A stretch of DNA of 64,000 bases from contig CANMGS010000002.1 in the NCBI GenBank assembly GCA_947497475.1, positions 620,001 to 684,000 of the forward strand, in the 5' to 3' direction. Numbering within the stretch: position 1 is the stretch's first letter; each line of letters starts with the position of its first letter. Source of the DNA: an uncultured Amylibacter sp. (lineage in GTDB: Bacteria > Pseudomonadota > Alphaproteobacteria > Rhodobacterales > Rhodobacteraceae). Shown one piece after another: positions 1-64,000 of the stretch. The translations under genes were made by a program, and so were the position numbers. The notes under the pieces were generated by a model that was given only the letters and a program-made list of their open reading frames with translations, was not told the DNA's origin and searched no databases.

Positions 1-247
1 TTATCGGGAAATTACGTAAGTATGATTATAAAGTGTGTGATTAATGAGTATATTATCTTATTCGCGGTTGGCCGCTCTTCTCAAAGCTAAAAATATTAAG
101 CCTTATTCGGATGATAACCTTCCGCATAGTGCTATTGAGAAAATGCATAAATCAAGTGAAACAAAACCATATAACGTTAATCGCGATGCCAATGGATCAC
201 GTCCATGGCACAGTCATAACGCAAAACTAAATCATCAAAGATAAAGT

Positions 248-1468
248 TCAAGCAAACAGATCGTGGCACAATTCAAGTGCATCGACTAATTTGTCTACTT
301 CTTCCGTGGTATTATACAATCCGAATGAAGCGCGTGTCGTTGCTGTTACGCCCAGATGCTGCATGAGTGGTTGTGCACAATGATGCCCCGCCCGCACCGC
401 AATTCCCTTTTGATCGACGACAGTCGAAATGTCATGAGGATGACCAGCACCGTCCATTGTGAAACTGAAGATAGCGCCTTTGGTCGCTGAATTACCCTGT
501 ATGTTCAGCCAATTTAAACCTGATAGTTTTGTCTGTGCATAATCGCGCAACATACGTTCATGGTCTGCAATGTTTTGCAGCCCTAAACCCATCATATATT
601 CAATTGCAACACCCATACCGATCGTTTGAACAATGCCTGGTGTACCTGCTTCGAACTTATGCGGTGCATCGTTATATGTGACTGTTTCACGCGTTACATC
701 GCGGATCATATCACCGCCACCAATAAAGGGGCGCATTTCAGCCATACGGTCTCGACGAATATAGACAGCGCCCGAAGCAGATGGACCATAAAGCTTATGA
801 CCTGTGATCGCAAAAACATCACATCCGATGTCTTGGACATCTACGGGTGCATGTACACTTGATTGCGAGCCATCGATAACAGTCACAATACCCTTTTCAC
901 GTGCTGCTGTGCATATTGTTTTTACATCCACAACAGTGCCGAGAACATTTGACATTTGTGTAACGGCAATCATTTTCGTTTGCGGAGTGATTGCATCAAT
1001 AACTGTTTGAGGATCCAGATCACCATTAACGTCTGTTTCTACCCATTTTAGTACAATGCCATGGCGCTCTCGTAGGAAATGCCATGGTATGATGTTTGCA
1101 TGGTGTTCCATCACACTTAGAATGATCTCATCACCTGCTTGCAGATTTGGCACACCCCATGCATAGGAAAATAGGTTGAAAGCCTCTGTTGTGCCTGACG
1201 TAAACAGAATTTCATCTTCGTGTTTTGCATTCAAAAACGTTTGAACAATACCACGAACAGCTTCATATTTATCTGTCGCCAGGTTGGATAGATAATGCAA
1301 CCCACGATGCACGTTTGCATACTCATGACTATAGGCCGTATTGATTGCATCTATCACCACTTGTGGCTTTTGTGCAGAGGCACCGCTATCCAAATATACA
1401 AGAGGTTTACCATTCACTTCGCGTGATAATATTGGGAAATCTTTGCGGATTTCATTTACATCATACAT
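248..1468 (-). CDS. sufS: SufS-type cysteine desulfurase
   Basis: 406 aa; class V aminotransferase motifs (TSGTTEAFN, ITGHKLYGPSASG, RAGHHCAQP); distal gene of a suf cluster. Confidence 0.95.
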   Translation of the reverse strand: MYDVNEIRKDFPILSREVNGKPLVYLDSGASAQKPQVVIDAINTAYSHEYANVHRGLHYLSNLATDKYEAVRGIVQTFLNAKHEDEILFTSGTTEAFNLFSYAWGVPNLQAGDEIILSVMEHHANIIPWHFLRERHGIVLKWVETDVNGDLDPQTVIDAITPQTKMIAVTQMSNVLGTVVDVKTICTAAREKGIVTVIDGSQSSVHAPVDVQDIGCDVFAITGHKLYGPSASGAVYIRRDRMAEMRPFIGGGDMIRDVTRETVTYNDAPHKFEAGTPGIVQTIGMGVAIEYMMGLGLQNIADHERMLRDYAQTKLSGLNWLNIQGNSATKGAIFSFTMDGAGHPHDISTVVDQKGIAVRAGHHCAQPLMQHLGVTATTRASFGLYNTTEEVDKLVDALELCHDLFA

Positions 1469-2063
1469 TCTGAATTACCTCTGGTGTGATGCCTAACATA
1501 GCAAGTAGGATAGATACGATAAACGACAAGCCAAATATTGATGCTATAACTCCAAATAGCACGCTCATAATGCTTGTAAATCCATGTATTTCAGAAATGA
1601 AATGTACGATCAGATACAGCATGACACCTACTGACATTAAAAAGATTAAAACACTCAGTTGAGTGCTTATAAAACCAGCAAAGAACTGAATTACTTGGAT
1701 TAAGATTAATACGATTTGTAGCCAAACCATCGCTGTTAAGCACTCTTTGAATGTACCGTGACCACCAAAGAAGCGGCCGATTACAGAGATAAGGAATGCA
1801 GTTCCTGCTAATACAAGGACTTGAACAACAAAAACTGATAATGGTTGGGATGTGAACCCTTCCATGCTTTTCTGAACGTCGGAAGGTTGAAACATCAATG
1901 TGAGCAGAGGCATTATCATGCTTAGCACTATGGCAAGCACCGTAGCTTGCGCCAATTGCGGCATGGTAATCACGATGTCCAATACGATACGCAAACACTT
2001 TTTTGGCTCAAAAAGTGTATTCGCTGCCAGCTTAAGCCAGTCGCCCGCCGTATTGAGTTGCAT
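1461..2063 (-). CDS. Yip1-like multi-TM membrane protein
   Basis: Very hydrophobic; 'FFGGHGTFKECLTAMVWLQIV' segment shared with the neighbouring paralogue-like ORFs. Confidence 0.75.
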   Translation of the reverse strand: MQLNTAGDWLKLAANTLFEPKKCLRIVLDIVITMPQLAQATVLAIVLSMIMPLLTLMFQPSDVQKSMEGFTSQPLSVFVVQVLVLAGTAFLISVIGRFFGGHGTFKECLTAMVWLQIVLILIQVIQFFAGFISTQLSVLIFLMSVGVMLYLIVHFISEIHGFTSIMSVLFGVIASIFGLSFIVSILLAMLGITPEVIQNV

Positions 2064-2723
2064 TTACCATGCTCCGTTTGCCTTCATGTAAAATACACCT
2101 ATCAGTGCAACCAAAGAAAGCAAAGACATCACCATGAAAACTGGTGAAGAATTCTTAAATTTATGGGATTCTGATATCCCTTCTGAAATAAACCAAACAA
2201 AAGGTATTAAACCCAGCCAATATGGCGGCAATGAAATCCAGTCTTCACGAAATAATGGTACATATTCTTCAAGGCTATACATGCTGACTGTAACAAGTGC
2301 AGCTATAAAACCAAAAGGTGCTGCAACCAAAGCTGCCCAAAACACACAAACGCGTGTTTCGTACCAAGTGCCCTGCCCTTTGAACAATCGGCAAAACCCG
2401 TAAACGATCAGCGAAAATGTATACATGCAAGCCGTGCGCAACATTAATGCACCGACCAGCCAAACGCTAATTTCCAATGGGATTAAATCAGAAGCACTCG
2501 ACATTGGTGCAACTACTGTTTTTATGCTCCACGATAAAAAGAAAACAAGATCAGATAAAAGCACCATGAACACAAGGCGACCCTCATTGGGGGCTTCGTC
2601 AATCATACGGCGCGCAGAGGAACGCATGTCTTTCCAAGCGTCTAAAACACGCTCTAACATCGAGGTCCTATTTGTCGAAAATACCCCAGTATAACCTTGA
2701 TAGGCTTCAGGTTGTACACCCAT
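2064..2723 (-). CDS. Yip1-like multi-TM membrane protein
   Basis: Hydrophobic; 'LFKGQGTWYETRVCVFWAALVAAPFG' resembles the segments in the two flanking ORFs. Confidence 0.65.
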   Translation of the reverse strand: MGVQPEAYQGYTGVFSTNRTSMLERVLDAWKDMRSSARRMIDEAPNEGRLVFMVLLSDLVFFLSWSIKTVVAPMSSASDLIPLEISVWLVGALMLRTACMYTFSLIVYGFCRLFKGQGTWYETRVCVFWAALVAAPFGFIAALVTVSMYSLEEYVPLFREDWISLPPYWLGLIPFVWFISEGISESHKFKNSSPVFMVMSLLSLVALIGVFYMKANGAW

Positions 2724-2803
2724 TACAAGAATCCTTTACGCTACTCATCTTACTAATCACTTGTGGAGTACGAGATAAATATGGCGAAAATATGGGGTGA
2801 ATT

Positions 2804-3277
2804 TTAGCTAAATTCTGTTTCGGTAACGGTAGCGCGTAATTGCCATATGAATACAATAGCTGTCATCACGTTAAGTGTCATCGTTAACGTGCTGTTATTT
2901 AATACATATGATGCGCCTGATAGTAATATAAATGGCGTTGTGGCAACCGCAGCCCAATTCAATGCACGACGCGATTCAGCATAGGTGGCTTGGCCATTAA
3001 ATTTTGAAAATACCCAATGTAGTAAACCAGCAATTCCATAAAGCATCAGCGGCAAGAAAAAGACGTAGGAAATAAAAAGCCCCGCCATCATGCCTGTAAA
3101 TGTATCTTGATCAGGTGCAGAGAGAACAACACGCGGAAAGCTAGCGATTAAATTAATAACGCCAAACAACATGCCATAAAACAAGGTTTGTGGTTCAGTG
3201 ATCCCGCGTTCGATCTGAACTTGCATGGTTTTGCGCGGGGCGCGGTACGCCCCGGCTATATCGCCAATTAATGACAT
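2804..3277 (-). CDS. Yip1 family membrane protein
   Basis: Hydrophobic; 'KFNGQATYAESRRALNWAAVATTPF'; overlaps the sufD start by 1 nt. Confidence 0.75.
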   Translation of the reverse strand: MSLIGDIAGAYRAPRKTMQVQIERGITEPQTLFYGMLFGVINLIASFPRVVLSAPDQDTFTGMMAGLFISYVFFLPLMLYGIAGLLHWVFSKFNGQATYAESRRALNWAAVATTPFILLSGASYVLNNSTLTMTLNVMTAIVFIWQLRATVTETEFS

Positions 3278-4566
3278 TATGCGCGTCTACGTTCCATCCA
3301 TGCCGCAAGGCGATCATGGATTTCATCAGCAAGATCACTGTTGTCGATCTCATCAATCGCTTCACCCAAGAATGCTAGAATAAGCATATCTTGCGCCTGT
3401 GCCTTTGGCACGCCGCGTGATGTCAGATAGAACATTGCATCTTCGTCGATCGCACCAACAGTTGACCCGTGTGAACAAGCAACGTCATCTGCGTAGATTT
3501 CCAATTCAGGCTTCGCAAGGAAATTACTGTCGTCATCCAATAGTAGGCCTTGTGATATCTGGTAACCATCTGTTTTTTGAGCATCAGGTTGAACCAAAAT
3601 TTTACCTTGAAACACACCAGTTGCACCATTACGCAAAACTTTCTTGAAAACCTGGCGGCTTTCACAGTCCACACTGTCATGTGTCACAAATACAGTATCA
3701 TCGTGATGGAAATCTTTGCCATCACCCGCAGATGCACCGCTTACAGTTGCCTGAGCATCATCACCAGTGAATTCCAAAACGCTTTCATTGCGTGTCAGCA
3801 TACCATTCACTGTCATCGTGAAAGAACGGTAAATGCTTTCAGCACCCAAACGACCATACATATGTGTAGCCGTTTTGCGTTCATGATCGCGCCCTTGTGT
3901 GCGCACATGGTGGAACTCAGCATTGTCAGCCACATCAACCTCTAGAACAGAGTTGAAACGCGCAGCACCTGGGCCACTTTCCAGCAATGTGAACTTTGCA
4001 CCCTCTTCCACTTTGATGACATGGTGAACCATTGCATCAGAGTTTTCAGATGTGTGAATGTAACGCAATGCCAATGGCTTTGTGGTTTCAGCTTTCACAT
4101 GGATAACCAGACCTTCTGTCGCTACTGCCGTATTCAAAGCGGCCATTGGACGATCCACAGGGTTTTGACCATTTGCTTCCAACACACCGAACAAATCTTT
4201 TGCCCAGTGAATGTCTTTTGATGTGGCCTCTGTCAATGTTTCAATCTCAACACCTTCCAATGACAGATCATCAGATTGCGCAGTATCAAGAACGCCGTCT
4301 ACGAAAACCACTTTCACGCGATCAATCGCATCAAACATCGGTGCTTCATCCGATGCAAACAAAGCTGCAGATGGTGTTGGCACTTCTGTTAAAGCTGTTG
4401 GGTTTGTATATTTCCAATATTCATCACGTTTGTTTGGTGCACCAATAGCACGCAAATGCGCAGCAGCTTTTGCACGCGCTTCAGTCGCCCAAGCAGCACC
4501 TGATGGTACAGCATAAGCAGCAAGCAAGGCTTCTGATGCTTCAAATTTAGGATTAGTCACAGCCAT
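3277..4566 (-). CDS. sufD: Fe-S cluster assembly protein SufD
   Basis: SufB/SufD family C-terminal region (SRQVFKKVLRNGATGVFQGKILVQPDAQKTDGYQ); downstream of sufC. Confidence 0.93.
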   Translation of the reverse strand: MAVTNPKFEASEALLAAYAVPSGAAWATEARAKAAAHLRAIGAPNKRDEYWKYTNPTALTEVPTPSAALFASDEAPMFDAIDRVKVVFVDGVLDTAQSDDLSLEGVEIETLTEATSKDIHWAKDLFGVLEANGQNPVDRPMAALNTAVATEGLVIHVKAETTKPLALRYIHTSENSDAMVHHVIKVEEGAKFTLLESGPGAARFNSVLEVDVADNAEFHHVRTQGRDHERKTATHMYGRLGAESIYRSFTMTVNGMLTRNESVLEFTGDDAQATVSGASAGDGKDFHHDDTVFVTHDSVDCESRQVFKKVLRNGATGVFQGKILVQPDAQKTDGYQISQGLLLDDDSNFLAKPELEIYADDVACSHGSTVGAIDEDAMFYLTSRGVPKAQAQDMLILAFLGEAIDEIDNSDLADEIHDRLAAWMERRRA

Positions 4567-4568
4567 AA

Positions 4569-5324
4569 TTAAGCAACCTCAGCCAAAATATCAGCATAGC
4601 CGTTGTTTTCGACTTCTAATGCCAACTCTGGGCCACCAGATTTAACGATTTTACCGTTTGCCATGATGTGCACCACGTCAGGCTTAATGTGATCCAACAA
4701 GCGTTGGTAGTGTGTGATCACAAGGAATGAGCGTTTGCCATCGCGCAATGCATTAACACCTTCGGCAACCAATTTCATCGCATCCACGTCTAAACCTGAG
4801 TCTGTTTCGTCCAAAACACACATCTTTGGTTCTAGCATCGCCATTTGAAGGATTTCATTACGTTTCTTTTCACCACCAGAAAAACCAACATTTACAGGGC
4901 GTTTCAGCATGTCTGCATCAATTTTCAAAGCTTTTGCTTTTTCGCGTACAACCTTCAGGAATTCACCCGCAGACAATTCCTCTTCACCACGTGCTTTGCG
5001 CTGTGCATTTACAGCAGTACGTAAGAACGTCATGTTACCAACGCCCGGAATTTCCACTGGGTACTGGAACGCCAAGAACAAACCAGCAGCTGCACGCTCT
5101 TCTGGTTCCATTTCCAACAAGTCTTCGCCGTATAGTTCAGCAGAACCATCTGTTACTTCGTAACCGTCTTTACCCGACAAAACATAAGATGTTGTTGATT
5201 TACCCGAGCCATTTGGCCCCATGATTGCATGAACCTCACCTTCGCCGATTTTCAAATCTACGCCTTTAAGGATTTGCTTGTCTTCTTCTTCCAAGCCAAC
5301 TTGGAGGTTTTTGATTTCTAACAT
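4569..5324 (-). CDS. sufC: Fe-S cluster assembly ATPase SufC
   Basis: ABC ATPase: Walker A GPNGSGKST, signature FSGGEKKR, LDETDSGLDVDA. Confidence 0.97.
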   Translation of the reverse strand: MLEIKNLQVGLEEEDKQILKGVDLKIGEGEVHAIMGPNGSGKSTTSYVLSGKDGYEVTDGSAELYGEDLLEMEPEERAAAGLFLAFQYPVEIPGVGNMTFLRTAVNAQRKARGEEELSAGEFLKVVREKAKALKIDADMLKRPVNVGFSGGEKKRNEILQMAMLEPKMCVLDETDSGLDVDAMKLVAEGVNALRDGKRSFLVITHYQRLLDHIKPDVVHIMANGKIVKSGGPELALEVENNGYADILAEVA

Positions 5325-5325
5325 G

Positions 5326-5508
5326 TCATTTGTCTTTCGATTTACCGTATTTTTTTACAAGGACGAACATCGCTGCTGCGAAAACGCCCATCAGAATTGA
5401 GAAAATTAAGTTTGCAAGGAACGTGCCACCCATCCCAGTTGTCCAGCCTATGAAAAAGACTGCAACTGCGGCAACTGCACCGTAGATGAGTGTGTCGCGT
5501 TGAACCAT
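5326..5508 (-). CDS. Small (60 aa) membrane protein between sufB and sufC
   Basis: Tightly packed between sufB and sufC; two hydrophobic stretches. Confidence 0.7.
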   Translation of the reverse strand: MVQRDTLIYGAVAAVAVFFIGWTTGMGGTFLANLIFSILMGVFAAAMFVLVKKYGKSKDK

Positions 5509-7013
5509 TAGCCCACTGACCCTTCAAGTGAGATAGCCACAAGCGCTTGTGCTTCCATCGCGAATTCCATTGGCAATGCTTGCAGCACTTCCTTACAGAA
5601 CCCGTTTACTACCAAAGCAACAGCTTCTTCTTCGTCCATACCGCGTTGTCGGCAATAGAACAGCTGTTCATCGTCCACTTTCGATGTTGTGGCTTCATGC
5701 TCTACACGCGCAGAATTGTTCTTCACTTCGATATAAGGAACAGTGTGCGCCCCACATTTATCGCCGATCAGCAAGCTGTCACATTGCGTATAATTGCGGC
5801 CATCTTTGGCTTTAGGATGCATAGACACCAAACCACGATATGTGTTTTGCGCTTTACCGGCAGAAATACCCTTGGATACGATCCGCGACTTGGTGTTTTT
5901 ACCCAAATGGATCATCTTTGTGCCTGTATCCGCTTGCTGCATGTTGTTAGCAATCGCAATCGAATAGAATTCGCCTTGGCTGTCATCACCGCGCAAGATG
6001 CAAGATGGGTATTTCCAAGTCACAGCAGAGCCTGTTTCCACTTGCGTCCACATCACTTTAGCACGATCCCCACGGCAATCTGCACGTTTCGTCACAAAGT
6101 TGTAAATACCACCCTTGCCTTCTTCATCACCAGGGAACCAGTTTTGAACGGTTGAATATTTGATTTCAGCATCTTCTTGGATCACAAGCTCAACAACAGC
6201 CGCGTGTAGCTGCGCCACATCACGTTGCGGTGCTGTACAGCCCTCAAGGTAAGACACATACGACCCTTTTTCAGCGATAATAAGTGTACGCTCGAACTGA
6301 CCAGTATTTTCCGCATTGATACGGAAATATGTAGACAGCTCCATCGGGCATTTCACACCTTTTGGGATGTAAACAAATGACCCATCAGAGAACACGGCCG
6401 AATTCAAAGTCGCATAGAAATTGTCAGATTGTGGAACCACAGAACCGATGTATGTCTTCACCAAATCAGGATGTTCTTTCAAAGCTTCGGAAATCGACAT
6501 GAAGATCACGCCAGCTTTCTTAAGCTCTTCTTGGAAAGTCGTCCCAACAGACACACTGTCAAACACCGCATCCACAGCAACTTTGCGCTCTTCTTCTGGT
6601 GCTTCTACACCAGCCAGCAACGCTTGCTCTTTTAAAGGAATGCCAAGTTTTGCGTATGTTTCCAAAAGTTTTGGGTCAACCTCGTCCAATGACTTTGGCT
6701 TTTCTTCGGCCATAGATTTTGGACGTGCATAATAATAGATATTTTGGAAATCGATTTTTGGATAATCGACCATCGCCCAATCAGGCTCTTCCATTTGAAG
6801 CCAGCGCTTGTAAGCAGCCAAACGCCATTCCAACATCCATTCAGGTTCTTCATTCTTTTCAGAAATCAAACGCACAATGTCTTCGGTCAAACCCAATGGT
6901 GCATATTCGATTTCGATATCTGTTTCGAAACCGTATTTATATTTACCACCCAGTGCTTGAACCGCTTCAACGGTTTCCGCTTCTACACCTTCTTTGACTA
7001 TAACGTCGCTCAT
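5508..7013 (-). CDS. sufB: Fe-S cluster assembly protein SufB
   Basis: SufB signatures ([40 protein letters not shown]). Start placed at MSDVIVKEG (7013) rather than the ORF-track start 7076, which overlaps the upstream gene. Confidence 0.95.
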
Positions 7014-7023
7014 AATTCGTCCT

Positions 7024-8067
7024 TTATGCCGCTTTAGCGCGGTATTTCGTGTATGCTTTGCCCCATGCTGAAACAAAGCCGTCTATTTCATCTTTTGTGT
7101 TTGTAGGCCCTAATGAAACCCTGATGGCAGATGATGCCGTGATGTCATCAAATCCCATGGCCTGCAACACCTTGCTGGCCTTAACTTTACCGCTTGAACA
7201 CGCAGACCCTGCTGAAATGGCATATCCTGCCAAATCCATCTGCATGACTTGTGTTTCACCCTTCCAACCAGTCACTGCAAAGTTGCTGGTATTAGGTAAA
7301 CGTTTTACACCCTTACCAAAGAAAATAGCGTCGGGCGCCACTTCGGCAATGCGGTCTTCCATATAGTCGCGGAGTTCCGCCACTTCATCCCAAACACCAT
7401 TGGCAAGGTCATTTGTCGCGGCCTGTGCAGCAGCGCCAAATCCGGCAATACCAACAATATTCTCTGTCCCTGAACGGCGGCCTTGTTCTTGTCCGCCCCC
7501 TTTGATCTGCGGGATAATCTCAACACCTTGTTTTATAACAAAAGCACCAACACCTTTTGGGCCGCCAAGCTTGTGTGCAGATAACAATCCTATGGTGGTA
7601 TCTGCCCAGTCAAATGCAGTGGCAGTTTTCCCAAAAGCCTGTACATAATCAGATAAATACAAACCCGCTGGTAAATCTTGTAAAACACCTGTTTCACTGT
7701 TTGCGGCCTGTAATGTTGATTTTGCAGGCTCATCAACGGCAACGATCCCATCCTGATCAGCTTTCAAGCTGTTATCAGCCCAAGCACCTACACAGTCATG
7801 TTCAATACCAGCGGCAACAATGTCAGCGTTTGCAAGGCTTAATGCAGCCGCTTCCGTTGCACCTGATGTAAAGGCTATATCTGCAGAGCTTGCACCAAAG
7901 GCATCAGAAACCTGCTTGCGTGCCTTCTCTATGATACCTGTCGCTATCCGACCTTCAGCATGAACTGACGATGGATTGCCCACAGCATCCATCGCCGCAA
8001 TCATCGCATCGCGTGCTTCTGGGCGTAAAGGTGCTGTTGCATTCCAATCCATATAAGCGCGCGTCAT
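7024..8067 (-). CDS. Cysteine desulfurase (IscS/NifS-like)
   Basis: [50 protein letters not shown] motifs. Confidence 0.92.
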
Positions 8068-8525
8068 GCTTCATCCACCACTTGAAATAGAGATGGAACC
8101 GCAGGACAAGGTGCCATTTGATTTTCAATCACATCTGACAATCGCGCTTGATGCAAGAATACATAAACCTGCGCAGATAGACTTTCCCACAAACGGTTAT
8201 TCAAAGATTGGGCACGGCTACCAGATAAAGCACCAGAGGCACCTGCCCCTTTTGCCAAAGCATCCATCGTTTCATCAACCGATGCCAAAACATCAGAAAC
8301 GCGAATAGCATCAGGTGTCATAGCCAATTTATAACCACCACCTGGCCCACGAATAGATTCGACGAATCCTGCGCGGCGCAATTTGACAAATAGTTGCTCC
8401 AGATAATTCAGTGAAATATCTTGGCGTTTTGAAATTTCAGCCAAAGAAACAGTGCCACCATCGCTCTCTAAAGCGATATCCACCAGCGCAATCATCGCAT
8501 ATCTGCCTTTTGTGCTGAGTTTCAT
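8064..8525 (-). CDS. iscR: Rrf2 family transcriptional regulator (IscR-like)
   Basis: MKLSTKGRYAMIALVDIAL, SLNYLEQLFVKLRRAGFVESIRGPGGGY; first gene of the suf operon. Confidence 0.9.
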   Translation of the reverse strand: MKLSTKGRYAMIALVDIALESDGGTVSLAEISKRQDISLNYLEQLFVKLRRAGFVESIRGPGGGYKLAMTPDAIRVSDVLASVDETMDALAKGAGASGALSGSRAQSLNNRLWESLSAQVYVFLHQARLSDVIENQMAPCPAVPSLFQVVDEA

Positions 8526-8569
8526 GGGGTATCCCTTATGTCTCTGGTTGACGAATGCATCATTACCTC

Positions 8570-8587
8570 TTAGTCAGATACGACTAA
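8570..8587. promoter_or_regulatory. Inverted repeat TTAGTC-N6-GACTAA upstream of iscR; candidate IscR/'Iron-Rhodo-box'-type operator
   Basis: Read directly: TTAGTC AGATAC GACTAA, in the iscR/hydrolase divergent intergenic region. Confidence 0.55.
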
Positions 8588-8607
8588 TGCAAAGGCTCTT
8601 CTGCTCT

Positions 8608-8628
8608 AATTTAGAATGGTTCTAAATT
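8608..8628. promoter_or_regulatory. Perfect palindrome AATTTAGAA-TGG-TTCTAAATT; candidate Irr-binding ICE motif
   Basis: 9+3+9 perfect inverted repeat; matches the remembered ICE pattern TTTAGAA-N3-TTCTAAA. Confidence 0.7.
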
Positions 8629-8696
8629 CTCTGAGCGATACTGTCAACTATTAGACGGAACTTTGAGCCAAAGACTGATTTGGAGCGTAAGGCAGA

Positions 8697-9356
8697 ATGC
8701 CAGAAATTATTTTTCCAGGCCCAGAAGGCCGCCTAGAAGGTCGCTACCACCCGCAAAAGAATATCAAGGATGCACCGATTGCAATTATATTGCACCCGCA
8801 CCCTCAATTCGGCGGCACAATGAACAATAAAGTTGTCTATAACTTACACTACAAGTTCTATAATATGGGCTTTAACGTTCTCCGCTTTAATTTCCGCGGT
8901 GTTGGTCGTTCGCAAGGCGAATATGATCAAGGTATCGGTGAATTGTCAGATGCAGCATCCGCTTTGGATTATCTTCAATCGATGAACCCAAATGCCAAGC
9001 ATTGCTGGGTTGCTGGTTTCAGCTTTGGTGCATGGATCGGCATGCAACTTTTGATGCGCCGACCTGAAATCTCTGGTTTTATTAGCGCATCCCCACCCGC
9101 AAACATGTATGATTTCAGCTTCTTAGCGCCCTGCCCATCTTCTGGATTGATTATCAATGGCTCCTCTGACCGTGTGGCGCCGCCCGCAGATACAGAAGAA
9201 TTGGTGAATAAGCTGCATGAACAAAAAGGCATCACGATCACGCATGAGATTTTGGAAAGTGCAGATCACTTTTTCAAGAAAGAAGAACATATGGATCTGA
9301 TGTTGGATACGGTCGAAGAATACGTTCGACGTCGTTTAACAGAAACGTCTCGTTAA
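8697..9356 (+). CDS. Alpha/beta hydrolase
   Basis: HPHPQFGGTMNNKVV, FNFRGVGRSQG, GFSFGAW nucleophile elbow. Confidence 0.88.
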   Translation: MPEIIFPGPEGRLEGRYHPQKNIKDAPIAIILHPHPQFGGTMNNKVVYNLHYKFYNMGFNVLRFNFRGVGRSQGEYDQGIGELSDAASALDYLQSMNPNAKHCWVAGFSFGAWIGMQLLMRRPEISGFISASPPANMYDFSFLAPCPSSGLIINGSSDRVAPPADTEELVNKLHEQKGITITHEILESADHFFKKEEHMDLMLDTVEEYVRRRLTETSR

Positions 9357-9362
9357 TATCGA

Positions 9363-9388
9363 AGCCCTGCGTAGCAGGGCTTTTTTAT
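9363..9388 (+). terminator. Rho-independent terminator after the hydrolase
   Basis: AGCCCTGC gta GCAGGGCT followed by TTTTTT. Confidence 0.8.
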
Positions 9389-10485
9389 GGCTGCGAGATA
9401 ATACCACCGCAAACTGGCTTCGAACATCCCGTTGTGGTTGGCGATGATGTCGGTAAGCCACGCATCACGCGTACAGCCAAATAAGCAAAAGCCTGCGCTT
9501 CCAGCATATCCCCATCCAAGCCCACGTTTTCGACAGGTTCAACCGATACATCTAACCGCTGTTTCAAGGCATTCATCAAAGATGTATTTTTACGCCCACC
9601 ACCGCAGATCAACCAACGATATGGATCAGTGCTGAAATGCATTTGCGATGCATATACACAAGAGGCTGCAAGTGCGGTTAATGTTGCCGCTGCGTCTTCT
9701 GTAGAAAGTGGCTTAATTAAATCTTCTAATTCAGTAAAACTGTTTCTATCCAAAGATTTAGGCGGCATTCTTAAGAAGTATTCGTTTTGGAAAACAGCTT
9801 CTAAAATATCTGTATTCACAACTCCTTTTGCAGCCACAGCACCATCTTCATCAAACAACAACCCTAAACGCTTTTCCAACAGATCATTGATGGGCGCATT
9901 CGCAGGCCCAGTATCAAAAGCTAACAACGCCTCTGGGTGTTCTGGTGCATGCTTTGAGCCATTTACCAACGATACATTGCCCACCCCACCTAAATTCACA
10001 AAAGCCATTGGGCGCTTCATTCCCAGTTGTTTGGCGCAAGCATGATGAAAAAACGGTGCGAGCGGCGCGCCTTCCCCCCCTGCTTCCATATCAGCCGTGC
10101 GAAAATCCCAGACAACTGCTTTGCCAGTATCCTTTGCCAATTGCGCACCCGCACCCAATTGATGTGTGCGCCCACCTTTTGGATCATGGGCTAGGGTCTG
10201 CCCGTGAAAGCCAATAACCTCTGCATCAGGGAATTTCGCAATCACTTCGGCATGTGCATCTCGCACAACACTTTCTGCGGCCGTCAGCAAATTTGGACTT
10301 TCATCGGGCCATAATCCCTGCGCCGTTGAAATCGTTGCCTGTTCCGCTGCACTATATGGGCGAAAGATACTCTCGCCAAAGGCCAATATCCGTTCGCCAT
10401 CGGTCATCAACATTGCCCCATCCACCCCATCCATAGAGGTGCCAGACATCAAACCAAGGGCCCATATGGGATCAAATGCTGCCAA
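9385..10485 (-). CDS. anmK: Anhydro-N-acetylmuramic acid kinase
   Basis: [52 protein letters not shown]. Confidence 0.95.
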
Positions 10486-10552
10486 TGCTCTTTCCTTTCA
10501 CGAAACATGCGGTATACAGCGAATACTATACATATCAAAGGACGATAAACAC

Positions 10553-11803
10553 ATGACATACAAGCCCAAATCAGAGTTTCTGACAGCAATGTTGGAACGG
10601 GGCTTCTTGCAGGACTGCACAGACCTGGAGGGGCTCGACGAACGCCTACTCGAAGGACCTGCAGCTGCTTATATCGGCTTTGATGCAACAGCTGACAGTT
10701 TGCATGTTGGATCACTCATTCAAATCATGATGTTGCGCTGGTGGCAAAAGACTGGAAATAAACCTGTAACCCTTATGGGGGGCGGTACGACAAAGATTGG
10801 TGATCCATCTGGGAAAGATGAATCCCGCCAATTGATCACGGCTGAAAAGATTGATGAGAATATCGCTGGCATTAGAAAGGTATTTGCAAAATACCTTTCT
10901 TACGACGCAGGCGAAACCGCTGCGATTATGCCGAATAATGCGGAATGGTTGGACAATCTGAACTACATCGAATTCTTACGTGATTACGGCAAGCATTTTA
11001 CCATCAACCGCATGGTAACGATGGAAAGTGTAAAGTTGCGTCTGGATCGTGAGCAGCCACTGACATTCCTAGAATTCAACTACATGTTATTGCAAGCCTA
11101 TGATTTCATGGCTTTAAACCAGAATTATGATGTCGTGTTGCAAATGGGCGGCTCTGATCAATGGGGCAATATCGTCAATGGTATCGATTTGACGCGCCGC
11201 ATTAATAAAAACACTGTTTTTGGCCTTACAACCCCTCTTTTGACCAAGGCGGATGGTTCTAAAATGGGCAAGTCGGCCTCTGGTGCGATCTGGTTGAATG
11301 AAGAAAAGCTAAGTTCCTACGACTTCTGGCAATTCTGGCGGAATACTTTGGATGCAGATGTTGCAAAATTCTTGCGTTTGTTCACAGAGCTTCCATTGGA
11401 TGAATGCGAACGTCTTGGTGCTTTGGACGGACAAGAAATCAACCAAGCAAAGATCACTTTGGCGAATGAGGTGACAAAGCTTTGTCACGGTGCGGATGCA
11501 GCACAAGCAGCAGAAGCCACAGCCAAAGAAGTGTTCGAAAAAGGTGGTGTTGGTGACGATCTGCCAACACTAGAGTTAACAGCCGATGAAATTGGCGAAG
11601 GTATCAGCTTTACACAACTTCTTGTGCGCTCTGGCATTGTTGGCAGTGGTAAAGATGCCAAACGTGCCATCGCTGGCGGTGGTGCTAAGCTAAATGACGA
11701 AGCTGTATCCAATGCTGGTTTGATGTTGACGGCAGATGACATTGCACAAACGCCAAAGATATCATCAAGTAAGAAAAAACACGCACTTATAAAGCTTGTT
11801 TAA
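10553..11803 (+). CDS. tyrS: Tyrosyl-tRNA synthetase
   Basis: [41 protein letters not shown]. Start placed at MTYKPKSEF (10553); the ORF-track start lies inside anmK. Confidence 0.96.
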
Positions 11804-11811
11804 ATAAAAAA

Positions 11812-11836
11812 GGCGGCTCAATTGGCCGCCTTTTTT
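11812..11836 (+). terminator. Rho-independent terminator after tyrS, possibly bidirectional
   Basis: GGCGGC TCAATTG GCCGCC TTTTTT, flanked by an A-run upstream. Confidence 0.8.
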
Positions 11837-11851
11837 ATGTTTATCAATGTC

Positions 11852-12424
11852 TTATTTGTCAGATTTGATGTAAACTTTGCTCATATAATCAGGCTTGGCA
11901 ACAGAGCCATTGTTGGCTTGGCTACCACGTTTGATTTTATTTACAACGTCTTGACCAGAACTCACACGACCGAGAACTGTGTATTGCCCATTTAACGACG
12001 GGTAATCTTGAAGCATGATAAAGAATTGAGAATTAGCACTGTTCGGGCTTGATGAACGCGCCATACCGACAACACCTTTTTCAAACTTCATGCTTGAAAA
12101 CTCCGCAGGCAAATCAGGTAACTTAGATCCACCAGTACCCGCAAAACGTGGGTTAAAACCTTCTAGCTTACCGTTTTGCACGTCCCCTGTTTGCGCCATA
12201 AAGCCAGAGATCACACGGTGAAATGTTACATTGTCGTATTGACCTTCACGTGCCAAACGTTTGATGCGTGTCACGTGCTTTGGCGCCACATCTGGTAACA
12301 ATTCGATTTCAATCGTACCAGTGTTCTTACCAGCCACTTCAATCACCAATGTATTGTCAGCATCCGCTGCAAATACAGAAGTCGCCATTGAAACAGCTGC
12401 GATCAGAGTTGTGAAAAACCGCAT
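11852..12424 (-). CDS. Peptidyl-prolyl cis-trans isomerase (cyclophilin), exported
   Basis: Signal-like N-terminus (MRFFTTLIAAVSMATSVFA); VTFHRVISGFMAQTGD, NSANSQFFIMLQ. Confidence 0.92.
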   Translation of the reverse strand: MRFFTTLIAAVSMATSVFAADADNTLVIEVAGKNTGTIEIELLPDVAPKHVTRIKRLAREGQYDNVTFHRVISGFMAQTGDVQNGKLEGFNPRFAGTGGSKLPDLPAEFSSMKFEKGVVGMARSSSPNSANSQFFIMLQDYPSLNGQYTVLGRVSSGQDVVNKIKRGSQANNGSVAKPDYMSKVYIKSDK

Positions 12425-12930
12425 TATACGTCTGCCGCCACTTTAACTGAAATCATTGTATCTGGCTCCATTGGCGGCTCACCACGTTTGATTTTGTCAA
12501 CGTGTTCCATACCTTCAACAACACGACCATAAACCGTGTATTGGTTGTTCAAGAAGTGGTTGTCATTGAAGTTGATAAAGAATTGAGAGTTTGCACTGTC
12601 TGGCATCGCAGAACGTGCAGCACCCAATGTGCCTTTATCATGTGGTAATTTTGAAAACTCAGCTGGAAGATCTGGCAGATCAGAACTGCCTGTACCTGCA
12701 CGGCGCAGATCAAAGTCAGCACCTGTGTTGCCATTCGCCACATCACCAGTTTGCGCCATGAAACCATCTATTACACGGTGGAATACAACATTGTCGTATT
12801 TACCAGCGCGTGCCAATTCTTTCATACGCTCGCAGTGCTTTGGTGCTACATCTGGCAGCAATTCGATTGTCACATCGCCATGCTTAAGCGTCATGATGAT
12901 TGTGTTTTCTGGATCTTTAATCTCAACCAT
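12424..12930 (-). CDS. Peptidyl-prolyl cis-trans isomerase (cyclophilin), cytoplasmic
   Basis: VVFHRVIDGFMAQTGD, DSANSQFFINF; start placed at MVEIKDPEN. Confidence 0.92.
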   Translation of the reverse strand: MVEIKDPENTIIMTLKHGDVTIELLPDVAPKHCERMKELARAGKYDNVVFHRVIDGFMAQTGDVANGNTGADFDLRRAGTGSSDLPDLPAEFSKLPHDKGTLGAARSAMPDSANSQFFINFNDNHFLNNQYTVYGRVVEGMEHVDKIKRGEPPMEPDTMISVKVAADV

Positions 12931-12996
12931 TTCGGTCTCCGTTTTCAATGTTCGGCGCACATTATCCTTAGCAATGCCAAAGGAAAAGCCCGCATA

Positions 12997-13491
12997 TTAG
13001 GATTTCTTGAATTTCTCGATCAAAGCTTTTTGAACACCAGGTGTTACGAACTTTGATACATCGCCATCAAGGCGTGCAATTTCTTTTACCAAACGCGATG
13101 CGATGGCTTGATGTTTGGCCTCTGCCATAAGGAACGCAGTTTCGACATTAGAGTTCATAGCGCGGTTCATGCCAACCAGTGCATATTCATATTCAAAGTC
13201 AGATACAGCGCGTAAGCCTCGGATGATCAACTTGGCGCCAACTTCTTCTGCTTTATCGATCAACAGGTTTTCAAAAGGTTCAACAACCACTTCTGTGCCA
13301 TTTGTTCGCATGTTTTCTACATTGCGTTCAATCATATCAACACGTTCTTCAAGTGTGAATAAAGGACCTTTGTCGCGGTTGATAGCAACACCTATCACCA
13401 AACGGTCAACCAAAACGCAGGCGCGTTCGATAATGTCCAAATGACCCAAAGTAACAGGATCAAATGTTCCCGGATAAAGCCCTACGCGCAT
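12997..13491 (-). CDS. coaD: Phosphopantetheine adenylyltransferase
   Basis: MRVGLYPGTFDPVTLGHLDII, VIGVAINRDK, IIRGLRAVSDFEYEYALVGMNR. Confidence 0.96.
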   Translation of the reverse strand: MRVGLYPGTFDPVTLGHLDIIERACVLVDRLVIGVAINRDKGPLFTLEERVDMIERNVENMRTNGTEVVVEPFENLLIDKAEEVGAKLIIRGLRAVSDFEYEYALVGMNRAMNSNVETAFLMAEAKHQAIASRLVKEIARLDGDVSKFVTPGVQKALIEKFKKS

Positions 13492-13558
13492 TACGACCTC
13501 CATCGCTTATTTCGGTAAACCACTGGAACTATATCATCGGCCTAACGTCAAGGGTGAT

Positions 13559-14446
13559 TTATGCTTCTTTACGTTTCACCATGTCGCGCATTCCTGCTGC
13601 CAACCTGTCCGCAAAGCGGTTCAAACGCCCAACACGGCGGTCTCCTTCATGTCGTACAAGATAAAAGCTGCGGCTTAAGGAAAGTGTTTCTTTATGCATA
13701 AACTGAATGTCAGGAAAGTTCGGCATTGCGAAATCATGTACTACTCCAACCCCTGCCCCTTGATTAATCATATTGATTTGAACAGACACTGAATTAGAAG
13801 CCAAACTTGGCGATGGTTGCAATCCCATATGGGATAAATAATCCAATTCTTTGTCAAAAATCAGATCGGGAATATAACCAATGATTGGGTGGTTCTTTAG
13901 ATTATCTATTTCAGCAAGGTCAGGATGCTGATCAATATAATCACGGTGTGCGGCCAAATGTAGGTGATAATCGGTCACTTTTTGCACCAATAAACGCCCT
14001 GCTGTAGGCGGTGACACTGTAATTGCCATATCGGCTTCGCGTTTTGACAGGTTTAAAACACGCGGTAAGGCCAAAATTTGAATTTCTAAGTCTGGGTTTT
14101 CAGCGGATATTTCCGCACAAACCTCTGGCAACAAAAAGTTCGCACTACCATCTGGTGCCCCTATCCTAATGACACCACTTAACTGGTCTGTTGGCCCCTG
14201 CATAATCTCTTGGGCAGACAGTGACGATAATTCCATCTCTGTAGCATGATCCATCAACCGTTGCCCTGCATCTGTCAAATCATAACCCTGCGGTGTCTTT
14301 ACGAACAATTGTGCTGACATCTGTTCTTCAAGCCGCGTTATGCGCCGCCCCAATGTACTGGGATCCATTTTTAACTGTTTACTAGCTGCAGTCAGACTGT
14401 TCGCTCGACCAACATGTAAAAATACCCGTATATCATCCCAATTCAT
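13559..14446 (-). CDS. LysR family transcriptional regulator
   Basis: N-terminal HTH (SLTAASKQLKMDPSTLGRRITRLEEQ); divergent from mmsA. Confidence 0.9.
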   Translation of the reverse strand: MNWDDIRVFLHVGRANSLTAASKQLKMDPSTLGRRITRLEEQMSAQLFVKTPQGYDLTDAGQRLMDHATEMELSSLSAQEIMQGPTDQLSGVIRIGAPDGSANFLLPEVCAEISAENPDLEIQILALPRVLNLSKREADMAITVSPPTAGRLLVQKVTDYHLHLAAHRDYIDQHPDLAEIDNLKNHPIIGYIPDLIFDKELDYLSHMGLQPSPSLASNSVSVQINMINQGAGVGVVHDFAMPNFPDIQFMHKETLSLSRSFYLVRHEGDRRVGRLNRFADRLAAGMRDMVKRKEA

Positions 14447-14548
14447 TACTTACCTCGTATTGCAAAAATGCAAAATGAATGTGCCATATTGACTGTTTAA
14501 AAAGATAAAATGCAAGAGCATACTGACGCCAACCATGGGAGAAGTCAT

Positions 14549-16048
14549 ATGCAAGAATTAACACATTACATTAACGGCGAGCACGTCAAAGGCACATCTG
14601 GACGTTTCGCTGATGTATTCAACCCTGCCACAGGCGAAGTTCAGGCAAAGGTACCATTGGCAAATACCGCTGAATTGGAAAAAGCTGTTGAAATAGCTGC
14701 TGCTGCACAACCTGCATGGGCGGCCGTTAACCCACAACGCCGTGCTCGTGTTATGATGCGTTTCGTAGCGCTGTTAAACCGTGACATGGATAAACTTGCC
14801 GAAGCACTCAGCCGCGAACACGGTAAAACTCTTCCAGATGCTGCTGGCGATGTTCAACGTGGCCTAGAGGTTGTGGAATACTGCATCGGTGCCCCACAAA
14901 TGCTAAAGGGTGATTATACAGACAGCGCTGGCCCTGGCATTGATATGTACTCCATGCGCCAAGCTCTGGGTGTTACAGCGGGCATCACACCGTTTAACTT
15001 CCCAGCGATGATCCCAATGTGGATGTTCGCCCCTGCAATCGTATGTGGCAACGCTTTCATCCTGAAACCATCTGAACGTGATCCATCCGTCCCATTGATG
15101 CTGGCGGAATTGATGGAAGAAGCAGGATTGCCAAAAGGTATTTTGCAAGTGGTGAATGGTGACAAAGAAGCGGTTGATGCCATTCTATACAACGACACAA
15201 TCCAATCTATTGGTTTTGTGGGCTCTACACCAATTGCAGAATACATCTACGGCACAGGCTGTTCACAAGGTAAGCGCGTGCAATGTTTCGGCGGTGCGAA
15301 AAACCACATGATCATTATGCCGGATGCTGATATGGATCAGGCGGCAGATGCATTATTGGGTGCAGGTTATGGTGCAGCTGGTGAACGTTGTATGGCAATC
15401 TCTGTTGCTGTTCCTGTTGGCGATGAAACTGCCGATCGCCTGATTGAAAAACTGGCGCCTAAAGTGGAAGCTTTAAAAGTAGGTCCATACACATCTGGCA
15501 ATGATGTGGACTACGGCCCTGTCGTTACGGGTGCTGCAAAAGAAAATATTCTAAACTTGGTGGAAAGTGGCGTGAAAGACGGTGCAAAGCTTGTCGTGGA
15601 CGGCCGTGATTTCAGCTTGCAAGGTTATGAAGACGGTTTCTTTGTTGGTGCGCATCTATTTGATCACGTCACAACTGATATGGATATCTACAAAAAAGAA
15701 ATCTTCGGCCCTGTCCTATCAACGGTTCGTGCTCAATCCTACGAAGAAGCCATCGGTATGGCGATGGATCATGAATACGGCAATGGTACAGCAATCTTTA
15801 CCCGCGATGGCGATACGGCGCGTGATTTCGCAAATCGTATTAACATCGGCATGGTGGGCATTAACGTACCAATCCCTGTGCCTTTGGCCTATCACACGTT
15901 CGGTGGTTGGAAAAAATCAGTCTTTGGCGATTTAAACCAACACGGCCCAGATGCGTTTAAATTCTACACACGCACCAAAACAGTCACATCGCGTTGGCCA
16001 TCAGGCATCAAAGAAGGCGGTGAATTCTCAATCCCAGTGATGGAGTAA
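14549..16048 (+). CDS. mmsA: Methylmalonate-semialdehyde dehydrogenase (CoA-acylating)
   Basis: ALDH family: GVTAGITPFNFPAMIPMWMF, GSTPIAEYIY, GAAGERCMAISVAV; start at MQELTHYING. Confidence 0.93.
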   Translation: MQELTHYINGEHVKGTSGRFADVFNPATGEVQAKVPLANTAELEKAVEIAAAAQPAWAAVNPQRRARVMMRFVALLNRDMDKLAEALSREHGKTLPDAAGDVQRGLEVVEYCIGAPQMLKGDYTDSAGPGIDMYSMRQALGVTAGITPFNFPAMIPMWMFAPAIVCGNAFILKPSERDPSVPLMLAELMEEAGLPKGILQVVNGDKEAVDAILYNDTIQSIGFVGSTPIAEYIYGTGCSQGKRVQCFGGAKNHMIIMPDADMDQAADALLGAGYGAAGERCMAISVAVPVGDETADRLIEKLAPKVEALKVGPYTSGNDVDYGPVVTGAAKENILNLVESGVKDGAKLVVDGRDFSLQGYEDGFFVGAHLFDHVTTDMDIYKKEIFGPVLSTVRAQSYEEAIGMAMDHEYGNGTAIFTRDGDTARDFANRINIGMVGINVPIPVPLAYHTFGGWKKSVFGDLNQHGPDAFKFYTRTKTVTSRWPSGIKEGGEFSIPVME

Positions 16049-16052
16049 ACAC

Positions 16053-16925
16053 ATGAAAATCGGATTTATCGGTTTAGGAAATATGGGCGCCCCAATGGCT
16101 GTCAATTTGGCAACTGCTGGGCACGATGTAACTGGCTTTGATTTGGTAACGGATTGCCCAGATGGTGTTGCTAAAGCAGACACCGCTACCCAAGCGGTAA
16201 CGGATGCTGATGTTGTAATCACCATGCTACCAAACGGTGCAATTTTACGTAGCGTTGCAGATGAAATCATCCCTGCCATGAAAGCGGGCGCAACCCTATT
16301 GGATTGCTCAACCGTGGACGTGGAAAGCGCGCGTGCTGTGGCAGATGCTGCCACAGCCGCGGGTCTATTGGCGGCCGATGCTCCTGTTTCAGGGGGTATT
16401 GGTGGTGCCGCTGCAGGAACACTGACGTTTATGGCGGGGGGTTCTGACGAAGCATTCGCAAATGTCAGCCCTCTATTCGATATTATGGGGCAAAAAGCAG
16501 TGCATTGCGGCCCATCTGGCAACGGGCAAGCCGCTAAAATCTGCAACAACATGATCTTAGGTGCCACAATGATTGCCACATGCGAAGCTTTTGCATTGGC
16601 GGATAAACTTGGCCTAGAACGTCAGTCCATGTTCGATGTGGTCAGCACATCCTCTGGTTACAGCTGGTCAATGAATGCGTATTGCCCAGCCCCTGGTATC
16701 GGGCCAGAAAGTCCCTCTGATAACGACTATAAACCAGGATTTGCTGCAGAACTTATGTTGAAAGATTTACGTCTTTCTCAACAAGCCGCTGAAAGTGTCG
16801 ATGCGCCAACACCAATGGGTGAACGCGCAACAGAACTTTATAAGCAATTTGTTGAAGACGAAGATGGTCTTGGATTAGACTTTTCAGCAATGCTGCCACG
16901 ATTTGAAAAGCAAACACGCGGCTAA
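16053..16925 (+). CDS. mmsB: 3-hydroxyisobutyrate dehydrogenase
   Basis: MKIGFIGLGNMGAPMAVNL, DAPVSGGIGGAAAGTLTFM. Confidence 0.93.
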   Translation: MKIGFIGLGNMGAPMAVNLATAGHDVTGFDLVTDCPDGVAKADTATQAVTDADVVITMLPNGAILRSVADEIIPAMKAGATLLDCSTVDVESARAVADAATAAGLLAADAPVSGGIGGAAAGTLTFMAGGSDEAFANVSPLFDIMGQKAVHCGPSGNGQAAKICNNMILGATMIATCEAFALADKLGLERQSMFDVVSTSSGYSWSMNAYCPAPGIGPESPSDNDYKPGFAAELMLKDLRLSQQAAESVDAPTPMGERATELYKQFVEDEDGLGLDFSAMLPRFEKQTRG

Positions 16926-16929
16926 TGCA

Positions 16930-17367
16930 TTAAACGCCGCGGATCATATCCAACATCGCGGCGTTTTCACCTGATATTTCCTCTAAACGCGCTTTCACGA
17001 CATCACCCAAAGTGATGACACCAACAAGTTTTTTCTTTGCGTTGATCACTGGCATATGGCGAAAACGGCCTTCTGTCATTGTTTCCAAAACCATTTGCGC
17101 AGTATCGGACATATCACAACTCATGACGGTACCTGTCATCAAGCTTTCAACAGTGTCATTAATACATGTTGTGCCGCGTTTACCCATTTCTCGAATAATA
17201 TCGCGTTCTGATAAAATTCCGTCGATTGTTTTACCGTCGTTGCTAACAACCAATGCACCAATACGATGTGCAGACAAATCTGCGACCGCATCAGCAATCG
17301 TGTGATCTTTTGTGATTGTATAAATTGTGCCCTTTGGTTTCGAACCTAGAATTTTTTCAACTAGCAT
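16930..17367 (-). CDS. CBS domain-containing protein
   Basis: Two CBS repeats (ALVVSNDGKTIDGILSERDIIR; MPVINAKKKLVGVITLGDVVKARL). Confidence 0.9.
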   Translation of the reverse strand: MLVEKILGSKPKGTIYTITKDHTIADAVADLSAHRIGALVVSNDGKTIDGILSERDIIREMGKRGTTCINDTVESLMTGTVMSCDMSDTAQMVLETMTEGRFRHMPVINAKKKLVGVITLGDVVKARLEEISGENAAMLDMIRGV

Positions 17368-17439
17368 TAATACCTCCTATAAGAATGAAAGCATCTTAGC
17401 ACGGTTTAAGATTCCCACAAAACTAAGTCTGAGTAAAAG

Positions 17440-20298
17440 TTATTCAGCGGCAGTTCTTTGCGGATTTAACATACCTTTCAGGTAGTGCCCCGTATAACTG
17501 CCTTTAACTTCGGCCACTTCTTCTGGTGTACCTGTAGCAACGATTTGACCACCGCCATCACCACCCTCTGGACCAATATCAATGATGTGATCTGCTGTTT
17601 TTACTACATCCAAATTATGTTCAATAACGATCACTGTATTGCCTTGATCGACTAGTTCATGCAAGACTTCTAGTAATTTTCGAACATCTTCGAAATGTAG
17701 ACCAGTTGTAGGTTCGTCCAAAATATAAAGTGTTTTACCCGTAGAGCGTTTCGCCAATTCTTTGGATAATTTCACACGTTGCGCTTCACCACCAGATAAC
17801 GTTGTAGCTGGTTGGCCAACCTTAATATACCCAAGCCCAACACGCATCAACGCAGTCATTTTATCTCGGATACTTGGCACAGCCTTAAAGAATTGCTCAG
17901 CATCTTCGACAGTCATGTCCAAGATGTCAGCTATACTTTTACCCTTAAATAACACTTCCAAAGTTTCACGGTTGTACCGTTTACCCTTACAAGTTTCGCA
18001 TTCCACATAAACATCAGGCAGAAAGTGCATCTCGATCTTAATTAACCCGTCACCCTGACAGGCCTCACACCGTCCGCCCTTTACATTGAAACTAAACCGA
18101 CCAGGTTTATATCCCCGCGTTTTCGCCTCGGGTAACCCAGCAAACCATTCACGGATCGGTGTAAACGCCCCTGTATAAGTCGCAGGGTTAGATCGCGGTG
18201 TTCGTCCAATGGCACGTTGGTCAATATCGATCACTTTATCTAGTAAAGTCAGACCATTCACCGCCTCACATGGCGCAGGTGTTTGTTTTGCTCCATTCAG
18301 ACGCATTGAAGCTGTCTTAAATAGCGTTTCAATCGTCAGCGTAGACTTACCGCCGCCAGAAACACCCGTAACGCAAACGAATTTACCCAGCGGGTACTCT
18401 GCGGTAATGTTTTTCAGGTTGTTCCCTGTTGCGCCTTCTACAGTAACAGACTTGCCTTTACCTTTGCGACGTTCCACAGGAATGCTGATTTCACGTTTTC
18501 CTGTAAGATACTGACCTGTAATAGACTTCTTTGATTTTATAATCTGTGCAGGTGTTCCTTTGGCAATAATCTCACCGCCATGAACACCAGCGCCTGGACC
18601 AATATCTAAAACATAATCCGCCGTTCGAATGGCTTCTTCGTCGTGTTCTACAACAATTACGGTATTTCCCTGATCCCGCAGGTTTTTTAGTGTTTCTAAT
18701 AAACGGTCATTATCGCGTTGATGTAAACCAATGGATGGCTCATCGAGCACATATAAAACACCTGTCAAACCAGAGCCAATTTGCGATGCTAAACGAATAC
18801 GCTGACTTTCTCCGCCTGATAACGTGCCCGCAGAGCGTGAAAGTGTCAGATAATCCAAACCAACGTTTACCAAGAACCCCAAACGTTCGCGGATTTCTTT
18901 TAAAATCGCCGTAGCGATCTCATTCTTTTGTTTAGTTAGACTTACAGGTACGCTTTCAACCCAATCCAACGCCTCTTTAATAGACATTTCAACCACTTGA
19001 CCCACATGTAGATCAGCGATTTTTACGGCCAAAGCCTCTGGGCGCAGACGGTACCCACCGCACGTCCCACAGCCACGGTTGTTCTGATAGCGTTCAAATT
19101 CTTCGCGGATCCAGTTGCTGTCCGTTTCGCGGTAGCGACGCTCCATATTTGGGATCACACCCTCAAATGTTCGCGTTACCTCATAAACCCGCCCTGCTTC
19201 GTCATAACGAAACTTGATCTCTGTATCGCCTGATCCATGCAACATTACTTGCTGCACCTTTTTAGGCAGATTACGCCATTCAGCATCCTTATCGAAACCG
19301 TAATGCGCTGCGATCGCTTCGATGGTTTGCTTGAAATACGGCGATTTTCCTTTTGCCCAAGGGGCCAAAGCACCGTCATATAGGGATAAGCGCGTATCTG
19401 GCACAACCAAACGTTCGTCAAAGAACAGCTCTACGCCCAGACCATCACAGTCAGGACAAGCGCCGAAAGGTGCGTTGAATGAAAACAACCGTGGCTCAAT
19501 CTCTGGAATGGTAAACCCAGATACAGGGCATGCAAAGTTTTCAGAAAAAGTAATACGCTCTGGCTCACCTTCTTTTGGCGCGGTTTCCAGAATGGAAATC
19601 CCATCGGCCAAATCCAAAGCGGTACGTAAACTATCCGCCAGACGCGTTTCCAACCCTTCACGCACAACAATTCGGTCAACAACCACATCAATATTATGGC
19701 GAAATTTCTTATCTAATGTGGGCGCATCGTCCAGCTCATAGAACTCGCCGTTCACCTTCACACGTTGAAAGCCCTGTTTCTTAAGCTCTTGAAACTCCTT
19801 GCGGTATTCGCCTTTGCGGTCCCGTACAATCGGCGCCAACAGATAGGCGCGTGTGCCCTCTTCCATCGCCATAATACGGTCAACCATTTCAGACACTTGT
19901 TGTGCCTCAATCGGTTTGCCCGTTGCTGGTGAATATGGCGTCCCAACTCGCGCAAACAACAATCTCATATAGTCGTATATCTCGGTTACAGTACCCACGG
20001 TAGAACGCGGATTTTTCGATGTGGTTTTTTGCTCAATCGAAATCGCAGGTGATAATCCCGCAATATGATCCACATCAGGCTTTTGCATCATATCCAAGAA
20101 TTGACGCGCATATGCAGACAAGCTTTCCACATAGCGGCGCTGCCCTTCAGCATAGATCGTATCAAACGCCAGCGATGATTTGCCAGAGCCAGACAAACCA
20201 GTGATCACCACAAGCTTGTCGCGCGGAATATCCACATCCACGGATTTCAGATTATGTTCACGTGCACCGCGGATTTCGATATTCTTTAGCTCGGCCAT
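17440..20298 (-). CDS. uvrA: Excinuclease ABC subunit A
   Basis: 952 aa; [37 protein letters not shown], zinc-binding CxxC motifs, two ABC signatures. Confidence 0.98.
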
Positions 20299-20368
20299 AA
20301 TGGGGTATTCCTAAGAAATGTTTAGCAATATGTAATCGGACACGCGAAACATGCCAGTGAAAAGAATG

Positions 20369-20383
20369 GAACACAAGGGGAAC
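20369..20383. promoter_or_regulatory. Candidate LexA/SOS box upstream of uvrA (GAAC-N7-GAAC on +, GTTC-N7-GTTC in the uvrA sense direction)
   Basis: gaac acaaggg gaac, 71 nt before the uvrA start; matches the known alphaproteobacterial SOS box. Confidence 0.75.
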
Positions 20384-20401
20384 ATTTGTGATTTAAAAGG
20401 A

Positions 20402-20995
20402 TTATCTGCCTAAAATCTTTTTCACGTAATTACGTGTTTCTTTATAGGGTGGTACACCGTTGTATTTTTCAACAGCGCCTGGGCCTGCATTATAAGCAGC
20501 AAGAGCCAAGCGCCAGCTGCCAAATTTACGGTATTGTTTTGCCAAATACCTTGCCCCACCCTCAAGGTTTTGTTTTGGATCACGTGGGTTTACGCGTAGT
20601 GCACGTGCAGTGGCTGGCATAAGCTGTGCTAAGCCAATCGCTCCCGCATGAGATCGTGCCTTTGGATTCCAATTGCTTTCTTGCTGTACCAAACGGTTAA
20701 ACAAGTCTCTTGGAATACCATGTCTGCGTGCTGCCGCTTCTGCCAAAGATTTATATTTACCTTTGTAGTTGCCTTTGTAGCGTGGAATCGCTGTGTAATC
20801 TTTCTTACCCTCAGGGAGTAAGCGATTAGAGCCTTTGTACTGTCTGGCCAAACGGCCATCTAAAAGATTGTTGTGTAAACGTGAAATTTGACGTGATTTC
20901 GATGACTTGGACAGACCAGCTGCATATACTGGTCCACTCAATGCAATACTGCACGCCAATAATAATGATATGCCCCGTCTCATCATTTCGCCCAC
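20402..20995 (-). CDS. Lytic transglycosylase (SLT domain)
   Basis: [57 protein letters not shown]. Confidence 0.93.
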
Positions 20996-21161
20996 TTAAA
21001 CCATTCTTATTTTGAAACTCTTTACCCTGTTTTGTGCAATTTTACGAGTCTTTGCTTTATCACAATTTAATAACGTTCTTTTCACCTCTTCTTAATCACT
21101 TTCATATGGTCTAAACATCATTAACCAAGATTACGCCTAAGATTCGATGGGGAGAAACCTA

Positions 21162-21653
21162 ATGGCCGGAAGTTTAAATAAAGTAATGTTAATCGGAAAC
21201 TTGGGTGCAGACCCAGAAATCCGCACATTCGGCAATGGTGGACGCGTTTGCAACCTGCGTATCGCTACATCAGAACGCTGGCGTGATAAAAACACTGGCG
21301 AAAACCGCGAGAAAACAGAATGGCACACAGTAGCGATCTTTTCTGAGGGTTTGGTTAAAGTTTGCGAGAACTACCTACGTAAAGGATCTAAAGTCTTTAT
21401 CGAAGGCGCATTGCAAACACGCAAATGGCAGGATCAATCAGGCAATGACCGTTATTCAACCGAGGTCGTATTGCAAGGTTTTAACGGCACTCTAACCATG
21501 CTTGACGGTCGCGGTGGCGGTGACAGCATGGGTGGTGGTCAAGGCGGCGGTTACGGCGGCCAAGCAAGCGGTGGCGGCAGCTATGGCGGTGGTTCAGGTG
21601 GCGGTGCACCAGCCCCAATGAACAACGACTTGGATGATGAAATCCCGTTCTAG
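21162..21653 (+). CDS. ssb: Single-stranded DNA-binding protein
   Basis: [19 protein letters not shown], Gly-rich linker, acidic tip DDEIPF. Confidence 0.97.
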
Positions 21654-21677
21654 AAAAAATTACATATTAAATGTTTT

Positions 21678-21720
21678 AAAACAGCCTGTTAGATACCTAT
21701 CTTCAGGCTGTTTTCTTTTT
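21678..21720 (+). terminator. Rho-independent terminator after ssb
   Basis: AAAACAGCCTG ... CAGGCTGTTTT followed by CTTTTT. Confidence 0.8.
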
Positions 21721-21823
21721 GGATAAATGTAAGCGCATTGTAACGCTAAACATTGCGGTCACGCATTCGTTATGCTATAAAAAAACACAACATATAGTGT
21801 TTACATAACAGAACGAGCAGACC

Positions 21824-24559
21824 GTGAGCGACGAGACAGAAATCCAAGACGAAAACGCACCAGAACGCCCAGTATACGATGGCCCGCAGATCACCATCGA
21901 AGAGGAAATGAAAACCTCTTATTTGGACTATGCGATGAGTGTGATTGTAAGCCGCGCAATCCCAGATTTGCGCGACGGTCTAAAACCAGTTCACCGCCGC
22001 ATCCTCTATGCGATGCACGAAGCGGGTAACAGCCACGAAAAATCATATCGTAAGTCTGCGCGTGCTGTGGGCGACGTTATGGGTAAATATCACCCACACG
22101 GTGATGCCGCGATTTACGATGCTTTGGTGCGTATGGCCCAAGATTTCTCGATGTCCCTGCCGCTTTTGGATGGCCAAGGTAACTTTGGCTCTATGGACGG
22201 TGATAACGCCGCTGCGATGCGTTACACAGAGGTCCGCATGGATAAACCTGCCGCATTCTTGCTGGCAGATATCGACAAAGACACCGTTAATTTCCAAGAC
22301 AACTACGACGGTAAGGATCAAGAGCCATCTGTTTTACCAGCTCGCTACCCAAATATGTTGGTCAACGGTGCTGGCGGTATCGCTGTGGGTATGGCCACAA
22401 ACATCCCACCACATAACCTTGGTGAAGTGATCACAGCGACATTGGCGTTGATCGAAGACCCAGACATGGACAGCGTTCAACTAATGGAACACGTCCCTGC
22501 TCCTGATTTTCCAACGGGTGGTATCATCCTTGGCCGTTCTGGTGCGCTAAAAGCTTACACCGAAGGCCGCGGTAGCGTCATCGTCCGCTCTAAAACCTCT
22601 GTCGAAGAAATTCGCAAAGATCGCTGGGCCATCGTGATCCACGAAATTCCGTATCAGGTGAACAAAGCAACCATGATCGAAAAGATCGCGGAACTGTCCC
22701 GTGATAAGAAAATCGAAGGCATCGCGCACGTCCAAGACGAATCTGACCGCGTTGGCGTACGTGTGGTTGTGGAATTGAAACGGGATGCAACGGCCGAAGT
22801 CGTGCTGAACCAGCTATTCCGCTATACCCCAATGCAAACCAGCTTTGGCTGTAACATGTTGGCCTTGAATGCTGGTCGTCCAGAACAATTAGATCTACGT
22901 GGCTTCCTAACAAGCTTTATCGGCTTCCGCGAAGAAGTTGTTGCACGCCGCACAGCCTATGAACTACGCAAAGCTCGTGAACGCAGCCACCTCTTGTGCG
23001 GTTTGGCTGTTGCCGTATCCAACGTAGATGAAATTGTTGCCACGATCCGTTCATCAGCAGACCCAGCCGAAGCGCGTTCAAAACTGATGACACGCGCGTG
23101 GCCTGCCCATGACATCGTGGAATACATCAAACTGATCGATGATCCATCACACACAGTGAATGATGATGGCACATACCATCTGTCCGAAGCACAGGCGCGC
23201 GCAATCCTTGAACTTCGCCTCCAACGCTTAACCGCAATGGGTGTGAAAGAAGTCACAGACGAGCTGCAAGAGCTTGCTGGTAAAATCTCTGACTACCTAG
23301 ATATCCTACGTTCACGCGACCGCATCATGTCGATCATCTCTGATGAACTGACAGAAGTGCGCGAAAAATTCGCAGAACCACGCCGCTCTGAAATCGTAGA
23401 ATTCGCGGGCGATATGGATGACGAAGACCTGATTGAACGCGAAGATATGGTCGTTACAGTCACCAACTCTGGCTATATCAAACGTACGCAACTTGTCGAA
23501 TACCGCGAACAAAAACGCGGTGGCAAAGGCACACAAGGCATGAACACCAAAGACGAAGATTTCGTCACGAACTTGTTCGTTGCCAACACCCACACCGCCC
23601 TGTTGTTCTTCACAACCGATGGTATGGTGTACAAGCTGAAAACATGGCGCTTACCTTTGGGCGGTCGCAATGCCCGTGGTAAAGCCATTATCAATCTTCT
23701 GCCAATCCAACAAGGCGTCAGCATCGCTGCGATCATGCCAATCGATGCGGCTGAGGAAGATTGGAAGGATCTGCAAATCGTATTCGCCAACTCTGAAGGT
23801 GGCGTGCGTCGCAATGCGCTGTCCGATTTCACCAATGTTAAGTCTAACGGTAAGATCGCAATGAAACTGCCAGAAGGCGTTTCCATTGTTGGCGTGAACA
23901 TCGCCACCGAAGATGATGACTTCTTCCTAACCACTTCACAAGGTAAGGCGATCCGTTTCCCAACCACAGATGTTCGTGTCTTTAAGGGCCGCGATTCATT
24001 GGGTGTACGCGGTATCAAACTGGCTGAAGGCGATCACGTCGTCTCTATGGCCGTTGTCCGCCATGTGGATGCATCCGCCGAAGAACGCACAGAATACTTC
24101 AAAATGCGTCGTGCGCTTTCTGATGAAGACGGCGGTGATGCGGATACATCTGATCTGTCCATCACATCAGAGCGCTATGAAGAGTTAGCAGCTTTGGAAC
24201 AATGGGTTCTAACCATCACACGCGGCGGCTTTGGTAAACGCTCATCAGCCCACGAATACCGCGTTTCTGGCCGTGGTGGTCAAGGTGTGGCAGCAGCAAA
24301 CTTGGATCGCCGTGATGATAACATCATCGCAAGCTTCACAGTCCAAGACGAAGATCAAATCATGTTGGCCACATCCACAGGCCAATCCATCCGCTGCCCA
24401 GTATCAGGCATTTCCCGCCAAGGCCGCACATCATCAGGCGTGACGGTCTTTAACGTATCCAAAGGCGAAGAAGTGGTTTCTGTGGCATACATTGCTGAGA
24501 CGCAAGATGAAGAAGACGCTGAAAGTGGCGAAGCAGAAGCGCCAGCAGCAGAAGAATAG
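21824..24559 (+). CDS. gyrA: DNA gyrase subunit A
   Basis: [39 protein letters not shown], GyrA C-terminal repeats. Confidence 0.98.
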
Positions 24560-24585
24560 ATAAACCACAATATGAATTCGGATCA

Positions 24586-24610
24586 GGGGGCATACGCCCC
24601 CTTTTCTTTT
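24586..24610 (+). terminator. Rho-independent terminator after gyrA
   Basis: GGGGGC ATAC GCCCCC TTTTCTTTT. Confidence 0.75.
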
Positions 24611-24636
24611 ACCCAACTCTGGAATACATCCCCCAC

Positions 24637-25983
24637 ATGACAAAACCTATTCACATCATCGGCGGCGGTATGGCCGGATCAGAAGCAGCTTGGCAAATCG
24701 CCAACGCAGATATCCCTGTGATCATCCACGAAATGCGTCCAACAGTTGAAACTTTCGCTCATCAAACCGAAGGTTTAGCTGAACTTGTGTGTTCAAATTC
24801 TTTCCGTTCCGATGATGATGAAGGCAATGCCGTAGGCTTGCTGCATTGGGAAATGCGCCAGGCGGGTTCCATCGTTATGGAAATGGGCGGTAAACATTCC
24901 GTTCCCGCAGGCAGCGCATTGGCCGTTGACCGCGATGCATTCAGCCAAGGTGTTACAGAAAAACTGCTGTCCCACCCAATGATCAAATTGGAACGCGGTG
25001 AAGTCACAGGATTGCCACCTGCCGAATGGGGGCAAACCATCATCGCCACAGGCCCCCTAACCTCACAATCTATGGCCGAAGCTGTACTCGCAGAAACTGA
25101 TCAATCCTCACTCGCCTTTTTTGATGCCATTGCCCCTATCGTTCACGCCGACAGTGTAGATATGTCAAAAGCGTGGTTCCAATCCCGCTATGACAAAGGT
25201 GAAACCGAAGAGGAACAGACAGCATATTTGAACTGCCCAATGGATGAAGAGACCTATAATGCCTTTATCGATGCGTTATTAGCTGCTGAAAAAACAGAAT
25301 TCAAAGACTGGGAAAAAGACACACCGTATTTTGAGGGCTGCTTGCCCATCGAAGTTATGGCCGAACGCGGCCGCGAAACCTTGCGTTGGGGCCCGATGAA
25401 GCCTGTTGGCTTAACGAATCCACATCAACCAGACATCAAAGCCCATGCTGTCGTGCAATTGCGCCGCGATAATGCTTTGGGAACCCTGTTCAACATTGTT
25501 GGTTTCCAAACCAAAATGAAATACGGTGAACAAGCGCGTGTACTCTCGATGATCCCAGGTTTGGAAAACGCTGAATTCGCCCGTTTGGGTGGCATTCATC
25601 GCAACACATTCATCAATTCACCTTTGCTTCTCGATGATCAAATGCGTCTAATGTCGCGCCCAGATATTCGCTTTGCAGGACAAATTACAGGCGTAGAGGG
25701 TTATGTCGAAAGTGCTGCAATGGGATTGCTTGCTGGTCGTTTAGCTGTGTCCGAGGCACGTGGTGAAAGCCGTCAATCACCACCGAACACCACTGCTATG
25801 GGTGCCCTGATCCGTCATATCACAGGCGATGCAGAAGCAAAAACCTTCCAGCCTATGAATGTGAACTTTGGCCTGTTCCCACCTGTTGATAGCGCGAAAA
25901 CAGGCCGTCGTAACCGCAAAGACCGTTACAAAGCTTATACAGACCGCGCCAAATCTGATTGGACAGCATGGTTGCAGGCATAG
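24637..25983 (+). CDS. trmFO: Methylenetetrahydrofolate-tRNA-(uracil-5-)-methyltransferase
   Basis: [40 protein letters not shown]. Confidence 0.96.
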
Positions 25984-26006
25984 CATCGCATTGCTAACAT
26001 GCCTGT

Positions 26007-26627
26007 ATGAACACGCACAAAGACCATCTTTCGCGGGCATATGGCCTCGAAAAAGTTAAAGACACGCAAGATTTTTACTCGGATTGGGCCGCAACATATG
26101 ATGCGGAAATCCAAGAAAACGGATATGCAACGCCATTACGATGCGCAAAAGCTCTTGCAGGATTTACACCAGATCAAGATTTGCTCGTCCTTGATATCGG
26201 TTGCGGCACAGGTTTATCAGGACAAGTTCTGGCTGAAACGGGCTTCACCCGTATCGAAGGTTGCGATATAAATCCCGATATGCTGGAAATCGCGAAATCA
26301 AGAAATATATATGATAACATATGGTTAGAAGATGTTCGTAAACCAATGAATTTCGAAGATGGCCTTTATGATGCAATCACAGCAGTCGGATCAATAGGCA
26401 TTGGTGCTGCCCCAGTTGAAACATTGTACAAAATGCTAGCAAAACTCAAAAGCGGCGGCATGGCAGTGTTTTCCTTTAACGATCACACACTTGAGGACCG
26501 TACATTCGAAGCAGCGCTTGCCAATCACTTAGATTGCGGCGCTTATGAACTGATGTTCAAGGAACATGGCGACCATTTGCCCGGCAAAGGGATCAAATCA
26601 ACAGTATATGTGGTACGAAGACGGTGA
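26007..26627 (+). CDS. Class I SAM-dependent methyltransferase
   Basis: VLDIGCGTGLSG motif I. Confidence 0.88.
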   Translation: MNTHKDHLSRAYGLEKVKDTQDFYSDWAATYDAEIQENGYATPLRCAKALAGFTPDQDLLVLDIGCGTGLSGQVLAETGFTRIEGCDINPDMLEIAKSRNIYDNIWLEDVRKPMNFEDGLYDAITAVGSIGIGAAPVETLYKMLAKLKSGGMAVFSFNDHTLEDRTFEAALANHLDCGAYELMFKEHGDHLPGKGIKSTVYVVRRR

Positions 26628-27481
26628 TTGTTGAACGTTTTGCGCCTTCTCCCACAGGTCTTTTGCACTTGGGGCACGCTTATTCTGCGCTTTTGGCATG
26701 TGATATTGCCAAAGCCACTGGTGGGCGTTTTCTGGTGCGGATTGAAAATACAGACGCCGCGCGGTGTAAGCCAGAGTATGAAACAGCGTTATTCGAGGAT
26801 TTAGAATGGCTTGGTATAGACTGGGAAACACCCGTTTTACGCCAAACAGATCGGTTAGATTCCTATGATAATGCCTTAGACAAGCTTATCGATATTGGAT
26901 TGTGCTATCCTTGCTCTTGCACCCGCTCAGATATCAAAAACGCATTATCTGCCCCACAAGAAGGCGCAGAACCTGCTTTTGGGCCAGATGGTTTGATTTA
27001 TCCGCGTACATGTTGCCATCGCTCAATGTCAGAACGTACTGCCCAAGATGCGATCCGTTTGGATATGACCAAAGCCGTTTCAATGCTGACATCTGAATTG
27101 AGCTTTCAGGAAATCGGCACTGATCCCCACAAAACCATCACGATTGATCCACAACCCCTAATCACAGATTGCGGTGATATTGTTCTCGCGCGCAAAGATA
27201 TCGCGACAACGGCTTATCATATGTCGGTTGTCATTGATGATGCATATCAAGAGGTTACACATGTTACACGCGGCTTGGATCTTGCCTCAGCAACCTCAAT
27301 TCATTGCCTGTTACAAAACCTATTAGGCCTACCAACGCCAATCTATCGCCATCATAGATTGATCCGAGACGAAAACGGTAAACGTCTGGCTAAACGCGAT
27401 GATGCGCGCTCTATCCGTGCATATCGTGAACAAGGTTTAACCCCAGAAGATATTCGTGAAATGGTTGGCCTTACTTCATAG
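26624..27481 (+). CDS. gluQ: Glutamyl-Q tRNA(Asp) synthetase
   Basis: RFAPSPTGLLHLGHAYSAL, short GluRS-like protein lacking the C-terminal anticodon domain, GKRLAKRDDARSIR. Confidence 0.92.
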   Translation: MIVERFAPSPTGLLHLGHAYSALLACDIAKATGGRFLVRIENTDAARCKPEYETALFEDLEWLGIDWETPVLRQTDRLDSYDNALDKLIDIGLCYPCSCTRSDIKNALSAPQEGAEPAFGPDGLIYPRTCCHRSMSERTAQDAIRLDMTKAVSMLTSELSFQEIGTDPHKTITIDPQPLITDCGDIVLARKDIATTAYHMSVVIDDAYQEVTHVTRGLDLASATSIHCLLQNLLGLPTPIYRHHRLIRDENGKRLAKRDDARSIRAYREQGLTPEDIREMVGLTS

Positions 27482-27857
27482 GATCCATAATGATTACTTC
27501 GTCGCCGCCCTGAACTTCTGTGTAAAAACAAGTGCGACGCATTGTGTGGCACGCAGCCCCCGTTTGATCACAGGTCACCAGCAAACAATCACGATCACAA
27601 TCCACACGCAACGACACCAACATCTGCATATTACCAGATGTCAGTCCTTTTTTCCAAAACTCTTGGCGAGAGCGCGACCAATACGTCACATGACCCGAAC
27701 GCAAAGTCTCTTCCACGGCTTCTTTGTTCATCCAAGCCATCATCAAAACCTCGCCCGTACCCTCTTGCTGGGCAATGGCAGGAATAAGGCCTTTGTCATC
27801 ATATTTTAGTGAGGCTGCGTCGAATTTTATGGTCATTTGTCTGGTTTCGCTTTGCAT
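27471..27857 (-). CDS. hisI: Phosphoribosyl-AMP cyclohydrolase
   Basis: VLMMAWMNKEAVEETL, YWSRSRQEFWKKG, DCDRDCLL; 3' end overlaps gluQ by 11 nt. Confidence 0.94.
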   Translation of the reverse strand: MQSETRQMTIKFDAASLKYDDKGLIPAIAQQEGTGEVLMMAWMNKEAVEETLRSGHVTYWSRSRQEFWKKGLTSGNMQMLVSLRVDCDRDCLLVTCDQTGAACHTMRRTCFYTEVQGGDEVIIMDPMK

Positions 27858-27913
27858 TCTGGAATTCTAGCCCTAATTAGTCATTAATAGATCGGAATGC
27901 AAAGGCCCATCCA

Positions 27914-28348
27914 ATGTCAGACAACCAAGATTTGATGAAGCTTTATTCACAGCGCATCCTGAAACTTGCTGCTAACATTCCCCTGATTGATCGTTTGGAA
28001 AACCCAGATGCAACGGTGCGTAAACGCTCGCCACTCTGCGGTTCTACGGTAGAGGTTGATGTAAACGTCGAAAACGATGTGATCACCGCATATGGCCAAG
28101 ACGTAAAGGCTTGCGCATTGGGTCAAACTGCTGCTTCTGTGCTGGGCGCACATGCTGTCGGTGCCTCCAAGGATCAATTGGAAAAGGCACGCGATCAGTT
28201 GTTCGCCATGCTTAAAAACGATGGTCCTGTGCCCGACGCCCCTTTCAATGACCTAGAGGTTCTTTTGCCTGCCAAAGAATACTCTAACCGCCATGCCTCT
28301 ATTATGCTTGCCCTCGAGGCCACATTGCAAGCTATGGAAGAAGCATAA
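27914..28348 (+). CDS. IscU/NifU-like Fe-S scaffold-type protein
   Basis: RKRSPLCGSTVEVDVNV, KACALGQTAASVL. Confidence 0.85.
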   Translation: MSDNQDLMKLYSQRILKLAANIPLIDRLENPDATVRKRSPLCGSTVEVDVNVENDVITAYGQDVKACALGQTAASVLGAHAVGASKDQLEKARDQLFAMLKNDGPVPDAPFNDLEVLLPAKEYSNRHASIMLALEATLQAMEEA

Positions 28349-28379
28349 AAAAACACCGCAATCCAAAGGGATGCGGTGT
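28347..28379 (-). terminator. Rho-independent terminator on the minus strand, downstream of the 39-aa ORF
   Basis: Minus strand reads ACACCGCATCCC ttt GGATTGCGGTGT followed by a T-run (7 A's on + at 28347-28353); no T-run on the + side. Confidence 0.75.
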
Positions 28380-28518
28380 AAAGTTGTAGCAAGTCGTGAT
28401 CTGTATGCTTGAGTGTGATCGGGGAAGATCGTGTTCCGTGTGAGGCATGGAACCAAGCGAACATCATAGAGGGTACGTGATGTTAATCGTCAGATAGACC
28501 GCAGGCAAAAATTGTAAA

Positions 28519-28638
28519 CTAGTAAAGCCCTGGCAGATGAAGACCAACCATGAGCATGACAAAAATAGCTGTCAGGCCAAGAGTATCCTCAATAATGGCT
28601 TTTGGAGAGTGGGTTGCGAGCTTAGAAATATGTTTCAT
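28519..28638 (-). CDS. 39-aa single-TM small protein MKHISKLATHSPKAIIEDTLGLTAIFVMLMVGLHLPGLY
   Basis: Translated by hand from the minus strand; AGGAT-type SD upstream, one hydrophobic segment, own terminator, SOS-box-like motif upstream. Absent from the 60-aa-minimum ORF track. Confidence 0.7.
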   Translation of the reverse strand: MKHISKLATHSPKAIIEDTLGLTAIFVMLMVGLHLPGLY

Positions 28639-28721
28639 TGTATCGTATCCTGCCAAGGTTTGTTTCAGTGTTTTGTTCTTTTTGTTGCCCCTTTGTTCTC
28701 ATATGTTTGTTCTTTTGTAAA

Positions 28722-28736
28722 GAACTTTATGAGAAC
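28722..28736. promoter_or_regulatory. Candidate LexA/SOS box (GAAC-N7-GAAC on +; GTTC-N7-GTTC towards the 39-aa ORF)
   Basis: gaac tttatga gaac, 84 nt before the small-ORF start; same motif, orientation and similar distance as at uvrA. Confidence 0.65.
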
Positions 28737-28775
28737 ATTGGTGAACAAATTAGAACATCCTTAACTAAGATATAT

Positions 28776-30866
28776 CTAACCTATTGATAACAAACGAATA
28801 GATTTTTCGTGTTCTAATAGGTATAAAAGCGTGATCACGGCGTTACCACGGCGTGATTGCAGTTTTGCATCCTCATGGATCAGCAATCTGGCGTCATCAT
28901 GGGCAATTTTCATCAGGGTTGTTTGGGCTTCCAAATCACCAACACGGAACCGTGCAACACCAGATTGCGCTGTTCCCAACAGATCCCCTGCACCGCGTAA
29001 TTTCAAATCTTCCTCTGAAATTCGGAACCCATCTTCGGTTTCACGCATGACAGTCAAACGCCGTTCTGCCGTTTTGCCCAAAGGGGATGCATACATCAAC
29101 AAACAGGTGCTTGCTTGGGTTCCACGTCCAACACGGCCCCTTAACTGGTGTAATTGTGCCAAACCAAAATGTTCTGCCTGTTCAATCACCATGATTGACG
29201 CATTGGGGACATCCACCCCCACCTCAATCACAGTTGTAGCAACCAGAATTGACGTTTCACCGTTGATAAACGCCTGCATGGCTGCATCTTTTTGCGCCAC
29301 AGGCATTTGCCCATGCACCAATCCAACGTTTTCATCACCCAAGGCCAAGCGCAGCGTTCTAAACCTATCTTCGGCGGCGGCATGATCCACCAATTCGCTT
29401 TCTTCGACCAATGGACACACCCAATAGGCTTGTTTGCCTTCAGCAATCGCAGCTTTCAAACGGTCAACAACTTGATCCATACGGGAATTCGAAACCAACA
29501 CAGTGCTAATCGGTTTCCGCCCCGGTGGCTTTTCATCCAGAATAGACACATCCATATCACCGTAATGCGAAAGCTCTAATGACCGTGGAATTGGTGTGGC
29601 TGTCATCACCAAAACATCAACAGCATCACCTTTTGCGCCCAAATCCATACGTTGACGCACTCCAAATCTGTGCTGTTCATCGATCACTGCAATACGAAGC
29701 GCAGAAAATTCCACATCTTTTTGGAATACGGCATGTGTCCCCACCAAAATATGGATATTTCCTTCAGCCAACGCGTTTAACTTTGCTGTGCGTTCTTTGC
29801 CCTTATCGCGCCCTGTTAGTATTTCCAGAACCACGCCTGCCTCTTCGGCCAAAGGTTGTAGCCCAGATAAATGCTGACGCGCTAAAATTTCCGTCGGGGC
29901 CATCATCACACCCTGCCCGCCTGCCTCAACCGCGGCTAGGATTGCCATAAAGGCCACAAGCGTTTTACCAGCCCCTACATCCCCTTGTAGCAAACGGTTC
30001 ATACGGTTGTTGTCCGCCATATCCGTTGTGATCTCATCAATCGATCGGCTTTGTGCGCCTGTTGGCTTATATGGTAAAGATGCCAGCACTTTATTACGCA
30101 GTTTACCCGTTCCCAGTGTCGGAATACCTTTGGCGCGCCGCGTATTGGCGCGTGCAATCGCCAAAGTGGTTTGATGCGCTAGAAACTCATCATAGGCCAA
30201 ACGTTCACGTGCTCTGGCTTCACGTGACAGATCAGATGTGGATTGTGGGGCATGTGCTGCCAAAACCGCGTCTTTCCAAGATGGCCAACCGTGTTTCTTC
30301 AAAACTGAGGGTTCAATCCATTCAGGCAAATCGGGCATACGTGCCAAAGCCCCTTTAGCAGCTTTTTGGATCAACTTTTGGGTAATCCCAGCTGACATAG
30401 GATACACAGGTTCAATGGGCGGAATATTGTCTGCCTCATCCACAGATAAAATATAATCTGGATGCACCATTTGTGCCAAACCATCAAAGACTTCCAACTT
30501 GCCAGAAATAATCCGCTTCTGCCCAGATGGCAGTTGTTTTTGCAACCAATCCTTACGCGCATGAAAAAACACCAACTGAAAACTGGCGTTTGAATCCTCG
30601 ACCATCACACGATATGGGCGGCCTTTGACGGCATTGGGTTGATGCAAACCAACAGTGACCTCTACAGTCACAACAGAAGGTAAAACCGCATCATTAATAG
30701 TTTTGATAGGATTGCGATCAATCAAATTATGCGGCAGCGTGAACAGCAAATCAGCAGGCTTTTCCACGCCCATTTTGGCAAAATGCTCTACTGTACGCGG
30801 TCCAACCCCATCCAGACCTTTTAGGTCAGCGAATAATGGAAAAAGTATTTCAGGACGGCGGCTCAT
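28776..30866 (-). CDS. recG: ATP-dependent DNA helicase RecG
   Basis: RLLQGDVGAGKTLVAFMA, DEQHRFGVRQR, VMTATPIPRSL, QLRGRVGRG. Confidence 0.97.
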   Translation of the reverse strand: MSRRPEILFPLFADLKGLDGVGPRTVEHFAKMGVEKPADLLFTLPHNLIDRNPIKTINDAVLPSVVTVEVTVGLHQPNAVKGRPYRVMVEDSNASFQLVFFHARKDWLQKQLPSGQKRIISGKLEVFDGLAQMVHPDYILSVDEADNIPPIEPVYPMSAGITQKLIQKAAKGALARMPDLPEWIEPSVLKKHGWPSWKDAVLAAHAPQSTSDLSREARARERLAYDEFLAHQTTLAIARANTRRAKGIPTLGTGKLRNKVLASLPYKPTGAQSRSIDEITTDMADNNRMNRLLQGDVGAGKTLVAFMAILAAVEAGGQGVMMAPTEILARQHLSGLQPLAEEAGVVLEILTGRDKGKERTAKLNALAEGNIHILVGTHAVFQKDVEFSALRIAVIDEQHRFGVRQRMDLGAKGDAVDVLVMTATPIPRSLELSHYGDMDVSILDEKPPGRKPISTVLVSNSRMDQVVDRLKAAIAEGKQAYWVCPLVEESELVDHAAAEDRFRTLRLALGDENVGLVHGQMPVAQKDAAMQAFINGETSILVATTVIEVGVDVPNASIMVIEQAEHFGLAQLHQLRGRVGRGTQASTCLLMYASPLGKTAERRLTVMRETEDGFRISEEDLKLRGAGDLLGTAQSGVARFRVGDLEAQTTLMKIAHDDARLLIHEDAKLQSRRGNAVITLLYLLEHEKSIRLLSIG

Positions 30867-30872
30867 ACACCT

Positions 30873-33014
<2,142 letters not shown>

Positions 33015-33074
33015 TCAATATTATATCATATTGATTTAAAGCACTCAGACAAAACCGTCCATTGATTCCTTATG

Positions 33075-33785
33075 TTATCCAGCTTCGGCAAGGGCGGGTG
33101 TTTCAACACCAACGGGGTCCCGCAAAACATAACCACGTCCCCAAACGGTTTCGATATGACTGTCGCCACCTGTGGCTTCGGCAAGCTTCTTACGCAACTT
33201 ACAGATAAACACATCGATGATTTTCAATTCAGGTTCATCCATGCCGCCGTAAAGGTGATTCAAGAACATTTCTTTGGTCAATGTTGTTCCTTTACGCAAA
33301 GAGAGCAATTCAAACATCTGATACTCTTTACCTGTCAAATGTACTTCTTTACCGTCAACATCGACAATTTTTTGATCTAAATTCACGTTGATACTGCCTG
33401 TCGCAATAATACTTTCAGCATGGCCCTGTGATCGACGTACAATTGCATGAATACGGGCTACAAGTTCGGCGCGATCAAATGGTTTAGTCAAATAATCATC
33501 CGCCCCAAAGCCAAACCCTTTTAATTTATCTTCGACTGAATCATATCCAGACAGAATTAAAATTGGCGTACGCACTTTTGCATTGCGTAATTGGCGTAAT
33601 ACTTCGTGCCCATCCATGTCAGGTAAATTTAGATCCAATAGTATAAGGTCATAATCATATAACTTTGCAAGATCGATACCTTCTTCGCCTAAGTCAGTTG
33701 CATAGACATTAAAATTGGCATTTTGCAGCATCAATTCGATACTTTTGGATGTAGTGGGATCGTCTTCAACTAATAAAATTCGCAT
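33075..33785 (-). CDS. ctrA: Cell cycle response regulator CtrA
   Basis: OmpR-type receiver ([20 protein letters not shown]) plus [50 protein letters not shown]. Confidence 0.96.
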
Positions 33786-33834
33786 AAAATCCTCCGCGAC
33801 CGGTCAATTAATATTGTAATTACTTTGTAGAAAA

Positions 33835-33842
33835 ATGGTTAA
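33835..33842. promoter_or_regulatory. CtrA half-site-like motif TTAACCAT (minus strand) in the ctrA upstream region
   Basis: ATGGTTAA on +, about 50 nt upstream of the ctrA start. Confidence 0.35.
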
Positions 33843-33881
33843 TCATGAGTTACTTAATAGAAAAAAGTTTACTGATACAAT

Positions 33882-34172
33882 TTAGGGTTGTCTATAGCTT
33901 TTCAATTTAGTTGCCTTTAATGCGGCAAAACCATGCGCTTTGATTGCTGTGTACCATTCGTTAAACTCATCTTCCGATAATGCGTACATATCGCAGGCTT
34001 CTGCCATTGAAATCAGATTGGTTTCCACACCTAAAACAACAGTAGCTTTGCGCGATGCAACCCATCTTTTCGTAGAAACAGGCGGCAAATCCGACCGCGT
34101 AAATTTACGACCATTTGGCAAAGTCACATAGGCAGGACCATTGTTTTTCTTTAAATACATATCCGCTCGCAT
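33882..34172 (-). CDS. sciP: SciP-like CtrA inhibitor (DUF1153)
   Basis: VTLPNGRKFTRSDLPPVSTKRWVASRKATVV...LISMAEACDMYALSEDEFNEW. Confidence 0.85.
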   Translation of the reverse strand: MRADMYLKKNNGPAYVTLPNGRKFTRSDLPPVSTKRWVASRKATVVLGVETNLISMAEACDMYALSEDEFNEWYTAIKAHGFAALKATKLKSYRQP

Positions 34173-34280
34173 TGATAACGTCGCGTATTTTTGCCCTGAA
34201 ATCCTTAATCACAAATGAAAGCGGCTCTTGTGAATGTCTAAGGTTTTACGATAAAGCGAGCAATTAAGGAGATCGTAACC

Positions 34281-35423
34281 ATGGCATTAGATACACCATT
34301 ACCGTTGAATTCGATGGGCTTTGCCAAAGAACCCAAAGATACACGTGTGCTTGTCGCTATGTCAGGCGGCGTAGACAGTTCCGTTGTGGCAGCGCAATTG
34401 GCATCCGAAGGGTACGACGTGGTTGGTGTCACACTACAGCTTTATGATCACGGAGCGGCTTTGGCCAAAAAAGGTGCATGTTGTGCTGGGCGTGATATCC
34501 ATGATGCACGCCGTGTGGCTGAAGAAATGGGTTTTCCCCATTACGTTCTGGATTATGAGAATAAGTTCAAAGAAAGCGTGATCGACGAGTTCGCTGATGC
34601 ATATCTTGCGGGTGCAACCCCCGTCCCATGTATCCGTTGCAATGAGCGCGTGAAATTCCGCGATCTGTTGGAAACCGCCAAAGACCTTGATGCGGACTGC
34701 ATGGCAACAGGCCACTACATCCAACGCTTCCAAGGTGACGAAAAAGCAGAGCTACACAAAGCCGCTGACGGAGACCGCGATCAATCCTATTTCCTATTCT
34801 CAACAAAACAAGAACAGCTAGATTATCTGCGCTTCCCATTGGGGCATCTGAAATCCAAGGCAGAAACACGTGAACTGGCCCGTAAATTCGGTCTGCCCGT
34901 TGCAGACAAGCCAGACAGCCAAGATATCTGTTTCGTTCCAAACGGGTCCTACGCCGCTGTCATCGAAAAACTACGACCTGAAGCAGCAGACCCAGGCGAT
35001 ATCGTCCATCTGGATGGCGAAGTTTTAGGTCAGCACAAAGGCATCATCCACTACACCATCGGCCAACGCCGTGGTTTGGGCATCGGCGGGCGTGATCCGC
35101 TTTATGTGGTGAAATTGGATGCAGACACAAAACAAGTTATCGTTGGTCCGAAAGAGGCTTTGGGTACAACAACAGTCCCTGTACGCGAAATCAACTGGCT
35201 GGGTGATGAACCGTTTGAATCTCGCTCTGAATGGCATGTCAGCGTTCGTGTGCGCTCTACCCGCGCACCTAAAGAAGCAATCATCCGTCCTATTAGCGCC
35301 ACCGAAGCCTCCGTTGAACTGCTTACGTCAGAAGAAGGCGTCGCCCCAGGCCAAGCTTGCGTATTCTACGAAACCGAAGGCACTAGGATTTTTGGTGGTG
35401 GCTGGATTTGGCGTGGGTATTAG
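34281..35423 (+). CDS. mnmA: tRNA-specific 2-thiouridylase
   Basis: [43 protein letters not shown]. Confidence 0.97.
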
Positions 35424-35467
35424 ACTATAAACCTTTGTATTATTTTGAGTATTACGAAGGTTTTTAC

Positions 35468-36082
35468 ATGTTTTACTTAGATAACTTCCCAGAATCGCCA
35501 AAAAAACCAAATGGCTATTGTAATCTAACGAACTCATCTGAATGGATGCCTTGGCTAATTTGTATGGTTCCCCGCAGTATAGACACTTCCGTAGCAAGTT
35601 ATTTTTATTCAAATGCAAAACACATTATTGTTGGTTTGGAAATGAAAGCAGGACTAATCATTCCTCATCAAGAAAGTCGAAGTACTGGTTCGGTTTTATT
35701 TGAGCCATATTTTCAAATTATGTCATTTGAATTTTGTGTAGGTGTATTTTCCCTTTTTGAGGGGCTAGGTTCTTTTATCTACCTCGTGAACAACGGTAAA
35801 AACGGTTCAGAAGGGGAACGAGTTATCACCAATAATTGGATATCAGCGATTGTAAATACATACGATGGTGATGGAGAAAAAGATTTAGAATCTAAACTTA
35901 AGCTTGTGAAGTCTGTACGTGATAAAATGCATCAAGATAAGCTTGGTATTAGAGAAGACATTGATTGGCATTCATTTGACTATGACCGTGCATTCAAACC
36001 AGCATTAGAAGCAGTTCAAATTATATTAACCAATTGTGAAGAAGCCATTCCAAAAAATACTAACCTCTTATATAATCAATGA
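35468..36082 (+). CDS. Hypothetical protein, possibly accessory
   Basis: ORF of about 204 aa from ATG 35468; no recognised family; C-terminal 'LVKSVRDKMHQDKLG' faintly HEPN-like. Confidence 0.6.
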   Translation: MFYLDNFPESPKKPNGYCNLTNSSEWMPWLICMVPRSIDTSVASYFYSNAKHIIVGLEMKAGLIIPHQESRSTGSVLFEPYFQIMSFEFCVGVFSLFEGLGSFIYLVNNGKNGSEGERVITNNWISAIVNTYDGDGEKDLESKLKLVKSVRDKMHQDKLGIREDIDWHSFDYDRAFKPALEAVQIILTNCEEAIPKNTNLLYNQ

Positions 36083-36183
36083 AATTTAACATGAAGCCCC
36101 CCACTAACACCATTTCGCTAGCAGATTTTTTTCTTATCTATGCTGTATATGGTTGAAAATGGTGGGCCCACCAATGTGGTTTA

Positions 36184-36333
36184 TAGAACCGAACAAGGTT
36201 GCCCTGCCTTGCGCTTAGTTTGACCTGTCATTTTAGCGGTTTCCTCATATGACGCTGTTAACCGTCCTTCGGAAACCCGAAAACCAATATGTGTCGACGG
36301 GACTGTTATACCCTGCAAAACGTTGATACGGCG
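36184..36333 (-). pseudogene. Possible relic of a gene C-terminus (SUMF1/FGE-like 'THIGFRV')
   Basis: Start-less open frame RRINVLQGITVPSTHIGFRVSEGRLTASYEETAKMTGQTKRKAGQPCSVL, bounded by stops. Confidence 0.3.
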
Positions 36334-36355
36334 TTACACCTGCGTGCGGTGAGTG

Positions 36356-37342
36356 CTACTGTGCGATCTTGGTCAGTGTTTCTATCTCAACGATCTGCCC
36401 TTCACGCAGAACCTCTGCCGTAACCGTATAATTCCCGGCAACCCAGCCGCCACGTGGGGCTTTTTTACCAGAAAAATACATTTGTGTGGCTCTGTTGCGC
36501 TCAAGTGGGTCATATGTTTTTGTTATGATCTCACCTTTTGCATTCATCAAAGACAGGCGGATTTGGTCGCCCTTTTTTACATTGATCGCGCGAACATACC
36601 CAACAAGTGCACCTGCCGTGCGTGTCGGTATATAGTCTTGAAATGTTTCATTCTCGATGTCTTGTATGGTGATCCGACCATCTGCAAATCCAAGGTTAAT
36701 GATTTGAGTGGGTTGATAGGCCAATATCTCTTGTAGGTTTTCTGCCCAAAGATTGCCTTTTGGCAATTCTCCGCATTGGGTGATTTCATTGGGATTTAGA
36801 AACGGATCGATCTTTTCTCCATCTTTACGTAAAGACAGATGTACATGCGGGAATTGGGTTTTACCAGATAAACCCACCTGCCCGATTACATCGCCAGCTT
36901 TAACAAACTGTCCTTTTTTGACAGACACACTGCCCAGTTTCATATGGCAGTACTGTGTTTCCCATCCATCATCATGTTCGAGCACCAAACCATTTCCGCA
37001 TTCTTTGCCCTTATAGGCTGCGCGATCTGCATCGCTTTGCACCAATTTATCAGGCATAGTGTTGCGCAATCCCAAAACACGGCCATCAGCGGAAGCGAGG
37101 ACATTTACGCCCTCTTCCATATCTTGAAGTGTGAGCAATCTAAAATCCGTACCTTTATGGCCATCATAAGTAGCGGCTCCACAGCCAAAGTCACGCACAA
37201 CTTCGCTATCATCCAAATCCATATATTGCTGGATATAACAGCTCTTGCCCAACTCACACTCAATGGGCAGTTGCAAAACGGGTGGTTCTGCCATTGCTGG
37301 AAATGATATTAAGGATAAACCAAAGAATACGCGAAAAAACAT
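36356..37342 (-). CDS. M23 family metallopeptidase, exported
   Basis: Signal-like N-terminus, GHKGTDFRLL, KKGQFVKAGDVIGQVGLSGKTQFPHVHLSLRKDG. Confidence 0.9.
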   Translation of the reverse strand: MFFRVFFGLSLISFPAMAEPPVLQLPIECELGKSCYIQQYMDLDDSEVVRDFGCGAATYDGHKGTDFRLLTLQDMEEGVNVLASADGRVLGLRNTMPDKLVQSDADRAAYKGKECGNGLVLEHDDGWETQYCHMKLGSVSVKKGQFVKAGDVIGQVGLSGKTQFPHVHLSLRKDGEKIDPFLNPNEITQCGELPKGNLWAENLQEILAYQPTQIINLGFADGRITIQDIENETFQDYIPTRTAGALVGYVRAINVKKGDQIRLSLMNAKGEIITKTYDPLERNRATQMYFSGKKAPRGGWVAGNYTVTAEVLREGQIVEIETLTKIAQ

Positions 37343-37412
37343 AATTACCTCTTTAACTTAATCCCGAAATCTATTTAGTTTCTGACAATCCACAAGCGAA
37401 AGAATCCATACC

Positions 37413-38786
37413 ATGTCATTAGAGAAAGTTCTTGCCCATATTGATGCCGATCAAGACGCAGCACTGGCGCGATTGATCGAGTTATTGAAAATCGAAAGTG
37501 TCTCAACTGATCCTGCTTATGCAGCAGAATGTGATAAAGCTGCGGATTGGTTGGTGGATGATCTGAAGTCGATTGGGTTTGACGCATCAAAACGCCCTAC
37601 CCCTGGTCACCCTATGGTCATGGCGCATGGGGATCAAACGGACGGTACGCATGTGCTGTTCTATGGGCATTACGATGTGCAGCCTGTTGACCCTTTGGAA
37701 TTATGGAATTCTGCACCTTTTGATGCAAAAGTCGAAGACACGCCAAATGGCCCTGTGATCCGTGGGCGTGGCTCATCTGATGACAAAGGCCAGCTAATGA
37801 CATTTGTTGAGGCTTGTCGTGCTTGGAAAGCTGTGACGGGATCACTGCCGACTAAGATTTCGATCTTCTTTGAAGGTGAAGAGGAAAGCAGCTCACCGTC
37901 TCTTGTGCCATATATGAATGAAAACAAGGATGAGTTGCAGGCAGATGTCGCTCTGATTTGTGACACTGGTATGGTGGAACCTAATACCCCCTCTATCGTG
38001 ACGATGTTGCGCGGTATGGTGAAGGCTGAATTTACGATCACAGGGCCAAGCAAAGATTTGCACAGTGGCATGTATGGCGGCCCGTCTATCAATCCATTAC
38101 GCGTGATGAGCCAAGCTTTGGGCGCGTTACATGATGAAACTGGCCGCGTGACATTGGAAGGTTTTTATGACGGGGTTCCTGAATTGCCTGCGAATGTTGC
38201 TGAGCAATGGAATAATCTCGATTTCGACGGTGATAAATTCCTGAACGAAGTTGGATTGTCAAAACCTGCTGGAGAAAACGGACGCAGTGTTTTAGAAATG
38301 TTATGGTCACGCCCAACGGCTGAGATTAACGGTATGTGGGGTGGATATACCGGCGAAGGTTTTAAAACTGTTCTGCCTGCGGAAGCCAATGCCAAAGTCA
38401 GTTTCCGTTTGGTAGGGCAACAAGACCCTGACCAAGTTGAAGCAGCCTTTAAAAAGCACATAGAAAAGCACCTACCAGAAGATTGTACGGTCACATATCA
38501 TTCCACAAGCGGTGACAGCGCATCAAATATGGCGATTGATCATCCTGCATTTGAAAAAGCCCGTAATGCATTATCAAATGAATGGGCTAATGAAGGTGTG
38601 TTTGTTGGGTGTGGTGGTTCCATCCCTATTGCGGGACATTTCCAAGATATCGTTGGTTTGGAAACCATGCTCATCGGCTTTGCCCAAGATGATGATAGTA
38701 TCCATTCGCCGAATGAAAAATACGACCTGCGCAGTTTCCATAAAGGTATCCGCAGTTGGGCGCGTATTTTGGACGCTTTAAGTTAA
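37413..38786 (+). CDS. M20 family dipeptidase
   Basis: LFYGHYDVQPVDP, RGRGSSDDKGQLM, FEGEEESSSPSL. Confidence 0.93.
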   Translation: MSLEKVLAHIDADQDAALARLIELLKIESVSTDPAYAAECDKAADWLVDDLKSIGFDASKRPTPGHPMVMAHGDQTDGTHVLFYGHYDVQPVDPLELWNSAPFDAKVEDTPNGPVIRGRGSSDDKGQLMTFVEACRAWKAVTGSLPTKISIFFEGEEESSSPSLVPYMNENKDELQADVALICDTGMVEPNTPSIVTMLRGMVKAEFTITGPSKDLHSGMYGGPSINPLRVMSQALGALHDETGRVTLEGFYDGVPELPANVAEQWNNLDFDGDKFLNEVGLSKPAGENGRSVLEMLWSRPTAEINGMWGGYTGEGFKTVLPAEANAKVSFRLVGQQDPDQVEAAFKKHIEKHLPEDCTVTYHSTSGDSASNMAIDHPAFEKARNALSNEWANEGVFVGCGGSIPIAGHFQDIVGLETMLIGFAQDDDSIHSPNEKYDLRSFHKGIRSWARILDALS

Positions 38787-39272
38787 CCGTCTTTTGGCTG
38801 ACCAAAGTAAAGCACGCGAATATAAATCGTGAAAACCGAGTAATGCTGAAAACAAAAAGCCCATCTCGGTTTTCCCGTTTTGTTTATGGAATTTAGCCGT
38901 TACAGCGGATCCAAAATACAATCGTGTACCCTTCTCTTGTGGATGTATTGATAACCACGATGATGTGCGGCCTGCATTTAGCAATATTTGAGTTTCTGTA
39001 CGCTCCGTAAGTTTCCATAAAGCAAAATAATTGGATTGGTTCGATGCCAAAGCTACAACGTCTTGGTCTGTTGAAGAAGCTGATGCAAATAGTTTTAGAA
39101 GGAACCGTTCCAATTTGAACAATGGCGTTTTGTAGAAAGCGTTTATATATGCTTCTAAACTGACGCGACCTTGAAGTTCGCAGTAATAACAATCCGCATA
39201 TGCATTCAGTTCTGTTGCATAGGTGTCCAATAAACTGTCCTCTGGGACATCGCATTTGTTTATAGTACTCAT
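38778..39272 (-). CDS. Conserved-looking hypothetical protein (possibly DUF2867-like)
   Basis: ORF of about 164 aa from MSTINKCD; 'RTSSWLSIHPQEKGTRLYFGSAV' segment; convergent overlap with the M20 gene. Confidence 0.6.
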   Translation of the reverse strand: MSTINKCDVPEDSLLDTYATELNAYADCYYCELQGRVSLEAYINAFYKTPLFKLERFLLKLFASASSTDQDVVALASNQSNYFALWKLTERTETQILLNAGRTSSWLSIHPQEKGTRLYFGSAVTAKFHKQNGKTEMGFLFSALLGFHDLYSRALLWSAKRRLT

Positions 39273-39531
39273 TTTGCACCTGTAGTGGCCATTCAATACC
39301 TAATTTTTTGTGTTTTTGTATTTTATGTAAACAACCAAATTGTCGCTGATATGATATGATATATTACGTAACGTCACTTGGTAGTAATCTTGAATGGTAC
39401 TCATGATCATATATCTAAGAACCAGCCTTGGGGAAGTGGGCCCTTTAAGTAAATGTATACTTTAGGCGGTAAGTAGTGTTTTTGCCATAGTTTGATGGCT
39501 GTGTAGCGTAATGATTTCTGGGTCTACTTAA

Positions 39532-39807
39532 TCAATCAGTGACACGTGCTGAACGTCCACCACGTCTTTTTGATTTTGCAGATTTTTGACCATCCTTAAT
39601 TACACTCGTCATTGGATGGTCGGGATGGTCAGTTTCATACTCATTCAATAATTGAATTAAGTAATCTTGCATATTCCCGACAGGTGTATTCATTGCCCAG
39701 TCTAAAAAAATCATACGGCATTCTTCCAAAGATACACCTTCTATGCGGTATGCTTCATAAATCATACCACGCGGATCAATATCTAAATTCCCTTTGAAGA
39801 CAGCCAT
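39532..39807 (-). CDS. Conserved-looking hypothetical protein
   Basis: 91 aa, co-oriented with and 21 nt downstream of glnE. Confidence 0.65.
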   Translation of the reverse strand: MAVFKGNLDIDPRGMIYEAYRIEGVSLEECRMIFLDWAMNTPVGNMQDYLIQLLNEYETDHPDHPMTSVIKDGQKSAKSKRRGGRSARVTD

Positions 39808-39828
39808 GTCACCCTCGAAACATTGTTT

Positions 39829-42588
39829 CTATGACAAATACTGCAAAATGATCCGCTCTGCATCCTTTGTTTTCGACATCATAGCTGCTTCTAACGTCGC
39901 ATTATCGGCAAAACCAGTCACTGATAGGATGTGATCTAAGCCTGATTGGCTTAGCGTATTTACATCAAAACTACCTGTTACGAGTAAACGGCTGATATGT
40001 TGCACTTGGGATAGTAAGCTATGCGTTTCGATTAGAATTAGTGCATCATCCGAAGATAATAATTCCGCTTCTGCTGCCAAAGCCAATTGACCCTTGGGAT
40101 CATTTTCCAAGATATTTCCGATTAAAGCACAGGCTTGGGCCAAAAGTTCTATATCAAGTAAGCCACCTTTGACTTCTTTGACCTCCCAGATACTTTTATC
40201 TTTGGATTTAGTCTCACTTAGTTTTTGACGCATATCCGCGACATCTGTCAAAACTTTTGAGCGGTCATGTTTCGATTGCACAATATTTTCCCGGATACCT
40301 TCGACTTGTTTAATCACGGTATCAGATCCAGCAACAACCGATGCACGTGTCAGGGCTAAATGTTCCCATGTCCATGCTTCATTACGTTGATAATTTTCAA
40401 AACCAGTAACGCTTGTTGCCACGGGTCCTTTACGACCAGATGGACGTAAGCGCATATCTACCTCGTAAAGCTTCCCTTCCCCCGTTAAAGACGTGAGAGC
40501 AGTTACAAGCGCCTGTGTTAAACGTGCATAATATTGCGCAGGTGCTAGTGGTCGTGAGCCATCTGAAGTATCTTGATCCGCTGGATCATAAATCACAATC
40601 AAATCCAAATCAGACGTTGCTGTCATTTCACATGACCCCAACTTACCCATTGCCAGAACGGCTAAACCGCCGCCAGCAATTATACCGTGCTTGCGTTTAA
40701 ACTCTTGCTCTACATAGGGTAATATTCCGGCTAAACAGGCCTGTGCTAATTCAGAATAAGCTTGGGATGCTTCAAATGCGTCGGCAATATTACGCAGTTG
40801 TAAAACACCTATACGAAAATGATGTTCTTTGTGCCAACGGCGCGCCATATTAAGTTGATCTTCATAATCTGTAAGCCCCGAAAGAGCCTTATGAAATCCA
40901 GCAATTAAGGCGTCTTTATCAGGTAAAGGTTCAAAAAACGTTCCAGCAATAACAGCATCTAAAACATTAGCATTTTGTGCAAGATATGTGGCTAGTGATG
41001 GGGCTGTACTGACGATATCTAACACCAAATCCAGAATTTTTGGATTGCTGTTGAATAGTGAAAATAACTGCACTCCTGTTGGTAAGCCGCTGATAAACGT
41101 TTCAAAATGCCGTAATGCATCTTGGGGGTCTTTTGAATCGGTTAAACCTTTTGAAATACGAGGTTTCAAACGTTCAAAAATATCTACCGCACGTGGACTG
41201 CGAAAAGCTGGTAAACTTAGCCATGATGCAAAGGTATCTTCAAAATCATCAATACTACTTGCTTGTTCTTTCTGTGGCGCAAAGAATTTTTCTATAATAT
41301 TATGAATATCTTGCAGGTCTTTTTGAATGTAAGCAAAGAAAGTTTGCGTATCTTCTGATCCACAAAAACGTGCAAAACGGTTCATATCATCATCTGACGA
41401 TGGCAGGTCGTGTGTTTGAATATCCCCAATCATTTGAACACGATGTTCATGTGTTCGATGTTTACGATACGTTTTTTGCAATGTTTCACATATAGATTGA
41501 TCAATCCAACCGCTGTCAGCAAGATTTTGCAATGACACAACGGTTCTACGGTCACGCAAGGTTGGATCGCGCCCACCTGCAATCATTTGGCGGGTTTGCG
41601 CAAAAAATTCAATTTCACGAATGCCGCCCCGCCCCAGTTTCATATTGTGCCCAGAAACAGATATATCCGATGTCAGCTTTTTATGTTCTCTGATACGCAA
41701 GCGCATATCGTGTGCATCTTCGATCGCAGCAAAGTCTAGGTGTTTTCGCCATATAAAAGGTTTCAAGTCCTCTAAGAACCTTTCACCAGCGGATATATCA
41801 CCAGCACAACTACGCGCTTTGATAAAAGCGGCGCGTTCCCATGTCCGTCCTTCGTTCTCATAATATTGCAATGCTGCAGTTGTTGACACACAGACGGGTG
41901 TAACAGATGGGTTTGGGCGTAGTCGTAGATCTGTGCGAAACACATATCCATCCCCTGTTACATCAGATAAAATTTTACACATACGTTGTATGATTTTGAT
42001 GAAGTGTGGGCGAAGCTCGCCAATGTCATCATCAGCATAACGCGCGTCATCGAATAAACATATCAGATCAATATCTGACGAGTAGTTTAATTCAAATGCC
42101 CCCATTTTACCCATAGCCAGAACGAAAATTCCGGCACACTCATCTGGTACATCAGCTGCATGATTAGGCACTTTGCCGCGTTCAATATCTTGGGCGACTA
42201 AATGTCTAAGCGTAATATGGCAGGCATAATCAGCAAAACGTGTTAAGGCTGTTGTCACCTCTTCTAACGTCCAAACACCTCCTAAGTCACATAGGGCTGT
42301 CAAAAGTGCTATACGGCGCTTTGCTTGGCGCAGACTGGCTTCTATGTTTGTGTCATCAATATCCGTTAAGCAAGCTTCGAAGACAGTCCAAGGGTCCTCT
42401 TTCCATATCGATTGCAACCAATCGGCTTCTTTTGTGATTAAACCGCGCAAATAAGGGCTACAGCCAGCTGTTCCTAAAATTAGATTATAAACAGGCCCAG
42501 ATGTAAGATTTAAGATCGCTACAGTTTCATTTGCGCGTTCTATATTATACGGGATCGGTGTTGATGAAATATGGTCTTGAAAAATCAT
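39829..42588 (-). CDS. glnE: Glutamine synthetase adenylyltransferase / adenylyl-removing enzyme
   Basis: FVLAMGKMGAFELNYSSDIDLICLFD and LAVLAMGKLGSCEMTATSDLDLIVIYD duplicated nucleotidyltransferase motifs. Confidence 0.95.
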   Translation of the reverse strand: MIFQDHISSTPIPYNIERANETVAILNLTSGPVYNLILGTAGCSPYLRGLITKEADWLQSIWKEDPWTVFEACLTDIDDTNIEASLRQAKRRIALLTALCDLGGVWTLEEVTTALTRFADYACHITLRHLVAQDIERGKVPNHAADVPDECAGIFVLAMGKMGAFELNYSSDIDLICLFDDARYADDDIGELRPHFIKIIQRMCKILSDVTGDGYVFRTDLRLRPNPSVTPVCVSTTAALQYYENEGRTWERAAFIKARSCAGDISAGERFLEDLKPFIWRKHLDFAAIEDAHDMRLRIREHKKLTSDISVSGHNMKLGRGGIREIEFFAQTRQMIAGGRDPTLRDRRTVVSLQNLADSGWIDQSICETLQKTYRKHRTHEHRVQMIGDIQTHDLPSSDDDMNRFARFCGSEDTQTFFAYIQKDLQDIHNIIEKFFAPQKEQASSIDDFEDTFASWLSLPAFRSPRAVDIFERLKPRISKGLTDSKDPQDALRHFETFISGLPTGVQLFSLFNSNPKILDLVLDIVSTAPSLATYLAQNANVLDAVIAGTFFEPLPDKDALIAGFHKALSGLTDYEDQLNMARRWHKEHHFRIGVLQLRNIADAFEASQAYSELAQACLAGILPYVEQEFKRKHGIIAGGGLAVLAMGKLGSCEMTATSDLDLIVIYDPADQDTSDGSRPLAPAQYYARLTQALVTALTSLTGEGKLYEVDMRLRPSGRKGPVATSVTGFENYQRNEAWTWEHLALTRASVVAGSDTVIKQVEGIRENIVQSKHDRSKVLTDVADMRQKLSETKSKDKSIWEVKEVKGGLLDIELLAQACALIGNILENDPKGQLALAAEAELLSSDDALILIETHSLLSQVQHISRLLVTGSFDVNTLSQSGLDHILSVTGFADNATLEAAMMSKTKDAERIILQYLS

Positions 42589-42618
42589 ACCTATTTGTGG
42601 TCAGAACCCGCAGATAGG

Positions 42619-43821
42619 TCAAGCACCTGATTGATTGATCTTTATGGCATTTAGAACAGATAATGCACTTCTTAACCCAGGATTTTCATGCCCCTCGCCC
42701 AATTGTTTCATTGCATTATTGCAGGCGGAAATTTGGGAATCCCGAATATCACTATCATTTAATAATTCTAAAACAGATGTTGCTACAGCTTGTGGAGTAC
42801 ATTTGTTAAAGAGCAATTCAGGCACGACATAGCTGTCCGTTATGATGTTTATCAAATTAGCGCGGTCAGTTTGCGCCAAACGCTTTACAGCCCTTTCCGT
42901 CATCCAACTGGCACGATACGCAATAACCATCGGGCAACGTTGTTTGGCTAAATCCAAAGCGATTGTGCCCGAAGTAGCGATTGCAAGTTGGCTTGCCGCA
43001 TAGATTGCCCGTTTACGCTGCTCAGCCACCAATGGATCATGTGATGATGGATCCAGAACCGTAATGGGTAAGTCAGTGCACGCCAATTGATCATTTATCA
43101 GCTCTAAAACAGATCGTGCAGCTGGTAATACAAATTTTGTATCGGGATTTGATTTCAGAATATCTTTGATCGCATCCATATAAATGGGCAATAAGCGTTT
43201 AATTTCTGATTTACGCGAGCCTGGTAATACGCAGATGATATTATCATCTGATGAAAGTCCTATTTCCCCCAAGACCGCATCTATTTCACTTGCATCGGGG
43301 CGACTTTCATTCACAGCAGGATGGCCGACGAAATCGCAGCTCATGCCCTCGCGTTCCATAAAGAGAGGTTCGAAGGGCAGCAGCGCTAATACATGATTAA
43401 CAGTCTTCGCCATCTTAGTAGCACGTTCTGGGCGCCATGCCCAAACAGATGGGGCAACATAATGGATGCTATATTGCTCTGGTTTTGCCGCACGAAGCTT
43501 TTTGCCAACCCGTAGGCAAAAATCTGGACTGTCAATTGTTATGAATACATCCGCATCCATTGCAATTGCAGCTTCTGTTGTTTGTTTGATGCGCTTCTTT
43601 AATTTGGGAATTGCTGGAATGACTTCAAATAATCCCATGATGGATAAGTCTGACATCGGGAACAGGGATTTTAGCCCTGCCGCTTGCATCATTTCACCGC
43701 CAATCCCCTGAAACTCTACGGCACCCTCTGTTAAGGTCTGTAGGCCAGTCATCAAATTACCGCCAAGCTTATCCCCAGAAGGTTCTCCTGCAATGATAAA
43801 GACTTTTAATGGGCGTTTCAT
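42619..43821 (-). CDS. lpxB: Lipid-A-disaccharide synthase
   Basis: IIAGEPSGDKLGG, GIGGEMMQAAGL, YVAPSVWAWRPERA, VGHPAVNE. Confidence 0.96.
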   Translation of the reverse strand: MKRPLKVFIIAGEPSGDKLGGNLMTGLQTLTEGAVEFQGIGGEMMQAAGLKSLFPMSDLSIMGLFEVIPAIPKLKKRIKQTTEAAIAMDADVFITIDSPDFCLRVGKKLRAAKPEQYSIHYVAPSVWAWRPERATKMAKTVNHVLALLPFEPLFMEREGMSCDFVGHPAVNESRPDASEIDAVLGEIGLSSDDNIICVLPGSRKSEIKRLLPIYMDAIKDILKSNPDTKFVLPAARSVLELINDQLACTDLPITVLDPSSHDPLVAEQRKRAIYAASQLAIATSGTIALDLAKQRCPMVIAYRASWMTERAVKRLAQTDRANLINIITDSYVVPELLFNKCTPQAVATSVLELLNDSDIRDSQISACNNAMKQLGEGHENPGLRSALSVLNAIKINQSGA

Positions 43822-44669
43822 TTTTCGGCGCCTTCTGCATCATAAGAGTGAATAAAGAGCCCTAATTTATCTGCAGCATCTATTGTTTCCTCTAAGCCAA
43901 GGATCAAAACGCTTTGTGCTTGAACCGCTATGCCGCTTAAACCTGCTTTGGCTGCGTTTTCTACAGTCTTTGGGCCAATTGTTGGTAAATCTAGGCGCCA
44001 ATCTTGTCCTTTTTTAGGGGCTTTTAACAGAACACCTTGGCCAGCTTCTTCATCCGGTCTGTAATTGTCCGAGGTTTCTGCCACAAAGTTTAACATTGCG
44101 TCGGTACCTTGAATAGATTCAATGCCAAGACATAGACCCTGTGCCACCACAGCACCCTGCCCAACATCAGCAACCCCCATTTGCAAAACAATTTCTTTTG
44201 CACGGTTTAAATCATTAAGGTCATCCTTGGATGGTTTGGCTTTGGTCAATGTTCCTCTTGGTGCCAATAAATGCTCTAGTATTTCATGGGCCCCAATTAT
44301 TTTAAGACCTTCATCTTGGAATACAGCCTTAACAGCATCCAATGTTGCCCCATCACCCATTTTCAACTTTGGCAAAAGCTTTGCTGCTAAAGAGATCATT
44401 TTTAGATCAAACTTTAAGGGATTAATGCGAGGACGTAAGATATAACCAGCAAAGACCAATTCTTTACAGCCTTCTGCATGCAGAGATTTAAACAATGCGC
44501 CAGGCTTTTCAAATGTCGCTTCAATCAATGGTTCGTTACGGCGCCACTCTGGGCGATAGCCGTTAAAACAAACCAAAACCACCTTGCGGCCCATTTCAGC
44601 TGCAGATCGCGCCAATAGTTCAGGAAGTTGACCTGTTCCAGCTATGATCGCAAGTGTGGCTTGGGACAT
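43818..44669 (-). CDS. lpxI: UDP-2,3-diacylglucosamine pyrophosphatase LpxI
   Basis: LAIIAGTGQLPELLARSA, 'RPRINPLKFDLK', 'DLPTIGPKTVENAAKAGLSGIAVQ'. Confidence 0.92.
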   Translation of the reverse strand: MSQATLAIIAGTGQLPELLARSAAEMGRKVVLVCFNGYRPEWRRNEPLIEATFEKPGALFKSLHAEGCKELVFAGYILRPRINPLKFDLKMISLAAKLLPKLKMGDGATLDAVKAVFQDEGLKIIGAHEILEHLLAPRGTLTKAKPSKDDLNDLNRAKEIVLQMGVADVGQGAVVAQGLCLGIESIQGTDAMLNFVAETSDNYRPDEEAGQGVLLKAPKKGQDWRLDLPTIGPKTVENAAKAGLSGIAVQAQSVLILGLEETIDAADKLGLFIHSYDAEGAEK

Positions 44670-44673
44670 TCCC

Positions 44674-45483
44674 TTAGCCTTTTCTAGGCGTGCAAATATG
44701 GCGGCTGGTGTCTGATGTCATAAAATCCACAACATCCATCACTAAAGCACTATCAGCGTATTTTTCGCGTGCAGCAAGTGCGCGTTCGCGTAGAACACCT
44801 TCTTCACCATGAAAGATATCTTTATAAGCGGCGCGAACTGCATTGATTTCATCTTTGGAATGCCCACGGCGTTTCATACCTATAAGATTTAAAGCATCTA
44901 ATTTAGCGCGATTCCCCGAAACAGTACCGTATGGAATAACATCTTCGACCACAGCTGCAAAAGCCGCTAACATAGCACCCGATCCAATACGACAGAATTG
45001 GTGGACACCAGAATGTGCACCCATAACGATATTATCGCCTGCAATGACATGGCCTGCAATTCCTACGTAATTTGCAAGAACATTACCGTTTCCAATAATA
45101 CAATCATGCCCAACGTGAGTATGCATCATAAGCAGGTTGTTATCACCAATTTTGGTTAAACCACCGCCGCCTTCAGTTCCTGGGCTAATGGTTGCGCCTT
45201 CTCGTATGCGATTGCGTTTACCAATTTCAAGCTTAGTACGCTCGCCACCAAATTTAAGATCTTGAGGGATGTGGCCTACAGATGCGAATGGAAAGATTGT
45301 GCATTCATCACCAATATCAGTCCAACCATCGATTACAGCATGAGATTTAAGCTCTACTTTTGAACCTAATGTCACCTCAGGGCCAATAACAGCATAGGGT
45401 CCAATTTTACAATCTGCCCCAACTGTCGCTCCATCTTCGATTATGGCTGTTGGATGAATGTCCGCAGTAGAATGAACCGTCAT
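44674..45483 (-). CDS. lpxA: UDP-N-acetylglucosamine O-acyltransferase
   Basis: Left-handed beta-helix hexapeptides, FPFASVGHIPQDLKFGGE, MMHTHVGHDCIIGN. Confidence 0.97.
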   Translation of the reverse strand: MTVHSTADIHPTAIIEDGATVGADCKIGPYAVIGPEVTLGSKVELKSHAVIDGWTDIGDECTIFPFASVGHIPQDLKFGGERTKLEIGKRNRIREGATISPGTEGGGGLTKIGDNNLLMMHTHVGHDCIIGNGNVLANYVGIAGHVIAGDNIVMGAHSGVHQFCRIGSGAMLAAFAAVVEDVIPYGTVSGNRAKLDALNLIGMKRRGHSKDEINAVRAAYKDIFHGEEGVLRERALAAREKYADSALVMDVVDFMTSDTSRHICTPRKG

Positions 45484-45485
45484 TA

Positions 45486-45950
45486 TTATGCCTCTTCCGG
45501 TGGTACCATCATTGCTGCGAATTCAGCAGATGTGACCACTTTTCCATCAACGATACCTTCTCCATAAAACTTCCAAATCTTACTGCTTCCACGCATCACT
45601 TTTACATGAAGCTCAAGTACATCGCCTGGACCTACTTTATGGCGAAATTTACATTTATCAATTGTCATGAAGTAAACCAATGTTTCACTATCTTCCATTC
45701 CCATTGACTTGCTTACAAGTACGGCAGCAGTTTGTGCCATCGCTTCGACAATCGTAACACCTGGCATGACAGGCATACTTGGGAAGTGGCCTTGGAAATG
45801 AGGTTCATTATATGTCACATTTTTAATACCAACAGCACTTTCGCGTAAAACAACATCGCGTACTTTATCGATTAATAGAAATGGATATCTATGTGGAATC
45901 AGACGTTTAATTTCCTGAATATCGATTATTTCTGAAGTGTTATCACTCAT
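45486..45950 (-). CDS. fabZ: 3-hydroxyacyl-ACP dehydratase FabZ
   Basis: [41 protein letters not shown]; start placed at MSDNTSEI. Confidence 0.96.
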
Positions 45951-46016
45951 GTTTGCCGCCTTTATTTTCTGTCTATCTTGAGTAGCAACCAATGTGCTAA
46001 TATTCAAGATGGTTGG

Positions 46017-46583
46017 CTATTCTTTTGGTGAAGTTTTGGATGCGGATAATTCTTTATCAATCATCTCTATTGCTGCATTAGTAATGTCACCATCAGATGC
46101 AGATATGAAAATAGCTTGATCGCTTAAGATAAATTGAATTCCACGATCTTGCATCAATTGAATAATAATTGGTTGTACTAATCTAAAAAAGGCGCGCCGC
46201 GCCTGTATCTGTGTCGCATTCAGTTCGGTCGTTTTTGCAGCCTGTTCTTTACGAATATTTTCTACTTTTTCGTTAAAAGCTTCCGCAAGTTTCCGAAATT
46301 CTATATTAGAAAGTTCCTTACGTTTTTGCGTTAACGCTGTTTCTTCGGCTGTAAGTTCTTGCTCTATACGCCGGTTTTCATCCGCAAGAGCACTAGCGTC
46401 TTTTTGAAATTTTTGCGCAAAACTTTTGCCATAGAGGCTATCTGCAAACAGCCTGTCTTGGTTAATTGTCGCAACACTTGACAGTGTCTCAGATGTTGGG
46501 AATTCATCAGCAACCGCCATGAGTGGCGGTTGCCCTAAAAAAAAAGGAATAAGAAACGCGAATATGGTGCGGCTTCTACACAT
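46017..46583 (-). CDS. OmpH/Skp-like periplasmic chaperone
   Basis: Signal-like N-terminus, coiled-coil-rich, immediately downstream of bamA. Confidence 0.85.
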   Translation of the reverse strand: MCRSRTIFAFLIPFFLGQPPLMAVADEFPTSETLSSVATINQDRLFADSLYGKSFAQKFQKDASALADENRRIEQELTAEETALTQKRKELSNIEFRKLAEAFNEKVENIRKEQAAKTTELNATQIQARRAFFRLVQPIIIQLMQDRGIQFILSDQAIFISASDGDITNAAIEMIDKELSASKTSPKE

Positions 46584-46588
46584 GAACC

Positions 46589-48925
46589 TTAGAAACGTGA
46601 CGAAACGGAGAAACGGAAGTTTTCTGTTCTGTCAAAATCTTCTTTTTGTAGCGGGCGAGCAAAATCAAAACGAAGTGGCCCAAGTGGCGATTCCCAAAAG
46701 AGCGATACACCAACAGCCGTTCTGAGCGAACTTTCTCTACCTTGAACAGTCGCGCCATTAGACGGGACACCTAGCCCGTATAAAGTACCTGCATCAAAGA
46801 ATAAACCACCGTGGATGCCATATTCCTCAGGCGCACCTAATGGAAAGCTCGCTTCTATACGGGCGGCAAGAAAGCGATTTCCACCGAGTGATTGATCTAC
46901 ACCAGTAGATGTATCGCGGGGGCCAATGCCTAAGATTTCAAAACCACGTAAACTTTCCCCACCTAGGGTGAATCGCTCGGTAATTAAAGTTGGATCTGAA
47001 GATTGAATTATACCGCCTTCAATTTCTGCAGAGACGATAACTTCTTCATTAAAGAATGATTTGAAATACTTGGCTTCTGCTCTTGTTCGCGAAAATGTTC
47101 TATCTCCCGTTAGGCCAGCAAATTCCTGCGTAATAGAGAAATTATAACCTGATGTTGGTTCGATAATAGAATTACGTTTATCAAAACTATATGTGGCACC
47201 AACTAAACCAGTGGATGTCGTGCCAACATCAGGCAGAATAACAGCTGAAATTGGGGTGGTCGTTGACGTCGTTGATTCAATTTTATCATTAGAGAACGTT
47301 GTAAACAAACGTAGTCGGCCATTTTCACTCACTGGGAATGCTAAACTTGGTGTGAATGTAAGAGATGTCGTTTCAAAAGCATTTTCATCGCGCTCAGTGG
47401 TGCCGAAACCAAAATTTAGCCCAAATGCTAGATCGCGACCCAGAAACTCAGGTTCTACGAAATCAATTTGTAAACGACTATCTTCTGAGGCAGCTGCTAT
47501 TGCTGCTCCTAAACTTTGGCCACGTCCTAAAAAATTACGTTCATTGATGTTTACACTAAAACCTAATCCGTTATCCGAGCTAGCAGTAACACCAAATCCA
47601 AAAGATCCTGTTGGTTTTTCCTCGACATCAACATCAACAATGACTTGCTCTGGACTTGATCCTTCGCGTGTTTGAACATCAACTTTCTCAAAGAAATTAG
47701 TGGCCCGTACCCTGGTTACACCATTCCGAATAGCGCGGCGGTTAAAAGGATCACCTTCAACGGTTCTGAATTTACTCCGAATTACGCGGTCAAGAGTAGT
47801 AGAGTTTCCTTCGATATCAATGCGTTCTACAAATTGGCGTGGACCGCGTTGAATCTCAATTTCAATATCTAATGTACGTGTATCATCATTTCGAGTTACA
47901 CGTGGTACAGATTGCACAAAGTTCTTACCGGACGATGATGCTTGGTGGTCAATGCGTTCCAAAACATTATCAAGTTGTTCTGGAATGTAAGTTGATCCGC
48001 GTTTCAAAGTATTGAGCTTTTGATAATCTTCAGCATCAATATCATCTTCTAAGCTTACGATTGTAACATCGCCAAAATCATATTTTTGGCCTTCTTTTAA
48101 CTTCAATGTAACTTGGAAAGAGTTCCGTTGTTTTGCAAATTCTGCTGTTGTTGATTCAACCTCAAAATCAATATATCCGCGTTTTGCATAGAAATCACGT
48201 AGACGTTGTTTGTCTACTGCAATACGGTCTTCGATAAATGTATCGCCTTTTACAACGCTTCTAAATATACCAGCTTGTTTTGTTGCAATCACACGCTTCA
48301 AGCGACGGTCAGAAAATTTGCGGTTACCCAAGAATGAAATACGACCAATGTCAGAAATAGCGCCTTCTTTTACTTCAAAAACAAGGTCGACACGATTATC
48401 AGAACGGCGAATGATTTTGGGATCAACGGTTGCGGATAAACGGCCCGTTACAGAATAGGCTTCGGCAATAGCTTGTGCATCAGATTCAGCTGTGCGGGGT
48501 GAAAATGCGCGGCGTGATCTTGATTGTACCAAAGCAAGAAGGGCGTCGTCTTTTAAACGTTTATTTCCTTCAACGCGGATAAGGTTGATTGTTGGGTGTT
48601 CAGTAACATCGATCACTAAACGACCACGTTCTGGGCTAATATCAACGGTTTCAAACAAGCCTGAATCGTAAAGGTTTTGGATTGCGCCATTTATTTGCCC
48701 GGGTGTAACGCGTGTACCAGGTGTAATGCCTGAGATAGAGCGGATTGTATCTGAAGCGATACGTTCATTGCCAGCCACATCAATGCGGCTGAATGTTGCT
48801 GAAGCTTGAGCATGCGCCAAAAATAGGTTTGGTGCGATGGGGGCAGCCGCTATAGTTAAACCAACAGCTACGGCTGTCGATTTCAAAGCTAATTTTAGGT
48901 TGGGATTATTTTGAACTAATTTCAT
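46589..48925 (-). CDS. bamA: Outer membrane protein assembly factor BamA
   Basis: 778 aa; POTRA repeats plus C-terminal barrel (FWESPLGPLRFDFARPL, terminal Phe). Confidence 0.97.
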   Translation of the reverse strand: MKLVQNNPNLKLALKSTAVAVGLTIAAAPIAPNLFLAHAQASATFSRIDVAGNERIASDTIRSISGITPGTRVTPGQINGAIQNLYDSGLFETVDISPERGRLVIDVTEHPTINLIRVEGNKRLKDDALLALVQSRSRRAFSPRTAESDAQAIAEAYSVTGRLSATVDPKIIRRSDNRVDLVFEVKEGAISDIGRISFLGNRKFSDRRLKRVIATKQAGIFRSVVKGDTFIEDRIAVDKQRLRDFYAKRGYIDFEVESTTAEFAKQRNSFQVTLKLKEGQKYDFGDVTIVSLEDDIDAEDYQKLNTLKRGSTYIPEQLDNVLERIDHQASSSGKNFVQSVPRVTRNDDTRTLDIEIEIQRGPRQFVERIDIEGNSTTLDRVIRSKFRTVEGDPFNRRAIRNGVTRVRATNFFEKVDVQTREGSSPEQVIVDVDVEEKPTGSFGFGVTASSDNGLGFSVNINERNFLGRGQSLGAAIAAASEDSRLQIDFVEPEFLGRDLAFGLNFGFGTTERDENAFETTSLTFTPSLAFPVSENGRLRLFTTFSNDKIESTTSTTTPISAVILPDVGTTSTGLVGATYSFDKRNSIIEPTSGYNFSITQEFAGLTGDRTFSRTRAEAKYFKSFFNEEVIVSAEIEGGIIQSSDPTLITERFTLGGESLRGFEILGIGPRDTSTGVDQSLGGNRFLAARIEASFPLGAPEEYGIHGGLFFDAGTLYGLGVPSNGATVQGRESSLRTAVGVSLFWESPLGPLRFDFARPLQKEDFDRTENFRFSVSSRF

Positions 48926-49013
48926 TAGACTAACTCTTTATCTGCTCTGTCAGCGATTTTTTTTGCGGTATAGCACGGGTAATTGCGCTGTACCATCATA
49001 TTTTACAGTTATC

Positions 49014-50342
49014 TTATAGCCTCATAATATCATTAAAGGTCGTAAACAGCATCAAAGATAGAAGCATTGTAAGCCCCAATGTCATAACGACTTGGATCGC
49101 TTTTGCACTTGGTGGCCGACGAAATATTGCTTCATATGCATACAGCACTAAGTGGCCGCCATCTAAAACTGGAATTGGCATAAGGTTTAAAAAACCAATT
49201 GCTGTTGAAATAAAACCAACTAATGCGATGAGTTCTAGTAAACCAGCCGATGCTTGATGGCCTGATACTTGGGCTATCCCAAGTGGGCCTTGTAAATTTT
49301 CTGCGCCAACATTGCCGACAATAATCTGATAAATTCCATCCAGAGATCCCGTAATCACGGAATATGTACGTAATACACCAGCTTCCATAGCCTTAAAGAA
49401 TGGAGTGCTTTCTACGACTGCATAGAATGGTAAATCAGCGCTAATACCAATCATCATACGTTTTTCGAATTGTGATTGTCCGACCTGAATATCACGAAAC
49501 TCTGGTGTTATAGAAAGATCAATGACTTGCCCTTCGCGCCAAACTTTCAGTGCAATTTTAGTTTCGGTGGATGATTTAATGATGCTAACAAGATGTGAAA
49601 ATGATTTGATTTCAACATCATCCGCGAACAACAATACATCTCCAACTTTTAAACCTGCTTTGCTTGCAGGTGAAACAGGTAAAACTGCCCCAACGAGTGC
49701 GGGTGAAAGCGATGGCCCTGGTATGATGATATCTTGGCCATCACGCGTTACGGCATAATCTAATGATGCTTCTTCTTTTAATGTGCCATACATGCTGTAA
49801 ATATCAGCGAATTCATTCACTGCAGAGCCATTAATAGAAAGGATTTTGTCGCCGGTACGCAGTTCAGATTGGCTTTCTGGTAATTCGGCAATTTTGCCAA
49901 TTACGGTGTCATTTGAAACAGTCCCCACGTAAAGAGCAATTCCTGTGAAAACGACTGCGGACAGAATGAAGTTTGCTGCTGGGCCTGCAAAAACAGTTAA
50001 AGCACGTTTGTATAACTTTGCCCCATTTAATGTTTTATGCTGAATAGCCGGATCAACGTTGTTCTTCTTTAAGCTACTGCCATCAGCGTCCCCTAAAAAA
50101 CGTACATATCCACCCAAAGGAATCGCAGCCACCTGCCATTTGGTTCCGTGTTTATCTACACGAGACATAATTACTGGACCAAAACCCAATGAGAATATTT
50201 CTGCATGTATGCCACACCAACGCCCAACAATATAATGGCCATATTCATGGATAGAAACGACGATACTTAAAACAATCACAAATGGAATGATTGTTGTTAA
50301 AAGTGGGCCTATAACGGGGATATAAGTCAGAAAATCAAACAT
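49014..50342 (-). CDS. rseP: RIP metalloprotease RseP
   Basis: HEYGHYIVGRWCG, PDZ segment, LNLMPIPVLDGGHL. Confidence 0.96.
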   Translation of the reverse strand: MFDFLTYIPVIGPLLTTIIPFVIVLSIVVSIHEYGHYIVGRWCGIHAEIFSLGFGPVIMSRVDKHGTKWQVAAIPLGGYVRFLGDADGSSLKKNNVDPAIQHKTLNGAKLYKRALTVFAGPAANFILSAVVFTGIALYVGTVSNDTVIGKIAELPESQSELRTGDKILSINGSAVNEFADIYSMYGTLKEEASLDYAVTRDGQDIIIPGPSLSPALVGAVLPVSPASKAGLKVGDVLLFADDVEIKSFSHLVSIIKSSTETKIALKVWREGQVIDLSITPEFRDIQVGQSQFEKRMMIGISADLPFYAVVESTPFFKAMEAGVLRTYSVITGSLDGIYQIIVGNVGAENLQGPLGIAQVSGHQASAGLLELIALVGFISTAIGFLNLMPIPVLDGGHLVLYAYEAIFRRPPSAKAIQVVMTLGLTMLLSLMLFTTFNDIMRL

Positions 50343-50345
50343 TAG

Positions 50346-51509
50346 TTATTTTTGGTATCCTGTAAGTTCTTTTACATGCTCTCTAGCCCATGTATCAGCT
50401 TTAATGATTTTGTCCATCTTATCCGCACTTTGGTCATCAAAGCTAGATAATGATTTAACAGTTTTTGCAACCAAATCAGCCATTTGAAGAAAGCCAATTT
50501 TACCTTCCAGAAATAGATCCAATGATTGTTCTTTTGCGGCATTGAATACAGCACCAGCTAATCCCCCTTTTGCCATCACTTCATGTGCAATTGAGATTGC
50601 TGGGAAACGTGTTGTATCTGCAGGTTGAAAATCAAGTTGAGACAATTGTGAAAAATCTAGGCGTTCCACTCCTGCGTTTTGACGTTTTGGCCAATAAAGA
50701 GCATAACCAATTGCACCGCACATATCTGGTGGGCCCATTTGCGCCATAATAGCCCCATCATTAAACCCTACCATACTATGGATAATGGATTGTGGATGTA
50801 CCACAACTTCGATTAGGTCGCTAGAAAAATCAAATAACTCTTTTGTTTCAATTATTTCCATTGCTTTATTAAACATAGATGCGCTGTCAATCGAGATACG
50901 CTTACCCATTGACCAATTGGGATGATCTGCGGCTTGGTCTGGTGTAACGCGCGCCATTTCATCTCTAGATGCATTTAAGAAAGGGCCGCCAGATGCAGTA
51001 AGTAATATACGTTCTACTGATTTGATATCTTCGCCATTTAAAGCCTGAAAAATAGCCGAATGTTCGCTATCTACAGGAAGCAATGTACAACCATGCTGGT
51101 GACATGTGTTTTTTAATAATGCGCCTCCACAAACGAGGCTTTCTTTATTTGCTAAGGCAAGTGTTTTGCTGTTTTGGGCAAGCGCCAAGCTGATCTCTAA
51201 TCCAGCAAAACCAACCACTGCTGACATTGCCCAATCAACAGTTTGTGATGCGGCATCAATCAACTCAGAACGGCCTGCGTAAACAGAAATATTCGTCCCT
51301 TTTAATAAGCTTTTTAGATCGTCTCTTAAATTATCTTCAGATGTAACTGCAACTTTAGCGTCTAACGATTTGGCAATATCCGCGAGTTTTTTTATGTTTT
51401 TTCCGCCACTTACGGCAACCACATCAAAAGCATCTTTATCTTGTTCTATTAATCGAACTGTATTTTGTCCAATTGAACCCGTTGCACCAAAAATTGAAAC
51501 CCGACGCAT
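50346..51509 (-). CDS. dxr: 1-deoxy-D-xylulose 5-phosphate reductoisomerase
   Basis: RRVSIFGATGSIGQNTV, ALANKESLVCGG, VDSEHSAIFQ; start placed at MRRVSIFG. Confidence 0.96.
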   Translation of the reverse strand: MRRVSIFGATGSIGQNTVRLIEQDKDAFDVVAVSGGKNIKKLADIAKSLDAKVAVTSEDNLRDDLKSLLKGTNISVYAGRSELIDAASQTVDWAMSAVVGFAGLEISLALAQNSKTLALANKESLVCGGALLKNTCHQHGCTLLPVDSEHSAIFQALNGEDIKSVERILLTASGGPFLNASRDEMARVTPDQAADHPNWSMGKRISIDSASMFNKAMEIIETKELFDFSSDLIEVVVHPQSIIHSMVGFNDGAIMAQMGPPDMCGAIGYALYWPKRQNAGVERLDFSQLSQLDFQPADTTRFPAISIAHEVMAKGGLAGAVFNAAKEQSLDLFLEGKIGFLQMADLVAKTVKSLSSFDDQSADKMDKIIKADTWAREHVKELTGYQK

Positions 51510-52294
51510 TAATATACACCAACAAGACCAGCTATGCCGAGTAAGAAGCACACGCCGAGAACGCCATCAAAACGATCAAGTAAGCCGCCATGCCCTGGAA
51601 TTAGATTACTACTGTCCTTCACACCTGCCCGACGTTTAACAGCGGATTCAACAAGGTCACCTGCCTGTGCAGCTATCGAAACCAGAATTGAAGCTGGGAT
51701 TAGCAACAAAGGTTGCGCATTCAAAATGACAAAAATCAAACCGACGATTGCAGCTAAAGCCCAGCCACCAAGTGTACCTGACCATGTTTTCTTTGGGCTA
51801 ATACGTGGCCAAAGCTTTGGGCCACCAAAAATCTTACCCGCAAAATATCCACCAACGTCACTGGCAACGATACAAAGCAAAAGCCAGACTGTTAAGAAAA
51901 AGCCCTGTTCTATTCGAAAAGCTCCAAGATCTGTCGTTGCGGCCATAAAAATTAGCAAGCCCGCAAATACTGTAAATCGTGCTTTTTCAATATGTAATCC
52001 TGCTAAAATCAAACAAGGCAAAAGCTTTAATGCTGTCAAAGCCATTGGCGATAAGCCTATTGGAAAGAAGGAAATATAGACAAAACCTGCAGCGAAAATG
52101 CCAGAAACTATTGATAACCAGCTTCGAGTGTCATGCATATGGCTGATTTCCCAAGCCATTAGACCCGCGGAAATAATTAAAAGGTATTGAAATGCAGCGC
52201 CACCCTGCCAAAGAGTAAAGCCAGCAATAATCAGCATTACGATAGCAGATGCTATACGAGTGGTTAGATCGGAAAAATCTGCCTTTGAACTCAT
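51509..52294 (-). CDS. cdsA: Phosphatidate cytidylyltransferase
   Basis: SPKKTWSGTLGGW, KDSSNLIPGHGGLLDRFDG. Confidence 0.95.
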   Translation of the reverse strand: MSSKADFSDLTTRIASAIVMLIIAGFTLWQGGAAFQYLLIISAGLMAWEISHMHDTRSWLSIVSGIFAAGFVYISFFPIGLSPMALTALKLLPCLILAGLHIEKARFTVFAGLLIFMAATTDLGAFRIEQGFFLTVWLLLCIVASDVGGYFAGKIFGGPKLWPRISPKKTWSGTLGGWALAAIVGLIFVILNAQPLLLIPASILVSIAAQAGDLVESAVKRRAGVKDSSNLIPGHGGLLDRFDGVLGVCFLLGIAGLVGVY

Positions 52295-53013
52295 TTGCCT
52301 ATCACAGACCCAAAACGACGCTCGCGGCTTCGATATTCTGCAAGCGTTTGTTCATAGATAGCGACAGTAAAGTCTGGCCATGATTCTTCGACAAATGCAT
52401 ATTCTGAATAAGCAGACTGCCATGGTAGGAAATTTGACGTACGATATTCACCTGATGTTCGGATTACGAGATCAGGGTCAGGCGTATTTGTTGTATCAAG
52501 ATAACCATTTATTGTTTCTTCGGTGATTTCTTCTGGCGCTAAATCGCCAGATTGAATAGCAGCGGCCATTTTTTGAGACGCACGAACCAATTCATCACGT
52601 CCGCCGTAGTTCAATGCGATGTTTAATTCTAATGTTGTGTTGTGTGCCGTCTGTTCCTCGATCCAATCGATCAACTTACGCAGCTTCGCGTCCAGTGGTT
52701 CACGGTTCCCAATGAAACGCATGCGTACGCCTTCTGCTAACATATCTGCAGATTCCGCTAAGATATAACGGCGAAAAATACGCATCAAACCAGACACTTC
52801 TTTTTCAGAACGTTTCCAATTTTCTGTGGAAAAAGCATAGAGGGTTAAATGTTTCACACCAAATGTTTTTGATGCTTTAACGATCTTTTTAACCATACGC
52901 GCACCACGCATATGACCGTCAAGTCGCTCTAACCCGCGCTTTACAGCCCAACGACCATTGCCATCCATAATGATGGCAACATGCTTTAAATCTCTTTGTA
53001 TGGATTGTGTCAC
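52291..53013 (-). CDS. uppS: Undecaprenyl diphosphate synthase
   Basis: HVAIIMDGNGRWAVKRGL, LYAFSTENWKRS, LVIRTSGEYRTSNFLPWQSAYSEY. Confidence 0.97.
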   Translation of the reverse strand: MTQSIQRDLKHVAIIMDGNGRWAVKRGLERLDGHMRGARMVKKIVKASKTFGVKHLTLYAFSTENWKRSEKEVSGLMRIFRRYILAESADMLAEGVRMRFIGNREPLDAKLRKLIDWIEEQTAHNTTLELNIALNYGGRDELVRASQKMAAAIQSGDLAPEEITEETINGYLDTTNTPDPDLVIRTSGEYRTSNFLPWQSAYSEYAFVEESWPDFTVAIYEQTLAEYRSRERRFGSVIGK

Positions 53014-53038
53014 AATACTATCCCGTGTGGGACTCCAG

Positions 53039-53599
53039 TTATACCTGCATAATCTCGGCTTGTTTATTCTCTAACACACCGTCAATCGCAGCAATAGCAT
53101 TATCTGTTAAAGTCTGGATTTCGTCAGACCAAATTTTCTGGTCATCTTCACCCATGCCATCTGCTTTGGCTTTTTTGATTTGATCCATACCATCCCGACG
53201 AACATTGCGAATAGAGACTTTAGCATTTTCTGCATACTGACCTGCCAATTTTGACAAATCCTTACGACGTTCTTCGTTCAATTCAGGAATTGGTAAACGT
53301 AATGTCATTCCGTCAACAACTGGGTTCATACCTAAGCCACTGTCACGGATAGCTTTTTCAACAGCACCAACAAGGCCTTTATCCCATACTGTCACAGTAA
53401 TCATACGAGGTTCAGGAACATTTACTGTACCACATTGGTTCAACGGCATAGATGACCCATATGCATCAACCATAACAGGTTCTAGAATAGAAGCGGATGC
53501 GCGGCCTGTGCGCAAACTTGAGAATTCATTTTTAAGTGCTCCCATTGCACCGTCCATACGGCGCTCTAGGTCTTTAAGATCAATATCAATATCAGACAT
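53039..53599 (-). CDS. frr: Ribosome recycling factor
   Basis: [32 protein letters not shown]-like segment, [14 protein letters not shown]-like segment. Confidence 0.96.
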
Positions 53600-53629
53600 T
53601 ATTGTCTCCCATTTGCTGCTCTTAGTGGT

Positions 53630-54364
53630 TTAGCCCACTGTCGTATAAGTTCCTTGTCCACGCAATATACCAGCCAAACCACCAGGTGTGTCCAGTGAAA
53701 ATACAATAATAGGTAGATTGTTATCGCGCGCCAATGCAATCGCTGATGCATCCATCACTTTTAGGTTCTTTTGTAACACCTCGTCGTATGAAACATTATC
53801 ATACCGTGTAGCATCTGCATTCGTTTTCGGGTCTTTGTCGTAAATCCCGTCAACTTGCGTGCCCTTAAAGATCGCTTCACAATTCATTTCTGATGCGCGC
53901 AGAGTGGCCGCAGTGTCTGTCGTGAAATATGGGTTACCGGTACCCGCAGCAAAGATACAAACACGTTTTTTCTCTAAGTGACGCACAGCGCGGCGGCGAA
54001 TATATGGTTCGCACACTTGATCCATTGGAATTGCGGAAATGACACGTGTATGAACACTAAGAGCTTCTAACGCACCTTGCATGGCTAGTGCATTCATTAC
54101 TGTCGCTAACATGCCCATGTAATCAGCCGTTGTACGTTCCATACCTTGAGCAGATCCTTGAAGACCGCGAAAGATGTTACCACCACCAATAACAAGACAA
54201 ACTTCCACACCCATATCGTGAAGCGTTTTGACTTCAGCAGCAATACGTTCAACTGTTGGAGGATTAAGACCAAATCCTTGGTCACCCATCAGGGCTTCGC
54301 CCGAAATTTTTAAAAGAACTCGCTTATACGTTGGTTTTTCGCCAGGTTGCGACCCATCGGACAT
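53630..54364 (-). CDS. pyrH: UMP kinase
   Basis: [32 protein letters not shown]; start placed at [10 protein letters not shown]. Confidence 0.97.
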
Positions 54365-54479
54365 AATCGACTCCTTTAAATTATCGTTGCTGCAAATAAT
54401 CGGAAATAGCGCATTGTTGCAATGACAAAGTGGTACTGTATACGCTAAATATCGCCAAGAAACCAATAATGAGCCGAAT

Positions 54480-55406
54480 GTGACCGCCCTTCTTTCAGAT
54501 ACAAAGTCAATTTTAATTGCAGGGCCAACAGCCTCTGGAAAGTCATCTTTGGCGATTGAAATCGCAAAGCATGTAAATGGTGCTATTATAAATGCTGATG
54601 CATTGCAGGTTTATGAGGGTTGGTCTGTCTTATCTGCGCGACCACCACAAGAAGACTTAGAGCAATGTCCGCATTACATGTATGGCCATGTTGCAATGGA
54701 TCACGCCTATTCAGCTGGGGAATGGTTGAGGGATATTCAAAAGCAACTTGATATTTGCGCGGAAAGAAAAGAGCGCCCAATCATTGTCGGTGGGACAGGC
54801 TTATATTTTTCCTCTTTAACGCAAGGATTGGCACATATACCTGATGTGCCTGCATCAGTACGTGCTGAAGCAGATCAAATGATTTCTGACCATGGCAGAA
54901 ATGTATTTGCCAGTATCTTGGAAAACGAAGATCCAGAAACCTATGCCCGCATTGATGTTCAAAACCCTGCACGTACGCAACGTGCTTGGGAGGTATTAAG
55001 AGCAACAGGTATTAGTCTATCCAGGTGGCAGGATGAAACTGATGCCCCATTATTAGCTGAAAATGATGCACATCTATTTTCTTTAATCAGTGAAACGGAT
55101 TGGCTGAATGAACGCATAGATCGTCGATTTGATATTATGCTTGAATTAGGCGCGTTAGAGGAATGCCAAGTTGCTATCGATGCGGGTTGGTGGGATGAAA
55201 ACCAGCCGTCTTGTAAAGCCATCGGCGCAAAAGAGCTTATTTCATACCTACAAGGTGACATGGATTTGACCGATGCCATTGAAGCTGCAAAGTTGCAAAG
55301 TAGAAGATACGCAAAACGGCAGCGTACGTGGTTTCGTGGGCGAATGAAAGATTGGCAAAAATTGCACTTATCAGACAGTAAATTTGATTTAACAAAAATT
55401 TTATAA
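54480..55406 (+). CDS. miaA: tRNA dimethylallyltransferase
   Basis: [45 protein letters not shown]; upstream start codon is GTG/ATG-ambiguous. Confidence 0.94.
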
Positions 55407-55529
55407 GCAAAATATTGCTAAAAACATACATTTAAGCCTAGGTTGTCTTTTTAAAACCAGAAGAATCGGATATTTGGCTGTAAGGCCATACAAAATTAGG
55501 AACACCATACCTTGACGCATTCCCATCTT

Positions 55530-56360
55530 ATGCAAAGTGAGCAAACTGTTTTCGTCAGTGCGCTTGCACCAAGCGTACGAAGCTTTACGCCTGAATCGCG
55601 TATGGACGGTCAAAATGGAATGCACAAAATATTTTGGCTCTCAAAAGGCAATGCACGTATTATGATTGATGGTGTGACCAAAGGCGTGGGACCAAATACA
55701 TTTGTATATGTTCCAAGTAATGTTCCACATGTATTTGAAGTTGGCGCAAACAGTTATGGCTCATTCATATCGATTGACCAAAAAGCAAAAATTAACATGC
55801 CAAAGCATTCTTTTGTGTTTCCTGTTTTGAATATTATGAAGCAGTCAGAAATTACAAAATATGTAGATAGTATTGTTAGCGAAGCCACATCCGATACAGA
55901 GGGACGTTTTCCAGCTATGGAAGCCTATGTGAACTTGCTGATTGTACATATATTACGTCTGACTGGTGATAAAATCGAAAACATCAAAGAGACGGCATCT
56001 CAAAAATTGATGCGACGGTTTTCGCGTATATTAGAACGCCAATATAATACCGGCCGCTCTTTGAGCGAATATGCAGATGCACTTGGGGTAACAACAACAC
56101 ATCTATCGCGGGTTTCTCGCGCTTTGAACCACAAATCTGCAGGGCAAATTATCCAAGAACGTGTTTTGAGTGAAGCAATGCAGTTACTCTTGCATAGCAA
56201 CTTAAAGGTACAGGATATTTCCAAACAGCTTGGATTTAGCTCTCCTGCATATTTCACACGTTTATTTAATTCTAAACTTCATCAAACACCTAAAGATTAC
56301 CGTAAATCTCGTGCTCGAGGGCCAGAGGAAACTCAGCGCATCAGGGCACGCGGTTTATAA
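55530..56360 (+). CDS. AraC family transcriptional regulator
   Basis: C-terminal AraC HTH (LSEYADALGVTTTHLSRVSRALNHKSAGQII, KQLGFSSPAYFTRLFNSKLHQTPKDYRKS). Confidence 0.92.
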   Translation: MQSEQTVFVSALAPSVRSFTPESRMDGQNGMHKIFWLSKGNARIMIDGVTKGVGPNTFVYVPSNVPHVFEVGANSYGSFISIDQKAKINMPKHSFVFPVLNIMKQSEITKYVDSIVSEATSDTEGRFPAMEAYVNLLIVHILRLTGDKIENIKETASQKLMRRFSRILERQYNTGRSLSEYADALGVTTTHLSRVSRALNHKSAGQIIQERVLSEAMQLLLHSNLKVQDISKQLGFSSPAYFTRLFNSKLHQTPKDYRKSRARGPEETQRIRARGL

Positions 56361-56368
56361 GGACTATA

Positions 56369-56713
56369 ATGCCAGACCACTTTGCCCCCTTACCTGAACC
56401 ACCTTATTACGCTGTGATCTTTACCAATCAACGCACAGACTTTGACGCGGGTTATGCAGCAATGGCAGAAAAGATGGTGGAAATGGCAGCGCAACAACCA
56501 GGGTTTATAGGTGTCGAAAGTACTCGTGATGAGGCTGGTTTAGGCATCACTGTTAGTTACTGGAAAGATGAGCAGTCATTATTAGCATGGAAAGCTGTGG
56601 CGGAGCACGCATTTGCGCAAAAGATGGGGCGTGAAAAATGGTATGAGTATTATATTACTCGTATTGCGAAGGTAGAGCGCCACTATGCCGGACCAGAAGG
56701 ACGCGGTGGTTAG
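56369..56713 (+). CDS. Antibiotic biosynthesis monooxygenase-fold protein
   Basis: QQPGFIGVESTRDEAGLGITVSYWKDEQSLLAWK. Confidence 0.88.
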   Translation: MPDHFAPLPEPPYYAVIFTNQRTDFDAGYAAMAEKMVEMAAQQPGFIGVESTRDEAGLGITVSYWKDEQSLLAWKAVAEHAFAQKMGREKWYEYYITRIAKVERHYAGPEGRGG

Positions 56714-57045
56714 TCTGTATAGTCACCAACATCGATAGTGCCGTTTTTGGCGATAAAGCGCACTTTGGTTCCTTCTGAATTTGCTTCAACATCATAACAG
56801 ACCCATGTCACAGCTGGAGGCCAAACAGAGCAATATTGGTTGTTCTCTGCACGCCATTCACCGTGTGTCACTATTTGAGTTTCATAGATTGTACGACCGT
56901 CTGCAAAAAACTTTTGAATGGGATAGCCATATTTGAGGGTTTTGTCGCTAAGAGCCGCTTCAATGCCTTCATTTGACAATTTTTGCCATGTTTCGGCAGA
57001 GGACATGCTGGCGATAAACATGAATATAGTGATCAAACGTAGCAT
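56710..57045 (-). CDS. Hypothetical exported protein
   Basis: Signal-like N-terminus MLRLITIFMFIASMSSA; 3' end overlaps the ABM gene by 4 nt. Confidence 0.7.
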   Translation of the reverse strand: MLRLITIFMFIASMSSAETWQKLSNEGIEAALSDKTLKYGYPIQKFFADGRTIYETQIVTHGEWRAENNQYCSVWPPAVTWVCYDVEANSEGTKVRFIAKNGTIDVGDYTD

Positions 57046-57126
57046 AGTTGCCCCCTGTCCTTGCGTCTTAAGTCGCATCAGTTTATGAGGCACCCGACAC
57101 TCCTACAACCATAAAAAGGTCCTGCC

Positions 57127-58428
57127 ATGATCCCTCGTTATTCTCGTCCAGAAATGGTCGCTATTTTCTCACCAGAAAGCAAATTCCGTATCTGGTATGA
57201 AATCGAAGCACACGCATGTGATGCAATGGCAGACTTAGGTGTAATCCCGCGCGAGAATGCTGATGCGGTTTGGAAAGCCAAGGACGTAGAATTTGATGTG
57301 GCGCGCATTGACGAAATAGAAGCGGTTACAAAACATGATGTAATTGCTTTTTTAACGCATTTGGCTGAACATGTAGGCAGCGAAGAAGCACGGTTTGTGC
57401 ATCAAGGGATGACATCATCAGATGTATTGGACACATGTTTTAATGTTCAGTTGGTGCGTGCGTCTGACATTCTGATCAAAGGCATGGAAGATTTGCTGGA
57501 AGCGCTTAAGCGCCGCGCGATGGAACACAAGATGACTGTGCGTATTGGTCGTTCGCACGGCATTCATGCCGAGCCAACAACTATGGGTCTGACATTTGCA
57601 CGTTTCTATGCGGAAATGGATCGTAACCTTAATCGTTTGAAGAAAGCACGTATGGAAATTGCGACAGGTGCGATTTCTGGTGCGGTTGGTACATTCGCAA
57701 ATATCGACCCTGCTGTTGAAGAACATGTTTGTGCAAAACTTGGTCTTGAACCAGAACCGATCAGTACACAGGTTATTCCACGCGACCGCCATGCTGCATT
57801 CTTTGCAGCATTAGGTGTTGTTGGGTCATCTATTGAGAATATCGCAGTAGAAATTCGCCATATGCAGCGCACAGAGGTTTTGGAAGCTGAAGAGTTTTTC
57901 AGCAAGGGTCAAAAAGGCTCGTCTGCAATGCCACACAAACGCAACCCTGTTTTGTCTGAAAACCTAACAGGTTTGGCGCGTTTGGTGCGTATGGCCGTTG
58001 TGCCTGCGATGGAAAACGTAGCGCTTTGGCATGAGCGCGATATTTCACACTCTTCTGTTGAGCGTAATATTGGCCCAGACACATGTGTGACTTTAGATTT
58101 TGCTTTGGCACGTTTGACAGGTTTGGTTGATAAATTGGTTATCTATCCTGACAACATGCTTGCTAACATGAATAAGTTCCGTGGTTTGGTAATGTCACAA
58201 CGCGTTCTACTAGCTTTGACACAAGCAGGCGTAAGTCGTGAAGATAGCTATAAACTGGTTCAGCGCAATGCAATGAAAGTTTGGGAAGAAGGTAAAGACT
58301 TTAAAACCGAGCTTTTAGGTGACGATGATGTATTGAAAGCATTGAGTGCTGAAGAAATCGAAGAGAAATTTGATCTGGGCTATCACACGAAGCATGTTGA
58401 TACGATTTTCAAGCGTGTATTCGGATAA
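57127..58428 (+). CDS. purB: Adenylosuccinate lyase
   Basis: TSSDVLDTC, GRSHGIHAEPTTMG, KGSSAMPHKRNP. Confidence 0.97.
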   Translation: MIPRYSRPEMVAIFSPESKFRIWYEIEAHACDAMADLGVIPRENADAVWKAKDVEFDVARIDEIEAVTKHDVIAFLTHLAEHVGSEEARFVHQGMTSSDVLDTCFNVQLVRASDILIKGMEDLLEALKRRAMEHKMTVRIGRSHGIHAEPTTMGLTFARFYAEMDRNLNRLKKARMEIATGAISGAVGTFANIDPAVEEHVCAKLGLEPEPISTQVIPRDRHAAFFAALGVVGSSIENIAVEIRHMQRTEVLEAEEFFSKGQKGSSAMPHKRNPVLSENLTGLARLVRMAVVPAMENVALWHERDISHSSVERNIGPDTCVTLDFALARLTGLVDKLVIYPDNMLANMNKFRGLVMSQRVLLALTQAGVSREDSYKLVQRNAMKVWEEGKDFKTELLGDDDVLKALSAEEIEEKFDLGYHTKHVDTIFKRVFG

Positions 58429-58540
58429 TTGATTCTGAAAAGACGAAAATTATTTTCGTCTAATGTGAAAGTTAAGTTTGAAATCATTGCACCAAATATG
58501 CAAAAAAAGCGATTAAGACTAACTTTTGGGTAGTTATTTT

Positions 58541-58572
58541 AAAAAAGAGTGACTATTGTCACTCTTTTTTTT
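58541..58572 (+). terminator. Rho-independent terminator downstream of purB
   Basis: AAAAAAGAGTGAC TATT GTCACTC TTTTTTTT. Confidence 0.8.
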
Positions 58573-58766
58573 GTGACCTAAGGTAATAATAATTTTACTA
58601 TTTCAATAATTATTTTTCTGATCGATGTAACGGAAGATAATTTACTACCTCGCGGTGTTGTTGTCTTACGTGGTGAATAGAGCTCCAGCAGGAATGCGTG
58701 TACTGTTTATGTCGATCTTTTTGTTAGATTATATCAAGGCCTCAGATTTTTCTGAGGCCTTTTTTA
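58573..58766 (+). ncRNA. Candidate intergenic small RNA
   Basis: No convincing ORF; lies after the purB terminator and ends in a second + strand intrinsic terminator. Confidence 0.35.
58736..58766 (+). terminator. Rho-independent terminator, plus orientation
   Basis: AAGGCCTCAGA TTTT TCTGAGGCCTT TTTTATAT. Confidence 0.8.
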
Positions 58767-58769
58767 TAT

Positions 58770-59084
58770 TTATTGTTCGTTCATAATTTCGTTTTTTGCA
58801 GTTCTCATAAACTCGGACATCTTTGTGCGTAGCTCATTTTCATCTACGCGATCACCTAAGTCACCATTAAGTTTGCGGAAGACATCTTCATCACCTGGTT
58901 CTTCAAGGTTCGCATTGACAACAGTTGCAGCATAAGTTTGCACTTCAACACCTGTTTTTCCAAGAATTTTTGCCGCCCATAGACCGAGCATTTTATTCCG
59001 TCTTGCCTCTGCGTTGAACTGCATTTCCGCATCATGTGCGAACTTTGCCTCAAATGCATGTTCACGTTCATCAAATGTTGTCAA
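58770..59084 (-). CDS. DUF1476 family protein (F1-ATPase inhibitor zeta subunit-like)
   Basis: MTTFDEREHAFEAKFAHDAEMQFNAEARRNKMLGLWAAKILG. Confidence 0.9.
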   Translation of the reverse strand: MTTFDEREHAFEAKFAHDAEMQFNAEARRNKMLGLWAAKILGKTGVEVQTYAATVVNANLEEPGDEDVFRKLNGDLGDRVDENELRTKMSEFMRTAKNEIMNEQ

Positions 59085-59117
59085 TTTAGCCTCCTGTAAA
59101 ATTACTTTATATTAGAC

Positions 59118-59238
59118 ATGTGGGGTGCAAATATCACTTTGCAAGACCACTAAGGAATAGCCTTGCTGGTCGGCAAGGGACAGCTTATAGAGTGCATACG
59201 GTAAGGGGCTATGTGAGTCCCCCACCCCATATATGGAG
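59118..59238 (+). promoter_or_regulatory. Structured 5' leader of purC; candidate RNA regulatory element
   Basis: 10-bp closing helix (59118-59127 with 59223-59232, one G-U), internal hairpins and mutually exclusive pairings, ending beside GGAG (59235-59238). Confidence 0.5.
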
Positions 59239-59244
59239 ACCCCG

Positions 59245-59997
59245 ATGGCCAAGGGCGCAAAAATATACGAAGGCAAAGCCAAGACGCTTTACGAAGGTCC
59301 AGAGCCTGGGACAATCATTCAATACTTCAAAGACGACGCAACTGCATTCAACGCAGAGAAAAAAGACGTTATTGATGGCAAAGGTGCGCTGAACAACCGT
59401 TTTTCTGAACACTTTATGCAAGGTTTGGAAAGCATTGGTCTGCCGACACATTTTATCAAACGTTTGAATATGCGCGAACAATTGGTCAAACGCGTTGATA
59501 TCGTTCCTTTGGAAGTCATCGTTCGTAATGTTGCCGCTGGCAGCATGTCAAAACGTTTGGGGATTGAAGAAGGCACTAAACTGAACCGCCCATTGGTTGA
59601 GTTCAGTTATAAAGACGACAGTCTTGGTGATCCATTGGTTGCAGAGGAACATATCCTTGCGCTTGAATGGGCGACACAGCGTGAATTGGATGAAATGATT
59701 GCAATGGCGCTACGTGTGAATGATTTCCTATCTGGAACAATGCACGCTGTTGGTATCAAATTGGTTGATTTCAAAATCGAAATTGGCCGCCTGACTGAAA
59801 ATGATTACCAACAACTCGTTATCGCAGATGAAATCAGCCCAGATAGCTGTCGTTTATGGGATATCGAGACTGGTCAAAAACTAGATAAAGATGTGTTCCG
59901 TCGTGATTTGGGCAACCTTACTGATGCCTATTCCGAAGTTGCACGCCGTTTGGGGTTACTCCCGAAAAACACAACCACACCTAAACTTGTAAAATAA
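59245..59997 (+). CDS. purC: SAICAR synthetase
   Basis: [43 protein letters not shown]; start at [10 protein letters not shown]. Confidence 0.97.
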
Positions 59998-60009
59998 GAG
60001 GCAAGACCG

Positions 60010-60249
60010 ATGAAAGCACGCGTACATGTGACCCTAAAAAATGGTGTTCTAGATCCTCAGGGGGCGGCCGTGCGCCACTCGTTGAGAGCTTTGGGATTTG
60101 ATGGTGTTGAAAAAGTACGCCAAGGTAAAATCATCGAAATGGAATTGACGGAAACAGATGCTGCTAAAGCAGAAGAACAAGTCAAAGCGATGTGTGAAAA
60201 GCTTTTGGCAAATACAGTGATCGAAGACTACGCAGTGGAAATTCTATAA
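60010..60249 (+). CDS. purS: FGAM synthase subunit PurS
   Basis: 79 aa; VTLKNGVLDPQGAAVRHSLRALGF; between purC and purQ. Confidence 0.96.
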   Translation: MKARVHVTLKNGVLDPQGAAVRHSLRALGFDGVEKVRQGKIIEMELTETDAAKAEEQVKAMCEKLLANTVIEDYAVEIL

Positions 60250-60926
60250 TGCGCGCAGCAGTTATCCAATTCCCCGGCTCTAACTGTGACCGCGACCTTG
60301 CTGTCGCTTTTGACAAGGTTTCTGGTCACAATAAACAAACACAAATGGTTTGGCACAAAGAAAGCAGCCTGCCACAAGGTTTGGATGTGATCGGCATCCC
60401 AGGTGGGTTCTCTTTTGGGGATTACCTGCGGTGTGGTGCGATTGCAGCGCGTTCACCAATTATGCGCTCTGTTGTCGATTTTGCTAACAAAGGTGGGTAT
60501 GTGGTTGGCATTTGTAACGGCTTTCAGGTTTTGACTGAAAGTGGTTTGTTACCAGGTGTTTTGATGCGTAATGCACAGCTGAAATTCGTCTGTAAGGATG
60601 TTGGTCTTAAGGTCGAAACAACAGACTCTATTTTTACGAATGAGCATAAAAAAGGTGATGTTGTCACCTACCCCGTTGCACATCACGAAGGCAATTATAC
60701 GGCTGATGCAGAAACCCTAAAAACACTGCATGGCGAAGATCGCGTTGCTTACACATATACGAATAATCCAAACGGTGCGATGGACGATATTGCGGGTATT
60801 CTGTCAGAGAACCGTCGAGTTTTGGGAATGATGCCACACCCAGAACGCCTAAATGACCCTGAATTAGGTGGCGTTGATGGTTCTAAGTTGTTTGAAAGCA
60901 TCGCTGGATCGCTTGTTTCCGCTTAA
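60249..60926 (+). CDS. purQ: FGAM synthase subunit PurQ
   Basis: AAVIQFPGSNCDRD, GGFSFGDYLRCGAIA, GICNGFQVL, MMPHPER. Confidence 0.97.
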   Translation: MRAAVIQFPGSNCDRDLAVAFDKVSGHNKQTQMVWHKESSLPQGLDVIGIPGGFSFGDYLRCGAIAARSPIMRSVVDFANKGGYVVGICNGFQVLTESGLLPGVLMRNAQLKFVCKDVGLKVETTDSIFTNEHKKGDVVTYPVAHHEGNYTADAETLKTLHGEDRVAYTYTNNPNGAMDDIAGILSENRRVLGMMPHPERLNDPELGGVDGSKLFESIAGSLVSA

Positions 60927-60986
60927 AGTGATGTCAGCACCTGCATTTTACTTGAGCGTGAAGCGCACTGCGCTTACACTTTCATA

Positions 60987-62747
60987 ATGGCAACAGATAC
61001 AACACTTTCATCTGTAAATTCGAGACGTACAAATCTATTTATGCGATTTGGAGTCTTATTTATAATTTTAACGGCTTTTGCCGTTATGTTCTTAAGCAAC
61101 TTATATTTCACAGAACGTTTTACACAAAGCACACGCGCTAATGCTGAACGGCAGCTCTCGTTATATAGCGGCCGTATTATCAGTGATTTACAACGTAGCT
61201 CAGTGGTTCCCTTGCTATTATCGCGTGATACAACGCTAATTGCAGCGCTAAATAGCTCTGATTTCGTATCGTCTTCACAAAGATTAATCAGTTACCAAGA
61301 TGATATTGGTGCAAAGAATATATTTCTATTAAGTGCCGAAGGTCGCGTTGTAGCAACCAGCAATAGGCAGCAACTTGGGAGCTTTTTGAACGACAAACCA
61401 GTTTTCGTATCTGCCGTACGCGCCAGCGATACTGTTTTTACCAGCTTTGAAAACGACAGTGGTGGGACATCATATTATTTCTCTCGTCGTGTCCAAAGCG
61501 CTAGTCAGACGGTTGGTATCATTGTTGTCGAAGTGGATTTAGATGGCCTATTTGATACATGGTCTAAAAATGATGCAACTTTGATTGTTACGAATAGCGA
61601 AGGTACGATTTTACTTTCAACAGAACGTCAATTTCAAAATCAAACTTTAGCCGAAGCTTTATCAAACCAACCCGTTCTATCTACAATGGAACGTGCTTTA
61701 CGTGCGACTGGTGAATGGTCTGGATCCGTTGCTGACGCTTATATACGTGGACAACCTTTATTCCGTATTGATGAAAAGGTCCCCTTCCAAGGTTGGAATA
61801 TTGTATATCTTGCATCATTCGAAAGCATACGCGCACGTGTGAACGGTATCCTTGCATTGGAAATCATGGGCTATGCGATGGTGCTTGCCGTGATGTTCTA
61901 TATTTTGTCTAAGCGCGCAATGCGTAAGTCTTTTGTATTCCAAGCTGAATCTGCTGAGTTACGGGCCTTGAATGATCAACTGACACTTGAAATATCACAA
62001 CGTGAGGAAGCAGAGCGAAACCTACAAGTTGCAGAACAAAGTTTAGCGCAGAGTTCAAAATTGGCAGCTTTAGGTGAAATGTCTGCAGCTGTTAGTCACG
62101 AATTGAACCAACCACTTGCTGCTATGCGCACATATTTGGCTGGAGCAAAATTGCTGTTAAAGCGCCGCCGTCCAGAAGAAGCCATTGGTAGTTTTCAACG
62201 TATCGATGATTTGATTGAACGTATGGGTGCTATAACACGACAGTTAAAATCATATGCGCGTAAAGGTGAGGATGACCTGCAAGAAGTCGATCTGCGTAAA
62301 GCGGTTCAAGGCAGCATGTCTATGATGTCTCCACAGCTTAATCAGCTTGAAATTGAGATTACAGAGACCATGCCAAAGGCCCCTGTTATGGTTTTGGGCG
62401 ATATGGTGCGCATTGAACAAGTGATTGTGAACCTTCTGCGGAACGCTATTGATTCTATGAAACTACAAGGCGATCGTCATCTGGATATTTTACTGGTTGC
62501 TGGCGACATGGCGAAATTATCTATTAAAGACAATGGGCCGGGCATTGAAAACTTGGATAATTTGTTTGAGCCGTTCTATACCACAAAGCAACCAGGCGAC
62601 GGTGTTGGGCTTGGTTTGGCTATTTCTTCTGGGATTGCGAATGATTTAGGTGGGCGACTTCTCGCTCGAAATGTAAACCCACGTGGTGCAGTGTTTGAGT
62701 TCCAAATTCCTATGATTAAACAAGAGACTGTAAAAGCGGCGGAGTAA
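60987..62747 (+). CDS. dctB: Sensor histidine kinase, DctB-type
   Basis: Periplasmic sensor region between TMs, H-box SAAVSHELNQPLAAMRTYL, N/G boxes NLLRNAIDSM and GPGIENL / GVGLGLAIS. Confidence 0.85.
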   Translation: MATDTTLSSVNSRRTNLFMRFGVLFIILTAFAVMFLSNLYFTERFTQSTRANAERQLSLYSGRIISDLQRSSVVPLLLSRDTTLIAALNSSDFVSSSQRLISYQDDIGAKNIFLLSAEGRVVATSNRQQLGSFLNDKPVFVSAVRASDTVFTSFENDSGGTSYYFSRRVQSASQTVGIIVVEVDLDGLFDTWSKNDATLIVTNSEGTILLSTERQFQNQTLAEALSNQPVLSTMERALRATGEWSGSVADAYIRGQPLFRIDEKVPFQGWNIVYLASFESIRARVNGILALEIMGYAMVLAVMFYILSKRAMRKSFVFQAESAELRALNDQLTLEISQREEAERNLQVAEQSLAQSSKLAALGEMSAAVSHELNQPLAAMRTYLAGAKLLLKRRRPEEAIGSFQRIDDLIERMGAITRQLKSYARKGEDDLQEVDLRKAVQGSMSMMSPQLNQLEIEITETMPKAPVMVLGDMVRIEQVIVNLLRNAIDSMKLQGDRHLDILLVAGDMAKLSIKDNGPGIENLDNLFEPFYTTKQPGDGVGLGLAISSGIANDLGGRLLARNVNPRGAVFEFQIPMIKQETVKAAE

Positions 62748-62754
62748 TAGCCAA

Positions 62755-64000
62755 ATGGCAGAGCAAATGACGATAGCAATTGTCGACGATGAACAAGACA
62801 TGCGCGAGAGTATCTCACAATGGTTAACCCTATCGGGATACAGAACAGTCACCTATCCTAGTGCGGTTCATGCACTTAAGGAAATTGACGCAGATTTTCC
62901 AGGTATCATCATTTCCGATGTTCGGATGCCTGAAATAGACGGCATTCAATTTCTAAAGAAAATACAGAGCATTGATAACACACTTCCGATGATCATGATC
63001 ACGGGACACGGCGATGTGTCTATGGCTGTAGAAGCGATGCGCATTGGCGCATATGACTTTCTTGAAAAGCCATTTAACCCAGAACGCATGGCAGAGTTGG
63101 CTAAACGTGCGGTACAAACACGCCGTTTACAGTTAGATAACCGGACTTTACGCCGTGAATTGTCTGATGGAACAGTTCTGTTGCGGAAACTGATGGGAAC
63201 TAGCCCCGTTATGGAACGGTTGCGCGAAGACATCTTGGATTTGGCACAAGCTGATGGTCATATCTTAATTTCTGGTGAAACAGGAACAGGCAAAAGCTTG
63301 ATTGCACATGCGTTACACGCTTGTGGATCGCGCCAAGGTAAGAAGTTCATCACAGTAAACTGTGCGGCTTATACAGAGGATGAATTGGCTAAACGCTTGT
63401 TCGGCCCTAACGAAGATGCGACACCGTTTCTAGAGGCATCTTTAGGCGGCACATTATGCCTTGAGGATATTGAATCTCTACCTGCATCTATTCAGGCAAA
63501 ACTATTGAGTTCGATTACAGAACACGATCGTGGTGAAGTTTCGCAACTGCGAATAATTGCAATTTCAAACGAACCTGATCCGAATAAATCACTGGATGAT
63601 ACAATCCGCCAAGACTTGTATTTCCGTTTGGCGGCAATGCAGATCACCCCTCCTCCATTGCGTCAGCGTGGTGAGGATATTTTGACTTTATTCACGCGTT
63701 ATGCTGAAAACTTTGCGGATGAATATGGTTGTGACCAACCTGAGGTTTCGGCAGAGGATGCAGCGAAGTTATTACAAGCACCTTGGCCTGGTAATATTCG
63801 TCAATTGATCAATTTAGCGGAACGTGCTGTGCTACAAAGCCGCCGTGGTAGTTATTCAATTTCCAGCCTGTTGATGGCAGATGGCGATCAGGAGACACCT
63901 GAGGTAATTGAAGACGGTAAACCATTGAAAGAGCACGTAGAAGCCTTTGAACGTATGCTGATCGATAACACCATGCGCCGTCACAAAGGCTCTATTCAAT
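62755..64000 (+). CDS. dctD: DctD-type NtrC-family response regulator, truncated by the window edge
   Basis: Receiver MTIAIVDDEQDMRES...ISDVRMPEIDGIQFL plus AAA+ (Walker A GETGTGKS); no stop before 64000. GAFTGA loop missing. Confidence 0.85.
   Translation, partial: MAEQMTIAIVDDEQDMRESISQWLTLSGYRTVTYPSAVHALKEIDADFPGIIISDVRMPEIDGIQFLKKIQSIDNTLPMIMITGHGDVSMAVEAMRIGAYDFLEKPFNPERMAELAKRAVQTRRLQLDNRTLRRELSDGTVLLRKLMGTSPVMERLREDILDLAQADGHILISGETGTGKSLIAHALHACGSRQGKKFITVNCAAYTEDELAKRLFGPNEDATPFLEASLGGTLCLEDIESLPASIQAKLLSSITEHDRGEVSQLRIIAISNEPDPNKSLDDTIRQDLYFRLAAMQITPPPLRQRGEDILTLFTRYAENFADEYGCDQPEVSAEDAAKLLQAPWPGNIRQLINLAERAVLQSRRGSYSISSLLMADGDQETPEVIEDGKPLKEHVEAFERMLIDNTMRRHKGSIQ

Follow-up and report, generated by a model that had tools for sequence, protein, structure and literature searches.

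The question raised by this locus is whether a very short open reading frame (ORF) directly downstream of recG is a true gene and, if so, whether it is controlled by LexA and what its product might do. The ORF lies in a stretch of 64,000 nucleotides from an uncultured Amylibacter sp., referred to here as the window. It runs from ATG to stop on the minus strand (positions 28638-28519) and encodes the 39-aa protein MKHISKLATHSPKAIIEDTLGLTAIFVMLMVGLHLPGLY, predicted to contain a single transmembrane (TM) segment; the assignment rests on the ORF itself and on the conservation of its family. The sequence AGGA is located 9 nt 5' of the ATG, and the gene has its own intrinsic terminator, ACACCGCATCCCTTTGGATTGCGGTGT followed by seven Ts (28353-28379, minus strand; fold -15.9 kcal/mol, z = -5.1). 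Terminator-like structures are also present 3' of the gene in 77 of 90 and in 72 of 80 related loci. The constant upstream neighbour is recG (28776-30866, minus strand), which was found in this position in 30/30 of the first loci compared and whose end is separated from the ATG of the small gene by 137 nt. The genes commonly found downstream are housekeeping genes, and no neighbour or fusion pointing to a partner for the 39-aa protein was seen at the loci compared. The small gene is present as a single copy in the source genome. Searches of its product against Pfam, NCBIfam and PHROG did not result in a family match; plasmid and phage records did not match it either, and an Rfam search of the window was also negative.

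Comparative analyses show that the small ORF is a real coding gene under purifying selection that is near-universal in the Rhodobacterales. In a tblastn search, 131 of 298 genomes belonging to the same GTDB family matched the protein. With a first HMM, built from 29 members, hits were obtained in 186 of the 198 high-quality genomes of the order sample and in each of its 89 genera, all belonging to one family, and when divergent members were added to the HMM, 270 of the 298 family genomes gave a match. Genera that seemed to lack the gene were mostly false negatives of the HMM: reading the sequence downstream of recG revealed in most of them a divergent ORF of 31-41 aa, encoding a single helix and located behind the same sites described below. 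At two loci, L238 (G752) and L242 (G638), no such ORF is present downstream of recG. A class-wide sample of 338 alphaproteobacterial genomes gave no convincing full-length match outside the Rhodobacterales family. We take the clade to be the Rhodobacterales because the records matched by the operator bear names of that order (Ruegeria, Sulfitobacter, Rhodobacter, Paracoccus, Roseovarius, Celeribacter, Leisingera and others).

The substitution pattern is that of a protein-coding sequence. Between close relatives, 273, 135 and 514 substitutions fall at codon positions 1, 2 and 3, respectively. For the small ORF, pS is 0.56 and pN is 0.17 (median dN/dS about 0.17), while pN is higher, at 0.20-0.32, in every other frame. 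The reverse-complement frames, taken together, show no stronger coding signal; they include several plus-strand ORFs overlapping the gene, among them 28537-28764. An ATG start codon is present in 90/90 loci, and 72 of these have exactly 40 codons.

Members of the family are about 31-42 aa long and contain one hydrophobic helix. In the 39-aa protein, one hydrophobic stretch (about residues 19-38) follows a short N-terminal segment, and a structure model, calculated with only the single sequence as input, consists of one helix spanning residues 12-38; its insertion into the membrane is a prediction only. Asp18 and Gly21 are invariant, also in the divergent members, and Leu35 is nearly so; Pro36 occurs in every one of the first 29 members and is missing from some divergent ones. 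Charged residues are almost absent beyond the conserved Gly. Because the N-terminal part carries almost no net charge across the family, a topology with the N-terminus inside is only a guess.

We then considered the region between recG and the small gene. A LexA matrix was built only from the recA, lexA and uvrA sites of 30 relatives. In these genomes an exact GTTC-N7-GTTC box is present upstream of recA (28/29), lexA (27/28) and uvrA (26/28), and therefore GTTC-N7-GTTC is the working LexA site of this clade. The top matrix score in the window (20.8) belongs to the box GTTCCCCTTGTGTTC (20369-20383), located 70 nt upstream of uvrA (17440-20298, minus strand), which itself is part of the training set. 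The second best (18.6) is GTTGCCCCTTTGTTC (28684-28698, plus strand; GTTG-N7-GTTC) and the third best (15.0) is GTTCTCATAAAGTTC (28722-28736, minus strand), an exact GTTC-N7-GTTC whose distance to the ATG of the small gene is 83 nt. The small gene is therefore preceded by two convergent LexA-like sites, hereafter site 2 and site 1, respectively; there are no binding data for either. Site 1 is extended upstream by an additional GTTC half-site (28743-28746, minus strand), giving GTTC-N6-GTTC-N7-GTTC, of which each base is kept in 79-84 of 86 loci. Between the two sites lies the sequence TTTACA (28716-28721, minus strand), a candidate -35 element; TT[T/G]AC is conserved at positions 26-30 of element 1, and its role is inferred.

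An earlier note, based on the window only, had placed a 39-aa ORF at 28638-28519 with an AGGAT-like Shine-Dalgarno sequence, a minus-oriented terminator at 28347-28379, a position after a sciP-ctrA-ligA-recG cluster, and an exact GTTC-N7-GTTC 84 nt upstream, with the same motif 71 nt upstream of uvrA. The ORF, the AGGA, the terminator and both boxes held, with the slightly different terminator position and distances given above, and so did the recG part of the cluster. The facing, better-scoring site 2 and the extra half-site had been missed: the operator is double, and the box noted then is, according to the matrix, the weaker of the two sites.

The bare motif was rejected as evidence, since it is not enriched in the source genome, which contains 68 matches to GTTC-N7-GTTC versus 105 to a reversed control pattern; the window contains five, versus 1.6 expected. 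The case for LexA sites is built on how they score with the matrix, on there being a second site and on conservation, not on the motif alone. The deficit relative to the reversed control possibly reflects avoidance of stray LexA sites. A further hit of the LexA matrix in the window, GTCCGTCCTTCGTTC (41843-41857, plus strand; score 12.0), is located inside a 919-aa ORF (39829-42588) and is probably due to chance.

The two-site element is highly conserved. Of 90 loci, 84 have an exact GTTC-N7-GTTC upstream of the small gene, within a narrow range of distances, and 86 clearly have the whole element. Over the 90 loci, its layout is GTTCRCAAATGTTCTYAWAAAGTTCTTTACA, a spacer of 13 nt (78 loci) or 12 nt (9 loci), and ATGAGAACAAAGNGGCAACA; in site 2, GAAC and AAC are invariant over the 86 aligned loci. 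A reciprocal search with the core of the element was performed in genomes from 85,462 species. At least 120 stretches matched; each of the 80 that were retrieved runs straight into a gene of this family, and recG is located upstream in 79 of them. In two relatives of the same genus, the second site is rearranged to a perfect GAAC-N7-GAAC-N7-GAAC array and the surrounding conserved bases are changed, which means that the LexA spacing is kept while other bases change. In the reduced genome G033, one perfect LexA box remains (score 21.5).

Both sites nevertheless deviate in a fixed manner from the consensus of the recA, lexA and uvrA sites. Base 7 of the spacer of site 1 is A in 82 of 86 loci, whereas all 83 known sites have T or C there. 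In site 2, the expected GAAC is replaced by CAAC in 73 of 86 loci. The mean matrix scores of the two sites (11.7 and 14.5) are below those of most known sites (mean 21.6). These deviations may mean that the affinity is tuned, or that a second protein binds as well. A related arrangement was observed at recA promoters of the order (L075-L101, L257, L260), which contain a GAAC-N7-GAAC box and a degenerate facing site, GTTC-N7-GGTC or GTTC-N7-GATC, with scores up to 17; convergent LexA sites may thus be a promoter design common to recA and the small gene.

Genomes that apparently lost LexA provided a further line of evidence. lexA was not detected in 8 of the 298 genomes, and we used the recA operator to tell assembly gaps from true loss. 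In five genomes, lexA is absent, or only weakly matched (G060), and recA also has no LexA site. The small gene is absent from four of these (G008, L254; G029, L261; G060, L263; G167, L258). The fifth (G157, L102) has kept the small ORF with a run-on C-terminus, and both sites are gone. Where a recA site survives (G197, G148, G021 and, more weakly, G028), the small gene and its sites are kept. Absence of the small gene in 4/5 genomes without the circuit versus 24/293 other genomes corresponds to a Fisher p of about 3e-4; the numbers are small, the grouping is post hoc and shared ancestry was not controlled for. No recG match was found in two of the gene-less genomes (G029 and G060), and hence the locus itself may be gone or have diverged there. 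The ORF of G157 (L031/L249) extends to 75 aa and may be degenerating now that SOS control is gone.

At the sequence level, these data establish the operators and connect them to LexA circuits. That the small gene is controlled by LexA is very likely, given the conserved sites, the 80/80 outcome of the reciprocal search and the loss together with the LexA circuit in five genomes; in the absence of induction or binding data, repression and induction are inferred from sequence alone. The earlier note had proposed conservation of the peptide, with coding-type substitutions, and of the box in relatives as checks. The peptide passed across the Rhodobacterales, and the box, which is conserved as well, resembles in sequence the recA, lexA and uvrA operators of the same genomes. 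Its overall interpretation, an SOS-induced small membrane protein, is supported, with the induction inferred; the designation "effector", i.e., a division inhibitor or toxin, remains an inference by analogy.

Many functions are conceivable for a 39-aa membrane helix, and its topology, target and effect are inferred. Our preferred reading is that the protein sits in the membrane and inhibits septal wall synthesis during the SOS response, a proposal made by analogy and without phenotype data, which could as well be wrong as right. LexA bound to the two convergent sites, inferred to lie over the -35 region and over the -10/start region, would repress the gene; upon DNA damage, RecA-driven cleavage of LexA would allow the protein to be made. 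Its short N-terminus would be cytoplasmic, and the helix of about residues 19-38, with Asp18, Gly21 and usually Pro36, is predicted to cross the inner membrane. Within the membrane, the protein may dock on the septal peptidoglycan synthase complex (FtsW/FtsI/FtsN) and pause division until repair, like SidA in Caulobacter. We rank such a septal checkpoint first, another membrane partner second and a TisB-like toxin third, because, in several phyla, the SOS division inhibitors that do not belong to the SulA group are small proteins with one TM helix that target the septal synthase. The 29-aa, SOS-induced SidA acts on FtsW in Caulobacter, where the FtsW/I/N complex is the target of both SidA and DidA, the latter being SOS-independent (PMC4211646). 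The TM helix of YneA binds TM7 of FtsW, and AlphaFold 3 models suggest the same for SidA, SosA and ChiZ (PMC13396833). About 97% of Caulobacter SOS promoters carry one box (PMC12700426), and a double operator therefore suggests a product whose level needs to be low. The vertical inheritance of the gene as part of the core, its separate terminator and the fact that no partner was seen were counted as support for this reading.

The closest competitor is that the SOS-induced membrane protein tunes a machine other than the divisome: a membrane protease, a transporter, a sensor kinase such as CckA, or the release of gene transfer agents (GTA). LexA has been linked to the CtrA phosphorelay and to GTA traits in Rhodobacterales (PMC6473078), and a specific partner, rather than a generic helix, is suggested by the Asp-x-x-Gly conserved where the helix enters the membrane and by the Pro usually present close to where it leaves. 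Against it, no neighbour or fusion indicates such a partner, recG being constant and the downstream genes housekeeping; on balance we lean against this explanation. A bolder version remains possible, though rather unlikely, in which the protein is an ancestral, undescribed SOS effector of the Rhodobacterales, tied one-to-one to a two-operator LexA promoter and with an order-specific membrane target outside the divisome, for instance the CckA-CtrA/gene-transfer-agent circuit; if true, this would be a new kind of SOS output. A membrane-active toxin of the TisB/DinQ type, lowering the proton-motive force and favouring dormancy, would fit the small size and hydrophobicity of the helix and a LexA operator that is double and presumably tight. 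Type I toxins usually have a patchy distribution and come with an antisense RNA. The small gene is single-copy, belongs to the core of almost every genus, has been inherited together with recG and evolves under purifying selection; plasmid and phage records gave no hits, the window has no Rfam match (an unknown antisense RNA cannot be excluded), and few charged residues follow the conserved Gly, unlike in an amphipathic pore peptide. We therefore regard a toxin as unlikely.

Two further explanations concern the nature of the locus itself. The element could be the operator of a regulator other than LexA, the gene then not being an SOS gene. That each site differs systematically, by one base, from the recA, lexA and uvrA consensus would agree with this, and DNA-damage genes outside the SOS response exist, such as didA under DriD (PMC4211646). 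However, the matrix ranks both sites in the top three of the window, perfect GAAC-N7-GAAC arrays occur in the own-genus relatives and a single perfect box in G033, and the gene or its sites are lost along with the lexA/recA-operator circuit, which makes this explanation very improbable. Finally, a non-coding RNA or a chance ORF next to recG might be invoked, as the inverted repeat upstream of the gene gives a good fold in the window (z = -3.9). The codon-position pattern, the lowest pN in the true frame and the conserved start codon and length leave hardly any room for it, and relatives do not preserve the additional base pairs of the repeat, the outer pair being mostly A in both arms. A conserved leader RNA hairpin was rejected for the same reason, and the dyad is therefore read as two facing protein sites.

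Assuming the preferred septal checkpoint, the protein would have the position in the SOS response that SidA occupies in Caulobacter crescentus. The two share a tiny single-TM architecture, LexA control through GTTC-N7-GTTC (inferred for the small gene) and an alphaproteobacterial host. The protein described here differs from SidA in being slightly longer, in its conserved Asp-x-x-Gly and two convergent LexA sites, and in occurring throughout one order while not being found in the other alphaproteobacterial families sampled. YneA, ChiZ and SosA of Gram-positives and mycobacteria likewise combine SOS control with one TM helix, which in YneA binds FtsW. They are longer, and YneA and ChiZ have an extracytoplasmic C-terminal LysM domain, whereas the protein described here has no Pfam domain and ends at the TM helix. 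The E. coli SOS-induced toxins TisB and DinQ resemble it in size class, single TM helix and LexA control; in contrast to these, no antisense-RNA partner was seen and the gene is core, not patchy. With SulA of E. coli, only the proposed role in SOS-induced division inhibition is shared: SulA disrupts FtsZ polymerisation, is not a small single-helix membrane protein, and no relation to the small protein was seen.

We found no prior description of the small gene in the open-access literature searched, which excludes subscription papers and supplements, including those of the R. capsulatus and R. sphaeroides lexA studies. Neither recG nor the small gene is named in the relevant main-text sections on the in silico LexA list of D. 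shibae (PMC6473078; supplement excluded), and the open-access literature searched names no SulA or SidA equivalent for the Rhodobacterales. We consider the small gene to represent a new family among the SOS-induced small membrane proteins, and do not call it SidA, homology and mechanism being untested. Model strains of Ruegeria, Sulfitobacter and Rhodobacter belong to the Rhodobacterales, a major marine order, and how division is stopped there after DNA damage is the gap addressed here; a 40-codon core gene tied one-to-one to a double LexA operator offers a direct and easy experimental target. Several genomes of the order, in which LexA is lost or weak and recA has no LexA site, appear to represent natural SOS-less lineages, and they form a clean natural set for studies of SOS evolution.
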